From contig CALXXN010000006.1 in NCBI GenBank assembly GCA_944392695.1, positions 1 to 64,000 on the forward strand: a stretch of DNA of 64,000 nt, given 5' to 3'. This document shows, piece after piece, positions 1 to 64,000 of the stretch. Made by a program: the position numbers and the translations under genes. Each line of letters starts with the position of its first letter. The stretch's first letter is position 1. The notes under the pieces were generated by a model. That model was not told where the DNA came from and did not search any database. It saw only the letters and a list, made by a program, of their open reading frames with translations. The stretch comes from an uncultured Spirochaetales bacterium (lineage in GTDB: Bacteria; Spirochaetota; Spirochaetia; Sphaerochaetales; Sphaerochaetaceae).

Positions 1-380
1 GAACCCTATCATTTTGCATATTCATGTCCTTACAGGCGTATTTTCATTCAGTCATTTCGAGTTTTGAAAAAACCTCAAGAAATGAAAAAATACACAAACC
101 CTGCAATAGATTTCACACATATGCCATGTTAAAATCCACCCAAACCAATGCTGTGCGTCTTGTGGTCTGTACAAAGCATGAGCAGGTGCTGTCATAGGGC
201 CCGGTGGTGTCACTGGCCGGTCCTGGGGAAGGATGCCCGTGTGGAAAAAGGAGTGTAGGGAAATAGTGCTCCCTGGACGAAGCCATCCTCCTACCGGTTC
301 CAGCCAAGCCCGGTCCTTCCAGGGCCTGCCCGCTGACTTCCTCATCCGGACGGCATGTAAACAGGAAAGGAGATTTGGAA
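1..380. other. Gene-free upstream region of the GPH/GH3 operon
   Basis: No convincing gene lies here. The first ~140 bases are AT-rich. A 7-bp inverted repeat (TCATTTC at 52-58, GAAATGA at 80-86) could be an operator or a hairpin. An extended -10-like element (TGtTAAAAT, hexamer 130-135) could start a transcript with a ~240-nt leader running to the transporter gene; I see no matching -35. The short reading frames here look like chance. Confidence 0.4.
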
Positions 381-1805
381 ATGGCTCAAACAAAGACAGT
401 GGCCAAGAGGCCTTTTGGCCTGTCGGACAAGCTTGGTTACATGTTTGGTGACTTTGGCAATGATTTCACCTTCATGCTGACCAGCTCTTTCATGATGGTC
501 TTCTATACGAACGTCATGGGTATCAACGCGGCCATCGTCGGTGGTCTGATGATGGCGGCCCGTTTCATCGACGCCATCACAGATGTCACGATGGGGCAGA
601 TCGTCGACCGTTCACGCCCGACGTCTGCTGGAAAGTTCCGTCCCTGGATCCGCAGGATGTGCATCCCCTTGGCGGTCGCGGCCTTCCTGGTCTTCCAGAG
701 TGGACTGAGGAACATGCCCTATGGCCTCAAGGTTTTCTGGATGTTCCTCACCTACATCCTCTGGGGCTCGGTCTTCTACACCTCTGTCAACATCCCCTAT
801 GGCTCCATGGCCAGCGCGATCACGGCCAATCCTGACGAGAGGGCTGAGTTGTCGACCTGGAGGAGCACAGGTGCGAGCCTGGCCAGCCTGGTGATCAACA
901 CCGTCACCCCGCTCCTGGCCTATGTGACGATTGATGGTGTCAGCCAGCTCGACCCTGTGAGGATCACGGTCATCGCAGGTGTCTATGCGCTGTGCGGCTG
1001 CATCTGCCACATGTTGTGCTACAAGCTGACGACCGAGCGCGTTGAAGTCCCCCAGAACACGCAGAAGCTCCAGATAGGGAAGATGCTCAAGAGCCTCTTC
1101 ACCAACCGCGCCTTGCTTGGCATCATCCTGGCGGCCATCATGCTCCTGCTCGGAATGCTCGGCATGAGTGGCATGGCACCTTACATCTTCCCGACCTACT
1201 ACAACAACACGGGGGCCCAGTCCACGAACTCCCTGCTTTACGGCCTGGTGTCCATGCTTGTGTGCGCCCCGCTTGCCGCCAGGGCTTCCAAGAAGTTCGG
1301 TAAGAGGGAGGTCGCCGCCACCGGTTCCATACTCTGTGCCGCGACCTGGATCATCTGCCTTATTGTCAGACCTGAGAGCCCCTGGGCCTTCGTCGCTTTC
1401 TATACGATCAGTTACACCTTCCTCGGGTTCTTCAACTACATCGTATGGGCGATGATCACGGATGTCATCGATGATGCCGAGGTCAAGCACGGTGTGCGTG
1501 AGGATGGTACGATCTACTCCGTATACTCCTTCGCCCGCAAACTGGGCCAGGCCCTCTCGAGTGGCATGATTGGCGCCTTCCTTGGCTTGATTGGTTACTC
1601 TGACGCAGTCGCTGCCGCCCCTTCGCAATACCCTGAGGTGCTGGATGGCATGTTCAACATCGCCTGCCTCATCCCGGCATCAGGCATGCTCCTGGTCGCC
1701 CTCTCCTTGATTTTCGTCTACCCCCTGTCGAAGAAGAGGGTCGATGCGAACGCCGCCTACCTGAAGGCAAAGGCCGAAGGCAAGGGAGGGAAGAAGAATG
1801 GCTGA
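381..1805 (+). CDS. GPH-family sugar:cation symporter (MFS)
   Basis: A 474-residue polytopic inner-membrane protein of the glycoside-pentoside-hexuronide (MelB/XylP-like) family, which imports glycosides with Na+ or H+. The N-terminal part reads GDFGNDFTFMLTSSF and then D-A-x-T-D-x-x-M-G with a following D-R, the usual GPH signature around the first cytoplasmic loop. About 12 hydrophobic segments are visible. I chose the ATG at 381 because AGGAG at 368-372 sits 8 nt upstream; an in-frame TTG at 375 is less likely. The stop overlaps the start of the GH3 glycosidase gene, so the pair probably imports and hydrolyses a glycoside. The substrate cannot be read from sequence. Confidence 0.88.
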   Translation: MAQTKTVAKRPFGLSDKLGYMFGDFGNDFTFMLTSSFMMVFYTNVMGINAAIVGGLMMAARFIDAITDVTMGQIVDRSRPTSAGKFRPWIRRMCIPLAVAAFLVFQSGLRNMPYGLKVFWMFLTYILWGSVFYTSVNIPYGSMASAITANPDERAELSTWRSTGASLASLVINTVTPLLAYVTIDGVSQLDPVRITVIAGVYALCGCICHMLCYKLTTERVEVPQNTQKLQIGKMLKSLFTNRALLGIILAAIMLLLGMLGMSGMAPYIFPTYYNNTGAQSTNSLLYGLVSMLVCAPLAARASKKFGKREVAATGSILCAATWIICLIVRPESPWAFVAFYTISYTFLGFFNYIVWAMITDVIDDAEVKHGVREDGTIYSVYSFARKLGQALSSGMIGAFLGLIGYSDAVAAAPSQYPEVLDGMFNIACLIPASGMLLVALSLIFVYPLSKKRVDANAAYLKAKAEGKGGKKNG

Positions 1806-4038
1806 GAAGGCTAGTGGAAGGATCCGCACCTACCATAACAAGGGTGGTGCGGTGATCAGCACCGTATCCCGCCGTGTGCTTGAGAAGGATGGCCTCTATT
1901 TCAAGGACATCGATGGCAGTGGTGTCTTCAAGCGTTTTGATGACTGGCGCCTCCCTCCAGAGGAGAGGGCCAGGGAGTATGTGAAGGTGCTGAGCACCAA
2001 GGAGAAGATCGCCCAGCTCTTCATCTCCGACTGGCGTGTAGGCAAGTACCTGCAGGGCTTCAAGGACCATGTCGGCAAGCTTGATGAGTCAGGCACCCTG
2101 GATGAGGCGGAATTCTCAGGCAAGACGATTTTCGGCATGCAGAAGCTGCCTGGCACCAGCACGCTGATCAAGCAGTGGTTCAACCGCCACCTCATCCTCC
2201 GTGCGAACCCCACGGTCGAGGATTTGACCGACTGGTTGAACCAGCTCCAGGCTGTCGCTGAGGAATGTCCCCACTTCATCCCTGTCGAGGTCGTCTCGAA
2301 CTCACGCAACGAGAATGGCGAGATCGTCTTTGGCATGAATGACGCAGGTGGTGTCTTCGCGACCTATCCTGGGACGCTTGGCATCGCAGCCGCCATACGT
2401 GGTGATGACATCTCGATCGCGGATGACTTCGCCGATACGATCCGCCGTGAATGGAACGCCTGTGGCCTGCGCAAGGGTTACATGTACATGGCGGATGTGG
2501 TGACCGACCCACGCTGGCAGCGCACCTACGGTACCTTTGGAGAGGACCCTGCGCTTGTCTGCGAGATCTTCCGCCATCTCATCCCCCGCATCCAGGGCGG
2601 CAGCGATGGTGTGACAGGCGATGGTGTCGCCATGACAGTCAAGCACTTCCCTGGCGGAGGTGCCAGGGAGAATGGCTTCGACCCCCACTACAAGATGGGT
2701 CAGTGGAACGTCTACCAGACCGAGGACTCACTCCAGAAGTACCATCTTCCAGCCTTCCAGGTCGCCGTCGACCTCAACGCCTCCTCGATCATGCCTTACT
2801 ACGCCAAGCCTGCGGCGTCCAAGAGCGCAAGGCAGTTTGACAAGCAGGGCGTCGAGATGGAGATGCAGCCCTACGGCTTCGCCTACAACAAGCCATTCAT
2901 CCAGCACCTGTTGCGTGACCAGATGGGTTTCAAGGGCTACATCAACTCAGATACAGGCATCACACACAACATGTCCTGGGGTGTCGAGATGCTTGATGTC
3001 AGCGAGAGGATCGGCTTCGCCATCACCCATGCTGGTGTCGACCTCATCAGCGGGCTTTTCGACAACAAGGAAGGCATGGAGGCTTACGAGAGGGCCACGA
3101 ATGCTTACTACGATGAGCATGATGTCCCAGAGGGTTTCACCAAGGAGCAGCTTGTCCTGACCGATGAGTCAATCGACCGTGCCGTGACAAGGACGTTGAC
3201 CGAGATGTTCGCCCTTGGCATGTTCGATGACACGTTCCGCGCTGTCGACAAGGCCAAGGAGGTCGTCGCTGTGCAGGCTGACTGGGACCGTGCGATGGAT
3301 GTCCACCGCAAGTCCGTCGTGCTCTTGAAGAACGATGGCACCCTGCCTCTCACTGCTGACAAGCTCTCTGGCCGCAAGGTCTATGCCGAATGCTTCAACA
3401 AGAGCGTGGAAGCGGCAGAGGCCGCGACCAAGGGCCTCAGGGAGGCCTTGAAGGAGGAGGTCGTGCTGGTTGATGACTATGCGCTTGCCGACTATGCCAT
3501 ACTCCTCCTGACACCTTCATCAGGTGCCTACTTTAATGCGACACCAGGTTACCTTGAGCTTGAGCTCTGTGATGGCAAGACCGTTGTCAACGTTGACGAT
3601 GAAGGCTGCCCGATGGACGAGACACACGAGGAGACTACGCTTGCCGGCCTGTCCAGGATCCATGACATCGCCACGTCGATCCATTCCCGTGGGGGCAAGG
3701 TCATTGCGAACCTGAACATCACCCTGGCTTGGGAGGTCGGACCAGTCGAAGCCTATGTCGATGCCTTAACCGCTGGTTTCGACACCTATGTCTCCGCCGT
3801 GCTCGATGTGGTCTTCGGTCGCTTCAAGCCGACAGGGCGCCTGCCACTGACACTGCCACGCAATGACGCTGTGCTCGCAGTCGACAGGAAGGGTGTGTGC
3901 ATCAGTCCGGACGATGTACCTGGCTACGACAAGGACCAGTACATGCCTGATGCGCTCAAAGATGAGAACGGCAAGGCCTACGCCTACCGTGACAGCGCAG
4001 GCAACTACTACGAACTGGACTTCGGCCTCAGTTATTGA
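1798..4038 (+). CDS. Glycoside hydrolase family 3 (beta-glucosidase type)
   Basis: A 746-residue GH3 enzyme that removes terminal beta-linked sugars with retention. The N-terminal barrel carries KHFPGGG (the KH(F)xGxG motif) and GFKGYINSDTG, where the Asp (about residue 385) is in the nucleophile position of the usual SDW/SDT motif. The C-terminal alpha/beta sandwich includes VVLLKNDGTLPL and GRLPLTLPR, and the protein ends in DFGLSY like other GH3 beta-glucosidases. There is no signal peptide, so it acts in the cytoplasm on imported glycosides. The start overlaps the symporter stop by 8 nt, with GGGAGG upstream. Exact specificity (glucoside, xyloside or other) is unknown. Confidence 0.88.
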   Translation: MAEKASGRIRTYHNKGGAVISTVSRRVLEKDGLYFKDIDGSGVFKRFDDWRLPPEERAREYVKVLSTKEKIAQLFISDWRVGKYLQGFKDHVGKLDESGTLDEAEFSGKTIFGMQKLPGTSTLIKQWFNRHLILRANPTVEDLTDWLNQLQAVAEECPHFIPVEVVSNSRNENGEIVFGMNDAGGVFATYPGTLGIAAAIRGDDISIADDFADTIRREWNACGLRKGYMYMADVVTDPRWQRTYGTFGEDPALVCEIFRHLIPRIQGGSDGVTGDGVAMTVKHFPGGGARENGFDPHYKMGQWNVYQTEDSLQKYHLPAFQVAVDLNASSIMPYYAKPAASKSARQFDKQGVEMEMQPYGFAYNKPFIQHLLRDQMGFKGYINSDTGITHNMSWGVEMLDVSERIGFAITHAGVDLISGLFDNKEGMEAYERATNAYYDEHDVPEGFTKEQLVLTDESIDRAVTRTLTEMFALGMFDDTFRAVDKAKEVVAVQADWDRAMDVHRKSVVLLKNDGTLPLTADKLSGRKVYAECFNKSVEAAEAATKGLREALKEEVVLVDDYALADYAILLLTPSSGAYFNATPGYLELELCDGKTVVNVDDEGCPMDETHEETTLAGLSRIHDIATSIHSRGGKVIANLNITLAWEVGPVEAYVDALTAGFDTYVSAVLDVVFGRFKPTGRLPLTLPRNDAVLAVDRKGVCISPDDVPGYDKDQYMPDALKDENGKAYAYRDSAGNYYELDFGLSY

Positions 4039-4047
4039 TGAACACAG

Positions 4048-4074
4048 GGAACCCCGTCACAGTGGCGGGGTTCC
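4048..4074 (+). terminator. Hairpin after the GH3 gene
   Basis: A perfect 9-bp stem (GGAACCCCG / CGGGGTTCC) with a 9-nt loop begins 9 nt after the GH3 stop. It lacks a clear T tract, so it may be a weak or factor-assisted terminator, or may only protect the mRNA 3' end. Confidence 0.55.
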
Positions 4075-4112
4075 TGCTTGACAGCATGGTGGCATGATGT
4101 GAGGCTGTTGGC

Positions 4113-4562
4113 ATGGATGTCTTCACACCTGAAGAGCGGCACGAGGTAATGGCGAAGATCCATGGCAAGGATACAAGTGTCGAAGTCTACCTTAGGAAAC
4201 TCTTATGGAGGATGGGCCTTCGTTACAGGAAGAATGCGAAGGGCCTGCCAGGGCATCCTGACATCTATCTGCCTAAGTACCATGTGGCGATTTTCGTCCA
4301 CGGTTGTTTCTGGCACCAGCACCAGGGATGCAAGACAGCGAGGATGCCAAAGTCGAACGAAGGCTTCTGGGCGGAAAAGTTCCGCCGCAACAAGGAACGT
4401 GACGGGAGGGTGGCCTCTGACCTGCTGGGGCTTGGCATACGCACCCTCGTCGTCTGGGAATGCACTGTGCGTCATATGATGAAGGACGAGGTCTTCCGGG
4501 ATGACACCCTGGCAGCCATACTCCTCTTCTTCATGGATGGCGGCGCCTACCAGGAACTGTGA
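4113..4562 (+). CDS. vsr: Very short patch repair endonuclease
   Basis: A 149-residue Vsr endonuclease, the family's usual length. In known members it nicks 5' of the T in T:G mismatches that arise by deamination of 5-methylcytosine. Visible features: the N-terminal start D-V-x-x-x-x-x-R-x-x-x-M-A-K-I-x-x-K-D-T, the catalytic region GHPDIYLP with its Asp, and FVHGCFWHQH with the metal/catalytic histidines. No cytosine methyltransferase (dcm) gene lies beside it in this window, which is unusual because the two are normally linked. GAGG is placed 8 nt before the ATG. It follows a hairpin, so it is probably its own unit, perhaps with the peptidase gene downstream. Confidence 0.92.
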   Translation: MDVFTPEERHEVMAKIHGKDTSVEVYLRKLLWRMGLRYRKNAKGLPGHPDIYLPKYHVAIFVHGCFWHQHQGCKTARMPKSNEGFWAEKFRRNKERDGRVASDLLGLGIRTLVVWECTVRHMMKDEVFRDDTLAAILLFFMDGGAYQEL

Positions 4563-4602
4563 TCAGTTGCCCAAGAGGCAGGTGGATGCTAAGTTTGCCC
4601 TC

Positions 4603-7419
4603 ATGAGCAAGGCTTTCAGAGAAATCAAGACCGGCCTCCTGCCTGATGGCAAGGCCAGTGGTACGTTATATAAGCATGTGGCAAAGGGCATGGAGGTCTT
4701 CCATGTCGAGGCTGACGACAGCGAGTCATGTTTCGCCTACAGCTTCAAGACACTTCCTTTTGATTCCACCGGGGTCTTCCACATCATAGAGCACACCGTG
4801 CTGTCCGGGAGCGCCAAGTATCCGGTGAAGGATCCCTTCACCTTGCTTGATGCCCACTCTTGCAACTCATATATGAACGCACTGACCTTCCCTGACAGGA
4901 CGGTCTACCCAGGCGCCAGCCCTGTCCTCAAGGATTTCTGGAACATCTTCCGCCTCTATACTGACAGTGTCTTCGCACCCCTGCTGCGCCGCAGCTCCTT
5001 CGAGACCGAGGGCATAAGGCTGGGCGATGGGTCGTTCGAAGGCGTCGTATTCAACGAGATGCGTGGTGACCGCATCCAGGACGAGGCCCTTGCCGCGGCC
5101 TGGTCGAGGAGGGGGCTTTACCCTGGTACGGCCTATGGCATGTCGTCTGGAGGTGATGTCCATGAGATGGCCTTGTTGTCTTATGAGGCTTACAAGGAGA
5201 CATGGAAACGCTTCTACTGTCCTGCCAACTGCCGCCTGATGGTCTATGGAAAGGACATCGACATCGACCAGGTGCTCGACTTCCTTGAGGATGCCTACCT
5301 TTCCAAGCTTGAAGCGGGAAACGAGGCCCCATCCGTCCCTCCAACGGCCAGGTGGCCTTGGGAACGCCATGTCACAGTGCCATGCCAGGGGCTCACACCT
5401 GATGCCAAGGGCGACTTCCTGGTCTCATTCCTGACCCATGGCATGGCCTGGGACCCCTATGACAACCTCTTCTCATCTGTCTTGGTCGATGCCCTCCTTG
5501 GAGGGGCTTCGAATCCACTTTACAAGGCCCTTCTCGACTGTGGCCTCGGTGATGATGTCAGTGAGCAGTGTGGCATGAGTGGTGACTTCAATGAGATCCC
5601 CTTCACAGTCGGCATGAGTGGGGTGGCTGAGGAGGACCTGGACAAGCTCAGGTCCTTCATCATGGACAGCCTTTCAAAGCTCGCCAGGGACGGGATAGGT
5701 GAGGATGTCATAGAAGCCTCGATCCGTAGGCAGGAGTTCCTCCTCCAGGAGGTCAGTGGTGGCATGCCGCGTGGCTTCAGGATCTTCATGAAGTGCATAA
5801 GGGCCTGGGATAGGGGCGGTGACATCTGGGCCGCCCTCGACACAGGGGATGCCATAAGGAGGCTCCGTGAAGGGCTGTCTGCCAATCCAAGGCTCTTCGA
5901 GGACTGGATCCAGGAGGAACTCATTGACAACCCCCACCGCCTCTGCCTCCATGTGCGTCCTGAGGAGGATCTTGTGACGAAGGAGGAAGAGGAGCTCAGG
6001 CGGCTATACAAGGAGAGGCTTGAGAAGCTTCCCCCTGTGCCCTGTGGGGACGAGGAGTGGCTTGAGGACACAGCATCTCTCTTCGAGCGCCTGACAATCG
6101 ACGATGTCGACAAGGAATGTGATCAATTACAACAGGAGGAGGTCTTCCCCGGACTGCTCTATGACAAGGAGGACAGTGGGGACGTGTGCTATCTGACTCT
6201 TGTCGGGGATTTGAGCGACCAAGGTCCTGAAGAGCAGCTTGCGGCGCTTGTCTTGTCCCGCTATGCCCTGATGGCAGGGCGTGAAGGCGAGGATGCCTCA
6301 CTCTTCCACCGTGCCTTGAGGCTATCAAGTGGTGGCTACTATGCGTATATCGAGACAGGCCGGGCCTCGGATGACGAGGTCAAGATCATGTACACACTCC
6401 GGATCAAGTGTCTTTCAAGGGATGTGGAGGACTGTCTTGGCCTAATGCGGGATTGGATCGTCCGCCTCGACAGGCATGACACGGCAGCATGTCAGAACGC
6501 GATCGCAGACCTCATAGGTGATTACGAAGCCTATGTCGAGGAGTCCGGTTCATCCTTCGCCTCCTCGCTGGCCTGCGCCCCGCTGAGCCCTTCCTTGTCA
6601 CTGGGGGAGGACCTGATGGGTATCACCGCATGGGAGAGGCTCTGCGGTACAGCCCTGGGGGAAATGCTTGGGGGCATCTCACACGTCCTTGACAGGCTCC
6701 TCGACAGGAAACGGCTGACCTTGCAGCTCGCTTCCTCCAAGTCCTTCAAGGAAGAAGGCCTGGCCTTGTGCAAGGCCTTCCTGGAGTCTTTTGAGGAAGG
6801 CGGTGGCTGTGCTGGAGGATGGTCCCATCCCCTGACACATGAAGCCGGCACCCATGTCTACCGTCTCCCCTCATCCCTCGCTTACAACGCCGCCGCCCTT
6901 CCTACCAGCAAGTGGCCAAGCATTGAGCAGGAGGCTGAGGCCATCTTCCTCCAGGTCCTCTCCACAGGGACCTTGTGGAATGAGCTCCGCGTCATCGGTG
7001 GGGCCTATGGAGCTGACGCCTCCCTCGACACGATGGAGGAGGTGATGGTCCTGATGAGCTACCGCGACCCACATCTCGCATCGAGTTTCGATGCGATGAG
7101 GCGGGCGGTATTGGATTGCAAGCCAAGCCCTGGGGAGGTGGAAGACGCCAAGCTTGGACGCATGGGAAGGATGTTGAAGCCGCAACGCCCCTCACAGCGC
7201 TCGGTGACAGCACTGAGGAGGACGATGTACAAGATCAGCGATGAGATGAGGGCTGAGCGCAGGAGGTGCCTGCGTGAGCTCGACCATGCCTCTGTCATGG
7301 CCGCGAGGGAACGCATCCTTTCAGCCCTGCCCAATGCTTCCTACGCCTCCCTCTCAGGTCCTGCGCTGGTTTCACAAGAGCTTCCAGAGGGCGCTGTTGT
7401 TGAAGAGCTGCCTTCCTGA
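4603..7419 (+). CDS. M16 family zinc peptidase (PreP/insulinase-like)
   Basis: About 938 residues, the size of a single-chain presequence-protease-type M16C peptidase, which degrades short unfolded peptides in a closed chamber. The inverted zinc motif HxxEH is seen as HIIEH (residues 60-64), followed by L-S-G-S-x-K-Y-P-V-K-D-P-F typical of PreP, and the third zinc ligand lies in VVFNEMRG (about residue 152). Two homologous halves are expected and the length fits. No signal peptide, so cytoplasmic. The open frame extends back to 4501 inside vsr, but the ATG at 4603 (MSKAFREI) starts the conserved region; the Shine-Dalgarno there is poor, so a GTG at 4582 is an alternative. Confidence 0.88.
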   Translation: MSKAFREIKTGLLPDGKASGTLYKHVAKGMEVFHVEADDSESCFAYSFKTLPFDSTGVFHIIEHTVLSGSAKYPVKDPFTLLDAHSCNSYMNALTFPDRTVYPGASPVLKDFWNIFRLYTDSVFAPLLRRSSFETEGIRLGDGSFEGVVFNEMRGDRIQDEALAAAWSRRGLYPGTAYGMSSGGDVHEMALLSYEAYKETWKRFYCPANCRLMVYGKDIDIDQVLDFLEDAYLSKLEAGNEAPSVPPTARWPWERHVTVPCQGLTPDAKGDFLVSFLTHGMAWDPYDNLFSSVLVDALLGGASNPLYKALLDCGLGDDVSEQCGMSGDFNEIPFTVGMSGVAEEDLDKLRSFIMDSLSKLARDGIGEDVIEASIRRQEFLLQEVSGGMPRGFRIFMKCIRAWDRGGDIWAALDTGDAIRRLREGLSANPRLFEDWIQEELIDNPHRLCLHVRPEEDLVTKEEEELRRLYKERLEKLPPVPCGDEEWLEDTASLFERLTIDDVDKECDQLQQEEVFPGLLYDKEDSGDVCYLTLVGDLSDQGPEEQLAALVLSRYALMAGREGEDASLFHRALRLSSGGYYAYIETGRASDDEVKIMYTLRIKCLSRDVEDCLGLMRDWIVRLDRHDTAACQNAIADLIGDYEAYVEESGSSFASSLACAPLSPSLSLGEDLMGITAWERLCGTALGEMLGGISHVLDRLLDRKRLTLQLASSKSFKEEGLALCKAFLESFEEGGGCAGGWSHPLTHEAGTHVYRLPSSLAYNAAALPTSKWPSIEQEAEAIFLQVLSTGTLWNELRVIGGAYGADASLDTMEEVMVLMSYRDPHLASSFDAMRRAVLDCKPSPGEVEDAKLGRMGRMLKPQRPSQRSVTALRRTMYKISDEMRAERRRCLRELDHASVMAARERILSALPNASYASLSGPALVSQELPEGAVVEELPS

Positions 7420-7471
7420 AGTGTTGAGAAAAGTGCCCATGGGTCGTAAACTTTCATGAGGAGGAATCCCG

Positions 7472-8620
7472 GTGAAGATCATCTGCGTCTATGTCGATGC
7501 GGGCAAGGGCCACTACATACCAGCCAAGGCCGTCCAGGAGGAACTGGCCGCCCAGGGACATGAGACAGAGCTTGTCGAATGTTTCGACCTCCTCGATGCG
7601 CGTTTCTTCGGACGCCTCAACAAGAAGATCTGGCGCTTCCTGCTGAAGGTGCCTCCCTTCGAGCGCCATTTCACCAAGCATCATGACCAGAACACGGCGG
7701 AGATCCACTTCGGCAACCGCCTGATGAAGCTCATGCGCAAGCGGCTCTTCCGACGGATCATGGCGGAAAAGAAGCCTGATGCCTTCTTCACCACACATAC
7801 CTATCCTGCCAACTTCCTCAGCGAGCTGGCCGCGGCCACAGGAATCAAGGTCCCCGTCTTCCATTATGCAAGTGACATGTTCTATGTGCCACGTTCATCA
7901 ATCAACAACAAGATCGACTATTACTATGTCGCGACGGAGGAGGGGGTCGAAAGCGCCAGGGCGGCAGGACAGCATGAGGAAGGGCTAAGGCTATGTCCCT
8001 TCCCACTTCAGCTGAGCTGCAGGAAGACCGAGAAGCTCGACAAGGCCACGGCAAGGCGGCGTCTTGGCTTGAAGGAGGACCTCTTCACCTTGCAGGTCAA
8101 CTTCGGTGGTGAAGGCCTTGGTTCGACGCGGCTCCTGGAGAACCTCGGCCGCATAGGCGTGCCCATGCAGGTTGTCGTGATCGGAGGCATGGATGCCGAG
8201 CGTCGTGCCCATCTGGAACATATCGCATCAAAGCTTCCATCTGATGTCGAAGTGCATGTCGCAGGCTTTGTGGACAACGTCAACGAGTACGTGCTGGCAA
8301 GCGACATCATCGCAGGACGCAGTGGCATCAACACCCTTGTCGAGGCCTTCTACCTCCACAGGCCTTTCTTGATGACCGAGCTTGTCTACACTGTCGTCGC
8401 CTCTGCCGCCTACGCCGAGCGTTACCATGTCGGCTGGAACTGTGACAACGACCTCGAGGCCCAGGTCCGGATCCTCTCAAAGTATGCCCATGACACTGCC
8501 TTGCTTGATGAGCTGGACAAGAACTTCGACCATATTCCGATCAGTTATGACACCACGGCCCTGGCCCAGATGGTCGTGGATGACATCAAGGCCTACAAGG
8601 AACGTTGGAATCTCCTTTGA
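7472..8620 (+). CDS. MGDG synthase/UgtP-like diacylglycerol glycosyltransferase
   Basis: A 382-residue GT28 (GT-B fold) enzyme. Relatives transfer glucose or galactose from a UDP-sugar to diacylglycerol at the cytoplasmic face of the membrane. The N-terminus (V-D-A-G-K-G-H, then G-H-E-T-E-L-V-E-C-F-D-L) matches the lipid-binding N-domain of this family. The C-domain has VQVNFGGEG-like and ASDIIAGRSGINTLVEA segments, the nucleotide-sugar site. It starts with GTG, 8-9 nt after AGGAGG. Together with the GT4 enzyme near the window end it points to glycolipid-rich membranes. Whether one sugar or several are added is not determinable. Confidence 0.8.
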   Translation: MKIICVYVDAGKGHYIPAKAVQEELAAQGHETELVECFDLLDARFFGRLNKKIWRFLLKVPPFERHFTKHHDQNTAEIHFGNRLMKLMRKRLFRRIMAEKKPDAFFTTHTYPANFLSELAAATGIKVPVFHYASDMFYVPRSSINNKIDYYYVATEEGVESARAAGQHEEGLRLCPFPLQLSCRKTEKLDKATARRRLGLKEDLFTLQVNFGGEGLGSTRLLENLGRIGVPMQVVVIGGMDAERRAHLEHIASKLPSDVEVHVAGFVDNVNEYVLASDIIAGRSGINTLVEAFYLHRPFLMTELVYTVVASAAYAERYHVGWNCDNDLEAQVRILSKYAHDTALLDELDKNFDHIPISYDTTALAQMVVDDIKAYKERWNLL

Positions 8621-8644
8621 TGCTGGAGGCCGGGGTGCTATCAT
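8617..8644 (+). promoter_or_regulatory. Promoter of the glycerol kinase gene
   Basis: TTGATG (8617-8622), 16 bp, then TATCAT (8639-8644) preceded by TGc, an extended -10. It overlaps the end of the preceding glycosyltransferase gene. AGGAGG at 8652-8657 follows before the glpK ATG. Confidence 0.6.
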
Positions 8645-8662
8645 GTCCATCAGGAGGCCCGG

Positions 8663-10156
8663 ATGCCAAAGTACATAGGAGCAATCGACCAAGGGACGAC
8701 AAGCACACGTTTCATCATATTCTCACAGCAGGGTGTGCCCGTCGCTTATGAACAGTTGGAACATCAACAGCACTTCCCCCAGCCGGGCTGGGTGGAGCAT
8801 GATGTCCTGGAGATCTGGGCCAACACGGAACGCTGCATCCATGGCGCCCTCGAAAAGGCGGGCTTGAGGGCTGATGACCTCGCCGCGATTGGGATCACGA
8901 ACCAGCGGGAGACAATTGCCGCCTTCGACCCTGTGACGGGACGCCCCTGGCATCGTGCCATTGTCTGGCAGGACCTGAGGACAAGCCAGATCGTCGAAGG
9001 GCTTGGCAGGGAGCTGCCGGAGGCGGAGATCCGGCAGAAGACAGGCCTCCTTTACTCCCCATACTTCTCAGCAAGCAAGATAATGTGGCTCCTTGACAAT
9101 GTCGATGGCCTCAGGAGCGCGATGGAGAAGGGCAGGGTGGTCTTCGCCACGATGGATGCCTTCCTTGTCTGGAAGCTCACTGGACAGCTGGTTACTGATG
9201 TCACGAACGCATCCCGGTACATGCTGATGGACCTGAAGACCCTTGATTGGGATGAGGACCTCTTGAAGCTCACCGGGATAAAGCGCTCAGCCCTGCCCCG
9301 GATCGTGCCATCAATGGGTGAGGTCTATGGCTATGCCTCGATAGATGGGGCCCGCATCCCCGTGTGTGGAATCCTTGGTGACCAGCAGGCGGCCCTTTTC
9401 GGCCAGGCCTGCTTCAATGAAGGGGATGCGAAGTGCACATACGGTACAGGATGCTTCATGCTGGTCAACACAGGGACCAGGCCTTGTTATTCGAAGAACG
9501 GGCTTGTCACCACGCTCGCCTTCCAGGCCAAGGGCGAGGAGGCACGTTACGCGATAGAAGGTTCTGTCGCGATAGCAGGCTCCCTGGTGCAATGGACACG
9601 TGACAGTCTGAAGATGGTCAGCGATGCGAAGGAGCTCGACCGCCTTGCCGAGAGCGTGCCAGACAGTGGCGGTGTCTACATCGTCCCTGCCTTCTCAGGT
9701 CTTTTCGCACCTCACTGGCGTAGTGATGCACGTGGTGTCATAGCAGGACTCACTGCTTATGCCACCCGTGCCCATATCTGCCGTGCCGTCCTCGAGGCGA
9801 CCGCCTTCCAGGCCTACGATATCTTCGAAGCTGTCAAGGAGGATAGCGGCATCAGCCTCTCCTGCCTCAAAGTCGATGGTGGGCTGACGAACTCAGCTCC
9901 GCTCATGGCCTTCCAGGCCGACATACTGGATATTCCTGTCGTCAGGCCGAAGGTCACAGAGACCACGGCCCTTGGTGCGGCCTTCGCCGCAGGGCTTTCA
10001 GCCGGTATTTGGCAAAAGAGGGAAAATCTGGCATCATATTGGAAAGAACAGCTCAGATGGACACCTGGCATGGATGAAGCCGTACGCCATCAGAAGATTG
10101 TCTTCTGGCGCAAGGCTGTCGAGAGGACGCTTGGCTGGGCTGACGGGGAAGACTGA
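8663..10156 (+). CDS. glpK: Glycerol kinase
   Basis: A 497-residue FGGY-family kinase that phosphorylates glycerol to sn-glycerol 3-phosphate with ATP. Visible motifs: DQGTTSTRF at the N-terminus (phosphate 1 region), HQQHFPQPGWVEHD, ITNQRET, WQDLRT, CGILGDQQAALFGQ and KVDGGLTNS, all standard for GlpK and at normal spacing; the length is the family norm. The ATG has AGGAGG 5 nt upstream. No glpF or glpD is adjacent. Nearby glycerolipid glycosyltransferase and lipase-like genes suggest glycerol from lipids could feed it, but that is inference. Confidence 0.95.
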   Translation: MPKYIGAIDQGTTSTRFIIFSQQGVPVAYEQLEHQQHFPQPGWVEHDVLEIWANTERCIHGALEKAGLRADDLAAIGITNQRETIAAFDPVTGRPWHRAIVWQDLRTSQIVEGLGRELPEAEIRQKTGLLYSPYFSASKIMWLLDNVDGLRSAMEKGRVVFATMDAFLVWKLTGQLVTDVTNASRYMLMDLKTLDWDEDLLKLTGIKRSALPRIVPSMGEVYGYASIDGARIPVCGILGDQQAALFGQACFNEGDAKCTYGTGCFMLVNTGTRPCYSKNGLVTTLAFQAKGEEARYAIEGSVAIAGSLVQWTRDSLKMVSDAKELDRLAESVPDSGGVYIVPAFSGLFAPHWRSDARGVIAGLTAYATRAHICRAVLEATAFQAYDIFEAVKEDSGISLSCLKVDGGLTNSAPLMAFQADILDIPVVRPKVTETTALGAAFAAGLSAGIWQKRENLASYWKEQLRWTPGMDEAVRHQKIVFWRKAVERTLGWADGED

Positions 10157-10161
10157 AGGTG

Positions 10162-10971
10162 ATGGAATTCGATGCCCTCATGCTCGCTGCTGCACTTAAG
10201 GACGCAGTCCAGATACTGATCCTTGCCTGGATACTCTACAGGCTCTACCTTGCTGTCCAGGAGACGAAGCTGACACAGCTCATCATGGTGCTTGGAAGCT
10301 ATGCCTTGGGCTTTGGTGTGTGCTACGTCCTGGGCTTCGACTTCCTCCTGATGCTTTATCGGACGATCACGCTTCCCTTCCTGGCCTTCCTGTGCATCAT
10401 CTTCCATTCGGAATTCCGTCGCATAGTATCCCTCACGTTCTCTGGGCGTGGCCGTTTCTTCAGGATAGGCCAGCAGACGACAGCAGAGCAGATCGATTCA
10501 ATCCTCAACGCATGTGAGTCCCTGGTCTCCGTGAAACGTGGTGCCTTGATCATCTTCCCACGTCATATAGACATCAAGACCGTCATAGACTCTGGTACCA
10601 GGCTGAATGCCGACCTTTCATCATCGTTGATCTGCACGGTTTTCGACCATGACACTCCTCTTCATGATGGTGCCATGGTCATACAGGGTGGCAAGATCAT
10701 AGCGGCCAGCTGCTACCTGCCGCTCTCCACCCAGACTGGTATCAAGGCGAGTTTCGGTACGCGCCACCGCGCCGCACTGGGCCTGGCAGAGGACAGTGAT
10801 GCTGTCATCATCATCGTCAGCGAGGAGAATGGCGCCATGAGCCTCGCCTACAACGCGAACATCTACTATGACCTTGACCGTGAGAGCATAAAGAAGACGA
10901 TCCTGGCGCTACTCAGTTATCGTGATGTGACACCGCAGGATGTCAAGGAGGAGGCCTCTGATGAAGCATAA
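10162..10971 (+). CDS. cdaA: Diadenylate cyclase CdaA
   Basis: A 269-residue membrane-anchored DAC-domain enzyme that condenses two ATP into cyclic di-AMP. Three hydrophobic helices occupy about residues 8-80, followed by the DisA_N domain with the catalytic motifs L-H-D-G-A (DGA) and G-T-R-H-R-A-A (RHR), and SEENGAMSLA near the end. The arrangement is that of CdaA/DacA rather than DisA. The ATG at 10162 follows AAGG; a GTG three bases earlier is possible. The next gene, a YbbR-domain protein, is the usual CdaA partner. A PII-like c-di-AMP receptor begins at the far end of the window. Confidence 0.93.
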   Translation: MEFDALMLAAALKDAVQILILAWILYRLYLAVQETKLTQLIMVLGSYALGFGVCYVLGFDFLLMLYRTITLPFLAFLCIIFHSEFRRIVSLTFSGRGRFFRIGQQTTAEQIDSILNACESLVSVKRGALIIFPRHIDIKTVIDSGTRLNADLSSSLICTVFDHDTPLHDGAMVIQGGKIIAASCYLPLSTQTGIKASFGTRHRAALGLAEDSDAVIIIVSEENGAMSLAYNANIYYDLDRESIKKTILALLSYRDVTPQDVKEEASDEA

Positions 10972-11377
10972 TGTCAAGGGCCTCGGCTCCTTCATAAGCA
11001 CTTGGACACCACGTGTCGCCTGTCTTTTCATCGCCATAGTGATCTTCGCCTGTGTGCGTTACTTCAACATGGCCAGCCGTGTCGTGCGCATCCCGCTTTC
11101 AGTCACACTGCCAGATGCTGCAAGCGGGGTGGAGCCTGAGAGCCTCGTGCCTGATTCTGTCGATATCGTGATCAGTGGTGATGACGACCTGATCTACCTG
11201 GTCGACCCTGATTCGATCCATGCCTCGGCTGACTTCTCGGATGTCAGCAGTGAAGGCATAGCGAGGCGTAGCGTGGACCTTGAGTTCGCACGTGATGTCT
11301 TCGAGGATACGGCCCTGACACTGCGCAGCGATCCTGATGTCGTGCGCATACTATTCAGGACGAGCCCTGATGCTTAG
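10961..11377 (+). CDS. YbbR/CdaR-like membrane protein, single-domain form
   Basis: A 138-residue protein with one N-terminal transmembrane helix (about residues 16-34) and one predicted YbbR-type beta domain outside the membrane. CdaR proteins modulate CdaA; Firmicutes forms have several YbbR repeats, so this is a reduced version. The ATG at 10961 lies inside the cdaA 3' end with GGAGGAGG just upstream, so it is translationally coupled. The identification rests on position, topology and the pattern R-I-P-L-S-V-T-L-P-D... rather than on a catalytic motif. Confidence 0.75.
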   Translation: MKHNVKGLGSFISTWTPRVACLFIAIVIFACVRYFNMASRVVRIPLSVTLPDAASGVEPESLVPDSVDIVISGDDDLIYLVDPDSIHASADFSDVSSEGIARRSVDLEFARDVFEDTALTLRSDPDVVRILFRTSPDA

Positions 11378-11735
11378 GGGGCTTGGTGTCGACATCGTCG
11401 GGAACAAACGCTTCGAAGGTCTCTCCGACCATGTCATCCAACGTATCATGAGCCAGGCTGAATGGGATGAGGCCTCGGCATTGCAGGGGCAGCGCCGCTG
11501 TGAGTTCCTCGCTTCCCGCTTCGCAGCCAAGGAGGCTTTCGCCAAGGCGCTTGGTACTGGTTTCGTGGGCTTCGCTCCTCATGAGGTCTCGTTGGAGGAG
11601 GATGCCTCAGGCCAGCCCCGGCTTGTCTTCTCCAGGAGGGTGGAGGAACTTGTGGGACGATCATGTGTGCATGTATCAATCGCCCATGAGCATGACTATT
11701 CCGTAGCTGTGGTGGTGTTGGATGGCGAGAAGTGA
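11370..11735 (+). CDS. acpS: Holo-[acyl-carrier-protein] synthase
   Basis: A 121-residue AcpS that transfers the 4'-phosphopantetheine arm of CoA to a serine of apo-ACP. The N-terminus LRGLGVDIV carries the Mg-binding Asp, and ASRFAAKEAFAKALG is the canonical central motif with the catalytic Glu; the end VSIAHEHDYSVAVVVL is also typical. The gene starts inside the last codons of the YbbR gene (8-nt overlap) with only a weak Shine-Dalgarno, so it relies on coupling. Length is normal. Confidence 0.93.
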   Translation: MLRGLGVDIVGNKRFEGLSDHVIQRIMSQAEWDEASALQGQRRCEFLASRFAAKEAFAKALGTGFVGFAPHEVSLEEDASGQPRLVFSRRVEELVGRSCVHVSIAHEHDYSVAVVVLDGEK

Positions 11736-12579
11736 TTGGCATCGTCCAGCTGTCAGCCCTCCTGAGGATGGCTTCAAGCGTGTGAAGATGGTCCTTGCCT
11801 ATGACGGCAGGGCCTTCAATGGCTGGCAGTGCCAGGACAATGGCATCGGCGTCCAGGAGCTGGTGTCAAAGGCCGTCTCAAAGGTCTATGGCCATCCTGT
11901 CAGGATACAGGGCTCCGGGCGTACGGACCAGGGTGTGCACGCCTTGGGCCAGTGCGCACATGCCGATGTTCCAATCAATGGCTCCAGGATTCCTGATGAG
12001 CGCCTTGCCCTTGCCTTGAACACGATGCTGCCAAACAGCGTCAGGGTCCTGTCAAGCGGACCTGCGGGGCCTGGCTTCCATGCCAGGTTCTCGACCATGG
12101 CCCGCGAGTACTGGTATTACATCAAGGCCGCAGGAGATGCCCTGCCTTTTGATGATGGACTCGTCTCCACTTACAAGACCTTGCCACCAGTTGAGCTGTT
12201 GGATGGATACGCGGCCCTGATCCAAGGCACTCATGACTTCACCACCTTCGCCTGTGCTAGGGATGAGAGCCCCTCGAAGGTCCGGGACATCTACGAGTCG
12301 TCGTGGAGCGTGGGGGCTGACATGCATGGCCATCCTGTCTACCGCTACAAGGTCGTGGGCAACGCCTTCCTCTACCATCAGGTGCGCTCCATGGTGGGTA
12401 CCATGGTCCTGCTTGGTGCGAAGGGTGCTCCTGTCTCTGAGTTCAAGAGATGCCTTGAGGCCAAGGACCGTCGGCTGGCACTGACGACGGCCCCTTCCGC
12501 CGGCCTCTATCTTGCACGGGTCAGCTACGACCCTGATGAATATCTTTGGTTCGAGGAGGAAGCTGATGATGGAACGTGA
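11722..12579 (+). CDS. truA: tRNA pseudouridine(38-40) synthase TruA
   Basis: A 285-residue TruA that isomerises uridines 38-40 in tRNA anticodon arms. The catalytic aspartate is in GSGRTDQGVHALGQ, with F-N-G-W-Q before it and R-E-Y-W-Y-Y and FLYHQVRSMVG after it, all family signatures. It overlaps acpS by 14 nt in another frame; the first ~20 residues precede the conserved start of the domain. It is part of the cdaA to priA run of overlapping genes. Confidence 0.94.
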   Translation: MARSDWHRPAVSPPEDGFKRVKMVLAYDGRAFNGWQCQDNGIGVQELVSKAVSKVYGHPVRIQGSGRTDQGVHALGQCAHADVPINGSRIPDERLALALNTMLPNSVRVLSSGPAGPGFHARFSTMAREYWYYIKAAGDALPFDDGLVSTYKTLPPVELLDGYAALIQGTHDFTTFACARDESPSKVRDIYESSWSVGADMHGHPVYRYKVVGNAFLYHQVRSMVGTMVLLGAKGAPVSEFKRCLEAKDRRLALTTAPSAGLYLARVSYDPDEYLWFEEEADDGT

Positions 12580-13333
12580 CAGCGCTGCCGAGTACTTCCT
12601 CGGCCTCATAGACAGTGCGATGGCCGCCTTGAAGGGCGATGGGCTCAGGGAGCTTGATCCTCCCTCCCGCTACATCGTCACCACCCATCCAGAGGAAGGT
12701 CCTGTCGTCGTCGCTGGACATGTCATAGACAGCGCTCCCGTGGAAGAAGAGGCGCAAGTCAATGAGGCTCCTGCCAGGACTGCCGCCTCTGCGCCCTCTC
12801 TTGCAAGGGGCCTGAACGCGCTCCTCGAGGACTGCCATTCCTGCCCGCTGTGGATGAACCGCAATGAGCGCACAATGGTCGGGCAGGGCTCGGTGAGGCC
12901 ACTCTACCTCTTCGTCACCGACAGGGTGAGGCAGGATGGTTCCTTCCTCATGGAAGCGGAGGAGGACTTCTTCCGCAAGTGGCTGCAGGGCCTGCGCCTT
13001 GATGTGCGCAAGGAGGTCCATGTCACTTCCGTGATCAAGTGCCCCTCGGTCGATGATGTCATCGAGGATGGTTGTGAGGTGCTCCTGAAACGTCAGATCG
13101 AGGTCTTGAAGCCCCGTGTCATAGTCACAATCGGGTCAGCGGGGGCCTTCCTTGCCAGTGGGGATGGCGATGTCTTCTCCGCAAGGGGTGCTGTAAGGCA
13201 ATACCATGGAACCCCTGTCGTATGTACATTCTCACCAAGCATGGTCATGGATGACTACAAGGTCCTCCGACGCCTTGTATGGGAGGACCTGAAGCTGGCA
13301 GCGGGCATCGCCGGCACATTGGACAGGCTGTGA
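12566..13333 (+). CDS. Uracil-DNA glycosylase-fold Fe-S protein with altered active-site motifs
   Basis: A 255-residue protein of the family 4/5 uracil-DNA glycosylase type. About 85 low-complexity N-terminal residues precede the domain. The four probable [4Fe-4S] cysteines remain: a CHSC pair, then a Cys in TSVIKCP and another 12 residues on. The usual catalytic motif A (GExPG) is missing; the corresponding stretch reads LFVTDRVRQDG. The usual H-P-S motif appears as FSPS, so its histidine is lost. It may have a different DNA substrate or be non-catalytic. Two ATGs in tandem (12566, 12569) follow GAGGAGGAAG and overlap the truA end; the stop overlaps the priA start. Confidence 0.7.
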   Translation: MMERDSAAEYFLGLIDSAMAALKGDGLRELDPPSRYIVTTHPEEGPVVVAGHVIDSAPVEEEAQVNEAPARTAASAPSLARGLNALLEDCHSCPLWMNRNERTMVGQGSVRPLYLFVTDRVRQDGSFLMEAEEDFFRKWLQGLRLDVRKEVHVTSVIKCPSVDDVIEDGCEVLLKRQIEVLKPRVIVTIGSAGAFLASGDGDVFSARGAVRQYHGTPVVCTFSPSMVMDDYKVLRRLVWEDLKLAAGIAGTLDRL

Positions 13334-15297
13334 TGACTGCACGTGTCCTTGTCGCCCTGCCTGTGGATGGCTCGTTCTCATACTCTGTTCCTGAGAAGCT
13401 CCAGGACAGGGTCAGGCCAGGCCTCCGGGTCATGGTCCCCTTTGGACGACGTACTGTGACAGGCTTCGTAACCGCGCTTGAGAATGGACCGGATGTCCAT
13501 GGTATCACCTTGAAGGACATCAAGCGTGTCGTGGACAAGGAGGAGGTCTTCAACGATGACCTCGTCAGGCTTTCAGCCTTCGTTTCGAAGATGTACCTCT
13601 GCTCCCAGGGACAGGCGCTGTCTGCCATGGTCCCATCCGGCAGGAGGGAGGTCGAAGTATCGATCTTCGGAACTGAATCGGAGTTCACTCCAATAGCCAA
13701 GCTCGCCCCACAGCAGGAGGCCGCACTCAAGGAAATCCTCTCAGGTACGGGGCTCTACTACCTCCATGGTGTCACAGGCTCTGGCAAGAGCGAGGTCTAC
13801 CTGCGCGCCGCTGAGAAGGTGATAAGCGAAGGACGCCAGGTCATCTACCTTGTCCCTGAGATCACGCTCACCCACCAGCTCCAGCAGGATGTGATGGACC
13901 GTTTCCCCGGACGGGTGGCCATACTGCACAGCGCACTCAGCCCATCCCAGAGGCTGAAGGAGTGGAGGCGGATCATGCATCATGAGGTCGACCTGGTCAT
14001 AGGTGCCCGTTCTGCGGTGTTCGCCCCCTGTGCCGACCTTGGCCTGATCATCATGGATGAGGAACATGAGGGCAGTTACAAAAGTGGTCAGACTCCGCGC
14101 TACCATGCGCGTCAGGTGGCTCAGGAGAGGGCTCGGATGCATGGTGTGAGCTTCATCATGGGGTCCGCCACACCTTCACTTGAAGCCTGGAACATGATGG
14201 AGAAGGGTACGGTGAGACGCATCAGCATGCCACTACGTGTCGCAGGTGGAAGCCGTCCCCGGATCGAGGTCGTCAGCCTGCTTGGTGTGGAGGGCTGCAT
14301 ATCACCAAGGCTGGAGGATGAGATGAGGCGTACGTTGTTGGCTGGACGTTCCATCATGCTCTTCCTGAACCGCCGTGGGTATTCCTACTACTACCACTGC
14401 AACAGCTGCGGCCATGTTTTTGAGTGTCCGCATTGCTCTGTCGCCATGACCTGGCATAAGAAGAGTGGACGCCTGCACTGCCACTATTGTGGCTGGAGCG
14501 AGGAGCCGAGCGAGACCTGCCCCGTCTGTGGCTCGACTGACATCGGGGTGGCAGGGCATGGCACTGAGAAGGTGGAGGAGGAGGTGCGCCGCCTCTTCCC
14601 CTCAGCCCGGACCGCCAGGCTGGACACTGATGTGGCCTCTGACGACAGGGAGCTCGCTTCGAGGATCATCGATGATTTCCGGTCAGGACGGCTGGACATA
14701 CTCCTTGGCACACAGATGGTCGCCAAGGGCTTGAATTTCCCCAAGCTCTCCTTGGTTGGTGTCATAAATGCGGACAGCACGCTCTCTGTCCCTGATTTCA
14801 GGAGCCAGGAGCGGACCTACAGCCTCCTCGAACAGGTCGCAGGACGGGCAGGCCGTTACGATGGGCAGGGGCTGGTTCTGATCCAGACACACCGCCCTGA
14901 CGATGCTTCAATCGTGGCTGTCCGTGACAACCGGGGCGCTGAGTTCTACAAGGGCGAGATGGAGGTCCGCAAGCTGCTTGGCTACCCCCCATTCAGCCGC
15001 ATGGTCTGCCTGGTCCTCAGGGGTGTGGACTTGGAAAGGGTCTGCCAGGGCGTGGAGGATCTCGCCTCTGTCATAAGGCGTGTCATAGACACATCAGGGC
15101 TTTCATCGCGGGTCAGGATACTCGGTGTCACTGCCTGCGTCATTGAGCGCAGGGCCTCATCCTGGCGCCACCAGGTCCTCTTGTCATCTGACAACATACT
15201 CCTGTTGACAGCCTTGGTACGCAAGGCGCTTGGACTGTGGAAGGAACCACAGGGCTGCCATCTTGAGATAGATGTGGATCCACTGAGCCTGCTGTGA
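13333..15297 (+). CDS. priA: Primosomal protein N' (replication restart helicase PriA)
   Basis: A 654-residue superfamily 2 DNA helicase that reloads the replicative helicase at stalled forks. In order: an N-terminal DNA-binding region beginning A-R-V-L-V-A-L-P, Walker A in GVTGSGKSEVYL, Walker B/DEEH in IIMDEEHEGSYKSGQTPRYHARQ, and a zinc region with paired cysteines (CNSCGHVFECPHC, later CHYCGW and CPVCGS), then the LLGTQMVAKGLNFP helicase motif. The frame is open further upstream, but the ATG overlapping the previous stop (TGATG) is the natural start. Confidence 0.95.
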   Translation: MTARVLVALPVDGSFSYSVPEKLQDRVRPGLRVMVPFGRRTVTGFVTALENGPDVHGITLKDIKRVVDKEEVFNDDLVRLSAFVSKMYLCSQGQALSAMVPSGRREVEVSIFGTESEFTPIAKLAPQQEAALKEILSGTGLYYLHGVTGSGKSEVYLRAAEKVISEGRQVIYLVPEITLTHQLQQDVMDRFPGRVAILHSALSPSQRLKEWRRIMHHEVDLVIGARSAVFAPCADLGLIIMDEEHEGSYKSGQTPRYHARQVAQERARMHGVSFIMGSATPSLEAWNMMEKGTVRRISMPLRVAGGSRPRIEVVSLLGVEGCISPRLEDEMRRTLLAGRSIMLFLNRRGYSYYYHCNSCGHVFECPHCSVAMTWHKKSGRLHCHYCGWSEEPSETCPVCGSTDIGVAGHGTEKVEEEVRRLFPSARTARLDTDVASDDRELASRIIDDFRSGRLDILLGTQMVAKGLNFPKLSLVGVINADSTLSVPDFRSQERTYSLLEQVAGRAGRYDGQGLVLIQTHRPDDASIVAVRDNRGAEFYKGEMEVRKLLGYPPFSRMVCLVLRGVDLERVCQGVEDLASVIRRVIDTSGLSSRVRILGVTACVIERRASSWRHQVLLSSDNILLLTALVRKALGLWKEPQGCHLEIDVDPLSLL

Positions 15298-15319
15298 GCT
15301 GGAAGAGGGGCCACGCTTA

Positions 15320-15328
15320 TGCTATATT
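15320..15328 (+). promoter_or_regulatory. Extended -10 directly before def
   Basis: TGcTATATT, with the hexamer at 15323-15328, ends 6 nt before the def ATG; no good -35 and no Shine-Dalgarno at usual distance. Transcription from here would start at or next to the A of the start codon, a leaderless mRNA. Confidence 0.5.
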
Positions 15329-15334
15329 TCCCTC

Positions 15335-15844
15335 ATGCTTGATATTTCCCTACTTGGAGATGAAGTCCTCAGGGAGCCGACTGAGCGCGTGACTGTATTC
15401 GATAGTACGCTCTCCATCCTTGTGGACGCGATGTTCGATACAATGGATGAAGCCGATGGCGTGGGCCTCGCAGCCCCCCAGGTCGGTGTCTCGAAGCGCA
15501 TCTTCGTCGTCGATACGAGGCAGGAGGGTGGGCGTATCGCCTTCATCAACCCTGAGATCGTCGAGACGAGCGAGGAGAGGAGCCACTATGAGGAAGGCTG
15601 CCTCTCCGTCCCCGGCATCTATAAGGATGTCATCCGTCCAGCCGCTGTCACAGTGCAGGCCCAGGACGTGACTGGACGCGCCTTCACGATCAAGGCCACG
15701 GGCCTTCTTGCCCGTGTCGTGCAACATGAGAACGACCACCTCTATGGCAAGCTCTTCATCGACCGCCTCCCTGATGAGGAAAGGGAGAAGGTCTTGCGCC
15801 AGTGGGAGAGGAGGTCGAAAGGCAGGGGGAAGAGGAAGAAGTGA
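15335..15844 (+). CDS. def: Peptide deformylase
   Basis: A 169-residue metalloenzyme that removes the formyl group from nascent N-terminal methionine. All three family motifs are present: GVGLAAPQVG, EGCLSVPG (metal-binding Cys) and QHENDHL (HExxH type with metal-binding histidines). A basic tail (R-R-S-K-G-R-G-K-R-K-K) ends the protein. It is coupled to fmt through a GTGA overlap, the common def-fmt pair. The only promoter-like signal lies immediately before the ATG, suggesting a leaderless transcript, although read-through from priA is also possible. Confidence 0.95.
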   Translation: MLDISLLGDEVLREPTERVTVFDSTLSILVDAMFDTMDEADGVGLAAPQVGVSKRIFVVDTRQEGGRIAFINPEIVETSEERSHYEEGCLSVPGIYKDVIRPAAVTVQAQDVTGRAFTIKATGLLARVVQHENDHLYGKLFIDRLPDEEREKVLRQWERRSKGRGKRKK

Positions 15845-16773
15845 GGTTGCTCTTCGCTGGTACAGACGAGATCGCCGTTCCGACGCTTGAGGCCTTGGCC
15901 TCCCAGAAGCTTGTCGGAGCCGTCCTGACTACACCTGATGCCCCGGGCAAGAGGGGTAGTGTCCTGCTTCCAAGCCCTGTGAAGGCGGCAGCTGGCCGCC
16001 TTGGCCTGCCAGTCCTCCAACCGGACAGGCTTGGCAGTGAAGCCAGGAAGCAGGTCTCCCAGCTGGGTTGTGATGTCCTCCTGTCCTTCTGCTACGGGAA
16101 GATATTCGGGCCGAAGTTCCTCTCGCTCTTTCCCTTGAAATTCAACATACATCCTTCCTTGTTGCCACATCACAGGGGTTGCAGCCCAATACAGGCGGCC
16201 ATCCTGGGACAGGACAGGAAGACTGGCATCTCCATCCAGGACATCGCCCTTGCCATCGATGAAGGTGACATCTACATCACCCAGTCATTCGAACTCGATG
16301 GAACCGAGACGACGGCTTCGCTCTGTGAGCGTGTGTCGAAGCTCGCCCCTGCGCTTGCGCTCAACCTGCTTGAAGGGCTGGATGTCTACAAGCCGCGCAG
16401 GCAGCTGGACATCCCCGCTGATTACACCGGTTTCATCAAGAAGGAGGATGGTCGGCTTGATTTCACCGGCTCAGCCGCCCAGCTCCATGCCCAGGTCCGG
16501 GCCTGCTACCCCTGGCCCAAGGCCCACTGCCTCCTGGATGGCAGCCCGATATCCATAACATCCGTCTACGGCTCCGTCTTCGACCTCCCTGATGAAGAGT
16601 GTGCCGAGGAGCCCGGCACTGTCGTGGCACATGTGAAGGGGAAGGGCCTCAAGGTCGCGACAGGCCACGGCTATCTTTATATCAATGGACTGCAGGCCCC
16701 GACGAAGAAGGAGATGGACAGCGCCTCCTTCATCAACGGCCGACGTGGTGACATGGGGCGCCTCTTCTCATGA
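15841..16773 (+). CDS. fmt: Methionyl-tRNA formyltransferase
   Basis: A 310-residue Fmt that formylates initiator Met-tRNA with 10-formyl-tetrahydrofolate. The motif NIHPSLLPHHRGCSPIQ contains the catalytic Asn-His and the SLLPxxRG loop, followed by TGISIQDIALAIDEGDI; the C-terminal oligonucleotide-binding domain follows. I chose the GTG at 15841, which overlaps the def stop as GTGA and has GGGGGAAGAGG upstream; the ATG at 15802 lies inside def and adds a non-conserved acidic leader. The stop overlaps the next ATG (ATGA). Confidence 0.94.
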   Translation: MRLLFAGTDEIAVPTLEALASQKLVGAVLTTPDAPGKRGSVLLPSPVKAAAGRLGLPVLQPDRLGSEARKQVSQLGCDVLLSFCYGKIFGPKFLSLFPLKFNIHPSLLPHHRGCSPIQAAILGQDRKTGISIQDIALAIDEGDIYITQSFELDGTETTASLCERVSKLAPALALNLLEGLDVYKPRRQLDIPADYTGFIKKEDGRLDFTGSAAQLHAQVRACYPWPKAHCLLDGSPISITSVYGSVFDLPDEECAEEPGTVVAHVKGKGLKVATGHGYLYINGLQAPTKKEMDSASFINGRRGDMGRLFS

Positions 16774-18944
16774 AGCGCCTCCTCCTGGCCTTGCCTGCCA
16801 TCCTGGCCTTGCTCATGCCACTTCATGCAAGTCAGGAGGATCCTGTTGTCGCCCTCGTGCTCTCAGGCGGCGGGGCGAGGGGCTTCGCCCATGTCCCCAT
16901 CATCGAGGAACTTGAGGAACGGGGAATCCGCCCTGATCTTGTCATCGGGGTCAGCATGGGAGGCCTTATAGGTGGCCTCTACGCCTCAGGTTACACTGTT
17001 GATGAGATTTATTCGTACATAAGGTCCGCAGACCTCATGGATACCGTCTTCCAGCCATCGCAAGAAGGGCAGCAGGAGATCGGGAAGGCCGTGAATCCTT
17101 GGTGGGACCGCTCATTCTCATTGGGCTTTTCTGATGAAGGGATAGGTGGATCCGGGTCCTTCCTTTCCGATCATGCGATCAACCACCTGCTGCATGATGC
17201 CTTCTGCCGTACAGAGGACATCGGTGACTTCGATGAGCTGCCAATCCCCTTCCGTACGCTGGGGACCGACTTCAGCACTGGTGGCCCCATTGTCTATTCA
17301 CATGGCAACCTCTATGAGGCCTTGCGTGCCACGATGTCCATGCCTGTCATCTTCCCACCCCTGGTCATGGATGACGGGACCTATGTCGTGGACGGCGGGG
17401 TGTGGGACAACCTCCCTGTGGACCTCGCCCGTGAGCTGGGTGCTGACATCGTGATCGCAGTCGATGTGAATGAGAGTACGATCGCGGCTGGCATGGGCCC
17501 TGGTGTCGACACGCTCTCTGGTGCCTTCCTCCAATACCTCCTCGTGATAGGCCAGAAAAGCATCATTGGCCAGTACCCGCTTTCAGATTACCTGCTCACA
17601 CCTGGCACCGGGGCTTCCTCTGTCATGGGCTACGATGATGTCGAAGGGATCTTCGCGGCCACAAGGGCCTGGATTGATGACAATGACGCGCTCTTCTACC
17701 AGGTCGAGGAGGCGCTATCGCCATACATGGATGATGGTCCCGTCACTCATTACACAGACATCCCTTATACCACGATAAAAGGCTTCAGCTTCGACGAGGA
17801 GACGGAACGCTTCGCATCCCACTTCGAATCCTTCAACGGCCTGGAGTGGGACGAGGAGGTGATCGCCCGTATCGACCACGACCTGGCAGTGGTCAAGGCC
17901 GTGACGAACCTTAAGTCGGTCGATTACAAGCTGGTCGATGGCATCGTCAAGGTGCGTGGCCATGAGGCGGAAGGGCTTTCAGGCTCTGTCCACCTGGGGC
18001 TGAGGGGTGGTGTCTTCACGACACTGGACCTCTCGGATGGGGCTTTCCGCTTCCAGCTGGATCCCGACTTCTCCCTCTCCTTCGACTTCTGGTTTGATGA
18101 TGTGAAGCTGACACCTGCGATGAAGCTTGGACAGGAGAACAGGCTCTCCTTAGAAGCTGGACGCATGTTCGGTTCCGGATGGGGGCTCTGGGCCAATGCC
18201 CATGGTGGCTTCGGAGGTTATTCAGCCTCCTCTGGCCGTGAGGCAGTGGACAGGCTTGTCACACGGGACTGGAACTTCGGCTTCGAGCTTGGCTCCTCCT
18301 TCCTCATTGGCCTGAGCCACCGTATCGACATCGTCTTCTCCTATGACTACTACCTCCTCGATGACATCGCAGGCAGTGATGTCTTTGGCATCCCTGGACA
18401 GCAGCTCTGGGACCAGAAGCACCATCACCTCCCCAGGCTCTTTCTTGGCTACCACTTCGACCTGACACGCTTGGAAGAGGTCCTGTGGGGAGCCTTGGAC
18501 TTCAGGGCAGGTGCCTCTGTCGGATGGGACGAAGGCTGGGGCTGGGACCTGTGGGCTGACCTGAGAAGTCATTACATGCTCTCCGGCGGGGCCTTGGAGG
18601 TCGACCTCTCGCTCTTCTCAAGCCGCATGCCTTACGAAATCCTCTCGTCATGGAGGATAGACCCCTTCGGTCAGGTCACACAGGACCTTGTCTTCTTCGA
18701 GCTTGGCTGGAGGCACTATTTCATCTCACCATCCAATGGCTTTTATGGCATGCTGGGCCTCTTCGTAGAGGGGCTTGGCAGGGACAGGCTGGGGCCTGTG
18801 GAGCCACCTGCCGCCCCTGTGCCATTCTCGACAATCGACGGGCTCGAAGGAGGCCTCAGCATAGCACTCGGCACGAGCTTCCTGAATGCGACGTTGCGCG
18901 TCTCCCTGACAGGCCGCATGTCGCTTGAGGTCTCTTTCGTTTGA
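16770..18944 (+). CDS. Patatin-like phospholipase fused to an outer-membrane barrel (type Vd autotransporter-like)
   Basis: A 724-residue exported protein. A signal peptide covers residues 1-21. The patatin lipase domain follows, with the oxyanion loop GGGARG (33-38), the nucleophile Ser62 in GVSMGG and the catalytic Asp208 in VVDGGVWDN. Around residues 335-405 is a POTRA-like segment, and the rest (to the end, S-L-E-V-S-F-V) alternates polar and aromatic residues like a 16-strand barrel. Size and order match PlpD/FplA, the type Vd secretion proteins, which display phospholipase A1 activity outside the cell. It starts by ATGA overlap with fmt, so it is expressed with the translation genes, an odd partner. 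Confidence 0.85.
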   Translation: MKRLLLALPAILALLMPLHASQEDPVVALVLSGGGARGFAHVPIIEELEERGIRPDLVIGVSMGGLIGGLYASGYTVDEIYSYIRSADLMDTVFQPSQEGQQEIGKAVNPWWDRSFSLGFSDEGIGGSGSFLSDHAINHLLHDAFCRTEDIGDFDELPIPFRTLGTDFSTGGPIVYSHGNLYEALRATMSMPVIFPPLVMDDGTYVVDGGVWDNLPVDLARELGADIVIAVDVNESTIAAGMGPGVDTLSGAFLQYLLVIGQKSIIGQYPLSDYLLTPGTGASSVMGYDDVEGIFAATRAWIDDNDALFYQVEEALSPYMDDGPVTHYTDIPYTTIKGFSFDEETERFASHFESFNGLEWDEEVIARIDHDLAVVKAVTNLKSVDYKLVDGIVKVRGHEAEGLSGSVHLGLRGGVFTTLDLSDGAFRFQLDPDFSLSFDFWFDDVKLTPAMKLGQENRLSLEAGRMFGSGWGLWANAHGGFGGYSASSGREAVDRLVTRDWNFGFELGSSFLIGLSHRIDIVFSYDYYLLDDIAGSDVFGIPGQQLWDQKHHHLPRLFLGYHFDLTRLEEVLWGALDFRAGASVGWDEGWGWDLWADLRSHYMLSGGALEVDLSLFSSRMPYEILSSWRIDPFGQVTQDLVFFELGWRHYFISPSNGFYGMLGLFVEGLGRDRLGPVEPPAAPVPFSTIDGLEGGLSIALGTSFLNATLRVSLTGRMSLEVSFV

Positions 18945-19897
18945 CCAGGCCTTGGAATGCGCTCTCCACTGTCTTGAAGGAGCGCTACGGTGGACCTGTC
19001 TACAGGGTGGCTGTGGATGCGGGGCTTTCCTGTCCTAACAGGCGTCCAGATGGATCGGGGGGCTGCGCCTTCTGCGATGGGTCCGGTGCCATTGCGACAC
19101 ATCTGAGGACTGGTGAGGACAGCGGTTCGACCTCAGCCTTGCTGCTTGGATCCTCCCCCTCCATTGAGGACCAGGTCCGCCGTGGCCTCTCATACATCAG
19201 GCGGCGCTACAAGACTGGTTTTGCCATGCTCCATTTCCAAGCCTGGAGCAATACGAACGCACCTGTGCCTGTCCTGGAAAAGATCTATGACAGGGCCCTC
19301 GCTCTTCATCCCTTCCTGGGTTTGATCGTCTCGACAAGGGCGGACCTTGTCGATGATGAGGTCGTCGGACTGCTTTCGTCTTACATCAGGCCTGGTTTCG
19401 AGGTCTGGGTCGAACTGGGCCTTGAGAGCGCATCTGACGCTGTACTGGCCCGGATGGGCCGTGGCCATGACAGCGCCATCTTCGCTCCAGCTGCCAGACG
19501 TCTGGCAGCCAATGGCATTCATGTGTGTGCCCATCTCTTGCTCATGCCTTCTTTCGAGGGCAGGGCAGGATGGCTCGCTGCATTGGACATGGTCAACAAC
19601 AACCCTGTCGAAGCGGTCAAGATCCATAACCTATGCCTGACAAGGGGGAGCCGGTTGTACGAGGAGGCCTTGGATTGTGGTTGCATCACTACAGCCTCTG
19701 TGCGGCGCCATGTGGAAGACATGGCCTGGCTGCTCGCCCATCTGGATCCCCATGTCATAGTAGAACGCCTGCTCGCCGAGTTCCCCTCCGCCAGGCTGGG
19801 CATGCCACGCCACTTCCCTGACAAGAGCCAGGTCCTGGACCGGATAGCCGGACATATGGTTGCAAAAGGCTGGGCCCAAGGCGCACTCAAGGTGTAA
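18941..19897 (+). CDS. Radical SAM protein, YhcC/TIGR01212-like
   Basis: A 318-residue radical SAM enzyme resembling the YhcC group. The cluster cysteines lie in LSCPNRRPDGSGGCAFC, the spaced C...CxxC pattern of this family; the end of the SAM barrel includes VWVELGLES and AVKIHNLCLTRGS. Family members have no firmly assigned reaction that I know of. It starts with TTG overlapping the preceding stop (TTGA) and is followed after 1 nt by the fumarase alpha gene. No Shine-Dalgarno is obvious, so translation is probably coupled. Confidence 0.82.
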   Translation: MTRPWNALSTVLKERYGGPVYRVAVDAGLSCPNRRPDGSGGCAFCDGSGAIATHLRTGEDSGSTSALLLGSSPSIEDQVRRGLSYIRRRYKTGFAMLHFQAWSNTNAPVPVLEKIYDRALALHPFLGLIVSTRADLVDDEVVGLLSSYIRPGFEVWVELGLESASDAVLARMGRGHDSAIFAPAARRLAANGIHVCAHLLLMPSFEGRAGWLAALDMVNNNPVEAVKIHNLCLTRGSRLYEEALDCGCITTASVRRHVEDMAWLLAHLDPHVIVERLLAEFPSARLGMPRHFPDKSQVLDRIAGHMVAKGWAQGALKV

Positions 19898-19898
19898 C

Positions 19899-20753
19899 AT
19901 GTCTTCCATGGACGCAGTTGAACGGATCAGCGAGGCCCTTGGAAGGGCGGTCAGGGGCTTGGAGCCTGATGTCGTGGAACGGATAAGGAGGGCCTTTGAT
20001 GAAGAAAGGTCCAAGGAAGGACGCATGGTCCTTTCCAGGATTCTGGAGAACATCGAAGTGGCGGGCAGGACAGGGCTGCCACTATGTCAGGATTGTGGCA
20101 TGTTCTGGTGTCTTGTCGAGGTCGGACGTTCCTGCAGGACCTCTCTTGGGGATATCGAGGCTGTCATAAACGCCGCCTGTGGAAGAGCCGTCGTCGACTA
20201 CTCATTCCGACGTAGCGTCGTCGAGGATCCCGTATTCACCAGGAAGAACACTGGAGACAACCTGCCTCCTGTCATCCATTGGGGCCTGGTCGATGGGGAG
20301 GATGTGACAATCTCCTTCCTCCTCAAGGGTTTTGGCAGTGAGAACTGCTCAGGGGTGCGCATGCTCCGTCCGACAGAGGGAGCGGATGGTGTCGTGGCCG
20401 CTGTCGTGGAGATGATGAAGGCGGCTGGTGGCAAGCCTTGTCCACCTGTCTTCCTCGGGGTCGGCATCGGGGGTACGATGGACAGGGCCGCCTTCCTCTC
20501 AAAGAAGGCCCTGCTGAGGCCTGTCAGACAGCACTCCCATGATGGAAAGCTTGCTTCTCTCGAGGAGAGGCTTCTAGAAGAGGTAAACAAGCTTGGAATA
20601 GGGCCGGGGGGACTTGGTGGGACTGTCAGCTGCCTGGCCTTGTCCATAGAGGCCGATGCCACTCATATCGCAGGGCTTCCTGTGGCGCTCAGCGTCAACT
20701 GCTGGGCTGACAGGAGGGCTGTCATACACTTCAAAGGGGGTGTGCTTTGCTGA
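19899..20753 (+). CDS. Class I fumarate hydratase, alpha subunit
   Basis: A 284-residue protein of the FumA N-terminal/TtdA type, which with the next gene forms a [4Fe-4S] hydro-lyase converting fumarate and malate (or tartrate or mesaconate in relatives). Visible motifs: GLPLCQDCGMFW (cluster cysteine region), FTRKNTGDNLPPVIH, LLKGFGSENCSG and VGIGGTMDRA. Start chosen at ATG 19899 after AAGGTG; an ATG at 19908 is possible. Split two-subunit form, oxygen-sensitive, typical of anaerobes. Substrate choice between fumarate and tartrate cannot be settled by eye. Confidence 0.87.
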   Translation: MSSMDAVERISEALGRAVRGLEPDVVERIRRAFDEERSKEGRMVLSRILENIEVAGRTGLPLCQDCGMFWCLVEVGRSCRTSLGDIEAVINAACGRAVVDYSFRRSVVEDPVFTRKNTGDNLPPVIHWGLVDGEDVTISFLLKGFGSENCSGVRMLRPTEGADGVVAAVVEMMKAAGGKPCPPVFLGVGIGGTMDRAAFLSKKALLRPVRQHSHDGKLASLEERLLEEVNKLGIGPGGLGGTVSCLALSIEADATHIAGLPVALSVNCWADRRAVIHFKGGVLC

Positions 20754-21277
20754 CTATCAAGCTGCCTTATGATGAAGAAGCGCTGCTTTCACTTGTGGCG
20801 AGTGAGGAGGTCCTCCTCTCTGGCCGCCTCCATGTAGGACGTGACCAGGTCCACAAGCGGCTTTACGATACCATCCAGGCGGGAGGAGGGCTTCCCTTCG
20901 ACTTCAATGGGGCGGGTATCTACTACATGGGGCCCAGCCCCGCACCTGAGGGCCTGCCCATAGGATCTGCAGGTCCTACGACCTCTGCCCGCATGGATCC
21001 CTACTCCCCCTGCCTGATGGAGCATGGATTGCGCCTGATGATAGGCAAGGGGCCCCGGAGCCAGGCTGTCATGGAAGCCATCAGACGTTGCAAGGCTGTA
21101 TATCTTCAAGCCTATGGTGGTTGTGGCGCGCTCTATGCGCAGTGTGTCAAATCGTGCAAGGTCATTGCTTATCCTGAGCTGGGACCAGAGGCCCTCCTTG
21201 AGCTGGAAGTCGTGGACATGCCCCTGTTCTGCATGATTGATGCCCATGGGGGGATCTACCAGCGGCCTTCCATTTGA
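20747..21277 (+). CDS. Class I fumarate hydratase, beta subunit
   Basis: A 176-residue FumA C-terminal/TtdB-type subunit that pairs with the preceding alpha subunit. Motifs: SGRLHVGRDQVHKRL, IYYMGPSPAP, GSAGPTTSARMDPY and a Cys-containing stretch Y-G-G-C-G-A-L. It starts with TTG inside the alpha subunit end (7-nt overlap). It closes the run that began at def; a new promoter follows for the lipoprotein gene. Confidence 0.88.
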   Translation: MLTIKLPYDEEALLSLVASEEVLLSGRLHVGRDQVHKRLYDTIQAGGGLPFDFNGAGIYYMGPSPAPEGLPIGSAGPTTSARMDPYSPCLMEHGLRLMIGKGPRSQAVMEAIRRCKAVYLQAYGGCGALYAQCVKSCKVIAYPELGPEALLELEVVDMPLFCMIDAHGGIYQRPSI

Positions 21278-21428
21278 ACCACCTGTTGAAGCGGCTGATT
21301 GGTTTCCTTAGGAACCAGATTGAGTTGTCAATTCTGGTTACAGGTCGCTCTGCTTAGAAGGTGGAGACTCCTGGAGATTAAGGTTGAAGAGGCGTCCTGT
21401 CCTGTGCGATCTTTCACATGGATCCTAT

Positions 21429-21457
21429 TTGACCCGTCATCCTCCCTGTCTTATATT
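21429..21457 (+). promoter_or_regulatory. Promoter of the FKBP lipoprotein gene
   Basis: TTGACC (21429-21434), 17 bp, TATATT (21452-21457): a near-consensus sigma-70 promoter. Only 7 nt separate the -10 from the ATG at 21465, so the transcript should begin at or beside the start codon. Confidence 0.7.
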
Positions 21458-21464
21458 TCAAGGC

Positions 21465-22208
21465 ATGACGAAGGCCCTTGTCCTTTTATCATGCCTGATG
21501 CTGGCTGTCTCCTGCGGAGGACAGGCGGGTGAGGCGTCGGCAGCTTCCACCAGGAGTATGGCTGCCTCATCTTCCAGTGATATCTCATCATTACCAGTCC
21601 CTGAGGACCTGGGTTCCCGTTTCGCCTATGTATATGGCTGGAGGATGGCGGAGGCGCTCTCACAGTCAGGTTTCTCTGGTGACATGTCTTATGTGGCCCG
21701 TGGTACGGCGGACTGGCTCAGCGGTGAGGCCCTCTTCAGTGAAGAAGAGATGAGCCAGATCACCGAGGACTTCCAGAGGGAGGCCTTCCAGAAGATCGAG
21801 GAGCGCTACAGGGCCTTGATGGAGGAGAACCTCAATGAGGCCGAGGCCTTCCTTGAAGGCAATGGAAGGCGTAGCGGGGTGGTCAGCCTCTCTGACAAGG
21901 TCCAGTACGAAGTCATTGTCCAGGGTACAGGGGAAGAGGCCTCAGCAGATGACACAGTCCTGGTCGACTACCAGCTTGCTATATTGGATGGTGATGTGAT
22001 CGAGTCGACAGAGGGCAGGGGGGCTTACCAAGTCGCACTCGCATCAACGGTGCCAGGTTTCCGTGATGTCGTCAGTGAGATGAGGGTCGGCAGCCGGGTG
22101 CGCGCCTGGATCCATCCAGATGAAGCCTATGGTGCCTATGGCAATGGCAACATAGGGCCAAACCAGCTGCTGATCTTCGACATCGAGCTACTGGACATCA
22201 TTGAATGA
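21465..22208 (+). CDS. FKBP-type peptidyl-prolyl isomerase lipoprotein
   Basis: A 247-residue exported lipoprotein. Signal peptide M-T-K-A-L-V-L-L-S-C-L-M with lipobox LAVSC. A low-complexity Ser/Ala linker is followed by an FkpA/Mip-like helical dimerisation domain (about residues 40-140), then an FKBP domain with VLVDYQLAILDGDVIEST, VPGFRDVVSEMRVGS and AYGAYGNGNIGPNQLLIFDIELL. It should act as a periplasmic folding catalyst. The frame is open upstream, but the lipobox and the promoter fix the start at 21465. Its end overlaps the convergent HAD gene by 11 nt. Confidence 0.9.
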   Translation: MTKALVLLSCLMLAVSCGGQAGEASAASTRSMAASSSSDISSLPVPEDLGSRFAYVYGWRMAEALSQSGFSGDMSYVARGTADWLSGEALFSEEEMSQITEDFQREAFQKIEERYRALMEENLNEAEAFLEGNGRRSGVVSLSDKVQYEVIVQGTGEEASADDTVLVDYQLAILDGDVIESTEGRGAYQVALASTVPGFRDVVSEMRVGSRVRAWIHPDEAYGAYGNGNIGPNQLLIFDIELLDIIE

Positions 22209-22881
22209 GGATGTCGAGGGCTTCCTTGTAACTTGAAGCTTCCATCACACCGTCCGGGGCCTTGCCAAGGTCTTTCCTGCCTGGGTGCAACCACAGCGCC
22301 TTGATGCCGCTGTCCAACGCTCCCTTGATGTCTGATGTGAGGCTGTCGCCAACGACGATGCACTCGTCCTTGGTCCTGCCACAAATCTCCAAGGCCCTGT
22401 CGAAGAAGGCTGTCTGTGGCTTTGGAGCCCCGACCTCCTCACTGATCACCAGGTGCTTGAAGAAACGGATCGTACCCGTCGATTCGAGACGCCCACGCTG
22501 CACAGAGGCGATGCCATTGGTCACGAGTACAAGTTCGAAATGAGCCTTCAGTTTTTCCAGGAAGTCCCAGGCGCCTTCAATCAGATGCCCCTCGCTTGCA
22601 AGGAAGTCGATATAGTCTTGGCTGAGCCTGGCTGGATCCTGGTCCAGCCCCTCCTTGTCGACAAAGAGGCGGAAGCGCCTCTCCTTCAAGGTGTTGTTGT
22701 CTATCAGGCCCTCTTCGAGTTCTGCCCAGCACTGCCTGTTGCATTCGAGGTAGGAGCCGATGAGCGTCCTTGGTATGCCGTATGTGTCGAAGAGCCTGTC
22801 CAAGGCCCTCTCCTCGCTCAATGGGAAGTCGAGGAAGGTCATGTCAGCATCGAGCATGACTGTCTTGATCTTGCTGTCCAT
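22198..22881 (-). CDS. HAD-superfamily nucleotidase (YjjG-like)
   Basis: A 227-residue cytoplasmic haloacid-dehalogenase-fold phosphatase. Motif I is LDADMTFLDF (DxDxT), motif II LVTNG, the conserved Lys is in GAPKP, and the metal Asp pair is in VVGDSLTSDIKGA. The long helical cap after motif I and overall length match YjjG/YfnB, pyrimidine 5'-nucleotidases; that assignment is by resemblance. Its ATG lies 6 nt after a -10-like box and no Shine-Dalgarno is visible, so it may be leaderless. Confidence 0.82.
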   Translation of the reverse strand: MDSKIKTVMLDADMTFLDFPLSEERALDRLFDTYGIPRTLIGSYLECNRQCWAELEEGLIDNNTLKERRFRLFVDKEGLDQDPARLSQDYIDFLASEGHLIEGAWDFLEKLKAHFELVLVTNGIASVQRGRLESTGTIRFFKHLVISEEVGAPKPQTAFFDRALEICGRTKDECIVVGDSLTSDIKGALDSGIKALWLHPGRKDLGKAPDGVMEASSYKEALDILIQ

Positions 22882-22887
22882 GGGCAG

Positions 22888-22917
22888 AGTCTAGGACCTC
22901 TGGCGTCCTTCATGCAA
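22888..22917 (-). promoter_or_regulatory. Promoter of the HAD phosphatase gene
   Basis: On the minus strand TTGCAT (22917-22912), 18 bp, TAGACT (22893-22888), then 6 nt to the start codon. A leaderless arrangement like that at def, moeA and two other genes here. Confidence 0.5.
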
Positions 22918-22963
22918 CGCCCCTTCTTGGCGCTGATAAGACACATTAACGCATTTTTTGTTG

Positions 22964-22993
22964 TTGTTGGCCACGCGTAGGACATGCTAAAAT
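22964..22993 (+). promoter_or_regulatory. Promoter of the HdeD-like gene
   Basis: TTGTTG (22964-22969), 18 bp, extended -10 TGcTAAAAT (hexamer 22988-22993). An 80-90 nt leader follows, ending in AAGGAGGG before the ATG. Confidence 0.5.
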
Positions 22994-23080
22994 GGATACA
23001 GGAACAAAAAGAGGTGGATGCGGCCGGGACAGGCCAAGGCAGGGAAGGAACTGCATCTTGATTCAAAAGGAGGGTGGAAC

Positions 23081-23671
23081 ATGCGAAGTCAATGGCAGTG
23101 GATCATCAGTGGCGTGCTCCTCTTGGTCGTCGGTATCTTCATACTTGTCAATCCACAGACCGTGCTCAGGGCGGCAGTAATAGCCTTTGGCATTTACATG
23201 GTGGTGGAGGCGCTGATGTCCCTCATCGTATCCTGGCGGATCAAAAGCCTGACCGGGATCTTCAGGGTTAATAGTGCCAGGTCCATCATAGGCCTCATCA
23301 TTGGAGTTTCCGCCACAGTTGCGGGTGTGGGCGCCTCTGATGGGCAGATCGCACGCTGGATTGTCTGGGGGCTGGCTGCCTGGTTCGCGGTCTCAGCATT
23401 GGTCAAGCTGGCTGAGTACCTCATGATCCGCCGGTCCGGCTACCATGTATCGGGCATTGTAGGCAACGTCCTGCTGTCCTTGGGGCTGTCGCTCCTGATG
23501 TTCCTCTTCCCTGGCCTGGTGAACACGGTTGTTGGTACTACGGTCGGTATCATCTTGATTGCCTTGGCCATATTCGTAGTCGTATGGGGTATGAAGATAA
23601 TCAGTGTGCAGAATGATGCCGCAGCAGCCCTTGACTTCGTAGAAGGGGAATGGGAGGAGAGGAAATCTTGA
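23081..23671 (+). CDS. HdeD-family (DUF308) membrane protein
   Basis: A 196-residue protein with about six transmembrane helices in the repeated pattern of the DUF308/HdeD family: the N-terminus W-I-I-S-G-V-L-L-L-V-V-G-I-F-I-L-V-N-P and the later V-V-W-G-M-K-I. E. coli HdeD is linked to acid resistance; the function of most family members is unknown. The ATG at 23081 follows AAGGAGGG at good distance. The stop codon is contained in the -35 box of the his promoter, so the two units abut tightly. Confidence 0.8.
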   Translation: MRSQWQWIISGVLLLVVGIFILVNPQTVLRAAVIAFGIYMVVEALMSLIVSWRIKSLTGIFRVNSARSIIGLIIGVSATVAGVGASDGQIARWIVWGLAAWFAVSALVKLAEYLMIRRSGYHVSGIVGNVLLSLGLSLLMFLFPGLVNTVVGTTVGIILIALAIFVVVWGMKIISVQNDAAAALDFVEGEWEERKS

Positions 23672-23697
23672 CCCTCCATGCCCAGTGGTCCTATCAT
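23668..23697 (+). promoter_or_regulatory. his operon promoter
   Basis: TTGACC (23668-23673), 18 bp, TATCAT (23692-23697). The -35 contains the stop codon of the preceding gene. The expected start near 23704 would give a leader of about 130 nt carrying a His-rich peptide and a terminator before hisG. Confidence 0.72.
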
Positions 23698-23716
23698 GGA
23701 CCTAGGAGTCAATGAT

Positions 23717-23755
23717 ATGAGTAAAGCCGCCCACCATCATCATGTGAAGCTTTGA
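23717..23755 (+). CDS. hisL: His-rich leader peptide of the his operon
   Basis: A 12-codon frame, MSKAAHHHHVKL and TGA, with four consecutive His codons (CAC CAT CAT CAT). It has its own ribosome binding site (TAGGAG at 23703-23708, 8 nt before the ATG), lies just after the his promoter, and is followed by an intrinsic terminator and then hisG. This is the layout of ribosome-mediated attenuation as in the enterobacterial his operon: scarcity of charged tRNA-His stalls the ribosome and prevents termination. The peptide is too short for standard gene callers. Confidence 0.85.
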   Translation: MSKAAHHHHVKL

Positions 23756-23786
23756 AGAGCTGGCATGGCAGGTGTGCGCAGTGAGG

Positions 23787-23815
23787 GTCCCCGTCAAGCC
23801 ACGGGGGCTTTTTTT
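23787..23815 (+). terminator. his leader intrinsic terminator (attenuator)
   Basis: An 8-bp stem (GTCCCCGT pairing with ACGGGGGC, one G-U pair), 6-nt loop, then seven T residues (23809-23815). It lies 31 nt past the leader peptide stop and 22 nt before the hisG start, so it should block hisG transcription unless disrupted. I could not find a convincing competing antiterminator stem by eye. Confidence 0.85.
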
Positions 23816-23837
23816 ATACACAAAGGAGGATGTGGAA

Positions 23838-24710
23838 ATGTCAGGAGAAGCCAGGATCCGGATCGCGGTCCAGAAGAGCGGGAGGCTGTCAGAGAAGAGC
23901 CTCGAACTGGTCAAGAGTTGCGGGATAGACTTCAATGTCGACCCAAGGGTGCTCATGTGTGGAGCTTCGAACTTCCCCTTGGACTTCCTCTTCGTACGTG
24001 ACGACGACATCCCGACCTATGTTGCTGATGGTGTCGCTGATATAGGCATAGTTGGACGCAACGAGCTTGATGAATCAGGCATCACGCTACCTGTCGTGCG
24101 CGACCTTGGCTTCGCAGGCTGCCGCCTGTCGATCGCTGTGAAGCGTGGTGATGATTATGATGGCCTGTCCTGGCTGGAGGGCAAGAGAATCGCCACATCC
24201 TATCCAAGGATCCTGGGCAGGGTGCTCAGTGAAGCTGGTGTCACGGCAGAACTTGTCAGGGTGTCGGGATCTGTGGAGATCACACCTTCGATTGGCATCG
24301 CTGACTGCATCTGCGATATCGTCAGCACTGGTACGACGCTGAGGATGAATGGCCTTGTCGAGGTCGAGGCCGTCTATAAGAGCACGGCTGTCATGGTCGC
24401 ACGTCCAGATCTTGAAGCTGATGTCGGACTTGAGGCTGTCCTCTCCCGCCTGTTGTTGCGCATGGACACTGTCAGTGCGGCACGTAAGAAGAAATACATC
24501 CTCTTCAACCTTCCTGCGGACAAGGTCGATGATGCCGCCAGGATAGTTGGCGGCATGAAGAGTCCGACTGTCACCCACCTCCTTGACGAGGGCTGGGTCT
24601 CTGTACAGTCGGTCGTCGCAGAGGACCGTTTCTGGTCTGTCTTTGAAGACCTGAAGGCGATTGGCGCCGAAGGCATACTCGTCATGCCGATTGAGAAGAT
24701 GTCACAGTAG
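23838..24710 (+). CDS. hisG: ATP phosphoribosyltransferase (long form)
   Basis: The first enzyme of histidine synthesis, joining ATP and PRPP. At 290 residues it is the long HisG type, with a C-terminal regulatory domain (from about residue 210, including the VMPIEKM end) that usually binds histidine, so no HisZ is needed. Motifs: RIAVQKSGRLS, ADIGIVGRNEL and GIADCICDIVSTGTTLR (the PRPP-binding region). The frame extends upstream through the attenuator, but AAGGAGG followed by ATG at 23838 marks the start. Confidence 0.94.
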   Translation: MSGEARIRIAVQKSGRLSEKSLELVKSCGIDFNVDPRVLMCGASNFPLDFLFVRDDDIPTYVADGVADIGIVGRNELDESGITLPVVRDLGFAGCRLSIAVKRGDDYDGLSWLEGKRIATSYPRILGRVLSEAGVTAELVRVSGSVEITPSIGIADCICDIVSTGTTLRMNGLVEVEAVYKSTAVMVARPDLEADVGLEAVLSRLLLRMDTVSAARKKKYILFNLPADKVDDAARIVGGMKSPTVTHLLDEGWVSVQSVVAEDRFWSVFEDLKAIGAEGILVMPIEKMSQ

Positions 24711-24722
24711 GAGGTGGCCTGC

Positions 24723-26015
24723 ATGTATTTGGAATTCCATGACAACCCGGATGATGCGCTCTGCCAACGCCTTTTCGAACGCCGCCAGGGTGATGATGAG
24801 GGTGTCCGCTCTGCTGTGGAGGAGATCATCAGTGTGGTGAGGAAGGGTGGTGATGAGGCGCTGACTTCCTACATGAGGCGTTTCGATGGCTACGATGGTG
24901 GTTCCCTCTATGTGACACAAGAGGAGTTCGATGAGGCTGAGGCCCTGGTGCCCCAGTCCCTGAAGGATGCCATCGAACTGGCTTATGGGAACATCTGGCG
25001 CTTCCATGAAGCCCAGCGTCCTGTGCTTGAAAGGGTCGAGACGATGAATGGCGTTGAATGCTGGAGGATCGCCCGCCCACTGTCCAGTGTCGGACTCTAT
25101 GTACCTGGAGGGACGGCCCCTCTCTTCTCAACTGTCCTGATGCTTGCCATTCCAGCCAAGGTCGCAGGTTGTGGGTCGATAACCCTGTCGACCCCGGCTG
25201 GGAAGGGCAAGGTGGATCCAACTGTCCTGTACTGTGCCAGGCGCTGTGGGGTGGACAGGGTGCTCAAGGCAGGTGGGGCGCAGGCCATCGCAGCCCTGGC
25301 TTATGGGACAGGGTCTGTTCCAAAGGTCGACAAGATCTTCGGGCCTGGCAACCGTTATGTCGCCTTTGCGAAGAGCCTGGTGTCATCAGACTGCGCGATT
25401 GACATGATGGCAGGGCCGAGCGAAGTCATGGTCGTCTGTGACAAGACCTCGGATCCCGCCTTCATCGCAAGCGACCTGCTAAGCCAGGCTGAGCATGGTC
25501 CTGACAGCCAGGTCATGCTCCTGATCCTCGCCGCCGATGCCGATGAAGCGGCAGTGGTCAACGCCGCAGTCGAGGCGGAGCTTGACAAGCAGCTGGCAAA
25601 GCTTGGACGCCAGGAGTACATGTTGCCGAGCCTCTCCCATTCAGCCTCGATAGCGGTCAGGGACAGGAGGAGGCTCGTCGAACTGGTCAATGCCTATGCT
25701 CCTGAGCACCTGATCCTCTCCTTGGAGGATGCGGACAGCCTGGTGGATGGTGTCATGAGCGCTGGGAGCATCTTCCTGGGGCCTTGGTCTCCCGAGTCCG
25801 CCGGGGATTATGCCTCTGGTACGAACCACACCCTGCCGACAGCTGGCTGGGCGAGGAGCAGCGGAGGGCTCTCACTAGACAGCTTCATCAAGAAGATCAC
25901 GGTCCAGAAGTTGTCAAAGGAAGGTCTCGAAGGGCTTGGGCCTGCTGTCATGGCCATGGCTGCGGCCGAGGACCTGATGGCGCACCGCAATGCGGTTGAA
26001 GTGAGGTTGTCATGA
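24723..26015 (+). CDS. hisD: Histidinol dehydrogenase
   Basis: A 430-residue zinc enzyme that oxidises histidinol to histidine in two NAD-dependent steps. Motifs: RPLSSVGLYVPGGTAPLFSTVLM, GGAQAIAALAYGT, KIFGPGN, DMMAGPSE, DLLSQAEHGPDSQ (catalytic/zinc Gln-His) and GSIFLGPWSPES near the zinc His-containing GTNHTLPT. The ATG at 24723 has AGGAGG 8 nt upstream; a GTG at 24714 overlaps that site and is unlikely. It starts 12 nt after hisG. Confidence 0.95.
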   Translation: MYLEFHDNPDDALCQRLFERRQGDDEGVRSAVEEIISVVRKGGDEALTSYMRRFDGYDGGSLYVTQEEFDEAEALVPQSLKDAIELAYGNIWRFHEAQRPVLERVETMNGVECWRIARPLSSVGLYVPGGTAPLFSTVLMLAIPAKVAGCGSITLSTPAGKGKVDPTVLYCARRCGVDRVLKAGGAQAIAALAYGTGSVPKVDKIFGPGNRYVAFAKSLVSSDCAIDMMAGPSEVMVVCDKTSDPAFIASDLLSQAEHGPDSQVMLLILAADADEAAVVNAAVEAELDKQLAKLGRQEYMLPSLSHSASIAVRDRRRLVELVNAYAPEHLILSLEDADSLVDGVMSAGSIFLGPWSPESAGDYASGTNHTLPTAGWARSSGGLSLDSFIKKITVQKLSKEGLEGLGPAVMAMAAAEDLMAHRNAVEVRLS

Positions 26016-27061
26016 GTGTCTACGAGCTGATGAGGCCGAACATACAGCGGCTTGAACCTTACAAGTGCGCCCGTGACGAGGCCGGTCCTGACATGGATGT
26101 CTATCTGGATGCGAATGAGAACTACGCGCCTGTGGCAGGGGAGGAAGGGATCAACCGCTATCCTGACTCCGCGGCTGCCAGGCTGCGTGCGGCCGCTGAG
26201 CAGGTGCTTGGCATACCTGCATCCCTCTGCACGGTCGGCAACGGTTCTGACGAGTTGATCGACATCCTGATCCGTATCTTCTGCATCCCAGGCAGGGACT
26301 CGATACTCGTCATGCCACCGACCTATGGTGAGTATTCCGTCCTCGCCTCGGTCAATGATGTGGCTGTCATCAAGTGCCCTCTCACCCGGGAGGGCGCCAT
26401 AAGCCAGGATGCCTATGACCTGGTAAGGAAGGAGCGTCCCAAGCTCAGCTTCATCTGTTCGCCGAACAATCCGACAGGACTCATTTGCGGCAAGGAGGAC
26501 ATACTCGCATTTGCCAAGGAGAACCCGGGGATCACAGTCGTCGACCAGGCTTATATAGACTTCGCCCCTGCTGGTGCCATCACTGCGGATGACGTCAGGG
26601 ACAATGAGCGCCTTGTCGTACTCAGGACGATGTCCAAGGCCTGGGCGCTGGCTGGTGCGAGGGTTGGCTTCATGATGTCTTGTGAGGAGATCAGGGCCAA
26701 GGCTTATGATGTGAAATATCCCTACAACGTGGGACTGCCTGCGATGGAGGCCGCGCTCCAGGCCCTGGCTTCTGCCGAAGCGGTCCGAGCGAGGACCTGT
26801 GAAATCATAAGGCTCAGGGAGTGGATGAGGCAGCGTATAGCGGCCATACCTGCAGTCATCGAGGTCTTGCCAAGCGATGCGAACTTCTTCCTCGTGCGTT
26901 TCGAGGACCCTGGGGCTGTGTACAGGGCATTGAAAGACAAGGGAATCGTCGTGCGCGACCGTAGCCGGGAGCTTTACTGCCAGGGCTGCCTGAGGATCAG
27001 TGTCGGCAGCCAGGAGGAGGATGAGAGGCTTGTCAGGGCCTTGGAGGAGATACTAGCGTGA
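26012..27061 (+). CDS. hisC: Histidinol-phosphate aminotransferase
   Basis: A 349-residue PLP enzyme that converts imidazole-acetol phosphate to histidinol phosphate using glutamate. Visible: N-E-N-Y at the substrate entry, NGSDELID, SPNNPTGLI, DQAYIDFA and the PLP lysine region RTMSKAWALAGARVGF. It starts by ATGA overlap with hisD and ends in a GTGA overlap with hisB. Confidence 0.94.
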   Translation: MSVYELMRPNIQRLEPYKCARDEAGPDMDVYLDANENYAPVAGEEGINRYPDSAAARLRAAAEQVLGIPASLCTVGNGSDELIDILIRIFCIPGRDSILVMPPTYGEYSVLASVNDVAVIKCPLTREGAISQDAYDLVRKERPKLSFICSPNNPTGLICGKEDILAFAKENPGITVVDQAYIDFAPAGAITADDVRDNERLVVLRTMSKAWALAGARVGFMMSCEEIRAKAYDVKYPYNVGLPAMEAALQALASAEAVRARTCEIIRLREWMRQRIAAIPAVIEVLPSDANFFLVRFEDPGAVYRALKDKGIVVRDRSRELYCQGCLRISVGSQEEDERLVRALEEILA

Positions 27062-28176
27062 GGGCATTGTTCATTGACCGTGATGGTGTGATCGTGGAGG
27101 AGCGCCAGGTCGACTCCCTTGAGGTGATGCACTTCATCCCCCATGTCATGGAAGCCCTGCGCCAGATAAGGCGGATGACGGACTTCGAGCTTGTCATGGT
27201 GTCGAACCAGGATGGTGTCGGGACCCCCTCGTTCCCTCTTGCCTCTTACGAGCTTGTACAAGAGCGGATCCTCGAGGTCCTTCGGGGTGAGGATGTCGCT
27301 TTTGATGACATCAATGTAGACTTCTCACTGCCGGAGGACAAGTGCCCTGGGCGCAAGCCAGGTACGGCGATGCTCTCCTCTTATATGGACGGGGGATATG
27401 AACTGGACAAGAGTTTCGTCATAGGTGACCGCCTCACTGACATGGCCCTCGCCAAGGCCCTGGGGGCCAGGGGGATCTGGTTCCATGCCCCTGATGGTGG
27501 CCCTGTGCCTGATGACCTTGCCCCTGTCATCTCTTATGAATCGGATGACTGGCTTGCCATCGCACACTTCCTCTGTGGTGACGAGGTCCATGTCCATAGG
27601 ACCGCCAGGATCACACGTAAGACGAAGGAGACCGACATATCACTCGCCCTAGACATCGATGGAAGCGGAAAAGGGCGGATCCGTACAGGTATTGGATTCT
27701 TCGACCACATGCTGGAACAGGTCGTCAAGCATGGACGCCTTGATGTCGAGGCCACATGCGAAGGGGACCTCGAGGTTGATGAGCACCACAGTGTCGAGGA
27801 CCTGGCGCTTGTGCTTGGCGAGGCGTTCAAGACAGCCCTCGGTGATAAGAAAGGCATCGAGCGCTATGGTTATGAGATCTTGTGCATGGACGAGGTCCAT
27901 GCCTCGGTCGCAATCGACTTCTCCGGACGCCCCTGCCTTTCCTGGGATGTGGACTTCTGCCGTGAGTATGTCGGCTCCTTCCCGACAGAGATGGTGCGCC
28001 ATTTCTTCAAGTCCTTTTCAGACAGTGCGGCCTGCAACCTGCACATGGAAGTGAGTGCTGGCAACTGCCACCACCAGGTCGAGGCCCTTTTCAAGGCCTT
28101 CGCCCGGGCCGTACGCCGTGCGGTCAGGAGGATTCCAGGCTCTGATGAGCCGGCTTCCACGAAGGGGGTGCTGTGA
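27058..28176 (+). CDS. hisB: Bifunctional histidinol-phosphatase / imidazoleglycerol-phosphate dehydratase
   Basis: A 372-residue fusion. Residues 1-165 are a HAD phosphatase (FIDRDGVIVEE with DxDG, VMVSNQDG, then VIGDRLTDMALA) that hydrolyses histidinol phosphate. Residues 185-372 are the Mn-dependent dehydratase with GIGFFDHMLEQ, DEHHSVEDLALVLGEA and NCHHQVEALFKAFARA. The fused form is typical of E. coli and relatives, Campylobacter and Bacteroidetes. Start is GTG, overlapping the hisC stop. Confidence 0.94.
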   Translation: MRALFIDRDGVIVEERQVDSLEVMHFIPHVMEALRQIRRMTDFELVMVSNQDGVGTPSFPLASYELVQERILEVLRGEDVAFDDINVDFSLPEDKCPGRKPGTAMLSSYMDGGYELDKSFVIGDRLTDMALAKALGARGIWFHAPDGGPVPDDLAPVISYESDDWLAIAHFLCGDEVHVHRTARITRKTKETDISLALDIDGSGKGRIRTGIGFFDHMLEQVVKHGRLDVEATCEGDLEVDEHHSVEDLALVLGEAFKTALGDKKGIERYGYEILCMDEVHASVAIDFSGRPCLSWDVDFCREYVGSFPTEMVRHFFKSFSDSAACNLHMEVSAGNCHHQVEALFKAFARAVRRAVRRIPGSDEPASTKGVL

Positions 28177-28769
28177 TGACTGTGCTGATTGATTACGATG
28201 CTGGCAATGTCTTCTCCGTCACCGCGGCGCTTGAAAGGCTGGGCGAGGAGGTCGTGCTCACAGACGATCCTTCCACGATACTATCCGCAGACCATGTGGT
28301 CTTTCCTGGAGTGGGGCATGCAGCTGCTGCGATGGAGAAGCTTGAGGAACGTGGGCTTGTCGATGTCTTGTGCGCGGTCAAGGCGCCCTTCCTGGGGATC
28401 TGCCTAGGCGGCCAGCTGATGCTTTCTTCAAGTGATGAAGGCCCTGTGCGCTGTCTTGGCCTCGTGCCAGGGCGGGTCATGCGCTTCGACAAGGGCCAGG
28501 TGCACAGGATCCCCCAGATCGGTTGGAACCAGGTCCATTACAAGGACAGCCCGCTCTTCGAGGGGATCCGGCAGGATGACTGGTTCTTCTTCGACCATTC
28601 CTATTACATGGATCCTGATGAGGGAAGCAGCCTTGCGGTGAGCCAGGCTGACGCGTTCACTTACTCATCTGCAATCGTGATGGACAACTTCTTCGGAGTC
28701 CAGTTCCATCCAGAGAAGAGTGGCAGGGCAGGTGCCAGGCTGCTCGCCAACTTCCTGGAGGTGCGTTGA
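28176..28769 (+). CDS. hisH: Imidazole glycerol phosphate synthase, glutaminase subunit
   Basis: A 197-residue class I glutamine amidotransferase subunit that delivers ammonia to HisF. The nucleophile Cys is in FLGICLGGQLML, and the catalytic His and Glu in GVQFHPEKSG. Starts in a TGATG overlap with hisB; GAAGGGGG lies upstream. It works as a heterodimer with the hisF product downstream. Confidence 0.94.
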   Translation: MTVLIDYDAGNVFSVTAALERLGEEVVLTDDPSTILSADHVVFPGVGHAAAAMEKLEERGLVDVLCAVKAPFLGICLGGQLMLSSSDEGPVRCLGLVPGRVMRFDKGQVHRIPQIGWNQVHYKDSPLFEGIRQDDWFFFDHSYYMDPDEGSSLAVSQADAFTYSSAIVMDNFFGVQFHPEKSGRAGARLLANFLEVR

Positions 28770-29497
28770 TGTTCATCTCTCCTGCAATCGACCTGATCGA
28801 GGGACGCCCTGTGAGGTTGAGCCAGGGGGATTACTCCAGGCTCACCCATTACGGTGATGACCCACTCGCACAAGCCAGGCTCTTCGAGGATGCAGGGCTG
28901 TCGCACCTGCACCTGGTCGACCTCGAAGGTGCGAAGGCCAAGGCACCTAGGAACCTACATGTCCTTGAGGAGGTCGCCAAGGGGACAGGACTCATCATCG
29001 ACTATGGTGGTGGCATGTACACGACACAGGCGGTGGCCGCCGCCTTTGATGCAGGGGCTTCTTATGTCACCTGTGGTTCCATCGCGGTCAAGGACAGGGA
29101 GCTTGCGCTTTCCTGGATGGAGCGCTGGCCTGGCCGGATCATACTGGGTGCCGATTCAATCAATGGACGTATAGCGACAGCGGCCTGGAGCGAGGACAGT
29201 GGCTTGGATGTCGTAGGCTTCATCAAGTCATACGAGGGCCTTGGCATACCCTGGTGCATAGCAACCGATGTGTCCAAGGACGGCATGCTCTCTGGTCCTG
29301 GCCTTGATTTGTACAGGAGCATGCTCTCATCGACATCGATCCCATTGATCGCCTCAGGTGGGATATCGACGCTTGACGACCTCAAGACGCTTGCCTCCAT
29401 GGGCTGTGCCGGTGCCATAGTCGGCAAGGCCTATTACGAGGGCAGGATCACTCTTGATGAGTTGAAGGAGGTGGAGGCATGCTGGCAAAACGCTTGA
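28769..29497 (+). CDS. hisA: ProFAR isomerase (HisA)
   Basis: A 242-residue TIM-barrel enzyme that isomerises ProFAR to [23 protein letters not shown] carries the first catalytic Asp, and later [18 protein letters not shown] the second; phosphate loops appear as DYGGGM and [11 protein letters not shown]. It overlaps the hisH stop (TGATG) and the hisF start by 19 nt. Confidence 0.93.
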
Positions 29498-30246
29498 TCC
29501 CTTGCTTGGATATAAAAGATGGGAGGACGGTGAAGGGCATCAACTTCCTTTCACTCCGTGACGCAGGAGACCCTGTCGAGAACGCCCTGCGTTACCAGGA
29601 GGAGGGGGCGGATGAGCTCGTCTTCCTTGATATCAGCGCGACTGTCGAAGGGAGGACCACACTTGCAGACCTGGTGAAGCGGATCGCCAGTGTCCTCGAG
29701 ATCCCCTTCACCGTAGGTGGAGGGATCAGGACAGTCGATGATGTGCACCGCATAGTACTCAGCGGGGCTGACAAGGTCTCGATCAACAGCCAGGCGGTAC
29801 GCAATCCCCAGCTTATAACAGAGGCGGCTTCCCGCTTTGGTTCGCAGTGCATGGTCGTCGCAATCGACGTCAAGGCGGCCGGGCGGATGCCAAGTGGTTA
29901 TGAGGTCATGGTCGATGGCGGACGCACCCCGGCAGGACTTGATGCCATCGCCTGGGCAAAGGCGGTCGAAGACCATGGGGCAGGAGAGATCCTGTTGACA
30001 AGCATGGAGGCGGATGGCACCAAGGCTGGTTATGATGTAGGTATCACAAGGGAGGTGGCCAAGGCTGTCTCCATTCCTGTGATCGCATCAGGTGGGGCGG
30101 GCAAGGAAGAGGACTTCCTTGAGGTGCTTTGTGACTCCTGTGGTGCTGATGCGGCCCTCGCGGCATCTGTGTTCCACTATCATGAGCTCGCGATAGCCAG
30201 TTTGAAGGCCTATTTACAAAGCCATGGCATTACTGTTAGGTTTTAG
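29479..30246 (+). CDS. hisF: Imidazole glycerol phosphate synthase, cyclase subunit
   Basis: A 255-residue TIM-barrel partner of HisH that forms imidazole glycerol phosphate and [23 protein letters not shown] holds the first catalytic Asp; [11 protein letters not shown] and [16 protein letters not shown] (second Asp) follow. AGGAGG precedes the ATG within the end of hisA. A 23-nt gap then leads to hisIE. Confidence 0.95.
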
Positions 30247-30269
30247 TGCTATCTAGGGAAGAAGACATT

Positions 30270-30878
30270 ATGGCAATAGACTTTGCGAAGGGAGATGGCC
30301 TCGTTCCAGCCATCGTGCAGGACGCTGTCACACATCGTGTGCTGATGCTCGGCTACATGAACGAGGAGGCCTATCAACTGACACTTGACCGTGGCCTTGT
30401 CACCTTCTGGTCCCGCTCAAGAGGCAGGATCTGGACGAAGGGGGAGACAAGTGGCAACTTCCTCCAGGTGAGGGAGATCCTGACGGACTGTGACAATGAC
30501 ACCCTCCTCGTGAAGGCCATACCCTCGGGTCCTGTCTGCCATACTGGCGCCGATACATGTTTCAATGAAGACAATGAACCTGGTGAGATGACGAGCACTG
30601 AGTTCCTTGTCTACCTTGAGGATGTCATCGCCGACAGGCGCAACAATCCGACCGAGGGCAGTTATACGAACCATCTCTTCAGCCGTGGCCTGAACAAGAT
30701 CGCCCAGAAGGTTGGTGAGGAAGCGGTCGAGCTAATCATCGCAAGCAAGGATGACAACAAGGAGCTCTTCCTAGGTGAGGCGGCCGACCTCATCTACCAC
30801 TTCCTGGTCCTCCTGGCCCAGAAGGACACCAAGCTTGCCGAGGTCGTCGAGGTCCTCAAGGGACGCCATTCCCGCTGA
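30270..30878 (+). CDS. hisI: Bifunctional PRA-CH / PRA-PH (HisIE)
   Basis: A 202-residue fusion carrying out steps 2 and 3. The N-terminal cyclohydrolase shows LMLGYMNEEAYQLTL, FWSRSRGRIWTKGETSGNF and zinc-binding CHTGADTCF; the C-terminal pyrophosphatase shows QKVGEEAVELIIA and EAADLIYHFLVLL. The ATG at 30270 follows AGGGAAGAAG. The 23 nt after hisF contain TGcTATCTA, which could be a weak internal promoter. The stop overlaps the start of the pentapeptide gene. Confidence 0.94.
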   Translation: MAIDFAKGDGLVPAIVQDAVTHRVLMLGYMNEEAYQLTLDRGLVTFWSRSRGRIWTKGETSGNFLQVREILTDCDNDTLLVKAIPSGPVCHTGADTCFNEDNEPGEMTSTEFLVYLEDVIADRRNNPTEGSYTNHLFSRGLNKIAQKVGEEAVELIIASKDDNKELFLGEAADLIYHFLVLLAQKDTKLAEVVEVLKGRHSR

Positions 30879-31465
30879 TGGACAGCCTCGTCATCGAGGA
30901 TGGCCTGCTCGAGTGGGCTTCCTTCGAAGGGCTTGATGCAAGTGGCCAGCCACTCAAGTCCGTCTTGTTCAACTCCTGCACCTTCAAATCCTGTGTTTTC
31001 GCATCATCGCTCCTCGATGATGCCTCTTTTTCTGATTGCAGCTTCACTGATTGTGATTTCTCTGGTGCGTCATTGCATGGTGTCCACTTGAGTGGGTGCT
31101 CATTCCAAGCCTGCGCTTTCCGCTACAGCCTTTTCACTGGATCGAGGGTGAGGTCATCTTCCTTCCTGCAGTGCATGATGCGTGGTGTCTCATTCAATGA
31201 CAGCCGGATCGCAAAGACAGTCTTCAAGGACTGCATGCTCGAGGATGCGGACTTCTCCTTTCTCAAGACAGACAAGCTCTCCATACAGGACTCGGTCTTG
31301 TCCTCTGCTGATTTCTCATCGACAGCTCTTGCCGCTGTCGACCTTTCAGGCAGCCATATCGATGGAATCAGGGTGGGGGAGGATCTCCGTGAGCTCCGTG
31401 GTGCCAGGTTGGATGTAGGCCAGCTGATCGAGCTGGCCCCGGTCCTTGGCATCGTCATACGCTAG
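30878..31465 (+). CDS. Pentapeptide-repeat protein (Qnr/MfpA-like architecture)
   Basis: A 195-residue protein built from tandem five-residue units with a central F or L (e.g. F-K-S-C-V, F-S-D-C-S, F-T-D-C-D, F-S-G-A-S, L-H-G-V-H), expected to form a right-handed beta-helix. The C-terminus (L-R-G-A-R-L-D-V-G-Q-L-I-E-L-A-P-V-L-G-I-V-I) resembles the end of Qnr-type proteins, which mimic DNA and protect gyrase. Cysteine is unusually frequent in the repeats. It starts on the hisIE stop (TGATG), so it is made with the histidine enzymes; the reason is unknown. It overlaps the convergent radC end by 11 nt. Confidence 0.82.
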   Translation: MDSLVIEDGLLEWASFEGLDASGQPLKSVLFNSCTFKSCVFASSLLDDASFSDCSFTDCDFSGASLHGVHLSGCSFQACAFRYSLFTGSRVRSSSFLQCMMRGVSFNDSRIAKTVFKDCMLEDADFSFLKTDKLSIQDSVLSSADFSSTALAAVDLSGSHIDGIRVGEDLRELRGARLDVGQLIELAPVLGIVIR

Positions 31466-32174
31466 CACCCCGCCCATCAGGCATGGTCCCATGCTCCATG
31501 AATGAGTAGTAGCCTGCTGTAGTGAAGATGATATGGTCGAGCACACGGATGCCCAGCAGGTTGCCAGACCTGACAAGGCGTTCGGTGACCGCGATGTCAT
31601 CACCAGATGGCGAGAGCTGCCCAGAAGGATGGTTGTGGGCGAGGGCCACCGCGGTCGCCCTCCTTGCAATCGGGTCTGAGAAGACTTCGCGTGGGTGCAC
31701 GAGTGTCTTGTTGACCAGGCCTACAGTGGAGACAAAGGTGTTGAGGACCTCGTGCGCCCCGTTGAGGACGAGGACTATGAACTGTTCCTGGTCACGCGTC
31801 GCATAGTGCCTGACCTCCCTGAAGATATCCCCAGGACTTGTTATGTAGGCGGATCCTGCAAGCCGCTGCCTGCGCCGTCCCAGCTCTATCGCGGCGAGTA
31901 TGGTTGAAGCCTTGGCCTTGCCCATGCCCCGTATCGTGCACAGTGCCTGGAAACCAGGATCCTCGCTTGAGTCCAGGAGGCCAAGCAGTTCATTGGCGAT
32001 TTCCACGGCGCTCCTGTCCGCAGAACCGGACGAGATGAGCAGGGTGACGAGTTCGAGGTCGCTGAGCGAACCTATCCCCTTCTGTTCCACTTTCTCCCGT
32101 GGCCGTCGTTCAAGACCTGTCCGGTCCTCAGCGACGACACTCATCCATTCGATGTTGTTCCTTTCGTACGTCAT
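31455..32174 (-). CDS. radC: RadC-family JAB/MPN-domain protein
   Basis: A 239-residue protein with a helix-hairpin-helix region (C-T-I-R-G-M-G-K-A-K-A-S) and a C-terminal JAMM-type domain: LVHPREVF with Glu, then VALAHNHPSGQLSPSGDD with the metal-binding His-x-His and Asp. Despite its name, a role in DNA repair is doubtful for the family. I chose the ATG at 32174 before M-T-Y-E-R-N; the frame is open further up, and M-S-V-V-A-E-D at 32144 is another possible start. Confidence 0.88.
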   Translation of the reverse strand: MTYERNNIEWMSVVAEDRTGLERRPREKVEQKGIGSLSDLELVTLLISSGSADRSAVEIANELLGLLDSSEDPGFQALCTIRGMGKAKASTILAAIELGRRRQRLAGSAYITSPGDIFREVRHYATRDQEQFIVLVLNGAHEVLNTFVSTVGLVNKTLVHPREVFSDPIARRATAVALAHNHPSGQLSPSGDDIAVTERLVRSGNLLGIRVLDHIIFTTAGYYSFMEHGTMPDGRGASV

Positions 32175-32294
32175 ACCTTTGGATATGCCGGAATGTCCTG
32201 TATCGTACCAAAAACCATCCAATGATGCCTGGAGACGGGAAAACGGCGATGGAAAACCCACCGCCGTTTGTGACCTATTGTGCGTACCGGTTGT

Positions 32295-32954
32295 TCAGGA
32301 TGCGCTCGTGCTTCCAAGCCTCGATCTTCCTACGAGGAAGGTCAAAGTGCTGACCAAGGCTGAGATGAGGCTGATCAGCACTGCGATGAGGATGTTCCTT
32401 CCACCCCAGCCATAGAGGGAGCCTGCCATCAGGCCTCCTATCGCATTGAAGGCGATGAGTCCTGTCACGATCAACACAGGCACCTTGACCACGAGACGTT
32501 CGAAAAGCAGGTTGAGCGAGCCAAGCGCCTGACCTGCGAGGTAGGTCGCAAGCCCCCCGAAGAAGGCACACAGCACGCTGTCGACCATGGCCCATGCGGT
32601 ACCGCTTATGATGGTGTAGGGCAGGGAGATGATGGCCATCAGCACAGAAGCAAGTGCGCTCAAGGCCAGGATCATCAACCAGTCACGCCTCAAGGCCCTG
32701 CTCCTGGTGAAGCCGCACATGATACGGAAGCGGACTTCCTGCCAACTGGTGATGCCAAGCACGAGCACGCAGACAAGGTAGGCGAAGAGTCCAATCCCCG
32801 TTGCTGCGACAGAGGCGGATCCCAGCATCCTGACAGGCCATCTGTGGAATCCAATACCAGGCATGCTGAATATGGCAGTAGCGGCTATGGCTACGGTTAC
32901 AGCGGTCAACATGGCAAAGGCCATGCTCTTGAAATCGTTCAACTTTGCTTTCAT
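32295..32954 (-). CDS. Predicted ABC transporter membrane subunit
   Basis: A 219-residue integral membrane protein with about six hydrophobic helices and no motif I recognise. A small polar loop (F-T-R-S-R-A-L-R-R-D-W) follows the third helix, as in ABC-2-like permeases of the YtrC/D type. It overlaps the ATPase stop by 4 nt, so it is very probably its membrane partner. Substrate unknown; relatives in GntR-controlled units respond to cell-wall antibiotics, which is only a suggestion here. Confidence 0.6.
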   Translation of the reverse strand: MKAKLNDFKSMAFAMLTAVTVAIAATAIFSMPGIGFHRWPVRMLGSASVAATGIGLFAYLVCVLVLGITSWQEVRFRIMCGFTRSRALRRDWLMILALSALASVLMAIISLPYTIISGTAWAMVDSVLCAFFGGLATYLAGQALGSLNLLFERLVVKVPVLIVTGLIAFNAIGGLMAGSLYGWGGRNILIAVLISLISALVSTLTFLVGRSRLGSTSAS

Positions 32955-33790
32955 CTCCCACCTCCACGTGTCATCTCGACGAAGAGCCGTTGCAGGTCGG
33001 CCTTCTCAAAGGAGGCCGTACCCTGGTCTTCCACGTAACCAAGGATGCACATCGTCTCAAGTCCAAGTTCCTGACCACGGGCAAGCACGCTGAAATCCCC
33101 TTTGACCGCGTCGATTTCCGCTTTCTTACCTCTCACAAGCCAGGCCTGGTCCTGGATTTCCTCGCTTGAACCTTCAAGGATGATACGTCCATGGTCGAGG
33201 AAGTGCACAAAGGAGACCAGTGATGCCGCTTCGTCGATGATATGGCTGCTGATGACCACGGCAGTGGCCGGGCCTGATGCCTCGATCATACGCTTGTAGA
33301 GCCAGTCCCGGTTGACCGCATCCACACCAAGCACAGGTTCATCGAGGAAGATGAAGGCCGCTCCGCTTCCAAGCGCCATTATGTCCTTCATGAGGGTCCG
33401 TTCCCCAGTCGATAGCTTTTCCCATTTGCGCCTCAGGTCTATCGAGCAGTCCTTGGCATCATCCCGGAGCTTCTCCTCGTCGACACCACGCCAGGCGGCG
33501 AAGGATGCGATTATCGACTCCACCCTGGTGGAGGAGGGCAGGAGGTTGTCATCATTGGAAATCGCCAGCAGGCTGCAATCGTGTAGCTTCGCGATGTCTT
33601 CTCCTGCCACAGTGACGGAACCTGCATCGAAACCAGTGAGACCTGTGATGCAACGCAGCAGTGTTGATTTACCGGCTCCATTGCGCCCGAACAAGCCATA
33701 TATGTTGCCAGTTGAATAGTTGAGGTTGATGCCATCAAGCACCCTCCTCCCTTGGTAGCCCTTCACCAAGCCCTTGACTTCAATGAGCAT
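32951..33790 (-). CDS. ABC transporter ATP-binding protein (YtrB-like)
   Basis: A 279-residue ATPase. Walker A GRNGAGKSTLL, a degenerate signature L-S-T-G-E-R-T, Walker B AFIFLDEPVLGVD and switch His in VVISSHIIDEA. The Q-loop region reads A-I-S-N-D-D, without a clear Gln. The ~60 residues after the H-loop form a C-terminal extension. It lies between a GntR/YtrA-type regulator (11-nt overlap) and a membrane protein, the layout of the ytr operon of Bacillus. Confidence 0.88.
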   Translation of the reverse strand: MLIEVKGLVKGYQGRRVLDGINLNYSTGNIYGLFGRNGAGKSTLLRCITGLTGFDAGSVTVAGEDIAKLHDCSLLAISNDDNLLPSSTRVESIIASFAAWRGVDEEKLRDDAKDCSIDLRRKWEKLSTGERTLMKDIMALGSGAAFIFLDEPVLGVDAVNRDWLYKRMIEASGPATAVVISSHIIDEAASLVSFVHFLDHGRIILEGSSEEIQDQAWLVRGKKAEIDAVKGDFSVLARGQELGLETMCILGYVEDQGTASFEKADLQRLFVEMTRGGGR

Positions 33791-34151
33791 CGAACTCCTC
33801 CTTGACGAGGTCTACGACTTCGTCACATGTGAGGCCGAGGGCATCGGCCTCCTTCTTCAGTGGTCTGATGTAATCATCATGGAAGGCCGCCTTGCGGCTC
33901 TCCCTGATACTCTCCACGGCACCTTGGGCGACGAACATGCCAAGGCCTCGCCGCTTCTCGACCCAGCCGCGTTCGACAAGGATGTTCACACCCTTGAGCA
34001 CTGTGGCAGGGTTGAGGTGTCCGCTCTGGCTGATCTCGCTCGTCGATGGGACCTGGCTGCCTTCTGGGTAGCGTCCGCAGAAGATGTCATCCTCGAGTAC
34101 TTTCGCGACCTGCATGAAGAGCGGGGTGCTTGAATCGAAATGGTATTGCAA
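33780..34151 (-). CDS. GntR-family regulator, YtrA subfamily
   Basis: About 123 residues: a winged-helix domain (F-M-Q-V-A-K-V-L-E-D-D-I-x-x-G-R-Y-P-E-G-S-Q-V-P-S-T-S-E-I) followed by the short helical tail of the YtrA group, which represses a downstream ABC operon. The reading frame runs from a GTG at 34157, but that codon overlaps the Shine-Dalgarno AAGGAGG; the TTG at 34151 is spaced 5 nt from it and is the better start. The operator and promoter lie immediately upstream, so autoregulation is likely. Confidence 0.85.
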   Translation of the reverse strand: MQYHFDSSTPLFMQVAKVLEDDIFCGRYPEGSQVPSTSEISQSGHLNPATVLKGVNILVERGWVEKRRGLGMFVAQGAVESIRESRKAAFHDDYIRPLKKEADALGLTCDEVVDLVKEEFDAH

Positions 34152-34162
34152 GCGCACCTCCT

Positions 34163-34188
34163 TACTTGGTTACTCAACTAACTAAGTA
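34163..34188 (-). promoter_or_regulatory. Operator for the GntR/ABC unit
   Basis: An imperfect inverted repeat, TACTTGGTTA (34163-34172) and TAACTAAGTA (34179-34188), 9 of 10 positions matching, 6-bp spacer. It sits between the -10 box and the start codon of the regulator gene, a position where binding would block transcription. Confidence 0.65.
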
Positions 34189-34215
34189 GATAACACCTTG
34201 TCTTGATTTGGTCAA
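34187..34215 (-). promoter_or_regulatory. Promoter of the GntR/ABC unit
   Basis: Minus strand TTGACC (34215-34210), 17 bp, TATCTA (34192-34187). The -10 touches the inverted repeat of the operator. Confidence 0.65.
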
Positions 34216-34259
34216 CAGCTTCATGCAAAACACACAATCCTGACACTTCCACATGTAAC

Positions 34260-34288
34260 CTGACATCGAAAACACCACGTCCGATAAT
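34260..34288 (+). promoter_or_regulatory. Promoter of the candidate small RNA
   Basis: CTGACA (34260-34265), 17 bp, GATAAT (34283-34288). It points toward a stretch that has no gene but ends in a terminator, with initiation expected near 34295. Confidence 0.5.
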
Positions 34289-34295
34289 AAGATAA

Positions 34296-34394
34296 ATCAA
34301 AAAAGGTGGCATTGGCACAAGGCTTTGAGAAGCAGTCTCTGTTTCAGGAAGATAGGTTTGGAAGGATCGGGAAAGGAAGCCCGGTCCTTCTTTT
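34296..34394 (+). ncRNA. Candidate ~100-nt small RNA
   Basis: Between a plausible promoter and a good terminator lies a ~100-nt stretch with no credible reading frame. It contains a small GAGA/TCTC hairpin and a terminator with an A/G-rich loop (AAAGGAAG), plus a second GGAAGGA stretch; such exposed purine-rich segments are common in regulatory RNAs. It ends before the copper promoter, so it is not the copA leader. I do not recognise it as 6S, SRP or tmRNA. Existence is inferred from flanking signals only. Confidence 0.4.
34362..34394 (+). terminator. Intrinsic terminator before the copper operon
   Basis: A 10-bp stem (AAGGATCGGG / CCCGGTCCTT, one G-U pair), 8-nt loop, followed by CTTTT. No plus-strand gene lies upstream for over 2 kb, so it presumably ends the small RNA. 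Confidence 0.65.
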
Positions 34395-34418
34395 GTCATT
34401 ATTGATCACTCTGCCCAC

Positions 34419-34446
34419 TTGAAAGTTTCCCTTTAGATTGTATCAT
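34419..34446 (+). promoter_or_regulatory. Copper operon promoter
   Basis: TTGAAA (34419-34424), 16 bp, TATCAT (34441-34446). The operator follows within 3 bp of the -10. Confidence 0.65.
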
Positions 34447-34448
34447 TT

Positions 34449-34477
34449 ATATACCCCCACGGGGTGTGGGTGTATAT
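34449..34477 (+). promoter_or_regulatory. CsoR-type copper operator
   Basis: Inverted repeat ATATACCCCCAC (34449-34460) / GTGGGTGTATAT (34466-34477), 11 of 12 positions matching around a 5-bp GGGGT centre. The A-C-C-C...G-G-G-T pattern is typical of CsoR operators. csoR is the last gene of the operon, so an autoregulated, copper-derepressed unit is expected. Confidence 0.75.
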
Positions 34478-34489
34478 GGAGGATGGCCG

Positions 34490-37099
34490 ATGAGGCATGA
34501 ACAATATGATGTGAGCGGGATGACTTGCGCAGCCTGTTCGTCGAGGGTGGAGAAGAGCGTGGGTGCATTGGATGGGGTCTCGTCAGTCTCCGTCAATCTC
34601 TTGCGCAACAGCATGGTCGTTGATTATGACGAGTCTGTGCTTGGGCGTGATGGCATAGTCGAAGCCGTCACCAAGGCAGGTTATGGGGCCTGTCCACATG
34701 AGGCCACGGCTGCGAAGGATGCAGGGGAGGCCCGTACATCCCCAGGTGAGGCTGCGAGGAAGGAGCACCTTGCGATGCGCCGCCGCCTGACCTGGTCTAT
34801 TGTCTTCACCGTTCCCCTTTTCTACATATCAATGGGGCATATGATGGGCTGGCCCCTGCCAGCTTTCTTCCTTGGTGACGGGAACGCGCTTGTCTATGCG
34901 CTGACGCTTTTCCTTTTAGCCCTTGCTGTCACCCTGATCAACAACAAGTACTACAGGACAGGTTTCAAGAGCCTTGTCCATGGTTCTCCCAACATGGATT
35001 CACTGATCGCCCTGGGTTCTGGTGCTTCCATGCTTTATGGCATCTACGCCCTCTACAAGATCGGCTGGGGCCTGGGGTATGGGGACATGGCGATGGTGTC
35101 CCATTTCTCACATGACCTCTACTTCGAGGGTGCAGGTACGATCCTCACACTGATCACGCTTGGCAAGTTCTTCGAGGCCAGGGCCAAGGGGCGTACGACT
35201 GATGCGGTCAACAAGCTGATGGACCTCGCTCCCCGTACGGCCACTGTGCTCAGGGATGGCAGGGAAGTCGTCATTCCCGCTTCCGAGGTCGTCAAAGGCG
35301 ACATCGTGATGATAAAAGCAGGCGATGGCATACCAGTCGATGGTGTTGTCATCGAAGGTGCGGGCTCTGTGGATGAGAGCGCGGTCACTGGTGAGAGCAT
35401 CCCTGTGGACAAGGCTGCCGGGGACAGTGTCATAGGTGCCACGGTGAACCGTTCTGGTTGGATGAAGGTCCGGGCGGAGAAGGTCGGTGATGAGACCGCG
35501 CTTGCCCAGATCATACGCCTGGTCGATGAGGCGACGCTGTCAAAGGCCCCGATCGCCAAGCTTGCTGACAAGGTCTCAGGTGTCTTCGTCCCCGTAGTCA
35601 TCGTTATCGCCCTTGTGAGCGCCCTTGTCTGGATCCTGGCGGGGCAGGGATTCGAACAGGCCCTGACCATAGCCGTGTCCGTCCTGGTCGTCTCATGCCC
35701 CTGTGCGCTTGGACTCGCCACTCCGACCGCCATCATGGTCGGAACAGGACGTGGTGCCTCGGCTGGCATCCTGATCAAGTCCGCAGAGGCCCTTGAGAAG
35801 GCCCATGACATCAAGGCGGTCGTCCTGGACAAGACAGGCACGATCACTGCAGGCCAGCCTGCTGTCAGGGAGGTCGTCACAGCCAAGGATGTCACAGTGG
35901 ACCACCTCTTCCAAGTGGCCTCATCCTTAGAGCGCTTGTCAAGCCACCCTCTTGCCATGGCCTTGGTCGCAGAAGGTGTGAAAAGGGGCATCACAGGACT
36001 TCCTGTGACTGCTTTCGAGGATGTCCCTGGTCAAGGCGTGCGTGGCCAGGTGGATGGCAGGTCTTGTCTTGCCGGCAACATGAAGATGCTGCGCAATGAG
36101 GGGCTGGAGGACCAGGCTCTTGAGGCAGAGGCCCGCCGCCTTGCCTCTGACGGCTGTACACCACTCTTCTTTGTGGAGGAGGGCGCTGTGATTGGCATCA
36201 TCGCGCTTGCCGACCCGGTGAAGGGTTCGAGCAAGGAGGCTGTTGAAAGACTGCGGTCGATGGGTATCAGGACAATCATGCTGACTGGGGACAACGAGCT
36301 CACGGCCAAGGCCGTGGCTTCCCAGGTCGGTGTCGACCGTGTCATAGCACAGGTCCTGCCACAGGACAAGGAAGCCGAGGTCCGGAGGTTGCAGGAAGCC
36401 GGCCTTGTGACTGCCATGGTCGGGGATGGGATCAATGACGCCCCTGCATTGGCCAGGGCGGATGTGGGCATAGCGATAGGTGCTGGTACTGATGTCGCGA
36501 TGGAAAGTGCCGACATCGTCCTGATGAAGAGCGACCTGATGGATGTCGCCGCTGCGATCGAGCTTGGCAAGGCCACGATAAGGAACATCAAGCAGAACCT
36601 CTTCTGGGCCTTCTTCTACAACGCCATCTGCATCCCAATCGCCGCAGGTTGCCTCTATCCAGCCTTTGGCCTCAGGATGAACCCGATGGTCGCGGCCCTG
36701 GCGATGAGCTTCAGCTCGGTCTTCGTCGTGACGAACGCACTACGCCTGCGCCTTTTCAAGGTCCCACAGGCGGCAGATGCCGGTGTGCAGGAACAGCCAG
36801 GTCAGGATGTGATTGAAAGGGAAGGGTCCTGGGAGGTCCTTGCCCCTGCCGATGGAAAAGATACAACCAATGGAGGAAACAACATGAAGAAGCTTTCAAT
36901 CGATGGAATGATGTGCATGAACTGCGTCAAGCATGTCACCAAGGCCCTTGAGTCTGTCGAGGGTGTCAACTCAGTCAATGTGAGCCTGGAGGAGGGTAGC
37001 GCTGTCGTGTCCTGCAGCCCTTCTGTCACAGATGAGGCCTTGAGGGCGGCTGTGACTGAGGAAGGTTATGAGGTGAAGGCTGTGGAGGATGTGCAGTGA
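34490..37099 (+). CDS. copA: Copper-exporting P1B-ATPase with C-terminal CopZ-like domain
   Basis: An 869-residue P-type ATPase that pumps Cu(I) out of the cytoplasm. An N-terminal HMA domain carries GMTCAACSS (residues 11-18), then come eight membrane helices with the Cu-binding S-C-P-C-A motif, the TGES actuator loop, DKTGTIT phosphorylation site, SSHPLA and GDGINDAPAL. Past the last helix, a linker leads to a second HMA domain (GMMCMNC) in the final 71 residues. A C-terminal HMA is rare, and it is preceded in the gene by its own Shine-Dalgarno and ATG. GGAGG is placed before the ATG at 34490. The gene is under the CsoR-type operator. Confidence 0.93.
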   Translation: MRHEQYDVSGMTCAACSSRVEKSVGALDGVSSVSVNLLRNSMVVDYDESVLGRDGIVEAVTKAGYGACPHEATAAKDAGEARTSPGEAARKEHLAMRRRLTWSIVFTVPLFYISMGHMMGWPLPAFFLGDGNALVYALTLFLLALAVTLINNKYYRTGFKSLVHGSPNMDSLIALGSGASMLYGIYALYKIGWGLGYGDMAMVSHFSHDLYFEGAGTILTLITLGKFFEARAKGRTTDAVNKLMDLAPRTATVLRDGREVVIPASEVVKGDIVMIKAGDGIPVDGVVIEGAGSVDESAVTGESIPVDKAAGDSVIGATVNRSGWMKVRAEKVGDETALAQIIRLVDEATLSKAPIAKLADKVSGVFVPVVIVIALVSALVWILAGQGFEQALTIAVSVLVVSCPCALGLATPTAIMVGTGRGASAGILIKSAEALEKAHDIKAVVLDKTGTITAGQPAVREVVTAKDVTVDHLFQVASSLERLSSHPLAMALVAEGVKRGITGLPVTAFEDVPGQGVRGQVDGRSCLAGNMKMLRNEGLEDQALEAEARRLASDGCTPLFFVEEGAVIGIIALADPVKGSSKEAVERLRSMGIRTIMLTGDNELTAKAVASQVGVDRVIAQVLPQDKEAEVRRLQEAGLVTAMVGDGINDAPALARADVGIAIGAGTDVAMESADIVLMKSDLMDVAAAIELGKATIRNIKQNLFWAFFYNAICIPIAAGCLYPAFGLRMNPMVAALAMSFSSVFVVTNALRLRLFKVPQAADAGVQEQPGQDVIEREGSWEVLAPADGKDTTNGGNNMKKLSIDGMMCMNCVKHVTKALESVEGVNSVNVSLEEGSAVVSCSPSVTDEALRAAVTEEGYEVKAVEDVQ
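36884..37099 (+). CDS. copZ: Possible independently translated CopZ-like copper chaperone (within copA)
   Basis: Inside the copA frame, GGAGG at 36872-36876 stands 7 nt before ATG 36884, which opens a 71-residue segment with the fold and length of a free CopZ chaperone, starting M-K-K-L-S-I-D-G-M-M-C-M-N-C. The codons just upstream (T-N-G-G-N-N) seem shaped by the ribosome-binding site. Translation could thus yield both the long ATPase and a separate chaperone. In E. coli a related chaperone is made from copA by frameshifting; here it would be internal initiation. This is inferred, not shown. Confidence 0.6.
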   Translation: MKKLSIDGMMCMNCVKHVTKALESVEGVNSVNVSLEEGSAVVSCSPSVTDEALRAAVTEEGYEVKAVEDVQ

Positions 37100-37362
37100 A
37101 GGCTGACAAGGAGAAAGTCACCAGGCAGTTGAAAATCGCGCGAGGCCAGGTTGATGGCCTCCTGCGCATGGTGGAGGAGGACCGCTACTGTGTCGACATC
37201 TCCAACCAGTTGCAGGCCACTATCGCGATCCTGCGCCGTGTGAACCAGGAAGTCCTGCATGCACACATCCGTGGCTGTGTCAGGGAGGGGCTTGGCACTG
37301 ACGAGCCTAATGAGAAGCTTGAGGAGGCGCTCAGCCTCCTCGACAGGCTCGCTGGGCTCTAA
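37096..37362 (+). CDS. csoR: Copper-sensing repressor CsoR
   Basis: An 88-residue all-helical repressor. The Cu(I) ligands are in place: Cys32 (R-Y-C-V-D), His57 and Cys61 (H-I-R-G-C), spaced 25 and 4 as in Mycobacterium CsoR (C36, H61, C65). R-Q-L-x-I-A-R-G-Q-V-D-G near the N-terminus is the family signature. Start is GTG overlapping the copA stop (GTGA). It probably represses its own operon by binding the operator upstream of copA and lets go when loaded with copper. Confidence 0.93.
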   Translation: MKADKEKVTRQLKIARGQVDGLLRMVEEDRYCVDISNQLQATIAILRRVNQEVLHAHIRGCVREGLGTDEPNEKLEEALSLLDRLAGL

Positions 37363-37374
37363 TGGACTGGGATG

Positions 37375-38025
37375 TCACTGATTCCCAGGCAGTTTGCTCC
37401 TCCTGTACAAAAGGGAGATGGCAAGTGCGAAGGACAGTGCGCATACTGCTGTACCTGAAATGCTGTTGAGCAAGATGTCATTGCCGTTGTCCATGCCACC
37501 AAAGGAGGCAAGCATCATCATCTGCATCGTCAGCATCGAAAGGGCTGTATCCACATAGGAGCAGCAACGTATGACGATGAAGGCTCCTGACTTCTGGCTC
37601 TTCGCCTTGACTGCCTTTTGTATGGTCACACCAAGGCGGAAGAAGGTGTAGGTCGCCACTGTGATCGCGGCGATGTCGTCATAGCGTACGGCGTGGTCCT
37701 CGCTGAGTGCGAGGTGGACGAAGCCTCCGAGTATGATTGAGAGAGAGATGAGGAGGGCTGCGCACAGGCCCATGATGGAACGGTCACTCAGCCTGCCTGT
37801 CTTCTCTGGGGCCCTATGGTTGAGCAGGGCGAGCGTCCTCATCATGGCTAAGGCGAGGTAGTAGGCCGCCATGGTGATCAGCCAAGCTGAAGTATCGATG
37901 ATTCCGAGGGCCGCGTTGTATACCGCGTACAAGCAGCTGACAAGGAGGCTGAATGAGGCGGAGAGCATCGTCCTCCTGTCCTTGTCATGGCGCAGGGCTG
38001 TTACGAGGTCCCGGAGCGTGTTCAT
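37375..38025 (-). CDS. Uncharacterised multi-pass membrane protein
   Basis: A 216-residue protein with about six hydrophobic helices; loops contain H-R-A-P-E-K-T-G and K-A-K-S-Q-K-S-G. I do not recognise a family. It is coupled to the small membrane protein upstream (ATGA overlap) and so shares the promoter with the TGAAACA repeats. It is probably a target of the neighbouring two-component system; its job cannot be inferred further. Confidence 0.6.
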   Translation of the reverse strand: MNTLRDLVTALRHDKDRRTMLSASFSLLVSCLYAVYNAALGIIDTSAWLITMAAYYLALAMMRTLALLNHRAPEKTGRLSDRSIMGLCAALLISLSIILGGFVHLALSEDHAVRYDDIAAITVATYTFFRLGVTIQKAVKAKSQKSGAFIVIRCCSYVDTALSMLTMQMMMLASFGGMDNGNDILLNSISGTAVCALSFALAISLLYRRSKLPGNQ

Positions 38026-38384
38026 CTTTCTTCAAGATCCCCTGTAAGACGCCTGACCTCATCGGCCTTGGCCTTGCGCCCCCTCTTCAGCAGGGTCTTG
38101 TACAGCGGCCAGCTGAGGAAGGCGCCTGCGAAGCCTGCAAGTCCGAGGGGGACTCCCGCCATATAGTTCATCGCGACAAGACAGAGGGAGGTCCCCGCCC
38201 CTGCAGCCAGGGTTGCGATGATGCCCAGCGTTATCGCAGGGCCTGCGGCCTTGCGCTTCACACTGCGTTCTATCGCCTCCAGCTTCTCAAGCCTCGTCTC
38301 AGCATGACCCAGGTAGAGCTCGCGGATTTCGCGGCAACGCTCCTCTTCGGATGCTGAGTATGTGATATCAAGATTGTCGCTCAT
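38022..38384 (-). CDS. Small two-helix membrane protein, paralogue B
   Basis: A 120-residue protein: a charged N-terminal helix (E-L-Y-L-G-H-A-E-T-R-L-E-K-L-E-A-I-E), two transmembrane segments (about residues 48-70 and 75-96), then a basic tail (K-R-G-R-K-A-K). It is clearly homologous to the next gene upstream, sharing L-Y-L-G-H-x-x-T-x-L-E-K-L-E and A-G-A-G. The ATG at 38384 has GGGAGG 6 nt upstream. Family unknown to me. Its promoter carries two TGAAACA heptamers 11 bp apart. Confidence 0.7.
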   Translation of the reverse strand: MSDNLDITYSASEEERCREIRELYLGHAETRLEKLEAIERSVKRKAAGPAITLGIIATLAAGAGTSLCLVAMNYMAGVPLGLAGFAGAFLSWPLYKTLLKRGRKAKADEVRRLTGDLEER

Positions 38385-38410
38385 TAAAATCCTCCCACGA
38401 CAGCTGGCCC

Positions 38411-38419
38411 ATGATAGCA
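38411..38419 (-). promoter_or_regulatory. Extended -10 of the paralogue B operon
   Basis: Minus strand TGcTATCAT (hexamer 38416-38411), no consensus -35. The regulator repeats end 21 bp upstream of it, where they could substitute for a -35. Confidence 0.55.
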
Positions 38420-38437
38420 CATAGAGGCAGGGCTGTT

Positions 38438-38455
38438 TGTTTCACAGATGTTTCA
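38438..38455 (-). promoter_or_regulatory. Response-regulator box B (two TGAAACA repeats)
   Basis: On the minus strand two perfect TGAAACA heptamers (38455-38449 and 38444-38438) 11 bp apart, i.e. on the same helix face. OmpR-family regulators bind such direct repeats. The same heptamer recurs before the outer-membrane protein gene. Confidence 0.6.
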
Positions 38456-38797
38456 AGCCCTGGCAAGGGCCTCGACTTCCTTGGCCCTGGCATTGCGGCC
38501 TTTCTTGACCAGTGACTTGTAGAGTGGCCAGGTGATGGCCATGCCGATGAAACCAATGAGCCCCACTGGGATGCCGATGATGAAGGCGCCAAGGGTCATG
38601 GCAAATGACATCCCAGCTCCTGCCACAAGTGCTGAGATGATGCCGATGATGATCACTGGGATTGATGCGTTGCGTGTGACCTCTTTTTCAATATCCTCAA
38701 GCTTCTCGAGCTTGGTCTTCTCGTGTCCGAGGTACAGGTCTGAGAGTGTGTTGAACTTCTCTTCCGCTGCTGTGTTGTTTGAAAAGCTGTTGTTCAT
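38453..38797 (-). CDS. Small two-helix membrane protein, paralogue A
   Basis: A 114-residue paralogue of the next gene: L-Y-L-G-H-E-K-T-K-L-E-K-L-E-D-I-E, then two transmembrane helices (V-I-I-I-G-I-I-S-A-L-V-A-G-A-G and the following G-A-F-I-I-G-I-P-V-G-L-I-G-F-I-G), then a basic tail. AGGAGG precedes the ATG. Transcribed separately from paralogue B, with its own repeat element upstream. Neither protein belongs to a family I can name; the duplication and shared control suggest they form a complex or act at the membrane during stress. Confidence 0.7.
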   Translation of the reverse strand: MNNSFSNNTAAEEKFNTLSDLYLGHEKTKLEKLEDIEKEVTRNASIPVIIIGIISALVAGAGMSFAMTLGAFIIGIPVGLIGFIGMAITWPLYKSLVKKGRNARAKEVEALARA

Positions 38798-38848
38798 CTT
38801 CTGCTTTCCTCCTGATGGCTACAACTTAGCAGCTGGCTCTTTCATATC

Positions 38849-38877
38849 TTTGTCAAGTACGTTTCCCAGATGTTTCT
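38849..38877 (-). promoter_or_regulatory. Response-regulator box C (degenerate repeats)
   Basis: Minus strand AGAAACA (38877-38871) and GGAAACG (38866-38860), 11 bp apart, weaker matches to TGAAACA. A minus-strand TTGACA (38856-38851) follows, possibly the -35 of the paralogue A gene, though no -10 fits well. Confidence 0.4.
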
Positions 38878-39928
38878 AAAGCGGGAAGCGGACGCTCATC
38901 TTCGTCCCGGCCCCTGGGGAGCTCTCAACACGGATCTCGAGGCCGAGTATGTCGACAATGCGTTTCACCATGGCAAGCCCAAGGCCATTGCCCTCGACCT
39001 TGCGTGAGCTGTCAGCACGCCAGAAGCGGTCGAAGATATGGGCACCTTCCTCTTTGGAGATGCCCTTGCCATGGTCTGAGATGCTGACAAGAGGTCCTCC
39101 TGCCGTGTTCTTGACAGTGAGTCCGATCGTCCCACCCTGTGGACTGAACTTGACCGCGTTTGAAGCGATGTTGCGCCAGATGATGTACAGGAGCCCTGGG
39201 TCGCTGGTGACATGGATCGACTCATCAATGTCGGTCTCAAACGAGAGCCCCTTTTCTTCAATCGCCTGGTCGTAGGAGAGGACCGCCTCGATCAATGACT
39301 CTGAGAGCTGGACTTCCTGCCTCTCCGGGTAAATCTCCTGGTTCTCAAGCCTGTTGAGTTCGAGTATGTCGCTGACCAGGCGGCTCAGGCGCTTGGTCTC
39401 ACGGACGATGTTGTCCGTGTACTCCTTGGTCTCCTCCGGCGAGAGCGCGGGCTGGCAGAGGAGGGATGCGTATTCCTGTATGACATTCAAGGGGCTTTTG
39501 AGCTCATGTGAGACATTTGCTGTGAAGTCGAGCCGCAGTGTTTCGATGCCTCCAAGCTCTTGTGCAAGCCTGTTGATGTCCTGGGCGATCTGGTTGAAGG
39601 AGCCCTCCCTCCTGCCCACTGCCAACCGGGCGGAGAAATCCCCTTGTGCAAGTCTTGAAATGACAGCATCCACCTGGCGGAGGTTGTTACGCGAGTGGAT
39701 GGTCGATACCACGATGAAGACCACGGTCAGCACAAGGCTGAGGGCGATCGCACATAGGAAGGTGTAGATGGCGGCCTCATTGATCTGCTCCTCGCTGAAG
39801 CGCATGCCGAGGGCTTCCTGGACCTGGTTCAGGAAGAGTGTGATCGTGATGCTCACGATCAGGCATACGAGCATGAAGATCAGGAAGAAGGCGCTTGCAG
39901 CAGCTGCCCAGTGCCTGTAGCCCTTCAT
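38876..39928 (-). CDS. Sensor histidine kinase (HAMP-HisKA-HATPase)
   Basis: A 350-residue membrane kinase. Two transmembrane helices (about residues 12-34 and 54-76) flank a very short (~20-residue) outer loop, then a HAMP domain (R-Q-V-D-A-V-I-S-R-L-A-Q-G-D-F), phosphoacceptor His in NVSHELKSPL, N box IASNAVKF, G1 SDHGKGI, F box and G2 GNGLGLAMV. The tiny sensor loop is typical of kinases that sense inside the membrane or through partner membrane proteins, which fits the small membrane proteins encoded alongside. Overlaps the regulator gene by 4 nt. Confidence 0.93.
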   Translation of the reverse strand: MKGYRHWAAAASAFFLIFMLVCLIVSITITLFLNQVQEALGMRFSEEQINEAAIYTFLCAIALSLVLTVVFIVVSTIHSRNNLRQVDAVISRLAQGDFSARLAVGRREGSFNQIAQDINRLAQELGGIETLRLDFTANVSHELKSPLNVIQEYASLLCQPALSPEETKEYTDNIVRETKRLSRLVSDILELNRLENQEIYPERQEVQLSESLIEAVLSYDQAIEEKGLSFETDIDESIHVTSDPGLLYIIWRNIASNAVKFSPQGGTIGLTVKNTAGGPLVSISDHGKGISKEEGAHIFDRFWRADSSRKVEGNGLGLAMVKRIVDILGLEIRVESSPGAGTKMSVRFPL

Positions 39929-40596
39929 TTCACAACCGCCTTGTAGCCAAGTCCGTGCACAGTCTGGATCTCAACGGAGCCTGATGCGGCGATCTTGTCC
40001 CTGAGCCTCGTGACAAGGACGTCGACCGACCTGGGGGAGGCCTCGCTGCCTCCATCCCAGAGCCCTTCCATCAGCTGGGCACGGGTGAAGACCTTCCTGG
40101 GGTAGGAGAGGAGCTTGTAGAGGAGTTCGAACTCACGCTTGGTCAGGTGGACCTCCTCTCCTGAGACAGCTGCGCTGTACTCATCGAGGTCTAGGACCAG
40201 GTCGCCTGCCTCAAGGTGGCGTGACTTCTCGATCTTGTAGCGCCTGAGCAGGCTTCCTATCCTGAGTTCAAGCTCCTCGAGCTCTATAGGTTTGACCATG
40301 TAGTCGTCTATGCCGAGGGAGAAACCACGCGCCTTGGCGTTCATGTCGCCCCTGGCGCTGATGAACATCACGGGGATGTCAGGGTCGTCCTGGCGCAGGG
40401 CCTCGGCGAATTCGAATCCATCGACAGGGCTCATCATGATGTCCGTGATGACGATATCCGCCTTCTTCTCGTAAAGCTCGTCCCAGGCTTCGTTAGGTCC
40501 CTCGACGCCAACAGCATCGAAGCCCCTGCGCACCAGGTATGATACTACGGCCTTCCTCTGGAGCTCATCATCTTCGACGACAAGTACACGGACCAT
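39925..40596 (-). CDS. OmpR-family response regulator
   Basis: A 223-residue regulator: receiver domain with the acidic pocket E8-D9-D10 and phosphoacceptor in VITDIMMSPVDG (about Asp53), Lys in YMVKPIE, and a C-terminal winged helix ending in the typical V-D-V-L-V-T-R-L-R-D-K-I ... T-V-H-G-L-G-Y-K. GGAGGAG lies 6-7 nt before the ATG. It follows the outer-membrane protein gene by 19 nt and overlaps the kinase. It is the probable reader of the TGAAACA repeats nearby. Confidence 0.94.
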   Translation of the reverse strand: MVRVLVVEDDELQRKAVVSYLVRRGFDAVGVEGPNEAWDELYEKKADIVITDIMMSPVDGFEFAEALRQDDPDIPVMFISARGDMNAKARGFSLGIDDYMVKPIELEELELRIGSLLRRYKIEKSRHLEAGDLVLDLDEYSAAVSGEEVHLTKREFELLYKLLSYPRKVFTRAQLMEGLWDGGSEASPRSVDVLVTRLRDKIAASGSVEIQTVHGLGYKAVVK

Positions 40597-40615
40597 GGCT
40601 CAGCTCCTCCGGATC

Positions 40616-41137
40616 TTAATAAGTGAAGCCGACAGCGAGGGATGGTGCGACATGGAAGACACCGTTGAAACCAACATCCCCGTTCGAAAGGCCGACCCCC
40701 AGGATATCGTAGCCCAAAGTCGCGCCGAGGAGAAGGGCGGTGTGGCTTGTCATGTGCCAGGTGGCGCCAAGGTAGCCTCCTATGCCAAGGCCGAAGTAGT
40801 CACCATCATCCATCCACTGTCCAGAGAGGGATGCTCCCAGTGCGACGTCGATGGACAGGTTTGCTTCTGGGAAGAAGTAGCTGTAGGCAGGTCCGACAAG
40901 CATGTTGACCGCCCAGTCAGGATCGGCGAGGTCTCCAAAACCTGCGTTGATGCCAACGAAGTAGCCAACAGGGGCGTCATTGATGAAGCCGAAGTTCTGG
41001 CTGCTGAGGCCGCCAAGATGGGAGCCATCCCTGTACTGGTAGCTGCCACCGATGGAGCTGACACCCTCAACGGATGCGGATGTTGGTACGATGGCCAATG
41101 CGGCCACGATGAGGATGAGGAACATTTTCCTTTTCAT
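40616..41137 (-). CDS. Small outer-membrane beta-barrel protein
   Basis: A 173-residue exported protein: signal peptide M-K-R-K-M-F-L-I-L-I-V-A-A-L-A with a likely cut after T-S-A-S, then alternating aromatic and glycine-rich strands (G-S-Y-Q-Y, V-G-Y-F-V-G-I-N-A-G-F, L-G-I-G-G-Y-L-G-A-T-W) and a terminal A-V-G-F-T-Y, an aromatic end expected of an 8-strand barrel. It is the first gene of the unit with the regulator and kinase. Its Shine-Dalgarno lies in the loop of a hairpin, and three regulator repeats lie upstream. Confidence 0.8.
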   Translation of the reverse strand: MKRKMFLILIVAALAIVPTSASVEGVSSIGGSYQYRDGSHLGGLSSQNFGFINDAPVGYFVGINAGFGDLADPDWAVNMLVGPAYSYFFPEANLSIDVALGASLSGQWMDDGDYFGLGIGGYLGATWHMTSHTALLLGATLGYDILGVGLSNGDVGFNGVFHVAPSLAVGFTY

Positions 41138-41138
41138 T

Positions 41139-41157
41139 GCTGTTATCTCCTAACAGC
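41139..41157 (-). promoter_or_regulatory. Hairpin presenting the Shine-Dalgarno of the barrel gene
   Basis: Minus strand GCTGTTA-GGAGA-TAACAGC: a perfect 7-bp stem with the ribosome-binding site as its 5-nt loop, ending 1 nt before the start codon. It could tune translation (temperature, RNA or protein binding) or protect the mRNA. Confidence 0.6.
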
Positions 41158-41187
41158 AGGGATCCTCACATGTCAGTGCGGCGTTTG

Positions 41188-41216
41188 TCTTTCACTCCTG
41201 TTTCACTATTGTTTCA
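41188..41216 (-). promoter_or_regulatory. Response-regulator box A (three heptamers)
   Basis: Minus strand TGAAACA (41216-41210), TGAAACA (41205-41199), TGAAAGA (41194-41188), each exactly 11 bp from the next. About 20 bp downstream is a TGtGAGGAT element that could be an activator-dependent extended -10. Same heptamer as box B. Confidence 0.65.
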
Positions 41217-42221
41217 AGGGCAGGTCAGGACCTTGATGGCTGACCGTGGGATGAGGAAGCGGCCTTGGGTGATGTCACAGCCACTTGGAGCAGAGACCCA
41301 TATGGCCTGGGAGGTCCCGTTGATGAGGACGAGGAGGCTTGTCCCACTGGGTGTCCCAATCCGCCTGAGCACCCGGCCTGGGCGGCCGCACTCATCGATG
41401 AGCACGTCGTCTGGTGCGATGGCCACGGCCAGGGCGCTATTCCTGGTGCAGGGGAGTACCATGTCCCAGCCAGGAACCTGCAGCATGCCATCTTCCACCC
41501 TTGCCGCTGTGATGTTCCTCTGTCCTGCGATCTCAGCAGCCTTGATCGACAAGGGGTCTTGGAACACATCCCTGGTGCCTCCCTCCCGGAGCACACGCCC
41601 TTGGTCGAGTATGTAGAGCCTGTCAGAGAGGGCACAGGCCTCGTCCATGCTGTGTGTGACGATGACATGGTCCTTGTCAAGGCGTTCCATCAACTGGATG
41701 AACTGGGCCTGGAGGGTGCTGCGCAGGTATACATCAAGGGCGCTGAATGGTTCGTCGAAGAGCATCAGCGAAGGCTGGTTGACTATCATGCGGGCAAGTG
41801 CGGCACGCTGTGCCTCCCCGCCGGAGAGCCGTCCTGGCTTCGAGTCGAGCACATGTCCTATCTGGACCATGTCGACCACCTCATTGAAGATCCGGCCCCT
41901 ATCTGCCTTGTCCTTCTGCCAATGCAGCGCGCTCATGATGTTCTCCCTGACGCTCATGTCCGGGAAGAGGGCGTAGTTCTGGAAGAGGTAACCGATCTTC
42001 CGCTTCCGTGGCGGCAGATCTATGTGTGAGGCACTATCGTAGAGGACCTGGCCATTGTATTCGATGTGGCCTTCATCGGGCCTCATGATGCCTGCTATGC
42101 ACTTCAGTGTCACCGACTTGCCGCAGCCCGAGGGTCCAATCAAGGCTGTCCTGCCGCTGCAAGAGAGGTCCACGGAGAGTGTGTAGGATGAGAACTTCTT
42201 CTTGAAGATGGCTTTCAGCAT
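41214..42221 (-). CDS. modC: Molybdate ABC transporter ATP-binding protein
   Basis: A 335-residue ATPase energising molybdate (or tungstate) import. Walker A GPSGCGKS, Q loop in YLFQNYALFPDMSV, signature RLSGGEAQRAALARM, Walker B LMLFDEPFSALD, switch His in VIVTHSMDEA. The C-terminal ~115 residues look like the TOBE/mop-type oxyanion-binding domain of ModC. Start at the ATG overlapping the modB stop (TGATG). Last gene of the mod unit. Confidence 0.85.
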   Translation of the reverse strand: MLKAIFKKKFSSYTLSVDLSCSGRTALIGPSGCGKSVTLKCIAGIMRPDEGHIEYNGQVLYDSASHIDLPPRKRKIGYLFQNYALFPDMSVRENIMSALHWQKDKADRGRIFNEVVDMVQIGHVLDSKPGRLSGGEAQRAALARMIVNQPSLMLFDEPFSALDVYLRSTLQAQFIQLMERLDKDHVIVTHSMDEACALSDRLYILDQGRVLREGGTRDVFQDPLSIKAAEIAGQRNITAARVEDGMLQVPGWDMVLPCTRNSALAVAIAPDDVLIDECGRPGRVLRRIGTPSGTSLLVLINGTSQAIWVSAPSGCDITQGRFLIPRSAIKVLTCP

Positions 42222-42880
42222 CAACGTCCTCCCTGCTTGCGCTCGAGCATGTTGACCGCCAACAGGACGGCGGCTGAGATGGCGAGGTTTATCATCACCC
42301 AGATGAAGGCACCCATGTCATCCCCTGTCCTCCAGAGCTGGTAGACTGTTGTCGAGATTGTCGCCGTACGTCCTGGTGTGTAGCCGATCAGCATGCTTGT
42401 CGCCCCGTATTCCCCCAGCGCCCTGGCGAAGGCGAGCACCGCGCCTGCGATGATGCCGCTGCGGCATCCAGGGATCGTGATCCTCCAGAAGATCCAGCTG
42501 TTCCTGCGCCCCAGCGTCCGGGCCGCATCGGCTATGTCCCAGTTGAAGGCTTCGAAGGCACCACGCGCGGTGCGGTACATGAGAGGGAAGGCGACAGCCG
42601 AGGCGGCGATGACACCTCCCTGCCAGGTCATGACGAAACGGATCCCATGTTCAGCCAGGAAGGCTCCCAGCGGACGTTTGAGTCCGAGGAACATCAAGAG
42701 GAAGTACCCTGTCACTGTTGGTGGAAGCACGAGTGGCAGGGTGAGTATGACATCGAGTACGCCTTTGACAGTCCTCGGCAATCTCCGGGCCAGATAGGCG
42801 GCACCTATGCCGAGGAAGAAGACTATTATGGAGCTGAGGACGGCTATTCTCAGCGAGTTCCACAAGGGGAAGAGGTCCAT
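42221..42880 (-). CDS. modB: Molybdate ABC transporter permease
   Basis: A 219-residue permease with five to six helices and the cytoplasmic EAA loop around A-R-T-L-G-R, R-A-L-G-E-Y-G-A-T, a pattern specific to ModB/CysT-type permeases. L-P-L-V-L-P-P-T-V-T-G-Y is the ModB signature in the third segment. It overlaps the modA end and the modC start by one to two bases. Confidence 0.92.
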   Translation of the reverse strand: MDLFPLWNSLRIAVLSSIIVFFLGIGAAYLARRLPRTVKGVLDVILTLPLVLPPTVTGYFLLMFLGLKRPLGAFLAEHGIRFVMTWQGGVIAASAVAFPLMYRTARGAFEAFNWDIADAARTLGRRNSWIFWRITIPGCRSGIIAGAVLAFARALGEYGATSMLIGYTPGRTATISTTVYQLWRTGDDMGAFIWVMINLAISAAVLLAVNMLERKQGGR

Positions 42881-43673
42881 CAGAAGGCCTTTGAGAAGCC
42901 CACGCTGGCGAAGACCTCCATGGCCTCATCGGTCTTGATGTATTCGAAGAAGCCTTCTGCGGCGTCGCGGTTTGGAGATCCAAGCAGGATGGCCGCAGGG
43001 TAGATGACCTGTCCGCACATCTCAGGCGTGGCCTCATCTATGACTTCGAGTCCTGCGCTGAAGGCGTCAGTCGCGTAGATGATGCCACAATCCACGGACT
43101 CCTCAGCCACCTGGGTCGTGACCTCCTTGACGTTGGAACCGTAGGTCAGGCATGAGGCGATGGCGGTTTCATCGATGCCATAGTAGTCGAAGATCTTCTG
43201 TGTGTACTGTCCTACAGGCACATCGCTGTTGCCTATGGCGAGGAATACGGACCCTGCGTCAAGTCTCGAGACAAGGTCGTCAAAACCGCCGATGCCAGAA
43301 GGGTTGCCAGGAGCGGTCGCAAGGGTGACCTTGTTCTCGAGCAGGTCGAGGCGTGTATTTGTGTCGACAAGCCCTAGCTCCTGGAGCTGGTCCATCTGCA
43401 GGGGGGGCGGAGATGAAGATATCACAGGGGGCGCCTTCCTGGATCTGTGTCTTCAGCGTCCCTGATGAGTCGAAGTTGAAGACGACCTCAGTACCTGGGG
43501 TGGCTTCTTCATAGCGCTGGCCAAGCTCTGTCATGGTCTCTGTGAGGCTGGCAGCCGCGAAGACGATGATTTCCTGTGTGAGTGTGCTGCTGGCTGTGGC
43601 TTCTGCCGCGCCACTTGCGAAGAGGCTGGTGGCCAGGAGGGACAGCATGATGATGGCAATGGGTTTTCCTCAT
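42880..43673 (-). pseudogene. modA: Molybdate-binding protein ModA, frameshifted
   Basis: The periplasmic binding protein of the mod system, split between frames. The N-terminal part (F-A-A-A-S-L-T-E-T-M-T-E-L, then F-I-S-A-P) and the C-terminal part (M-D-Q-L-Q-E-L-G-L-V to the end) join if one base is removed from a run of seven C on the coding strand (43407-43401). A second one-base excess in the AAAA at 43667-43664 separates an ATG with a good ribosome-binding site (43673) and the positively charged start M-R-K-P from the hydrophobic signal core. Both lesions are single-base insertions in homopolymers: decay, phase variation or sequencing error. Confidence 0.8.
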
Positions 43674-43694
43674 ATGATTAAAACTCCTTTTTCC

Positions 43695-44168
43695 TTATTT
43701 GTCTGGTTTGAGTCCCTTGAGCAGGGCGCTTGCATGGTCCAGCGCCCCCTTTACCACCTCGAAGCCTTCAAGCGCCCCCTTGGGGCTGCCTGGCAGGTTG
43801 ATGATCAGGCATCGTCCACGGATTCCCGAAACCGCACGTGAGAGCATGGCATGAGGTGTCCTTGTCATTCCATCAGCCCTGATGGCCTCACTGATTCCCG
43901 GTGTCTGACGTTCTATGACATCAAGTGTCGCTTCTGGTGTGACATCACGCTCAGCGAAACCTGTGCCGCCTGATGTGAGTACCACATCCGCACAGGTGCA
44001 AAGCTCCTCAAGGCGTCTTGCGATCACGGCCCTGTCATCTGGCAGGATGTCCACGCCAAGACAGGTCCAGCCTCCTGCTTCGACCGCGCTCCTCAGGCGT
44101 GGCCCTGTCAGGTCCTCCCTGAGGCCCTGGGCTGAACGGTCTGATGTGATCACTATGGCTATGTCCAT
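43695..44168 (-). CDS. mog: Molybdopterin adenylyltransferase-like protein (MogA/MoaB)
   Basis: A 157-residue MoCF-domain protein that adenylylates molybdopterin before metal insertion. Motifs: ITSDRSAQG, VVLTSGGTGFAERDVTPEA and the later INLPGSPKGA, all standard. The start is the ATG at 44168 in an ATGA-type overlap with the moeA-like gene; upstream extension is inside that gene. It belongs to the same Mo unit as modABC. Confidence 0.9.
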   Translation of the reverse strand: MDIAIVITSDRSAQGLREDLTGPRLRSAVEAGGWTCLGVDILPDDRAVIARRLEELCTCADVVLTSGGTGFAERDVTPEATLDVIERQTPGISEAIRADGMTRTPHAMLSRAVSGIRGRCLIINLPGSPKGALEGFEVVKGALDHASALLKGLKPDK

Positions 44169-45193
44169 CAATGACCTCCTTTGCCAAAACCGCAAGCAGG
44201 GAAGGTGCAGGTGGGGCAGTCCAGGCAAAGGCCGCCATCTCCAAGCGAGTCAATCCACTCCTTCGTGACAGGTACGCCACAGACGATCCAGGGCATGACG
44301 AGGTCGAAAACCGTCCGTTTCGAATACATCACGCAACCTGGCAGGCCAAGTACAGGAGTGCCGTCATCGAAATAGGCGACGAGGAACATCGAACCTGGCA
44401 GTACCGGTGATCCATAGGAGACCACCCTGGCTCCAGAGTCCCTGATTGCTGATGGGGTCCTGTCATCAGGGTCGACACTCATGCCCCCTGTGCAGAGGAT
44501 CAGCTTGGAACCATCCGCATGCGCCTTCCTTATGGCGGAGGCTGTCATGTCAGCATCGTCATCTGTCGTCATATGGCTTGCCATCTGGCAACCGAAGAAG
44601 GCCATCTTCTCCTCTATCACTGGAGTGAACGCATCCTTGATCCGCCCACTATAGACCTCGCTTCCTGTGGTGATCACCGTATAGGGAAGCCTGCGGAATG
44701 GCAGTACGGAGAAGACAGGCTTTCCGACTCCTTCCTCGAGGGCTTCCAACAGCCCGGGGTCGACCATCAGTGGGATCACCCGCATACCAGCGCATTTGTC
44801 ACCAGCGCGTACGGTGAATCCTGATGTCCGGCTTGCTATTGCGACCTCCGATACGCTGTTCAAGCCCTGCAGGGCCGCCCTGTCGGCCACGAAGAGCCCA
44901 TCGATCGTGGCCTTGAGTTCGATCTTGCCCTCCTTGGGGCTTCCTGCTTCGAGTCCACTGCCCATGCAGATCCTGCACAGCCTGGAGGCCGCCTCATCCT
45001 CATGAATCATGGTCTCGTGACCTTCGATGACATAGAGGTTCTTCTTGCCTATGTCCAGGAGCCTGCTGATATCCTCTTCCTGGATGACATGACCTTTCCT
45101 GAAGGCGGGTCCCTTCCTCACACCTGGTATGATTTCTGTCACATCGTGGGCGAGCACACAGCCCACCGCATCCTCAGTCCTGACTAGTCTCAT
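44168..45193 (-). CDS. MoeA-like molybdopterin-binding protein with C-terminal cysteine cluster
   Basis: A 341-residue relative of MoeA found in Mo-enzyme clusters. The central MoCF domain shows VITTGSEVYSGRI, D-D-D-A-D-M-T and LILCTGGMSVDPDDRTP; VLGLPGCVMYSKRTVFD follows. It lacks the full domain set of MoeA. Two cysteine groups are odd: R-L-C-R-I-C near residue 73 and C-L-D-C-P-T-C-T-F-P-A-C at the end, which could bind a metal or cluster. The ATG is 6 nt after a -10 box with no Shine-Dalgarno, so the mRNA may be leaderless. Confidence 0.78.
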   Translation of the reverse strand: MRLVRTEDAVGCVLAHDVTEIIPGVRKGPAFRKGHVIQEEDISRLLDIGKKNLYVIEGHETMIHEDEAASRLCRICMGSGLEAGSPKEGKIELKATIDGLFVADRAALQGLNSVSEVAIASRTSGFTVRAGDKCAGMRVIPLMVDPGLLEALEEGVGKPVFSVLPFRRLPYTVITTGSEVYSGRIKDAFTPVIEEKMAFFGCQMASHMTTDDDADMTASAIRKAHADGSKLILCTGGMSVDPDDRTPSAIRDSGARVVSYGSPVLPGSMFLVAYFDDGTPVLGLPGCVMYSKRTVFDLVMPWIVCGVPVTKEWIDSLGDGGLCLDCPTCTFPACGFGKGGH

Positions 45194-45199
45194 GGTTGC

Positions 45200-45228
45200 A
45201 GGATAAGCAGGGAAAGACCATTATGCAA
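45200..45228 (-). promoter_or_regulatory. Promoter of the molybdenum unit
   Basis: Minus strand TTGCAT (45228-45223), 17 bp, TATCCT (45205-45200); 6 nt to the start codon, so a leaderless start is likely. Confidence 0.55.
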
Positions 45229-45242
45229 CAAGAAACATAATG
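45219..45242. promoter_or_regulatory. Inverted repeat over the Mo promoter
   Basis: CATTATG (45219-45225) and CATAATG (45236-45242), a perfect 7-bp inverted repeat with a 10-bp spacer, covering the -35 of the Mo unit. The form recalls repressor sites such as ModE boxes, but the sequence is not a clear match and no modE is in the window. Confidence 0.5.
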
Positions 45243-45300
45243 AAAACTGGTCAAGGAACACAGCTGGTCCTCCTTCTTGCCTCGTGCTTCGGTTTCATTC

Positions 45301-45313
45301 CGTAAAAATTACG
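45301..45313. promoter_or_regulatory. Palindrome upstream of the LacI-type gene
   Basis: CGTAA-AAA-TTACG, a perfect 5-3-5 palindrome 73 bp before the regulator start. It could be an operator for that regulator; LacI-family sites usually have a central CG, so the match is weak. Confidence 0.35.
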
Positions 45314-45385
45314 TAGAAAGTACACTTCCTGACTGATTGATGGGACTCTAGACTGACAGCATCAAAGTAGAGGAGGTGTGCCCAC

Positions 45386-46471
45386 ATGGCCAGGAGCGGT
45401 GCAAGTCTCAAAAGCATAGCGCAGAAGGCAGGTGTGTCAACGACGACAGTCCATAGGGCCCTTACAGGCAAGAAGGACTGCAGCCAGGCCATGCGGGAGC
45501 GGATCTTGCAGATCGCCCAGGAAGAGGGTTACGAAGTCAACTACAGGGCGGCTGCGTTGAACATGAGGGTACGCCGCATTGCTTACATCGCAGGTTGGAA
45601 GGACAAGGATTCCCGTTTCTTCGTGGACAAGATCATTTCGGGAAGCCTCTCCTATGAAGAGGAGATGGACTATCTTCCATTGACTTATGAACACATCCTG
45701 TGCTCCTCGCTTGATGACCTCACAGGCGCGCTCAAGGAAATCGCCACAGGGCATATGAAAGCCGATGCCTTGGTCGGTCATCTGATCTCGATTCCTGACA
45801 AGGCCCTTTCCTATCTAGGAGAGATACTTGAAGCGGACAAGATCCCCGTGCTGTTGATGGAAAGCGCTCCGACAGGGCAGGGCTCCGCCCCTGTCGTCGG
45901 TGTCGACAATGCTGTCGCAGGACACCTGGCAGGCGAGATCATCGCACGTATGACCTTTGCATCAGGCAGGGTCTTGATACTTAGCCAACGCATGAACAGC
46001 CCTGATGTCAACGCCGCTGATGCCGCAGCAGAGCTCAGGCTGCGGCGTCCTGACCTGGAAGTCGAGGAAGTGCCACTGCCTCTTCTCAATGAGGACAATT
46101 CCTCGGTCGTCAGGAAGCTGATCGACTCAAGACCTGTCGCCCTTTACACGACCTGCGCCCGCCATACGATGCGTGCCATAGAGGCCATGGGCAGGGTGAA
46201 GAAGGTATCCACCTTTGTCGGCAGCGAGCTTTTCGATGAGAGCGTGAAGGCCCTTGGTTCCGGCCTCATCGACGCATTGATCGACAAGCGTCCTGATGAG
46301 ATGGGGCGTCAGGCCATGTCGCTCATGGCGGAACACCTGGTGCGGGGTGTCCCTCTGGACGGGGACCGTCTTGTACAGCCTGTCCTCGTACTCCGCTCGA
46401 ATGCGGCTGCCAGGGCCAGGGAAGCAGGAGTCAGCCTCTCCAAAGAGACGTTGAGGCTCCTGGCCCGCTGA
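45386..46471 (+). CDS. LacI-family transcriptional regulator
   Basis: A 361-residue regulator. The N-terminal helix-turn-helix reads S-L-K-S-I-A-Q-K-A-G-V-S-T-T-T-V-H-R-A-L and continues with the hinge helix; the remainder is a periplasmic-binding-protein-like sugar sensor domain (V-V-G-V-D-N-A-V-A-G-H-L-A-G-E-I). GAGGAGGTG precedes the ATG. It lies 34 nt upstream of a GPH symporter gene, so it most likely controls that unit in response to the transported sugar. Confidence 0.9.
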   Translation: MARSGASLKSIAQKAGVSTTTVHRALTGKKDCSQAMRERILQIAQEEGYEVNYRAAALNMRVRRIAYIAGWKDKDSRFFVDKIISGSLSYEEEMDYLPLTYEHILCSSLDDLTGALKEIATGHMKADALVGHLISIPDKALSYLGEILEADKIPVLLMESAPTGQGSAPVVGVDNAVAGHLAGEIIARMTFASGRVLILSQRMNSPDVNAADAAAELRLRRPDLEVEEVPLPLLNEDNSSVVRKLIDSRPVALYTTCARHTMRAIEAMGRVKKVSTFVGSELFDESVKALGSGLIDALIDKRPDEMGRQAMSLMAEHLVRGVPLDGDRLVQPVLVLRSNAAARAREAGVSLSKETLRLLAR

Positions 46472-46505
46472 TCTTGATTCCAAAAACACACACTAAGGAG
46501 TGAAT

Positions 46506-47954
46506 ATGGAGAAAACAGGAAAGCTGGATGCTGGCTATGTTGATTACATCAAGTCGGCACCAAAGTTCGGACTGAAGGACAAGATAGGCTACCTTTGTGG
46601 TGACTGGGGCTTCAACAGCCTCCAGGTCATCATCAATGCCTACTTCATGCTCTTCTGCGTCAATGTGATGGGGCTTGATGCTGTGCACTTCGCAGCCATC
46701 ATCTTCATCTGCAAGGCCCTCGATGCTTTGAATGACACCTTCATTGGACGTGCGGTCGATACCAGGGTCCCTGGCAAGGGCGGGAAGATGCGGCCATGGA
46801 TCAAGTGGTTCGCAGTCCCTTATGCTGTGATGACTGTCATCATGTTCATCAACCTTGAGGCCGCGCCTTATGCTGTGAAGATCGCCTGGGTGCTGGTCGC
46901 TTATTTCATCTGGGGTATTGTCGGAACCTTCATCAATGTTCCTTATGGTGCGATGAGCAACATCATCACGACCAACCAGGTCGAACGTACGGAGTTGTCA
47001 AACTTCCGCTCGATTGGAAGCCTGCTGGGCAATGTCGGAACGACGACACTTGTCCCGCTTTTCCTCTTTGATGCGAACAACGACCCGATCGCCAGCCGCT
47101 TCATCATACTGTCTGTCGGACTTGGCATCTTCTGCCTCGTCTGCCTCTGGGTGACGCACCACTTCGTCCACGAACGTGTCCTTGTCACAGACAACACTTC
47201 CTCTGGACCAAAGAAGGTCAATTACCTGCAGGTCGTGAAGACCTTCGCGAAGAACCGCGTCATGATCGCTGTCGTCTTGTCCTACATCATCTACAAGCTC
47301 TTCAACCAGACGCTCTCACAGTTGAACCAGTACGTCTTCATGACCTACTTCCAGGACACGACACTGCTTTCGTTCTCATCCCTCTTCACCATCGTACCAA
47401 TGGTGATTGGCATGATCGTCCTCAAGCCCATGGTCAAGCGCTTCGGCAAGAAGACGCTGTGCACCTGGCCCCAGCTGGGTTCGATGGCCTTCTACCTGGT
47501 CACCATGCTCCTGCCTGTGAATCCATTCACCTGGATTGCCTGCCAGGTCCTCGCAGCTCTCTGCACCTCCCTCTATGGCCTCTTGCTCTGGTCCCTGATC
47601 GCAGATGCTGTCGACTACCAGGCCTGGCTGTCAGGTTCACGTAACGATGGTACTGTCTATGCCACGATCACCTTCATCGTCTTCTTCGCAGGAAGCCTGA
47701 GCACATCGATCATAGCGCTCCTCCTTGAGGCTGTCGGCTATGATGCGGCACTTGGTTCGATGAACCAGCTGGCTGGTGTTCCTGGCAGGATAAAGATGCT
47801 TGCAGGTTTCTGGCCGGCCCTTGGCAGCCTGCTCACCTTCATCTGTTTCAAATTCATATACAATGTCTCTGATGCTGAGATGACGAAGGTCAGTGATGAA
47901 CTGCGTATCCGCAGTGCCAAGGCTGAGTCTGAAGCACTTGGGGAGGAAGGTTGA
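46506..47954 (+). CDS. GPH-family sugar:cation symporter (second copy)
   Basis: A 482-residue polytopic transporter, homologous to the one at the window start (GDWGFNSLQVIINAYFM, then K-A-L-D-A-L-N-D-T-F-I-G-R-A-V-D and GKMRPWIKW). About 12 transmembrane helices. GGAG at 46497-46500 lies 5 nt before ATG 46506, better than the GTG at 46500, which overlaps it. It is followed in a TGATG overlap by a hydrolase gene, and preceded by its probable regulator. Confidence 0.88.
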   Translation: MEKTGKLDAGYVDYIKSAPKFGLKDKIGYLCGDWGFNSLQVIINAYFMLFCVNVMGLDAVHFAAIIFICKALDALNDTFIGRAVDTRVPGKGGKMRPWIKWFAVPYAVMTVIMFINLEAAPYAVKIAWVLVAYFIWGIVGTFINVPYGAMSNIITTNQVERTELSNFRSIGSLLGNVGTTTLVPLFLFDANNDPIASRFIILSVGLGIFCLVCLWVTHHFVHERVLVTDNTSSGPKKVNYLQVVKTFAKNRVMIAVVLSYIIYKLFNQTLSQLNQYVFMTYFQDTTLLSFSSLFTIVPMVIGMIVLKPMVKRFGKKTLCTWPQLGSMAFYLVTMLLPVNPFTWIACQVLAALCTSLYGLLLWSLIADAVDYQAWLSGSRNDGTVYATITFIVFFAGSLSTSIIALLLEAVGYDAALGSMNQLAGVPGRIKMLAGFWPALGSLLTFICFKFIYNVSDAEMTKVSDELRIRSAKAESEALGEEG

Positions 47955-48778
47955 TGAGTGTGCAGGAAGCAAGGAAGATAGGACGCCGCACCTGGGTCCT
48001 CGATGAGACAGGCTTGGTCAATGCCTTCCTCGTTGAAGGTGATGCCAAGGCCGCCCTCATAGATACAGGTTGTGGTTATGGGGATATAAGGGAAGTGGTG
48101 GCCTCCATTGTCGACAAGCCCCTCGTCGTCCTGCTCACACATGGCCATCCTGACCATGTCGGTGGCATCTATCATTTCAGGGACTGCCCTGTCTACATGA
48201 ACCATCTTGACAAGGAAATGGCCTTCAAGGGTTTCAAGACAGATAACGCGTTCCGACGCATGTACGTCGAGACACGTGGTCCTGTGCGCTGCCCAGGCCG
48301 TGAGGCCATGGTCCTGGCCTCGATCCCTTCCGACGACCCTGATTGCTCGTTCGAGCCTGTTGATGTCGATGATGGCTCATTGATTGACCTTGGTGGCAGG
48401 GTGCTTGAGTGCATCCACACACCTGGCCACAGTGATGGCAGCATCTGCTATCTCGACAGGGAGGAGCGCATGCTCTTCTCAGGTGATACGGTCAACAAAA
48501 GCATCATCCTGATGCGCCAGCCAGGCAACGACCTCGCCTTGGTGCGCCGCTATCACAAGACGCTTGAGAAGCTCTGGGCCCGTCATGAGGATTATGACAA
48601 GCTCGCAATCGGCCACGATGGTGATGTGATTGACAAGTCCATGATCCATGACTACTTGGAGATCACGACAGGCCTGTTGGATGGCAGTCTCACCGGACAG
48701 TATGAGGAAGTCGGCTTCCGCAAGGGTGATGTCGCCCGTTGTGGGGCGGCTGAGCTGTGGTACCAATGTGACGAATAA
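47954..48778 (+). CDS. Metallo-beta-lactamase-fold hydrolase
   Basis: A 274-residue cytoplasmic MBL-fold enzyme. The metal motif is THGHPDHVGG, with further ligands in HTPGHSDGSI, FSGDTV and IGHDGDVI, giving a complete binuclear site. Families of this type hydrolyse esters, lactones or thioesters; the reaction is unknown. Its coupling to a sugar symporter hints at a lactone or acylated sugar as substrate, which is a guess. A terminator follows. Confidence 0.85.
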   Translation: MSVQEARKIGRRTWVLDETGLVNAFLVEGDAKAALIDTGCGYGDIREVVASIVDKPLVVLLTHGHPDHVGGIYHFRDCPVYMNHLDKEMAFKGFKTDNAFRRMYVETRGPVRCPGREAMVLASIPSDDPDCSFEPVDVDDGSLIDLGGRVLECIHTPGHSDGSICYLDREERMLFSGDTVNKSIILMRQPGNDLALVRRYHKTLEKLWARHEDYDKLAIGHDGDVIDKSMIHDYLEITTGLLDGSLTGQYEEVGFRKGDVARCGAAELWYQCDE

Positions 48779-48789
48779 GGAATCCTTCC

Positions 48790-48820
48790 GGGGTCTCCAG
48801 TGATGGAGGCCCTTCTTGTC
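48790..48820 (+). terminator. Terminator after the MBL hydrolase gene
   Basis: Stem GGGTCTCC / GGAGGCCC (8 bp, one G-U), 6-nt loop, followed by TTCTTGTCTT. It separates the sugar unit from the flavodoxin-like gene. Confidence 0.65.
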
Positions 48821-48848
48821 TTGGCGCGTGTTCTTGCTTATTTAAAAT
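48821..48848 (+). promoter_or_regulatory. Promoter of the flavodoxin-like gene
   Basis: TTGGCG (48821-48826), 16 bp, TAAAAT (48843-48848), immediately after the terminator. Confidence 0.5.
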
Positions 48849-48866
48849 GTCAGGAGGAGAGGAGAA

Positions 48867-49484
48867 ATGAAAGTACTACTCTTGAATGGCAGCCCGCATG
48901 CGCATGGTTGCACCGCACGTGCCCTTGCCGAAGTCGCATCAGCCCTTGAGGAGGATGGTGTCAGGACGGAGATATTCAACCTAGGTACGAAGCCTACTGC
49001 TGACTGCATCGCCTGTGGCAAATGCAGGGAGACAGGGCGCTGTGTCTTCGATGATGATGTCAACGCTTTCGTTGAGAAGGCGATGGAGGCGGATGGCTTC
49101 GTCTTCGGATCCCCTGTTTACTACGCCCATCCCTCAGGACGCATCCTGAGCTTCCTTGACAGGGCCTTCTATTCGGGTGGCAGGGCTTTCTCGTACAAGC
49201 CCGCTGCCGCTGTCCTCTCAGCCCGCAGGGCGGGTACCACGGCATCCTTTGATGTGTTGAACAAGTATTTCACAATCAACTCGATGCCAGTCGTGTCATC
49301 GACCTACTGGAACCATGTCTATGGCAACAAGCCGGAGGAGGTCGAGCAGGATGCTGAAGGCCTGGCGACGATGCGTGGCATCGGCCACAACATGGCCTGG
49401 ATATTGAAGTGCATCGAGCTTGGCATGGATTCCGGTATCAGCCACCCCGCCAATGAAATCGTGCGTACGAACTTCATCCGCTGA
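48867..49484 (+). CDS. NADPH-dependent FMN reductase / flavodoxin-like oxidoreductase
   Basis: A 205-residue flavodoxin-fold protein. FMN phosphate loop NGSPHAHGCTARAL, then D-C-I-A-C-G-K-C (an iron-sulfur-like or redox cysteine pair common to this subgroup, as in iron-sulfur flavoproteins), and G-F-V-F-G-S-P-V-Y-Y-A. An electron-transfer or quinone/nitro-reductase role is usual. GGAGAGGAG precedes the ATG. It stands alone between two promoters. Confidence 0.85.
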   Translation: MKVLLLNGSPHAHGCTARALAEVASALEEDGVRTEIFNLGTKPTADCIACGKCRETGRCVFDDDVNAFVEKAMEADGFVFGSPVYYAHPSGRILSFLDRAFYSGGRAFSYKPAAAVLSARRAGTTASFDVLNKYFTINSMPVVSSTYWNHVYGNKPEEVEQDAEGLATMRGIGHNMAWILKCIELGMDSGISHPANEIVRTNFIR

Positions 49485-49811
49485 TCAGAACACCAGCTGT
49501 ACCAGCAGCATGTAGCAGACGGTCCCTCCTGCTATCGAAAACAGCATCTGGCGCTTCCAGAGATGCAAGGCCACTGTGACCACGGTGGCCAGCAGCTCTG
49601 GGATGCCATGGCTTCCTGACAATACATCGACAGAACGTAGCGAATAGACGACGAGCAGGGCGAACACAGCCCCTGGCAGGGCTTTGCCCAGATAGGTGAT
49701 GAACTTCGGCACAGGTCGTGATGCGGGGAAGAGGATGAAGGGGATGAAGCGTGTCAGGACCGTCCCCAGGACGACCATGGCTATTGTGATGACTTGTTGT
49801 GTGAGGCTCAT
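49485..49811 (-). CDS. azlD: AzlD-family transporter subunit
   Basis: A 108-residue protein with four hydrophobic helices, typical Azl[11 protein letters not shown][14 protein letters not shown] and the closing helix. With AzlC it exports branched-chain amino acids. It overlaps azlC by 4 nt. A longer overlapping frame on the same strand is a shadow. Confidence 0.88.
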
Positions 49812-50512
49812 GCCGCCACCTCCTTCGACTCGATCCGTCCACGCAGAAGGGTGAGTGCGGCGAGGATCAGCAACATCGCTGGTATGATGAAGCCATCTGG
49901 TCCGAAGATGAGCAGTGCAAGCACTGCCAGCAGCAGTCCTGTGAACGAGGAGGTATGGTCCTCCTCCTTCAGGAAGTTGTCTAGGAAGATCACGATGAAC
50001 ATGGCAGTCATCGCGAAGTCGAGCCCTTCCGTGTTGAAGGTGATGAAGGATCCGAAGATGCCACCCAGTGTCGCACCACTGACCCAGTAGAGCTGGTTCA
50101 GCAGCGTTACCCAGAACATGAAGTCCCCCCTGTCGACATCCCCAGGGATTTCAGCCGAGTAGTTGATGGAGAAGGTCTCATCACACATGCCGAAGATCAG
50201 ATAGGTCTTCTTTGGTTGCTTGATGTCCTTCAGTGGTCCGAGCATCGAGAGGCCATAGAACATGTGGCGGGCGTTGACCATCAGCGTCATCAGGAGCGCC
50301 TGCAAGGGGTTGAATGGGCTCAGCAAGAGGTCGACAGCTATGAACTCCATGGAACCTGCATAGATGAGCATGCTCATCAGCAAGGGGTAGATGAAGCTGA
50401 AGCCTGACACATTCATCAGGACCCCATAGGTCAGCCCCAGGAACCAGAATCCTGCGAAGATCGGCAAGGTATATGGAAAGGCGGCTTTGAGCGCCCTGGT
50501 CTGTTTCGACAT
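49808..50512 (-). CDS. azlC: AzlC-family branched-chain amino acid exporter
   Basis: A 234-residue, roughly seven-helix membrane protein with the AzlC signature F-L-G-L-T-Y-G-V-L and [18 protein letters not shown]. It forms the exporter with AzlD. I chose the ATG at 50512 ([14 protein letters not shown]); the upstream extension does not look like protein. GGAGG is 11 nt away, a long spacing. A 12-bp palindrome lies upstream. Confidence 0.88.
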
Positions 50513-50572
50513 GGCGTCATGTTCCTCCAACAGGCCCCTTTTCTGCAAGACTAAGCATAATAGTAAAAACCT

Positions 50573-50584
50573 ATCAATATTGAT
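50573..50584. promoter_or_regulatory. Palindrome between azlC and the cyclophilin-like gene
   Basis: ATCAATATTGAT, a perfect 12-bp palindrome in the divergent intergenic region. It overlaps a possible minus-strand -35 (TTGATA, 17 bp, TTAGTC) for azlC, so it may be a regulator site. Confidence 0.4.
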
Positions 50585-50649
50585 TGACAATAAGTATTGG
50601 ACATGGCTCCTGATCGTGCATACAGTCTCAACAGGCAAGGGAGGATTCC

Positions 50650-51066
50650 ATGAAACGTTTGATACTGTTTGCGATCATCACCTGTACATGTGCAGGACTG
50701 CTGATGGCTGGAGAGGATGCTATGAGGATAAGGGTTGAAGGAAGTAGTGGGGTCGTCGTGTACGAACTCAATGACAGCGAGGCTGCAAAAGCACTGGCAG
50801 CACAACTCCCATTGGAGCTTGAGGTTTCTGACTTTTCAGACAACGAGAAGGTCTTCTATCCACCAGAATCCCTTCCGACGACAGGTGCTCCGATGGCACG
50901 TGGTGGGCGTGGTGTCCTGGCCTATTACAGGCCCTGGGGTGATGTCGTCATGTTCTATGATTCATTCAGCCCCAATTCCGCGCTTTACGAGCTGGGCCAT
51001 GTCATCTCAGGCCAGGATGCCATAAGTGGTCTTGCCGGGAGGATCTCTGTCCGCCTTGACAATTAG
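50650..51066 (+). CDS. Secreted cyclophilin-like domain protein
   Basis: A 138-residue protein with a signal peptide (about residues 1-20, ending L-L-M-A-G) and a small beta-rich domain like the cyclophilin-like family PF18050: I-R-V-E-G-S-S-G-V-V-V-Y-E-L-N-D-S, E-A-A-K-A-L-A-A-Q-L-P and V-V-M-F-Y-D-S-F. Isomerase residues of true cyclophilins are not evident, so function is uncertain. GGGAGGATTCC precedes the ATG. Confidence 0.7.
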   Translation: MKRLILFAIITCTCAGLLMAGEDAMRIRVEGSSGVVVYELNDSEAAKALAAQLPLELEVSDFSDNEKVFYPPESLPTTGAPMARGGRGVLAYYRPWGDVVMFYDSFSPNSALYELGHVISGQDAISGLAGRISVRLDN

Positions 51067-51137
51067 TCACAGCCTGTCTCGCCACCTGTAACCTTGTATT
51101 CATTATTGCTGTTGGTGTCATGTAGAGGTGGTAAGGA

Positions 51138-51470
51138 ATGACAGTTGTGGTCTGTCTTGACGACAGGTATGGCCGCTCCTTCATGGGCAAGCGGCTATCA
51201 CGTGATGTCCGGATGCTTGAGGACATCGTCGCAATGGATGGAAGACTCTTCGTATCACAGTACACATATGAGGGTCTTCCTCCTCGTTTGAGGGAGGGTG
51301 TCAATGTAGGGCTTCCAGGACAAACTGGTGCTGACGACATCCTGTTCCTTGAGGTGGAACCTGTCCCGGAATGTGCTGACAAGCTCATCGCTTACCGCTG
51401 GAACAGGCATTACCCCTCTGATGACAAGTACGATCCAATCGGACATGGCTGGAGGCTGACTTCCTCCTAG
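51138..51470 (+). CDS. Uncharacterised small protein
   Basis: A 110-residue soluble protein with V-V-C-L-D-D-R-Y-G near the start, K-R-L-S-R-D, and a final Y-R-W-N-R-H-Y-P-S-D-D stretch. The spacing of these motifs recalls a small uncharacterised family from gut bacteria, but I cannot name it. GAGGTGG lies 8 nt before the ATG and AAGGA directly before it. The next gene, a secreted nuclease, starts 50 nt later. Confidence 0.6.
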   Translation: MTVVVCLDDRYGRSFMGKRLSRDVRMLEDIVAMDGRLFVSQYTYEGLPPRLREGVNVGLPGQTGADDILFLEVEPVPECADKLIAYRWNRHYPSDDKYDPIGHGWRLTSS

Positions 51471-51520
51471 GACCTCCCCGGGGCCTCCCATGACAAGATC
51501 ACAAAGGAGGTCTACACCAG

Positions 51521-52693
51521 ATGAGCAAGCGCATCCTCGTCTTACTCTCAACCATCGCCCTCGTTTTCTTCCTCGCATCCTGCGACTTGATCTTCCCCCA
51601 GCAACCTGATGATGCGGAAGATGGATCCAATGCGGAATCGTTCTTCAATCATGCGGACATCATCTCGACCGCCATGGATGATGAGACGGCCTTTGTAGTA
51701 CTCAGTGACACCAGCGGTGTATTCACTGAGGATGATTGGAATAATGGTGAGTATTATATGCACCTTGATGCTTTGGATGACCGTGGTCGTGTCGGCGTGA
51801 CGATAGGGCTTTTCGACTATGAGCATTTCCCGAAGGAAGAACGTGGCTCAATCAGTTCTGTCACACCTACCGGCTGGGTGAACAACAAGTATGACTTCGT
51901 ATCAGCGAAGTACCTGATGAACCGTTGTCATACCTTGGGCTGGCAGTTCTCTGGCATAGGTGCGGAACCCAAGGCCCTGATTTCAGGCACACGCTTCTTC
52001 AACATCGAAGGCATGCTCCCCTTCGAGAACCAGATTGCAGACCATATGGAGTCTTTCAATGGGATGGAGGAAGGCGAGGTGATGCATCAGGTCCTGGTGA
52101 AAGCCGTGCCCGATTTCCATGAGGCGAACCTGCTCTGCCATGGGTTGTATTTCTATGCGGACTGCAGGCAGTGTGATGATATCGATTTTGCTGTCTACAT
52201 CTTCAACAAGCAACCTGGTGTGACGATTGACTACCGTGATGGATCGAACTGGGCCAACACGGATGGCACCCCTCCTGTCATAGAGGAGGTCCCCTATGAT
52301 GAAGCGACATTCATCATCAACCCTGAATCAATGATTTTCCATGAGAAAGCTTGTCATAACGCGCCTGACGAGGATTCTGAGAACTACGTGCTCACCGACA
52401 TGAGCTATGATGACCTTGTCGCCGATAAGTGGAGCCCTTGTGGAAGCTGCCTCAAGGATTACAAGGATCCGGTCGGAGAGGAGGTCAGCCTCGAGGAGGC
52501 GACATACATCCTCAATTCAAACTCCAAGAAGATCCACAATGTCGGAGAGTCCTGTGCTCCTCCAGAGACATCACGTAACTACAAGCTGACAGGCCTCTCA
52601 TTCAACGAACTTGTTGAAATGGGTTATGAGCCGTGCAGGACTTGCAAGCCCACTGCGGACTCAGCCCATCAGCCAGTCCTTCCTGCGGCCTAG
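51521..52693 (+). CDS. Secreted lipoprotein nuclease (DNA/RNA non-specific endonuclease)
   Basis: A 390-residue lipoprotein. Signal peptide with lipobox FLASC. The nuclease domain (about residues 90-235) shows K-Y-L-M-N-R-C-H-T-L-G-W-Q-F, where the His is the general base as in EndA/NucA-type His-Me finger nucleases, then L-I-S-G-T-R-F-F-N-I-E-G-M-L-P-F-E-N. Two repeats of an Ada-like zinc-binding motif end the protein (K-I-H-N...C...Y-x-L-T-G-L-S...G-Y-E-P-C-x-x-C). It should degrade DNA outside the cell or in the periplasm, perhaps for nutrition. AAAGGAGG precedes the ATG. Confidence 0.85.
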   Translation: MSKRILVLLSTIALVFFLASCDLIFPQQPDDAEDGSNAESFFNHADIISTAMDDETAFVVLSDTSGVFTEDDWNNGEYYMHLDALDDRGRVGVTIGLFDYEHFPKEERGSISSVTPTGWVNNKYDFVSAKYLMNRCHTLGWQFSGIGAEPKALISGTRFFNIEGMLPFENQIADHMESFNGMEEGEVMHQVLVKAVPDFHEANLLCHGLYFYADCRQCDDIDFAVYIFNKQPGVTIDYRDGSNWANTDGTPPVIEEVPYDEATFIINPESMIFHEKACHNAPDEDSENYVLTDMSYDDLVADKWSPCGSCLKDYKDPVGEEVSLEEATYILNSNSKKIHNVGESCAPPETSRNYKLTGLSFNELVEMGYEPCRTCKPTADSAHQPVLPAA

Positions 52694-54495
52694 GTCAGTT
52701 CGAAGAGTCCTGTGTAGAGCTTGTGGTATCGTCCTCCCTGGGCCATGAGCTCGTCATGGGTGCCACGCTCTACGATCCGGCCTCCCTCGAGGACCATGAT
52801 CGCATTCGCATTGCGCACCGTCGAGAGGCGGTGTGCGATGACGAAGACCGTGCGTCCTTCCATCAACCTGTCCATGCCTCGTTCAATCAAGTCCTCAGTG
52901 CGCGTGTCGATATTGCTCGTTGCCTCATCAAGGATGAGGACAGGTGGGTCGGCGACAGCGGCACGGGCTATGGCGATCAACTGGCGTTGACCTGCTGACA
53001 GGTTCGCACCATCAGACAACACCATGGTGTCATAACCCTTTGGAAGACGTCGGATGAAGGAGTCGGCACCAGCTGTCACTGCCGCCTTCTCGACATCCTC
53101 ATCGCTTGCATCAAGGCGTCCGAAGCGTATGTTCTCCCTGATTGTCGTTGTGAAGAGGTGGGTGTCCTGGAGGACCATGGCGAGCGAGCGCCTGAGGTCC
53201 GCCTTCCTCATCCTCCTGATATCAATACCATCGTAGAGGATCTCACCTGAGTCCACATCATAGAAGCGGTTCACAAGGTTGGTGATTGTCGTCTTTCCAG
53301 CTCCCGTAGAACCTACGAAGGCGATCTTCTGGCCTGGCTTCGCATAGAGGTTGAGCGACTTCAGCACCTTCTGGCCTCCGATGTAGGAGAAGTCGACATC
53401 ATGGAAGCGTACGTCTCCTGTGAGTGCTGTGACCGACCCATCCGCCATCCTCCAGTTCCAACGGCCTTCTCCTGTCTTCTCAAGGCGTACGTCACCTTCG
53501 TCCACTTCGCTCTTCCTGTCGATGAGGGAGAAGATCCTCTCAGCGCCAGCGAGGGAGGAGAGCAGGAAGTTGCCCTGCTGGGTGAACTGGTTGATAGGTC
53601 CTGCCGACTGTCGGACGAAGACCAGGTAGCTTGCAAGGGCTCCAAGGTCGCTGAGGCCGCCAAGCACCATGAATCCTCCCGCCAGGGACACCAGCGCGTA
53701 GGTCAGGAATGAGATTGAGACGACGGCGGGAATCATCGTCGAGGCATATGCCTGGGCACTTGTACCCTCATCCTGGAGGGCCTTGTTCAGCTTCCTGAAG
53801 CCCTCCATCGAGGCCTTCTCGTGGTTGAAGACCTTGATGACCTTCTGTCCTGCTGTCATCTCCTGTATGTAACCATCAAGGGCGCCAAGTTTCGCCTGCT
53901 GCTTCTTGTAGTGTTCCTTGCTACGCTTCGCAGAGTGCCTCACATAGGCTGTCATGCAACCATATGAGATGGCGACGATCAAGGAGAGGCGCCAGTTCAG
54001 GACGACTATCATCGTCAACGTCCCGCTGATCTGCATGCCGTTCTTGATGACAGCCGCGAAGCTGTTGTTGAGCGCGTCGTTGATTGTGTCGACATCATTC
54101 GTGAAGTAACTCATGACATCTCCATGCTGATGGCTGTCGAAGAAGCCTAGTGGCAATGTCTGCATGTGCTTGAACAGGTCCTTCCTGATGTCATGCACTA
54201 TTTCCTGGGCCGTACGTGCCATGAGCTGGCTGTAGCCCAGGGCGGCAAGCACGCCAAGGATGTAGACCAGTGAAGTCAGCACGACATCCACGACAAGCCC
54301 CTTGGCATCACTGCGTCCAAGCGCGTTCACGACAGGGCGGATCATGTAGGTGCCGCCAAGGTTGCAAAGCACGGAGAGTGCCACCATGAAGCCAACCGCC
54401 AGGAGGGCCAGGCGGTGGCGCCCAAGATAGGACATGAGGCGGGTGAGTGTGTACATCATGTCCTTGGGACGTTTCGAACTCATCTCTTTTGCCAT
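52690..54495 (-). CDS. ABC exporter subunit with canonical ATP site
   Basis: A 601-residue half-transporter: six membrane helices (residues ~30-330), then an ATPase domain with GSTGAGKTT, LSAGQRQLIAIARA, LILDEATSNID and the switch His in FVIAHRLSTV, all intact. It forms a heterodimer with the next-encoded protein, the typical layout of TM287/288- or BmrCD-like multidrug exporters. The start overlaps the partner's stop by one base. Convergent end overlap of 4 nt with the nuclease gene. Confidence 0.92.
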   Translation of the reverse strand: MAKEMSSKRPKDMMYTLTRLMSYLGRHRLALLAVGFMVALSVLCNLGGTYMIRPVVNALGRSDAKGLVVDVVLTSLVYILGVLAALGYSQLMARTAQEIVHDIRKDLFKHMQTLPLGFFDSHQHGDVMSYFTNDVDTINDALNNSFAAVIKNGMQISGTLTMIVVLNWRLSLIVAISYGCMTAYVRHSAKRSKEHYKKQQAKLGALDGYIQEMTAGQKVIKVFNHEKASMEGFRKLNKALQDEGTSAQAYASTMIPAVVSISFLTYALVSLAGGFMVLGGLSDLGALASYLVFVRQSAGPINQFTQQGNFLLSSLAGAERIFSLIDRKSEVDEGDVRLEKTGEGRWNWRMADGSVTALTGDVRFHDVDFSYIGGQKVLKSLNLYAKPGQKIAFVGSTGAGKTTITNLVNRFYDVDSGEILYDGIDIRRMRKADLRRSLAMVLQDTHLFTTTIRENIRFGRLDASDEDVEKAAVTAGADSFIRRLPKGYDTMVLSDGANLSAGQRQLIAIARAAVADPPVLILDEATSNIDTRTEDLIERGMDRLMEGRTVFVIAHRLSTVRNANAIMVLEGGRIVERGTHDELMAQGGRYHKLYTGLFELT

Positions 54496-56225
54496 CAGAG
54501 CGACCCTCCCTTGAGCTGGCTGGCCCAGATCTCCTTGTAGACCTGGCAGCGTCCAATCAGCTCATCATGTGTTCCGCTGTCGACAAGGCGTCCATCATCC
54601 AATACAAGGATCAGGTCAGCTCCCCTGAGTGTTCCAGCACGCTGTGCGATATAGATCTTGGTCACATCTTCAAGTCTGGCGAGGGAGGCCCTGATCCCAG
54701 CCTCTGTCGCGCTGTCGACCGCACTGGTCGAGTCGTCGAAGACAAGTATGCGTGGCTTTTTCAAGAGGCTGCGTGCGATGCACAGGCGTTGTTTCTGACC
54801 TCCAGACACATTCACACCTCCCTGTCCCAGGTCTGTGTCGAGGCCATCAGGGAAGCGGCGGAGGAATTCTTCGGCCCCGGCCTTGCGGCAGGCCTCCCAG
54901 AGCTCATCATCAGCAGCATCACTGTCACCCCATAGCAGGTTCTCCCTGACAGTGCCACTGAATAGCAGGTTCTTCTGCAGGACGATGCCGACACTGTCCC
55001 TGAGCACCTCAAGGCTGTAATCCCTCACATCGACGCCGCCGACAAGTACAGCGCCGGATGAGACATCGTACAGCCTAGCGATCAGCTGGACGAGTGTGGA
55101 CTTGCCGGCCCCTGTCCCTCCCAGGATCCCGATCGTACTTCCTGGCTTTGCCTTGAATGAGATCCCCTGGAGCGTATTCTCCTTGGCTCCTTGCGCATAC
55201 TTGAACGAGACATCCCTGAACTCAACAGAACCATCCTCCACAGAGGTGACAGGGTTCTTGCGTTCTCCCAGGCCGGGTTCTTCGTCAAGGACTCCGCATA
55301 TGCGTCCTGCAGAGGCGAGTGAACGTGTCAGGAGGAGGAAGACGTTCGATAGCATCATCATTGAGTTCATGACCTGCAGGACATAGCTCAGGAAGCCCGT
55401 CAGGGCACCCACTTCCATCTCCCCGTCGAGGATCATGAAACCTCCAAGCAGCATGATCAGCACAGTCGCCGTGTACATCGTCAGCTGGAAGAAGGGCATG
55501 TTCAGCGCAGCGGTCGCATTGGTCTTGGTGCCAACGTTCCTGAGGCTGTTGTTCACCTTGGAGAAAAGTCCTTCCTCATGTTCCTCCCGGACAAAGGCCT
55601 TGACTGTGCGTATGGCCCTGACATCCTCTTCTACGACGGAGTTGAGGTTGTCGACAGTGGCCTGCAGCTTCGTGTACATCGGGGCGACATGGGAGACGAT
55701 CAGGAAGAGCACGAGTCCGAGCAGGGGAGTCATGATGATGAAGATGAGTGCGAGCTTGGCATTCATGGTGAAAGAGAAGAAGGTGCCAAGAAGGAACATG
55801 ATGGGAGCCCTGGTAAGTGGCCTGAGGCCCCCGTTGATTGCATTCTGCATGACTGTGACATCGCTTGTCATACGTGTGACAAGTGAGGATGTCTCGTAGT
55901 GGTCCATGTTGGAGAAGGACCAGCGCTGCACAGCAGCCCATTCCGCTTCCCTTATCCTGGCACCCCAGCCATAGGCGGCCTTGGCCGCATGGCGGGCATA
56001 GGTGAGGCCGGTGATGAGTGCGATCAGCGCACAGAGGGCCATACCACCACCCACGAGCAACATGTGGCGCACATCGCCTGTGGCGATTCCATTGTCGATC
56101 AGGTCCGCGGCCAGCGTCGGGATCACCAGCTCGAGGCTTGTCTCTATGAGGACCAGCAACATCGCGGCGGCCAGGTTCTTCTTGTAAGGGCCTAAGAGGC
56201 CGAGGAGGCGTTTGAAGTCCTTCAT
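54495..56225 (-). CDS. ABC exporter subunit with degenerate ATP site
   Basis: A 576-residue half-transporter. Walker A GGTGAGKSTL and signature VSGGQKQR are intact, but the Walker B end is LVFDDSTSAVD (Asp in place of the catalytic Glu) and the switch region is IYIAQRAGTL (Gln in place of His). This is the pattern of the degenerate site in heterodimeric exporters. Start in a TGATG overlap with the MarR gene, so it is controlled by that regulator. Substrate unknown; drug-like molecules are usual. Confidence 0.9.
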   Translation of the reverse strand: MKDFKRLLGLLGPYKKNLAAAMLLVLIETSLELVIPTLAADLIDNGIATGDVRHMLLVGGGMALCALIALITGLTYARHAAKAAYGWGARIREAEWAAVQRWSFSNMDHYETSSLVTRMTSDVTVMQNAINGGLRPLTRAPIMFLLGTFFSFTMNAKLALIFIIMTPLLGLVLFLIVSHVAPMYTKLQATVDNLNSVVEEDVRAIRTVKAFVREEHEEGLFSKVNNSLRNVGTKTNATAALNMPFFQLTMYTATVLIMLLGGFMILDGEMEVGALTGFLSYVLQVMNSMMMLSNVFLLLTRSLASAGRICGVLDEEPGLGERKNPVTSVEDGSVEFRDVSFKYAQGAKENTLQGISFKAKPGSTIGILGGTGAGKSTLVQLIARLYDVSSGAVLVGGVDVRDYSLEVLRDSVGIVLQKNLLFSGTVRENLLWGDSDAADDELWEACRKAGAEEFLRRFPDGLDTDLGQGGVNVSGGQKQRLCIARSLLKKPRILVFDDSTSAVDSATEAGIRASLARLEDVTKIYIAQRAGTLRGADLILVLDDGRLVDSGTHDELIGRCQVYKEIWASQLKGGSL

Positions 56226-56644
56226 CACAGTCCCTCCAGGTTCCTTGCTGCCTTATCAAGGAAGGCACGGAAGCATTCCTCCTCATCAGCTGTGAAGCCT
56301 TTGAGCATGGTGTTTGACACCTTCTGGCATTCGGCCTGCCAGATGGCGGCTGCCTCCATGCCCTTGTCCGTAAGGGATATTATGTTCGACCTCCGATCGG
56401 CTTCATCCTCGCTGCGGCTGAGGAAGCCTGCCTTGCACAGCAACTCGACCATGCGGCTTACGGAGGCAGGGTCGGCCTCCATCTCCTGCGAGAGCCTGTT
56501 CTGGCTGCATGGCCCCAACTGTGAGAGCTTCACCAGCAATCGGGGCTGGCCAGGTCCAAGTCCGAGCTTGTCACGTATGGGCTGGAGCGCATTGTTCTGC
56601 CGCCGCCAGAGTTGGAATACGAGGGAGTGGAAGGCTGTGGGCAT
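56225..56644 (-). CDS. MarR-family regulator
   Basis: A 139-residue winged-helix repressor: L-V-K-L-S-Q-L-G-P-C-S-Q-N-R-L-S-Q-E, R-M-V-E-L-L-C-K-A-G-F-L-S-R-S and the wing D-E-A-D-R-R-S-N-I-I-S-L-T-D-K-G, all typical. AAGGAGG stands 5 nt before the ATG at 56644. It heads the ABC exporter unit, and two direct 12-bp operators overlap its promoter region, so autorepression relieved by a drug-like ligand is expected. Confidence 0.92.
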   Translation of the reverse strand: MPTAFHSLVFQLWRRQNNALQPIRDKLGLGPGQPRLLVKLSQLGPCSQNRLSQEMEADPASVSRMVELLCKAGFLSRSEDEADRRSNIISLTDKGMEAAAIWQAECQKVSNTMLKGFTADEEECFRAFLDKAARNLEGL

Positions 56645-56653
56645 GTTGCCTCC

Positions 56654-56680
56654 TTGATATGTCAATAGTTGATATGTCAA
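56654..56680 (-). promoter_or_regulatory. Tandem operators of the MarR/ABC unit
   Basis: TTGATATGTCAA occurs twice without change (56654-56665 and 56669-56680), 3 bp apart; each is a near-palindrome (10 of 12 matching its reverse complement). They lie between the promoter region and the start, ending 9 nt before the ATG, a typical repressor position. Confidence 0.7.
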
Positions 56681-56724
56681 GTATTGTGCGCAAAGCCGGG
56701 AGGAAGCGCAAGAGGGGGCTGTTG

Positions 56725-56733
56725 TGCTATCAT
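56725..56733 (+). promoter_or_regulatory. Extended -10 directly before the 110-residue gene
   Basis: TGcTATCAT (hexamer 56728-56733), then 6 nt to the ATG; no -35. Leaderless arrangement. Confidence 0.45.
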
Positions 56734-56739
56734 GGGGGC

Positions 56740-57072
56740 ATGGATAAGAAAAAACTTGACAGCCTGCTCACAGAGGGTGAGAGGTTGTGGGATGCCGCCA
56801 CAGGTGATGACGACCCACGTCTTGCGGCCTATTGGGATGAGCTGAGCTCTTTTGTCGCGGATGATGTGCCAGGCTTCATTGCCTTCCTTGCCAGTGACGA
56901 GTGTGGTCCTGAACATATCGTGGGTGTTGCCGAGGTCTTTGATGAAATCATGGGCAAGACCCATTCAAGAGAGCTCCACACAGCCTTCAAGGAAGCCTTG
57001 AAACGCTATCCAGAGGAAGATGCCACCTATCACGTCAGTGAGTTCCTCGCTGACGCCGAAGCCTGCCTTTGA
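56740..57072 (+). CDS. Uncharacterised small helical protein
   Basis: A 110-residue, acidic, mostly helical cytoplasmic protein (M-D-K-K-K-L-D-S-L-L-T-E-G-E-R-L-W). I recognise no family. The ATG at 56740 is preceded by G residues and a -10 box but no classical Shine-Dalgarno; the longer reading frame from 56509 runs over the MarR gene and its operators and is not likely. The last 43 nt overlap the 3' end of the convergent phosphodiesterase gene. Confidence 0.6.
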   Translation: MDKKKLDSLLTEGERLWDAATGDDDPRLAAYWDELSSFVADDVPGFIAFLASDECGPEHIVGVAEVFDEIMGKTHSRELHTAFKEALKRYPEEDATYHVSEFLADAEACL

Positions 57073-57593
57073 CGCATCAGCTCCTTGTAGGGCCTGCCAT
57101 CGGCGAGGCTTACGAGGAGGAACCTGTCTGGATATATGAGGCCCAGTGATGGGACCAATCCTCCGCGTGGACGGGCAGGGGACCCTGGGTTGAGGTGTAT
57201 GATCCCTTCCTCATCCCTGTCGAGCCTGGGTATGTGGCTATGGCCTGTGATGCATGCATCTCCGGCTTCCAGCGGGCGCTGTGGCGGTACGAGGTGTCCA
57301 TGTGTGACCTGGGCGCTGTGTCCGCCGGGCAGGCTGATGAAGGCTTCTTCCCGAGGAAGTGGCAGCCCTGCGTCGACATGGTCCCAGACGCTGTCGCAGT
57401 TGCCACGCACGATGACCAGTCCAAAGGGCGCTCCAGTCAGCATGCGGCCCATCATGGCCGTCCTTGGACAGAGGTCGCCTGCGATTACAAGGCGTGAGGC
57501 TCCAAGCCTGGATGCAAGTGCGATGACCTGTGAAAGGACTTCCTCATCGCCGTGGATGTCTGCCGTGACAGCAAGCAACTGATGTTCTTCCAT
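57030..57593 (-). CDS. Metallophosphoesterase, YfcE-like
   Basis: A 187-residue phosphodiesterase of the YfcE/MJ0936 type, which hydrolyses artificial phosphodiesters; the natural substrate is not known. Metal motifs: T-A-D-I-H-G-D, V-I-A-G-D-L-C, V-R-G-N-C-D, T-H-G-H and I-T-G-H-S-H. The ATG at 57593 has AGAGG upstream. The 3' end overlaps the convergent small gene, so the last ~14 residues are shared sequence. Confidence 0.85.
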   Translation of the reverse strand: MEEHQLLAVTADIHGDEEVLSQVIALASRLGASRLVIAGDLCPRTAMMGRMLTGAPFGLVIVRGNCDSVWDHVDAGLPLPREEAFISLPGGHSAQVTHGHLVPPQRPLEAGDACITGHSHIPRLDRDEEGIIHLNPGSPARPRGGLVPSLGLIYPDRFLLVSLADGRPYKELMRQRQASASARNSLT

Positions 57594-57610
57594 TGTCTGC
57601 CTCTTTTTCA

Positions 57611-57639
57611 ATGATAGAAACTGCTCCAAAGCCTGTCCA
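57611..57639 (-). promoter_or_regulatory. Promoter of the phosphodiesterase gene
   Basis: Minus strand TGGACA (57639-57634), 17 bp, TATCAT (57616-57611). Back to back with the lipase promoter. Confidence 0.6.
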
Positions 57640-57655
57640 CAGCACTTCATCCTGA

Positions 57656-57684
57656 TTGCCAACTACTCATTTTTCCAATATCAT
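57656..57684 (+). promoter_or_regulatory. Promoter of the lipase-like gene
   Basis: TTGCCA (57656-57661), 17 bp, TATCAT (57679-57684). The expected start near 57691 gives a ~33-nt leader with GAGGTG. Confidence 0.65.
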
Positions 57685-57723
57685 TTCCAATACAAGCCAT
57701 ATAAAAAAGCGAGGTGCCCTGCC

Positions 57724-58725
57724 ATGATCGAGCGCTATCTGGAGATGAAGGATGGTCACAGGCTGTTCCTGAGGACCTGGCCCGCTGAGGGCAAGGCTGT
57801 TGCGACTCTTCATATAAACCATGGCATGGCTGAACATTCACTGCGTTATGATGGCTTTGCCAGGTATATGAACAGCCTTGGCTTCACCGTCTATGCCCAG
57901 GACCACAGGGGGCATGGGCTGACCAAGGAAGAGGAGGAGAGGGGCTGGTTCTGTGCAGAGAATGGCTGGGATGTCGTCGTGCAGGACTCGATCGCCGTCG
58001 ACCAGTTGATCGCGGGGGAGGCTGGCTACCTGCCACACTTCATCCTAGGGCATTCAATGGGCTCGTTCATAACCCGTACCGCCCTGACAAGGGCTGGCGA
58101 CCTTTATTCTGGTGCCGTCATCATGGGTACAGGCGCGGGCCAGGGCCTGCTTGGCGCGATTGGCAAGTCGATCGCACGCCGCCATGTCAGGAAGTATGGT
58201 GGACGCATGCCTGACCACCGGCTCGACAAGCTCTCTTTCGGTGCCTATAACAAGCATTTCAAACCAATCAAGACGTCAGCTGACTGGCTGACACGGGATC
58301 CGGAGGAAGTGCGCAAGTATCTGGATGACCCGCTTTGTGGTTTCGTGTGCTCGTCACAGTTCTTCTACGACCTCCTGACAGGAATCGAGGCCGCGAACGA
58401 CCCCGACCTGGCCAAGAAGGTCCCTCCTGTGCTGCCCATGCTGATCGTCTCTGGTTCCGAGGACCCTGTCGGAGGGTATGGCAAGGGTGTCAGGAAGGTT
58501 GCCGACCTCTATAGGAAGGCTGGTGTCCGTGTCGTGGACTTGAAGCTTTTCGAAGGTGGCCGCCATGAGATCCTTAATGAAACCAACAAGGACGAGGTCT
58601 ACGCATATGTAGGCTCCTGGCTGTCCCACCTTGCTTCAGGATATGGTGAGAACGGCTCTGTTGTTGACAGGATGCCTCCTGAAGATGAGTTCTCCCGTAT
58701 CGCGAGGAATGCGAACAATGAGTGA
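57724..58725 (+). CDS. Alpha/beta hydrolase, monoacylglycerol-lipase-like
   Basis: A 333-residue cytoplasmic serine hydrolase. The pattern I-N-H-G-M-A-E-H-S-L-R-Y near the N-terminus and A-Q-D-H-R-G-H-G are typical of lysophospholipase/MGL-type enzymes; the nucleophile is in LGHSMGS, the Asp in S-G-S-E-D-P-V-G and the His in G-G-R-H-E-I-L. It would release glycerol from monoacyl or lyso lipids, which glycerol kinase could use. It overlaps the next start by 8 nt. Confidence 0.86.
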   Translation: MIERYLEMKDGHRLFLRTWPAEGKAVATLHINHGMAEHSLRYDGFARYMNSLGFTVYAQDHRGHGLTKEEEERGWFCAENGWDVVVQDSIAVDQLIAGEAGYLPHFILGHSMGSFITRTALTRAGDLYSGAVIMGTGAGQGLLGAIGKSIARRHVRKYGGRMPDHRLDKLSFGAYNKHFKPIKTSADWLTRDPEEVRKYLDDPLCGFVCSSQFFYDLLTGIEAANDPDLAKKVPPVLPMLIVSGSEDPVGGYGKGVRKVADLYRKAGVRVVDLKLFEGGRHEILNETNKDEVYAYVGSWLSHLASGYGENGSVVDRMPPEDEFSRIARNANNE

Positions 58726-59989
58726 TGAAGCCAAGGCCGATCTTCCTTTGAAGCGTCGGTTCTATGATTCCATCGATGATGTCTTCGTGATTGTCGTACG
58801 TGCCATAAGAGGCATGGCGCAGAACAATGTGACAATCATGGCATCAGGGCTCGTCTATTCGACCCTGGTCGCCATCATCCCCTGTATCACCTTCTTCGTC
58901 GCCTTCCTGTCTGTCTTCGGCCTGTTGCAGCCATTCATGAACGCCCTTGGTGGCCTCTTTGAGGACTTGTTCGGTTCCAGGATCGGCGACCAGCTCATGG
59001 ACCTGATCTCTCAGTACACATCCAATGCGATGGGGCTTGGAGTCTTCGGACTTGTCTCATTCATGATCACTGCCACCTTCTTGGTCGACAAGGTCTACAA
59101 CGTACTCAACCAGATCTTCCGCACCCAGCCCAGGGCAGGCAAGTTCCGCCGCTTCACAAGTTTCCTGACTTTCCTGATCATCGGTGTCGTGCTGCTGGCT
59201 GTCGTCATAGCACTCAACAGCTCGATCATGGGCTTCCTGCAGGTCAAGCTGACCGGTGATGGTATTGAGACCAGTTTTTCCAGCGAGGCCGTGAAGACCA
59301 TCATGGGCCTCATTGTGACACTTGGTGTGCTGTTCCTGCTTTATTACTTCGTACCTAATACGAAGGTGAGGTCCCGCTCGGCCCTCCTTGGTGCGGCGCT
59401 TGGCTCTTCCTGCCTCTGCCTGGTGTTCACGGTCTTCAAGATGATCGTGGGCAGGATGGTGACCTACTCTGTGATTTACGGCTCACTAGCATCGCTCTTC
59501 TTCGTCCTCCTCTTCCTGTATGTCTGCTGGTACATCATCCTGACTTGTGCTGAAGTGATCTATGTGCACCAGTTCAAACCTGCAGGCAGCCAGCTGGCGG
59601 GGCAGGCGGAGACTCCATCACGTCAGGTCGCAGATGCGGTGGATACAATGATGCTGGTCGCTTCAGCCTACCGTGCGGGACAGGGCGCGATGTCCCAGCG
59701 TGAGCTGACAAAACGGCTTGCTGTGACACCTGCGGTGTTGCAGGGCCACCTGGCCCTGCTGGTCAAGAAAGGACTGCTGATCGAGGTTCCTCAGGGTCGT
59801 AACATCGCCTATATCCCATCAAGGCCCTTGGACCAGATCCTGCTTTGCGACATCTTTGATGCTGTATATGGCTGGGATGACGACAATCCTGCTGATACAG
59901 CTGGCGAGGCTGTCGCCGAGCAGGTGCGCTCTTCAAGCAGCTCGACCCTGTCCAGCCTGACGTTGGAGAATCTCTTGGAGAGGGTTTGA
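58718..59989 (+). CDS. YihY/BrkB-family membrane protein with winged-helix tail
   Basis: A 423-residue protein: six membrane helices in the YihY (formerly wrongly RNase BN) pattern with F-L-V-D-K-V-Y-N-V-L-N-Q-I-F and a later Y-G-S-L-A-S, then from about residue 305 a cytoplasmic part resembling a winged helix (M-S-Q-R-E-L-T-K-R-L-A-V-T-P-A-V-L-Q-G-H-L) before a Ser-rich end. Such tails occur in family members; function unknown. The start at 58718 overlaps the lipase end. Confidence 0.85.
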   Translation: MSDEAKADLPLKRRFYDSIDDVFVIVVRAIRGMAQNNVTIMASGLVYSTLVAIIPCITFFVAFLSVFGLLQPFMNALGGLFEDLFGSRIGDQLMDLISQYTSNAMGLGVFGLVSFMITATFLVDKVYNVLNQIFRTQPRAGKFRRFTSFLTFLIIGVVLLAVVIALNSSIMGFLQVKLTGDGIETSFSSEAVKTIMGLIVTLGVLFLLYYFVPNTKVRSRSALLGAALGSSCLCLVFTVFKMIVGRMVTYSVIYGSLASLFFVLLFLYVCWYIILTCAEVIYVHQFKPAGSQLAGQAETPSRQVADAVDTMMLVASAYRAGQGAMSQRELTKRLAVTPAVLQGHLALLVKKGLLIEVPQGRNIAYIPSRPLDQILLCDIFDAVYGWDDDNPADTAGEAVAEQVRSSSSSTLSSLTLENLLERV

Positions 59990-59990
59990 C

Positions 59991-60446
59991 ATGTATGTAG
60001 ACATCAACAGCGCACAGCCCTTGGAAAAACACGACTTCCCCTCGCTCCCCCTTCCAGGGGCCAATGTGAGGCGGCGCTGGAAGGCAGGGGAGGTGGAATT
60101 CGTCCTTCAGAAGGATGCTCCATCCTGGTCTGGTGATGACATCACCTGCCTGCTGTATGCGCTTTCAGCCTGGCTTGATGGCGCACCCATTGCCGTATGC
60201 ACGATCGAGGCCTTGGACCTCAGGAGCCTTTCCTCCTCACTTGGTGTCAGTGAGAAGGAGCTGAAGCGGGAGCATGGTGTGCATGGCCATCTGGCATCCC
60301 CCCAGGTGGCAGGCTACTCGAAGGAAGGAAGGGAGGAGCTGGGGGCGCCTGGTTTCAATGTGGCGGATGAGGAGGCTGTGACCTCCTTCCTGCAGGAATA
60401 CCTCCTTGACAGCCTTGACATCGTTGATGAGCTGGTCGTGCTGTGA
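59991..60446 (+). CDS. Uncharacterised protein
   Basis: A 151-residue cytoplasmic protein with no motif I recognise; P-L-P-G-A-N-V-R-R-R-W-K-A-G-E-V-E-F-V-L and a strongly acidic C-terminus (S-L-D-I-V-D-E-L-V-V-L) are its visible features. It begins 1 nt after the YihY stop with GAGAGGG upstream, so it is co-expressed with that gene and the lipase. It ends 4 nt from the convergent glycosyltransferase gene. Confidence 0.6.
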   Translation: MYVDINSAQPLEKHDFPSLPLPGANVRRRWKAGEVEFVLQKDAPSWSGDDITCLLYALSAWLDGAPIAVCTIEALDLRSLSSSLGVSEKELKREHGVHGHLASPQVAGYSKEGREELGAPGFNVADEEAVTSFLQEYLLDSLDIVDELVVL

Positions 60447-60450
60447 GGTA

Positions 60451-61668
60451 TCAGATCCAGGGCAGGTGGGCACGGGTCCAATGATAGAACAGTGCAGGTC
60501 CAAGCGGCTTGTAGGGCAGCTTCGTCCTGACAGCGTCATTGTAGAGCCTTATCACTGACGCCGCGAAGACATGGGCGCCGAAGCGCTGGTCGACACGTTC
60601 CACAGCCCTTGCTGAGATGTCCTTCCATTCCTCCCTATGGCCCAGTATGTGGTCAAGACGTTCCTGGAAGGCTTCGTCTTCGCTGTAGGTGAATCCATTG
60701 TGGCCATCATCTATGACACCATCAAGGCAGGGGTCCTCCCTGCACAGGAGCACACGTCCTGCGGCCATGGCCTCCATGTACGTGAGGCCCTGTGTCTCGC
60801 TTGTCGAGGCTGATAGGAAGACATCTGCGATGTGGTAATAGGCTGGGACCTGGTCCTGTGGCACCATGCCTGTGAAGATGACACGTCCGGCCAGGGGGCT
60901 GCCTGCGGCCAGCTCCTCCAAGGAGGATTTGTCCGGGCCATCACCTACTATGATGAGTTGGAAGTCCTCTTCCTTCCTCTTCGAGAGCAGCCTTATGAGC
61001 TCGTCGATCTTCTTCTCCTTGCCAAGGCGTCCGATGAAGACAAGCCTGGTGAGGTCCGCCCTTATTTTGTGGCGTGCCATGATGGATGCCAGCTCCTCAT
61101 TGGAAGGACGGCGCTTGAAACGTTCGAGGTCCAGCCCTGTGGGTATGATATGGACAGGAGCCTTGACGCCATAGGATGAGAGCCTTCGGGCGGTCTTCAC
61201 ACTTGGGCATATGATGGCGCTCATGTATTTTGAGACATGTCGTATGTAGGCCTTGATGACCAGGCGTCCAATCCGCGGTGTGAGGTTCAGGTAGTGTACA
61301 TAGTCCTCATAATCGGTGTGGTAGGTCATGACCATGGGGCAGCCGATCGCATGGTAGATACGCTTGGCGTACCAGAATGTGGAGAATTCAGTGTTGCAGT
61401 GTATGATGTCCGGATGCCAGGCGATGAGTTCATCCAGGTGGAGCCTCGCAGTAGGGTGTTTGATCCTGACTTCAGGGTAGACAGCCCCGGCGCCATAACT
61501 CCCAAGGCGTGTCACAGCACCCTCGCGGCTTGATGAGAAGTCATCAGAGAGGGTGAGTATCCGGACCTCATGCCCTGCGGCCTCGAGGCGGTGCTGCAGT
61601 GTCACGACGGAGGTGACGACCCCGCTTACGGCGGGAAGATATCTGTCTGTGCAAAGTAGTATCCTCAT
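60451..61668 (-). CDS. GT4-family glycosyltransferase (diacylglycerol glycosyltransferase-like)
   Basis: A 405-residue GT-B enzyme. N-domain R-I-L-L-C-T-D-R-Y-L-P-A-V-S-G-V-V-T-S-V; C-domain F-I-G-R-L-G-K-E-K-K-I-D-E-L and the donor-site E-x7-E as T-S-E-T-Q-G-L-T-Y-M-E-A-M-A-A-G. The form resembles 1,2-diacylglycerol 3-glucosyltransferases (such as Acholeplasma alMGS) and mannosyltransferases. GGAGG is 6 nt before the ATG at 61668. It may act with the GT28 enzyme at the window start in glycolipid synthesis. Confidence 0.82.
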   Translation of the reverse strand: MRILLCTDRYLPAVSGVVTSVVTLQHRLEAAGHEVRILTLSDDFSSSREGAVTRLGSYGAGAVYPEVRIKHPTARLHLDELIAWHPDIIHCNTEFSTFWYAKRIYHAIGCPMVMTYHTDYEDYVHYLNLTPRIGRLVIKAYIRHVSKYMSAIICPSVKTARRLSSYGVKAPVHIIPTGLDLERFKRRPSNEELASIMARHKIRADLTRLVFIGRLGKEKKIDELIRLLSKRKEEDFQLIIVGDGPDKSSLEELAAGSPLAGRVIFTGMVPQDQVPAYYHIADVFLSASTSETQGLTYMEAMAAGRVLLCREDPCLDGVIDDGHNGFTYSEDEAFQERLDHILGHREEWKDISARAVERVDQRFGAHVFAASVIRLYNDAVRTKLPYKPLGPALFYHWTRAHLPWI

Positions 61669-61713
61669 AACGTCCTCCGACAATGATTCAAACGCCAATT
61701 TGTTACAAAGAGA

Positions 61714-61741
61714 TTAACAATACGTGAACTTGTGGTAATAA
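61714..61741 (+). promoter_or_regulatory. Possible promoter of the MFS transporter
   Basis: TTAACA (61714-61719), 16 bp, TAATAA (61736-61741). It makes the GTG at 61732 an impossible start if used. Confidence 0.35.
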
Positions 61742-61788
61742 GTGCCTACTCATGGAAAAAAAGACACCAAAGCGCTAAAGTCAGCTTC

Positions 61789-62973
61789 ATGGACAAAGAC
61801 GGCAAAACACAGTTCTGGACACTGAACGTGGCCTCGTTCCTCGGTCAGATGTCGATCAACATGGTCAACCTGGCCTTGGTCTACCACCTTCGTTACACGC
61901 TCTCCTGGAGTGCTGCCATGGTAGGGCTGGCCGCCAGCACATACACTGGCCTCTACCTGGTATGCAATCTCCTGCTGGGCCGTTTCTGGCAACGCATGCG
62001 CCCTGTCGCATCCCTCTGCCTCTCGCTATGTGGGATGGCTGCAAGTGCCGTGCTCGTCACCTTCTCATCTGCCGTCCCCATCATATTCCTCCTGCTGGTG
62101 CTCTATGGCTTCTTCATGAGCATGCTATGGCCACAGATGGAGGCCTGGATCACCAGGGATGCCGAGGGTGCTGAGTTGAACAAGCTGACAAGCGCCTTCA
62201 ACTTCTCCTGGTCCTTCGGCACGGCTGTATCGCCTTACCTGACTGGTTGGCTTGTCGCCTCATCACCGGCACTTGGACTCAGGACGGCGGCAGCTGTCTT
62301 CGTCCTGGTGGCCATCGTGCTCTCCCTGGTCACTGCGCTGACACCACGCATGAGGGCCGCGAGGGCGGAGAGCGAGCATATCAGGACGAGGCAGGAAGGC
62401 GATGGCGTGGATCACAGCACGCCGCTGCGCTACGACTCCTGGGCCGCGGTCTTCATCGTCTACACGGCTCTTTCCGTCGTGCTGAACATCTTCCCGATGC
62501 ACTGCACTGACACGGGGCTTTTTGATGAGACGGTGAGTGGGGCCTTGCTGCTTGCCAGGGGGCTTGCGACATGCCTGTGCTTCGTATGGCTGGGCCGTAC
62601 GCACTTCTGGCAGTTCAAGGCTTGGATGATTTACCTGATGGAGGGGTTCTTCGTGTTGACGACCTTCATCTTCTCTCCTGTCACAGGGCTTGCAGGCAAT
62701 GCGCTGTACCTGTGCATCTTTGGCATGATCTTCGCATTCTGCTACTCATTCTCGATCTTCCATAGCGCGGCGGGGGCCTTGGACAGGGGACGTCGGATGG
62801 TCATCCATGAGTGTGTGCTCACCACAGGGCAGGTGATAGGAGCCTCCTTTGGTGGTACGATTTATGAAGGCATGGGTTACAGGAATGTCCTTGTGGCGTT
62901 GGCTGCGATGGGCCTCGTCCTCATCGCACTGCAGTTCCTGGTCAGGGCCATTGTGTCAAGGAGGTCGGTGTGA
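61789..62973 (+). CDS. MFS transporter
   Basis: A 394-residue, 12-helix major facilitator. Visible: L-V-Y-H-L-R-Y-T-L-S-W-S-A-A-M-V-G-L-A-A-S at the first helix pair and M-L-W-P-Q-M-E-A-W-I. No strong substrate motif. The reading frame extends to a GTG at 61732 with a basic, unlikely leader; the ATG at 61789 starts the conserved part, though its ribosome binding site is poor. It overlaps the next gene (GTGA). Confidence 0.82.
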   Translation: MDKDGKTQFWTLNVASFLGQMSINMVNLALVYHLRYTLSWSAAMVGLAASTYTGLYLVCNLLLGRFWQRMRPVASLCLSLCGMAASAVLVTFSSAVPIIFLLLVLYGFFMSMLWPQMEAWITRDAEGAELNKLTSAFNFSWSFGTAVSPYLTGWLVASSPALGLRTAAAVFVLVAIVLSLVTALTPRMRAARAESEHIRTRQEGDGVDHSTPLRYDSWAAVFIVYTALSVVLNIFPMHCTDTGLFDETVSGALLLARGLATCLCFVWLGRTHFWQFKAWMIYLMEGFFVLTTFIFSPVTGLAGNALYLCIFGMIFAFCYSFSIFHSAAGALDRGRRMVIHECVLTTGQVIGASFGGTIYEGMGYRNVLVALAAMGLVLIALQFLVRAIVSRRSV

Positions 62974-63830
62974 GAGTTGGCGATACAGGCCTCGTCCTCG
63001 AGGGAGGGGCGATGAGGGGCATGTTCACAGCAGGTGTGCTTGACGTGTTCATGGAGAGCGGCTTGTGGTTCGACAATACGGTAGGGATTTCAGCCGGCGC
63101 TGTCTTCGGTTGTAATTACAAGAGCCACCAGATTGGACGCACAGTGCGTTACAACAAGCGTTTCTGTCAGAACCGCCACTATTGTTCCTGGTGGTCCTGG
63201 CTGACCACGGGTGACCTTTATGGGGCTGACTTCGGCTACAGGAGGATCCCTTTCGAGCTTGACAAGTTTGATACCGTGGCCTACCAGGCCGATCCAATGC
63301 GCTTCTGGGTCGGTGCGACGGACCTCTCTGATGGCCGTTGTGTCTTCCATGAATGTGTGAAAGGCGATGAGTATGACATACTCTGGATGAGGGCTTCAGC
63401 TTCGATGCCTGTCGTCTCCCGTGATGTCGTGATCGATGGACATCATTATCTTGATGGGGGTGTGGCTGATGCGATCCCCCTTGACTTCATGGAGGAGCAG
63501 GGCTTCAAAAGGAATGTGGTCCTGTTGACGCAGCCAGCGGGCTTTGTGAAAGAGCCGAACTCAATGCTTCCCATCATCAGGATGAAGTACAAGAAGAGTG
63601 CTCCTGCCCTTGTCGAGGCGATGGAGACCCGCCATACCAGGTATAACAAGACGCTTGAGGTCATACGCTCCCGTGAGGCTGAGGGCTCTGTCTTCTGCAT
63701 ACGCCCTCCCGAGGCGCTTGGTGTGAAATCCGTCGTCAAGGATCCTGATGAGCTTGAACGTGTCTACCAGGTCGGACGCCGTACTGGAGAGTCTGTCCTG
63801 CATCCATTGATGGATTTCCTTGGTGCCTGA
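62970..63830 (+). CDS. Cytoplasmic patatin-like phospholipase (YjjU-like)
   Basis: A 286-residue hydrolase without signal peptide. Oxyanion motif LEGGAMRGMF (a G-G-x-x-R-G variant), nucleophile Ser in V-G-I-S-A-G-A and catalytic Asp in L-D-G-G-V-A-D. The N-terminus and C-terminal length match the YjjU/RssA-like group of Gram-positive and enteric bacteria. Start is GTG overlapping the transporter stop. It is a different type from the exported patatin near 17 kb. Confidence 0.88.
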   Translation: MRVGDTGLVLEGGAMRGMFTAGVLDVFMESGLWFDNTVGISAGAVFGCNYKSHQIGRTVRYNKRFCQNRHYCSWWSWLTTGDLYGADFGYRRIPFELDKFDTVAYQADPMRFWVGATDLSDGRCVFHECVKGDEYDILWMRASASMPVVSRDVVIDGHHYLDGGVADAIPLDFMEEQGFKRNVVLLTQPAGFVKEPNSMLPIIRMKYKKSAPALVEAMETRHTRYNKTLEVIRSREAEGSVFCIRPPEALGVKSVVKDPDELERVYQVGRRTGESVLHPLMDFLGA

Positions 63831-63835
63831 GCCTG

Positions 63836-63844
63836 TGTTATCAT
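63836..63844 (+). promoter_or_regulatory. Extended -10 before the c-di-AMP receptor gene
   Basis: TGtTATCAT (hexamer 63839-63844), no -35; a leader with GAGGAGG (63857-63863) follows before the ATG. Confidence 0.45.
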
Positions 63845-63872
63845 TAGCAAAAGCATGAGGAGGTGCTGAAAT

Positions 63873-64000
63873 ATGAAGATGATTTTCTCAATCATAAACA
63901 AGGCCGATGAGGACATGACGGTCACAGCACTCAACGAGGCCGGTTTCTTCGCGACAAGACTCAGTACCATAGGAGGCTTCCTCAAGAAGTCGAACACTTC
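63873..64000 (+). CDS. darA: PII-like cyclic di-AMP receptor (DarA/PstA), 5' part
   Basis: The first 42 codons of a gene cut by the window edge. The start M-K-M-I-F-S-I-I-N-K-A-D-E-D and then L-N-E-A-G-F-F-A-T-R-L-S-T-I-G-G-F-L-K-K-S-N-T match the DarA/PstA family (DUF970), PII-like trimers that bind c-di-AMP; the T-x-L-x-S-T-G-G-F-L core is present. GAGGAGG is 9 nt before the ATG. With cdaA at 10 kb the window holds both synthesis and sensing of the nucleotide. Confidence 0.85.
   Translation, partial: MKMIFSIINKADEDMTVTALNEAGFFATRLSTIGGFLKKSNT

Follow-up and report, generated by a model that had tools for sequence, protein, structure and literature searches.

We identified a six-gene locus that probably encodes a positively autoregulated two-component module of the OmpR/PhoB type. 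The locus combines a response regulator and a sensor histidine kinase with two paralogous membrane hairpin proteins, a six-helix membrane protein, and a predicted outer-membrane barrel. Arrays of 7-bp boxes repeated every 11 bp precede its three transcription units. These boxes are very probably operators of the module's own regulator, since distant gut bacteria that share these genes also share the boxes and their spacing.

The six-gene locus and its box arrays

The locus lies in a 64-kb window (the whole stretch of DNA analysed). All six genes are intact and on the minus strand (ORF listing), and the six genes that a sequence-only reading had described here are real:

40616-41137, minus strand: omp, a small outer-membrane beta-barrel-like protein of 173 amino acids, first in its operon (ORF)
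39925-40596, minus strand: OmpR/PhoB-class response regulator (Pfam Response_reg, 2e-25; Trans_reg_C, 2e-22)
38876-39928, minus strand: sensor histidine kinase (Pfam HisKA and HATPase_c; HAMP sub-threshold)
38453-38797, minus strand: paralogue A, a two-helix membrane hairpin protein (ORF, family alignment, AlphaFold model)
38022-38384, minus strand: paralogue B, a two-helix membrane hairpin protein (start codon ATG at 38384, within the listed ORF; relatives)
37375-38025, minus strand: mem, a six-helix membrane protein (AlphaFold model compared with solved CDF structures)

The omp, regulator, and kinase genes apparently share one operon. Kinase and regulator genes overlap by 4 bp, as do those for mem and paralogue B, and the two paralogues are 45-48% identical. 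Neither Pfam nor NCBIfam provides a family name for omp, the paralogues, or mem, and none of these four proteins matches an anti-phage defence system in PADLOC. The genes next to the module read from sequence as copper ATPase/CsoR-like and molybdate-type ABC transporter genes.

Both regulator domains exceed their Pfam gathering cut-offs. The receiver and Trans_reg_C domains, together with ~11-bp tandem repeats before the putative target genes, are consistent with the OmpR/PhoB class. The phosphate system PhoBR was considered and rejected, as the NCBIfam cut-offs were missed for PhoB (151.9 of 296.2 bits), PhoR (178.2 of 334.2 bits), and PnpS (193.1 of 400 bits).

The kinase appears to have two membrane helices and a short extracytoplasmic loop (~20 residues, read by eye from the N-terminal sequence), and Pfam recognised no extra sensor domain in it above cut-off. 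BceRS and LiaRS kinases combine two helices with hardly any external loop, an architecture associated with intramembrane sensing. The module seems to resemble these systems in its kinase and in having membrane proteins among the neighbours, but it contains no Bce-type ABC transporter or LiaF recognisable by family knowledge, and LiaR is not an OmpR-class regulator.

The barrel nature of omp is predicted from its sequence. DUF2715 (Pfam accession PF10895) did not match the window omp, and two congener orthologues scored sub-threshold (14.9 and 16.9 of 22 bits). These weak matches in relatives and the general gene content suggest that the organism is probably a diderm spirochaete.

TGAAACA-type boxes at 11-bp spacing occur before all three transcription units, where they had been reported, and are accompanied by candidate -10 elements:

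41188-41216, minus strand: putative operator array of the omp-regulator-kinase operon, TGAAACAatagTGAAACAggagTGAAAGA (boxes at 41216-41210, 41205-41199, and 41194-41188)
38838-38877, minus strand: putative operator array of four boxes before paralogue A, AGAAACAtctgGGAAACG (38877-38860) continuing as tactTGACAAAgataTGAAAGA to 38838
38823-38828, minus strand: TGC-extended -10 hexamer TAAGTT of paralogue A, 9 nt past the fourth box, a spacing as in Clostridia promoters
38438-38455, minus strand: putative operator array of two perfect boxes before paralogue B, TGAAACAtctgTGAAACA
38411-38416, minus strand: candidate TGC-extended -10 TATCAT of paralogue B, 21 nt past the boxes

Before paralogue A, two weak boxes had been described. 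The site stands and the number does not, because the array continues in register to 38838 and thus comprises four boxes: AGAAACA, GGAAACG, TGACAAA, and TGAAAGA, separated by tctg, tact, and gata and followed after 9 nt by TAAGTT. This array overlaps the kinase stop codon, and the first TGA of the paralogue B operator is the paralogue A stop codon. At the omp promoter, no clear -10 stands 9 nt past the boxes.

The operator model and its predicted mode of action

Searching with the regulator identified 80 loci (52-58% identity), nearly all of them in gut Clostridia, and in most of these the regulator is followed in order by the kinase, a relative of mem, and a hairpin paralogue. Among 6-mers that recur 11 bp apart ahead of the Clostridia genes, counted without a seed, TTAACA and TTTAAC came top, and a 7-mer repeat at 11 bp (one mismatch allowed) is present in 43 of the 80 regulator promoters, versus 5-16 at other offsets between 8 and 30. 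EM training on Clostridia promoters, without any window sequence, gave the consensus gTAAACAAAACTTTAACATTTgTGTGtTATAAT, which is present in about three quarters of them; the seed consensus was taken by eye from these promoters with the window motif already known, so this step was not blind. The Clostridia boxes are TTTAACA/TCAAACA-like and recur every 11 bp, with a -10 nine bp past the last box (nine bases past the second box in 38 of 57 promoters).

The averaged 7-bp box, applied as a pair 11 bp apart to ~128,000 window positions, ranked 41216 first, 38455 second, 41205 fifth, and 38877 twelfth. Scored as four boxes with the same Clostridia-trained model, the paralogue A array ranks third in the window. 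Four-box arrays (score of at least 10) occur in 36 of 101 upstream regions of Clostridia paralogues, versus 1.1% of random segments, and a -10-like hexamer lies at exactly 9 nt in all 36; where Clostridia paralogues have their own promoter, the four boxes stand in register. The full 55-bp Clostridia model (four boxes and -10) ranked paralogue A only 10th in the window, and this model from AT-rich Clostridia transfers poorly to the GC-rich genome here. A 33-bp EM model for the paralogue promoters was abandoned after it shifted into coding sequence.

A profile search of 247 genomes of the phylum found relatives of the paralogue in 5, one of them being the genome of the window itself. Regulator and kinase genes adjoin the paralogue in three of the four others (L171, L172, and L174). 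L171 and L172 represent other families within the phylum, and there the highest-scoring site in the whole 9-11-kb locus falls 59-65 bp upstream of the regulator; it reads ATTAACAaattCTTAACA with TATAAT after 9 bp in L172 and ATTAACAaataTTTAACA with TATAAT 20 bp on in L171. A locus scan found no array before the L174 regulator. Congeners L123-L125 have their top-scoring or nearly top-scoring sites ahead of the paralogue or regulator (in L124, TTTTACAatatTGAAACA with TATCCT after 9 bp), and no array is recognisable upstream of omp in congener G015. Across the same range of relatives, the part of the regulator that recognises DNA is conserved. The repeats had been read as same-face direct repeats of the kind that OmpR-type regulators bind, and their conservation in Clostridia, phylum relatives, and congeners argues for that reading as a prediction from sequence.

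We propose that the signal perceived by the kinase lies within or at the inner membrane. Once phosphorylated, the regulator would bind the boxes head-to-tail as dimers, with the boxes replacing a -35 element, and the bound regulator would recruit RNA polymerase and activate transcription. Output of the kinase pair, the two membrane hairpins, a CDF-fold protein seemingly unable to bind metal, and the outer-membrane protein would rise, and these products could jointly modify the envelope or exert feedback on the kinase.

Head-to-tail dimer binding in place of a -35 element, with activation, is probable by analogy with PhoP and CiaR operators. The crystal structure of Mycobacterium tuberculosis PhoP bound to DNA shows tandem head-to-tail binding to 7-bp motifs with a 4-bp spacer (PMC4832192); the 7+4+7 spacing is identical here, whereas the motif differs. 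CiaR recognises TTTAAG-N5-TTTAAG, an 11-bp repeat with the -10 ten bases past the second 6-bp motif, and promoters with this pattern are activated (PMC3091779). The module shares with CiaRH a direct repeat of 11-bp period, a similar recognition helix (VVEVYVSKVRKKL in CiaR, SVDVLVTRLRDKI here), and a near-equal box-to--10 spacing (10 nt in CiaR, 9 nt here). The boxes differ, however, in ending in AACA where the CiaR box ends in G, so that the CiaR operator itself is absent, and small RNAs are central to the CiaR regulon in the part of that account considered (PMC3091779).

The system is also probably autoregulated, because the apparent omp-regulator-kinase operon stands behind three boxes and, in Clostridia, the regulator gene itself is preceded by boxes.

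It is possible, though we think it unlikely, that the regulator binds the boxes and mainly represses, or that the sign differs by promoter. The arrays do sit in the core promoter region, and the sites before paralogue B and the L171 regulator lie about one helical turn further upstream than the usual 9 nt. The 9-nt spacing elsewhere, on the other hand, is close to the 10 nt of activated CiaR promoters (PMC3091779), which favours activation.

Output proteins and a possible membrane signal

The AlphaFold model of mem (pLDDT 89.6) is predicted to adopt the six-helix transmembrane fold of the CDF/SLC30 family. Compared with solved structures (VIA), it matches ZnT7 (Z 18.2) and YiiP (Z 14.5), and the best match outside this fold reaches Z 9.0. 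The match to the zinc-transporter transmembrane domain spans nearly the whole length of mem, at ~10% identity, and mem ends after helix 6, without the C-terminal domain.

The main rival is a metal-homeostasis circuit with mem as the transporter and the kinase as the sensor of the metal; it is suggested by this fold and by the copper- and molybdate-type genes next to the module (names read from sequences). CDF transporters have paired acidic/His ligands in their helices. No such pairs are present among the nearly invariant columns of the mem-family alignment, and the helix-2 HxxxD site of CDF proteins is YxxxL in mem (by eye; the mapping of helix-5 ligands rests on a low-probability alignment). 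The Pfam family Cation_efflux does not match the window mem and is reached by 3 of 46 family members at E <= 0.1 (best 0.00088; one member scored 18.7 of 26.6 bits), and the mem family passes no Pfam cut-off. The genome also encodes a separate CDF protein above the Pfam cut-off. Since the ligands are apparently lost, a metal role is disfavoured, and we consider the circuit improbable. A CDF-fold protein without metal transport is the most economical reading of mem.

The AlphaFold model of paralogue A (pLDDT 83) matched only generic helical hairpins in a fold search, and no function is therefore read from the hairpin fold.

The chances of a role in envelope sensing are perhaps even. Such a role fits a kinase nearly without a sensor loop and a set of products that, besides the regulator, are all membrane proteins. 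More tentatively, and with the balance against it, mem without metal transport and the hairpins may together form an intramembrane sensor or feedback element for the sensor-less kinase, in a module that is widespread and undescribed.

Several congeners show the output genes in other settings. A four-helix protein resembling a doubled hairpin precedes omp in G001 and G009, with mem between them in G001, and congener G012 has the same mem-omp pair. In both G001 and G009 a divergently transcribed TetR-type gene lies beside the four-helix protein and omp (called by a TetR_C_8 domain in G001 and by sequence likeness in G009). No regulator orthologue passed E 1e-40 in G001, G009, or G012. These arrangements suggest that the output genes can exist under other control, which argues for their being effectors themselves, beyond any role as accessories of the kinase.

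Distribution of the module and specificity of the boxes

Of 15 congeners, 6 have an omp orthologue, which lies next to paralogue, mem, or regulator genes. The order is omp-regulator-kinase-paralogue in L123; paralogue-omp-regulator-kinase with a divergent mem in L124; and paralogue-omp, a MATE-like gene, and regulator-kinase-mem in L125. The sequence-only reading had recognised no described system with this gene set. A full-text literature search of open papers likewise found no description. The set is not peculiar to this genome, since many Clostridia carry the regulator and kinase together with the six-helix protein and the hairpin paralogue. The system thus appears to be widespread and undescribed.

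The perfect pattern TGAAACA-N4-TGAAACA occurs twice in the 2,310,473-bp genome, both times at this locus. Allowing one mismatch gives five matches, three of them at this locus, versus none for the reversed control. The other two lie away from the module, on contig C2 (C2:51898 and C2:53304). The regulon, which had been considered self-contained, is therefore not strictly so, given these two further sites and the TetR-linked output genes of congeners. A degenerate TKWAACA pair scan of four genomes was barely above control outside the locus, and we therefore call no regulon from it.

The same two distant sites could indicate that a different regulator of this genome uses the boxes, whose position here would be incidental. 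The boxes track the regulator gene in very distant genomes, however, even directly before it, and this explanation is very unlikely. Chance repeats in intergenic DNA are rejected as an explanation: although a three-mismatch scan of the window with the pattern alone was not significant (6 matches versus 3.7 expected), chance is contradicted by the genome-wide rarity, the transfer of the Clostridia model, the conserved spacing, and 100 dinucleotide shuffles of the window, which under the Clostridia-trained box model yielded two sites this good in 0 of 100 and one in 2 of 100.

For three protein families that lack a Pfam or NCBIfam name, these observations predict the regulator, the operator, and the targets; two of the families recur through gut Clostridia and relatives of this organism. 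The operator definition (7-bp boxes every 11 bp, with a -10 nine bp past the last box) would allow regulons to be predicted by sequence in many genomes. A transporter fold that has apparently lost its metal site, encoded beside a sensor-less kinase, offers a model of intramembrane sensing that can be tested.

Small charged protein beside the regulator

We identified a small charged protein (about 80-130 aa) encoded in 22 of the loci fetched, including L062 and L172, the latter from another family of the phylum. The protein has no Pfam family and is probably helical.

L062 4631-4873: small charged protein gene, immediately upstream of the regulator
L172 260-658: small charged protein gene, immediately upstream of the regulator

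Output genes and omp upstream region in congeners

Two congeners encode a divergent TetR-type gene in place of the two-component pair, and a gene for a four-helix, doubled-hairpin-like protein sits ahead of omp.

L126 5073-7466 (G001): omp and mem, with the doubled-hairpin-like and TetR-type genes
L148 4555-6081 (G009): omp, with the doubled-hairpin-like and TetR-type genes

In a third congener (G015, L123), GTTGCATTT-type repeats with a 20-bp period replace the usual boxes ahead of omp, upstream of 8601, suggesting that the operator at this gene differs.

Box-like sites outside the module

Window 61702-61740: array resembling the boxes, GTTACAAagagATTAACA..., which is an inverted repeat as well
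G000 C2:51898-51915 (L129 about 5899-5916): one-mismatch box pair
G000 C2:53304-53321 (L129 about 7305-7322): one-mismatch box pair, same strand as the preceding pair

The array, flanked by divergent glycosyltransferase-like and MFS-like genes, scores highly under the four-box model (built from Clostridia paralogue promoters) and may be the site of a different regulator. The two pairs, on another stretch of the window's own genome, lie 1.4 kb apart. Downstream are a short ORF and a 440-aa ORF, which has no Pfam match, contains an HHxxxDG motif and by eye appears acyltransferase/condensation-like. These genes are possible additional regulon members.
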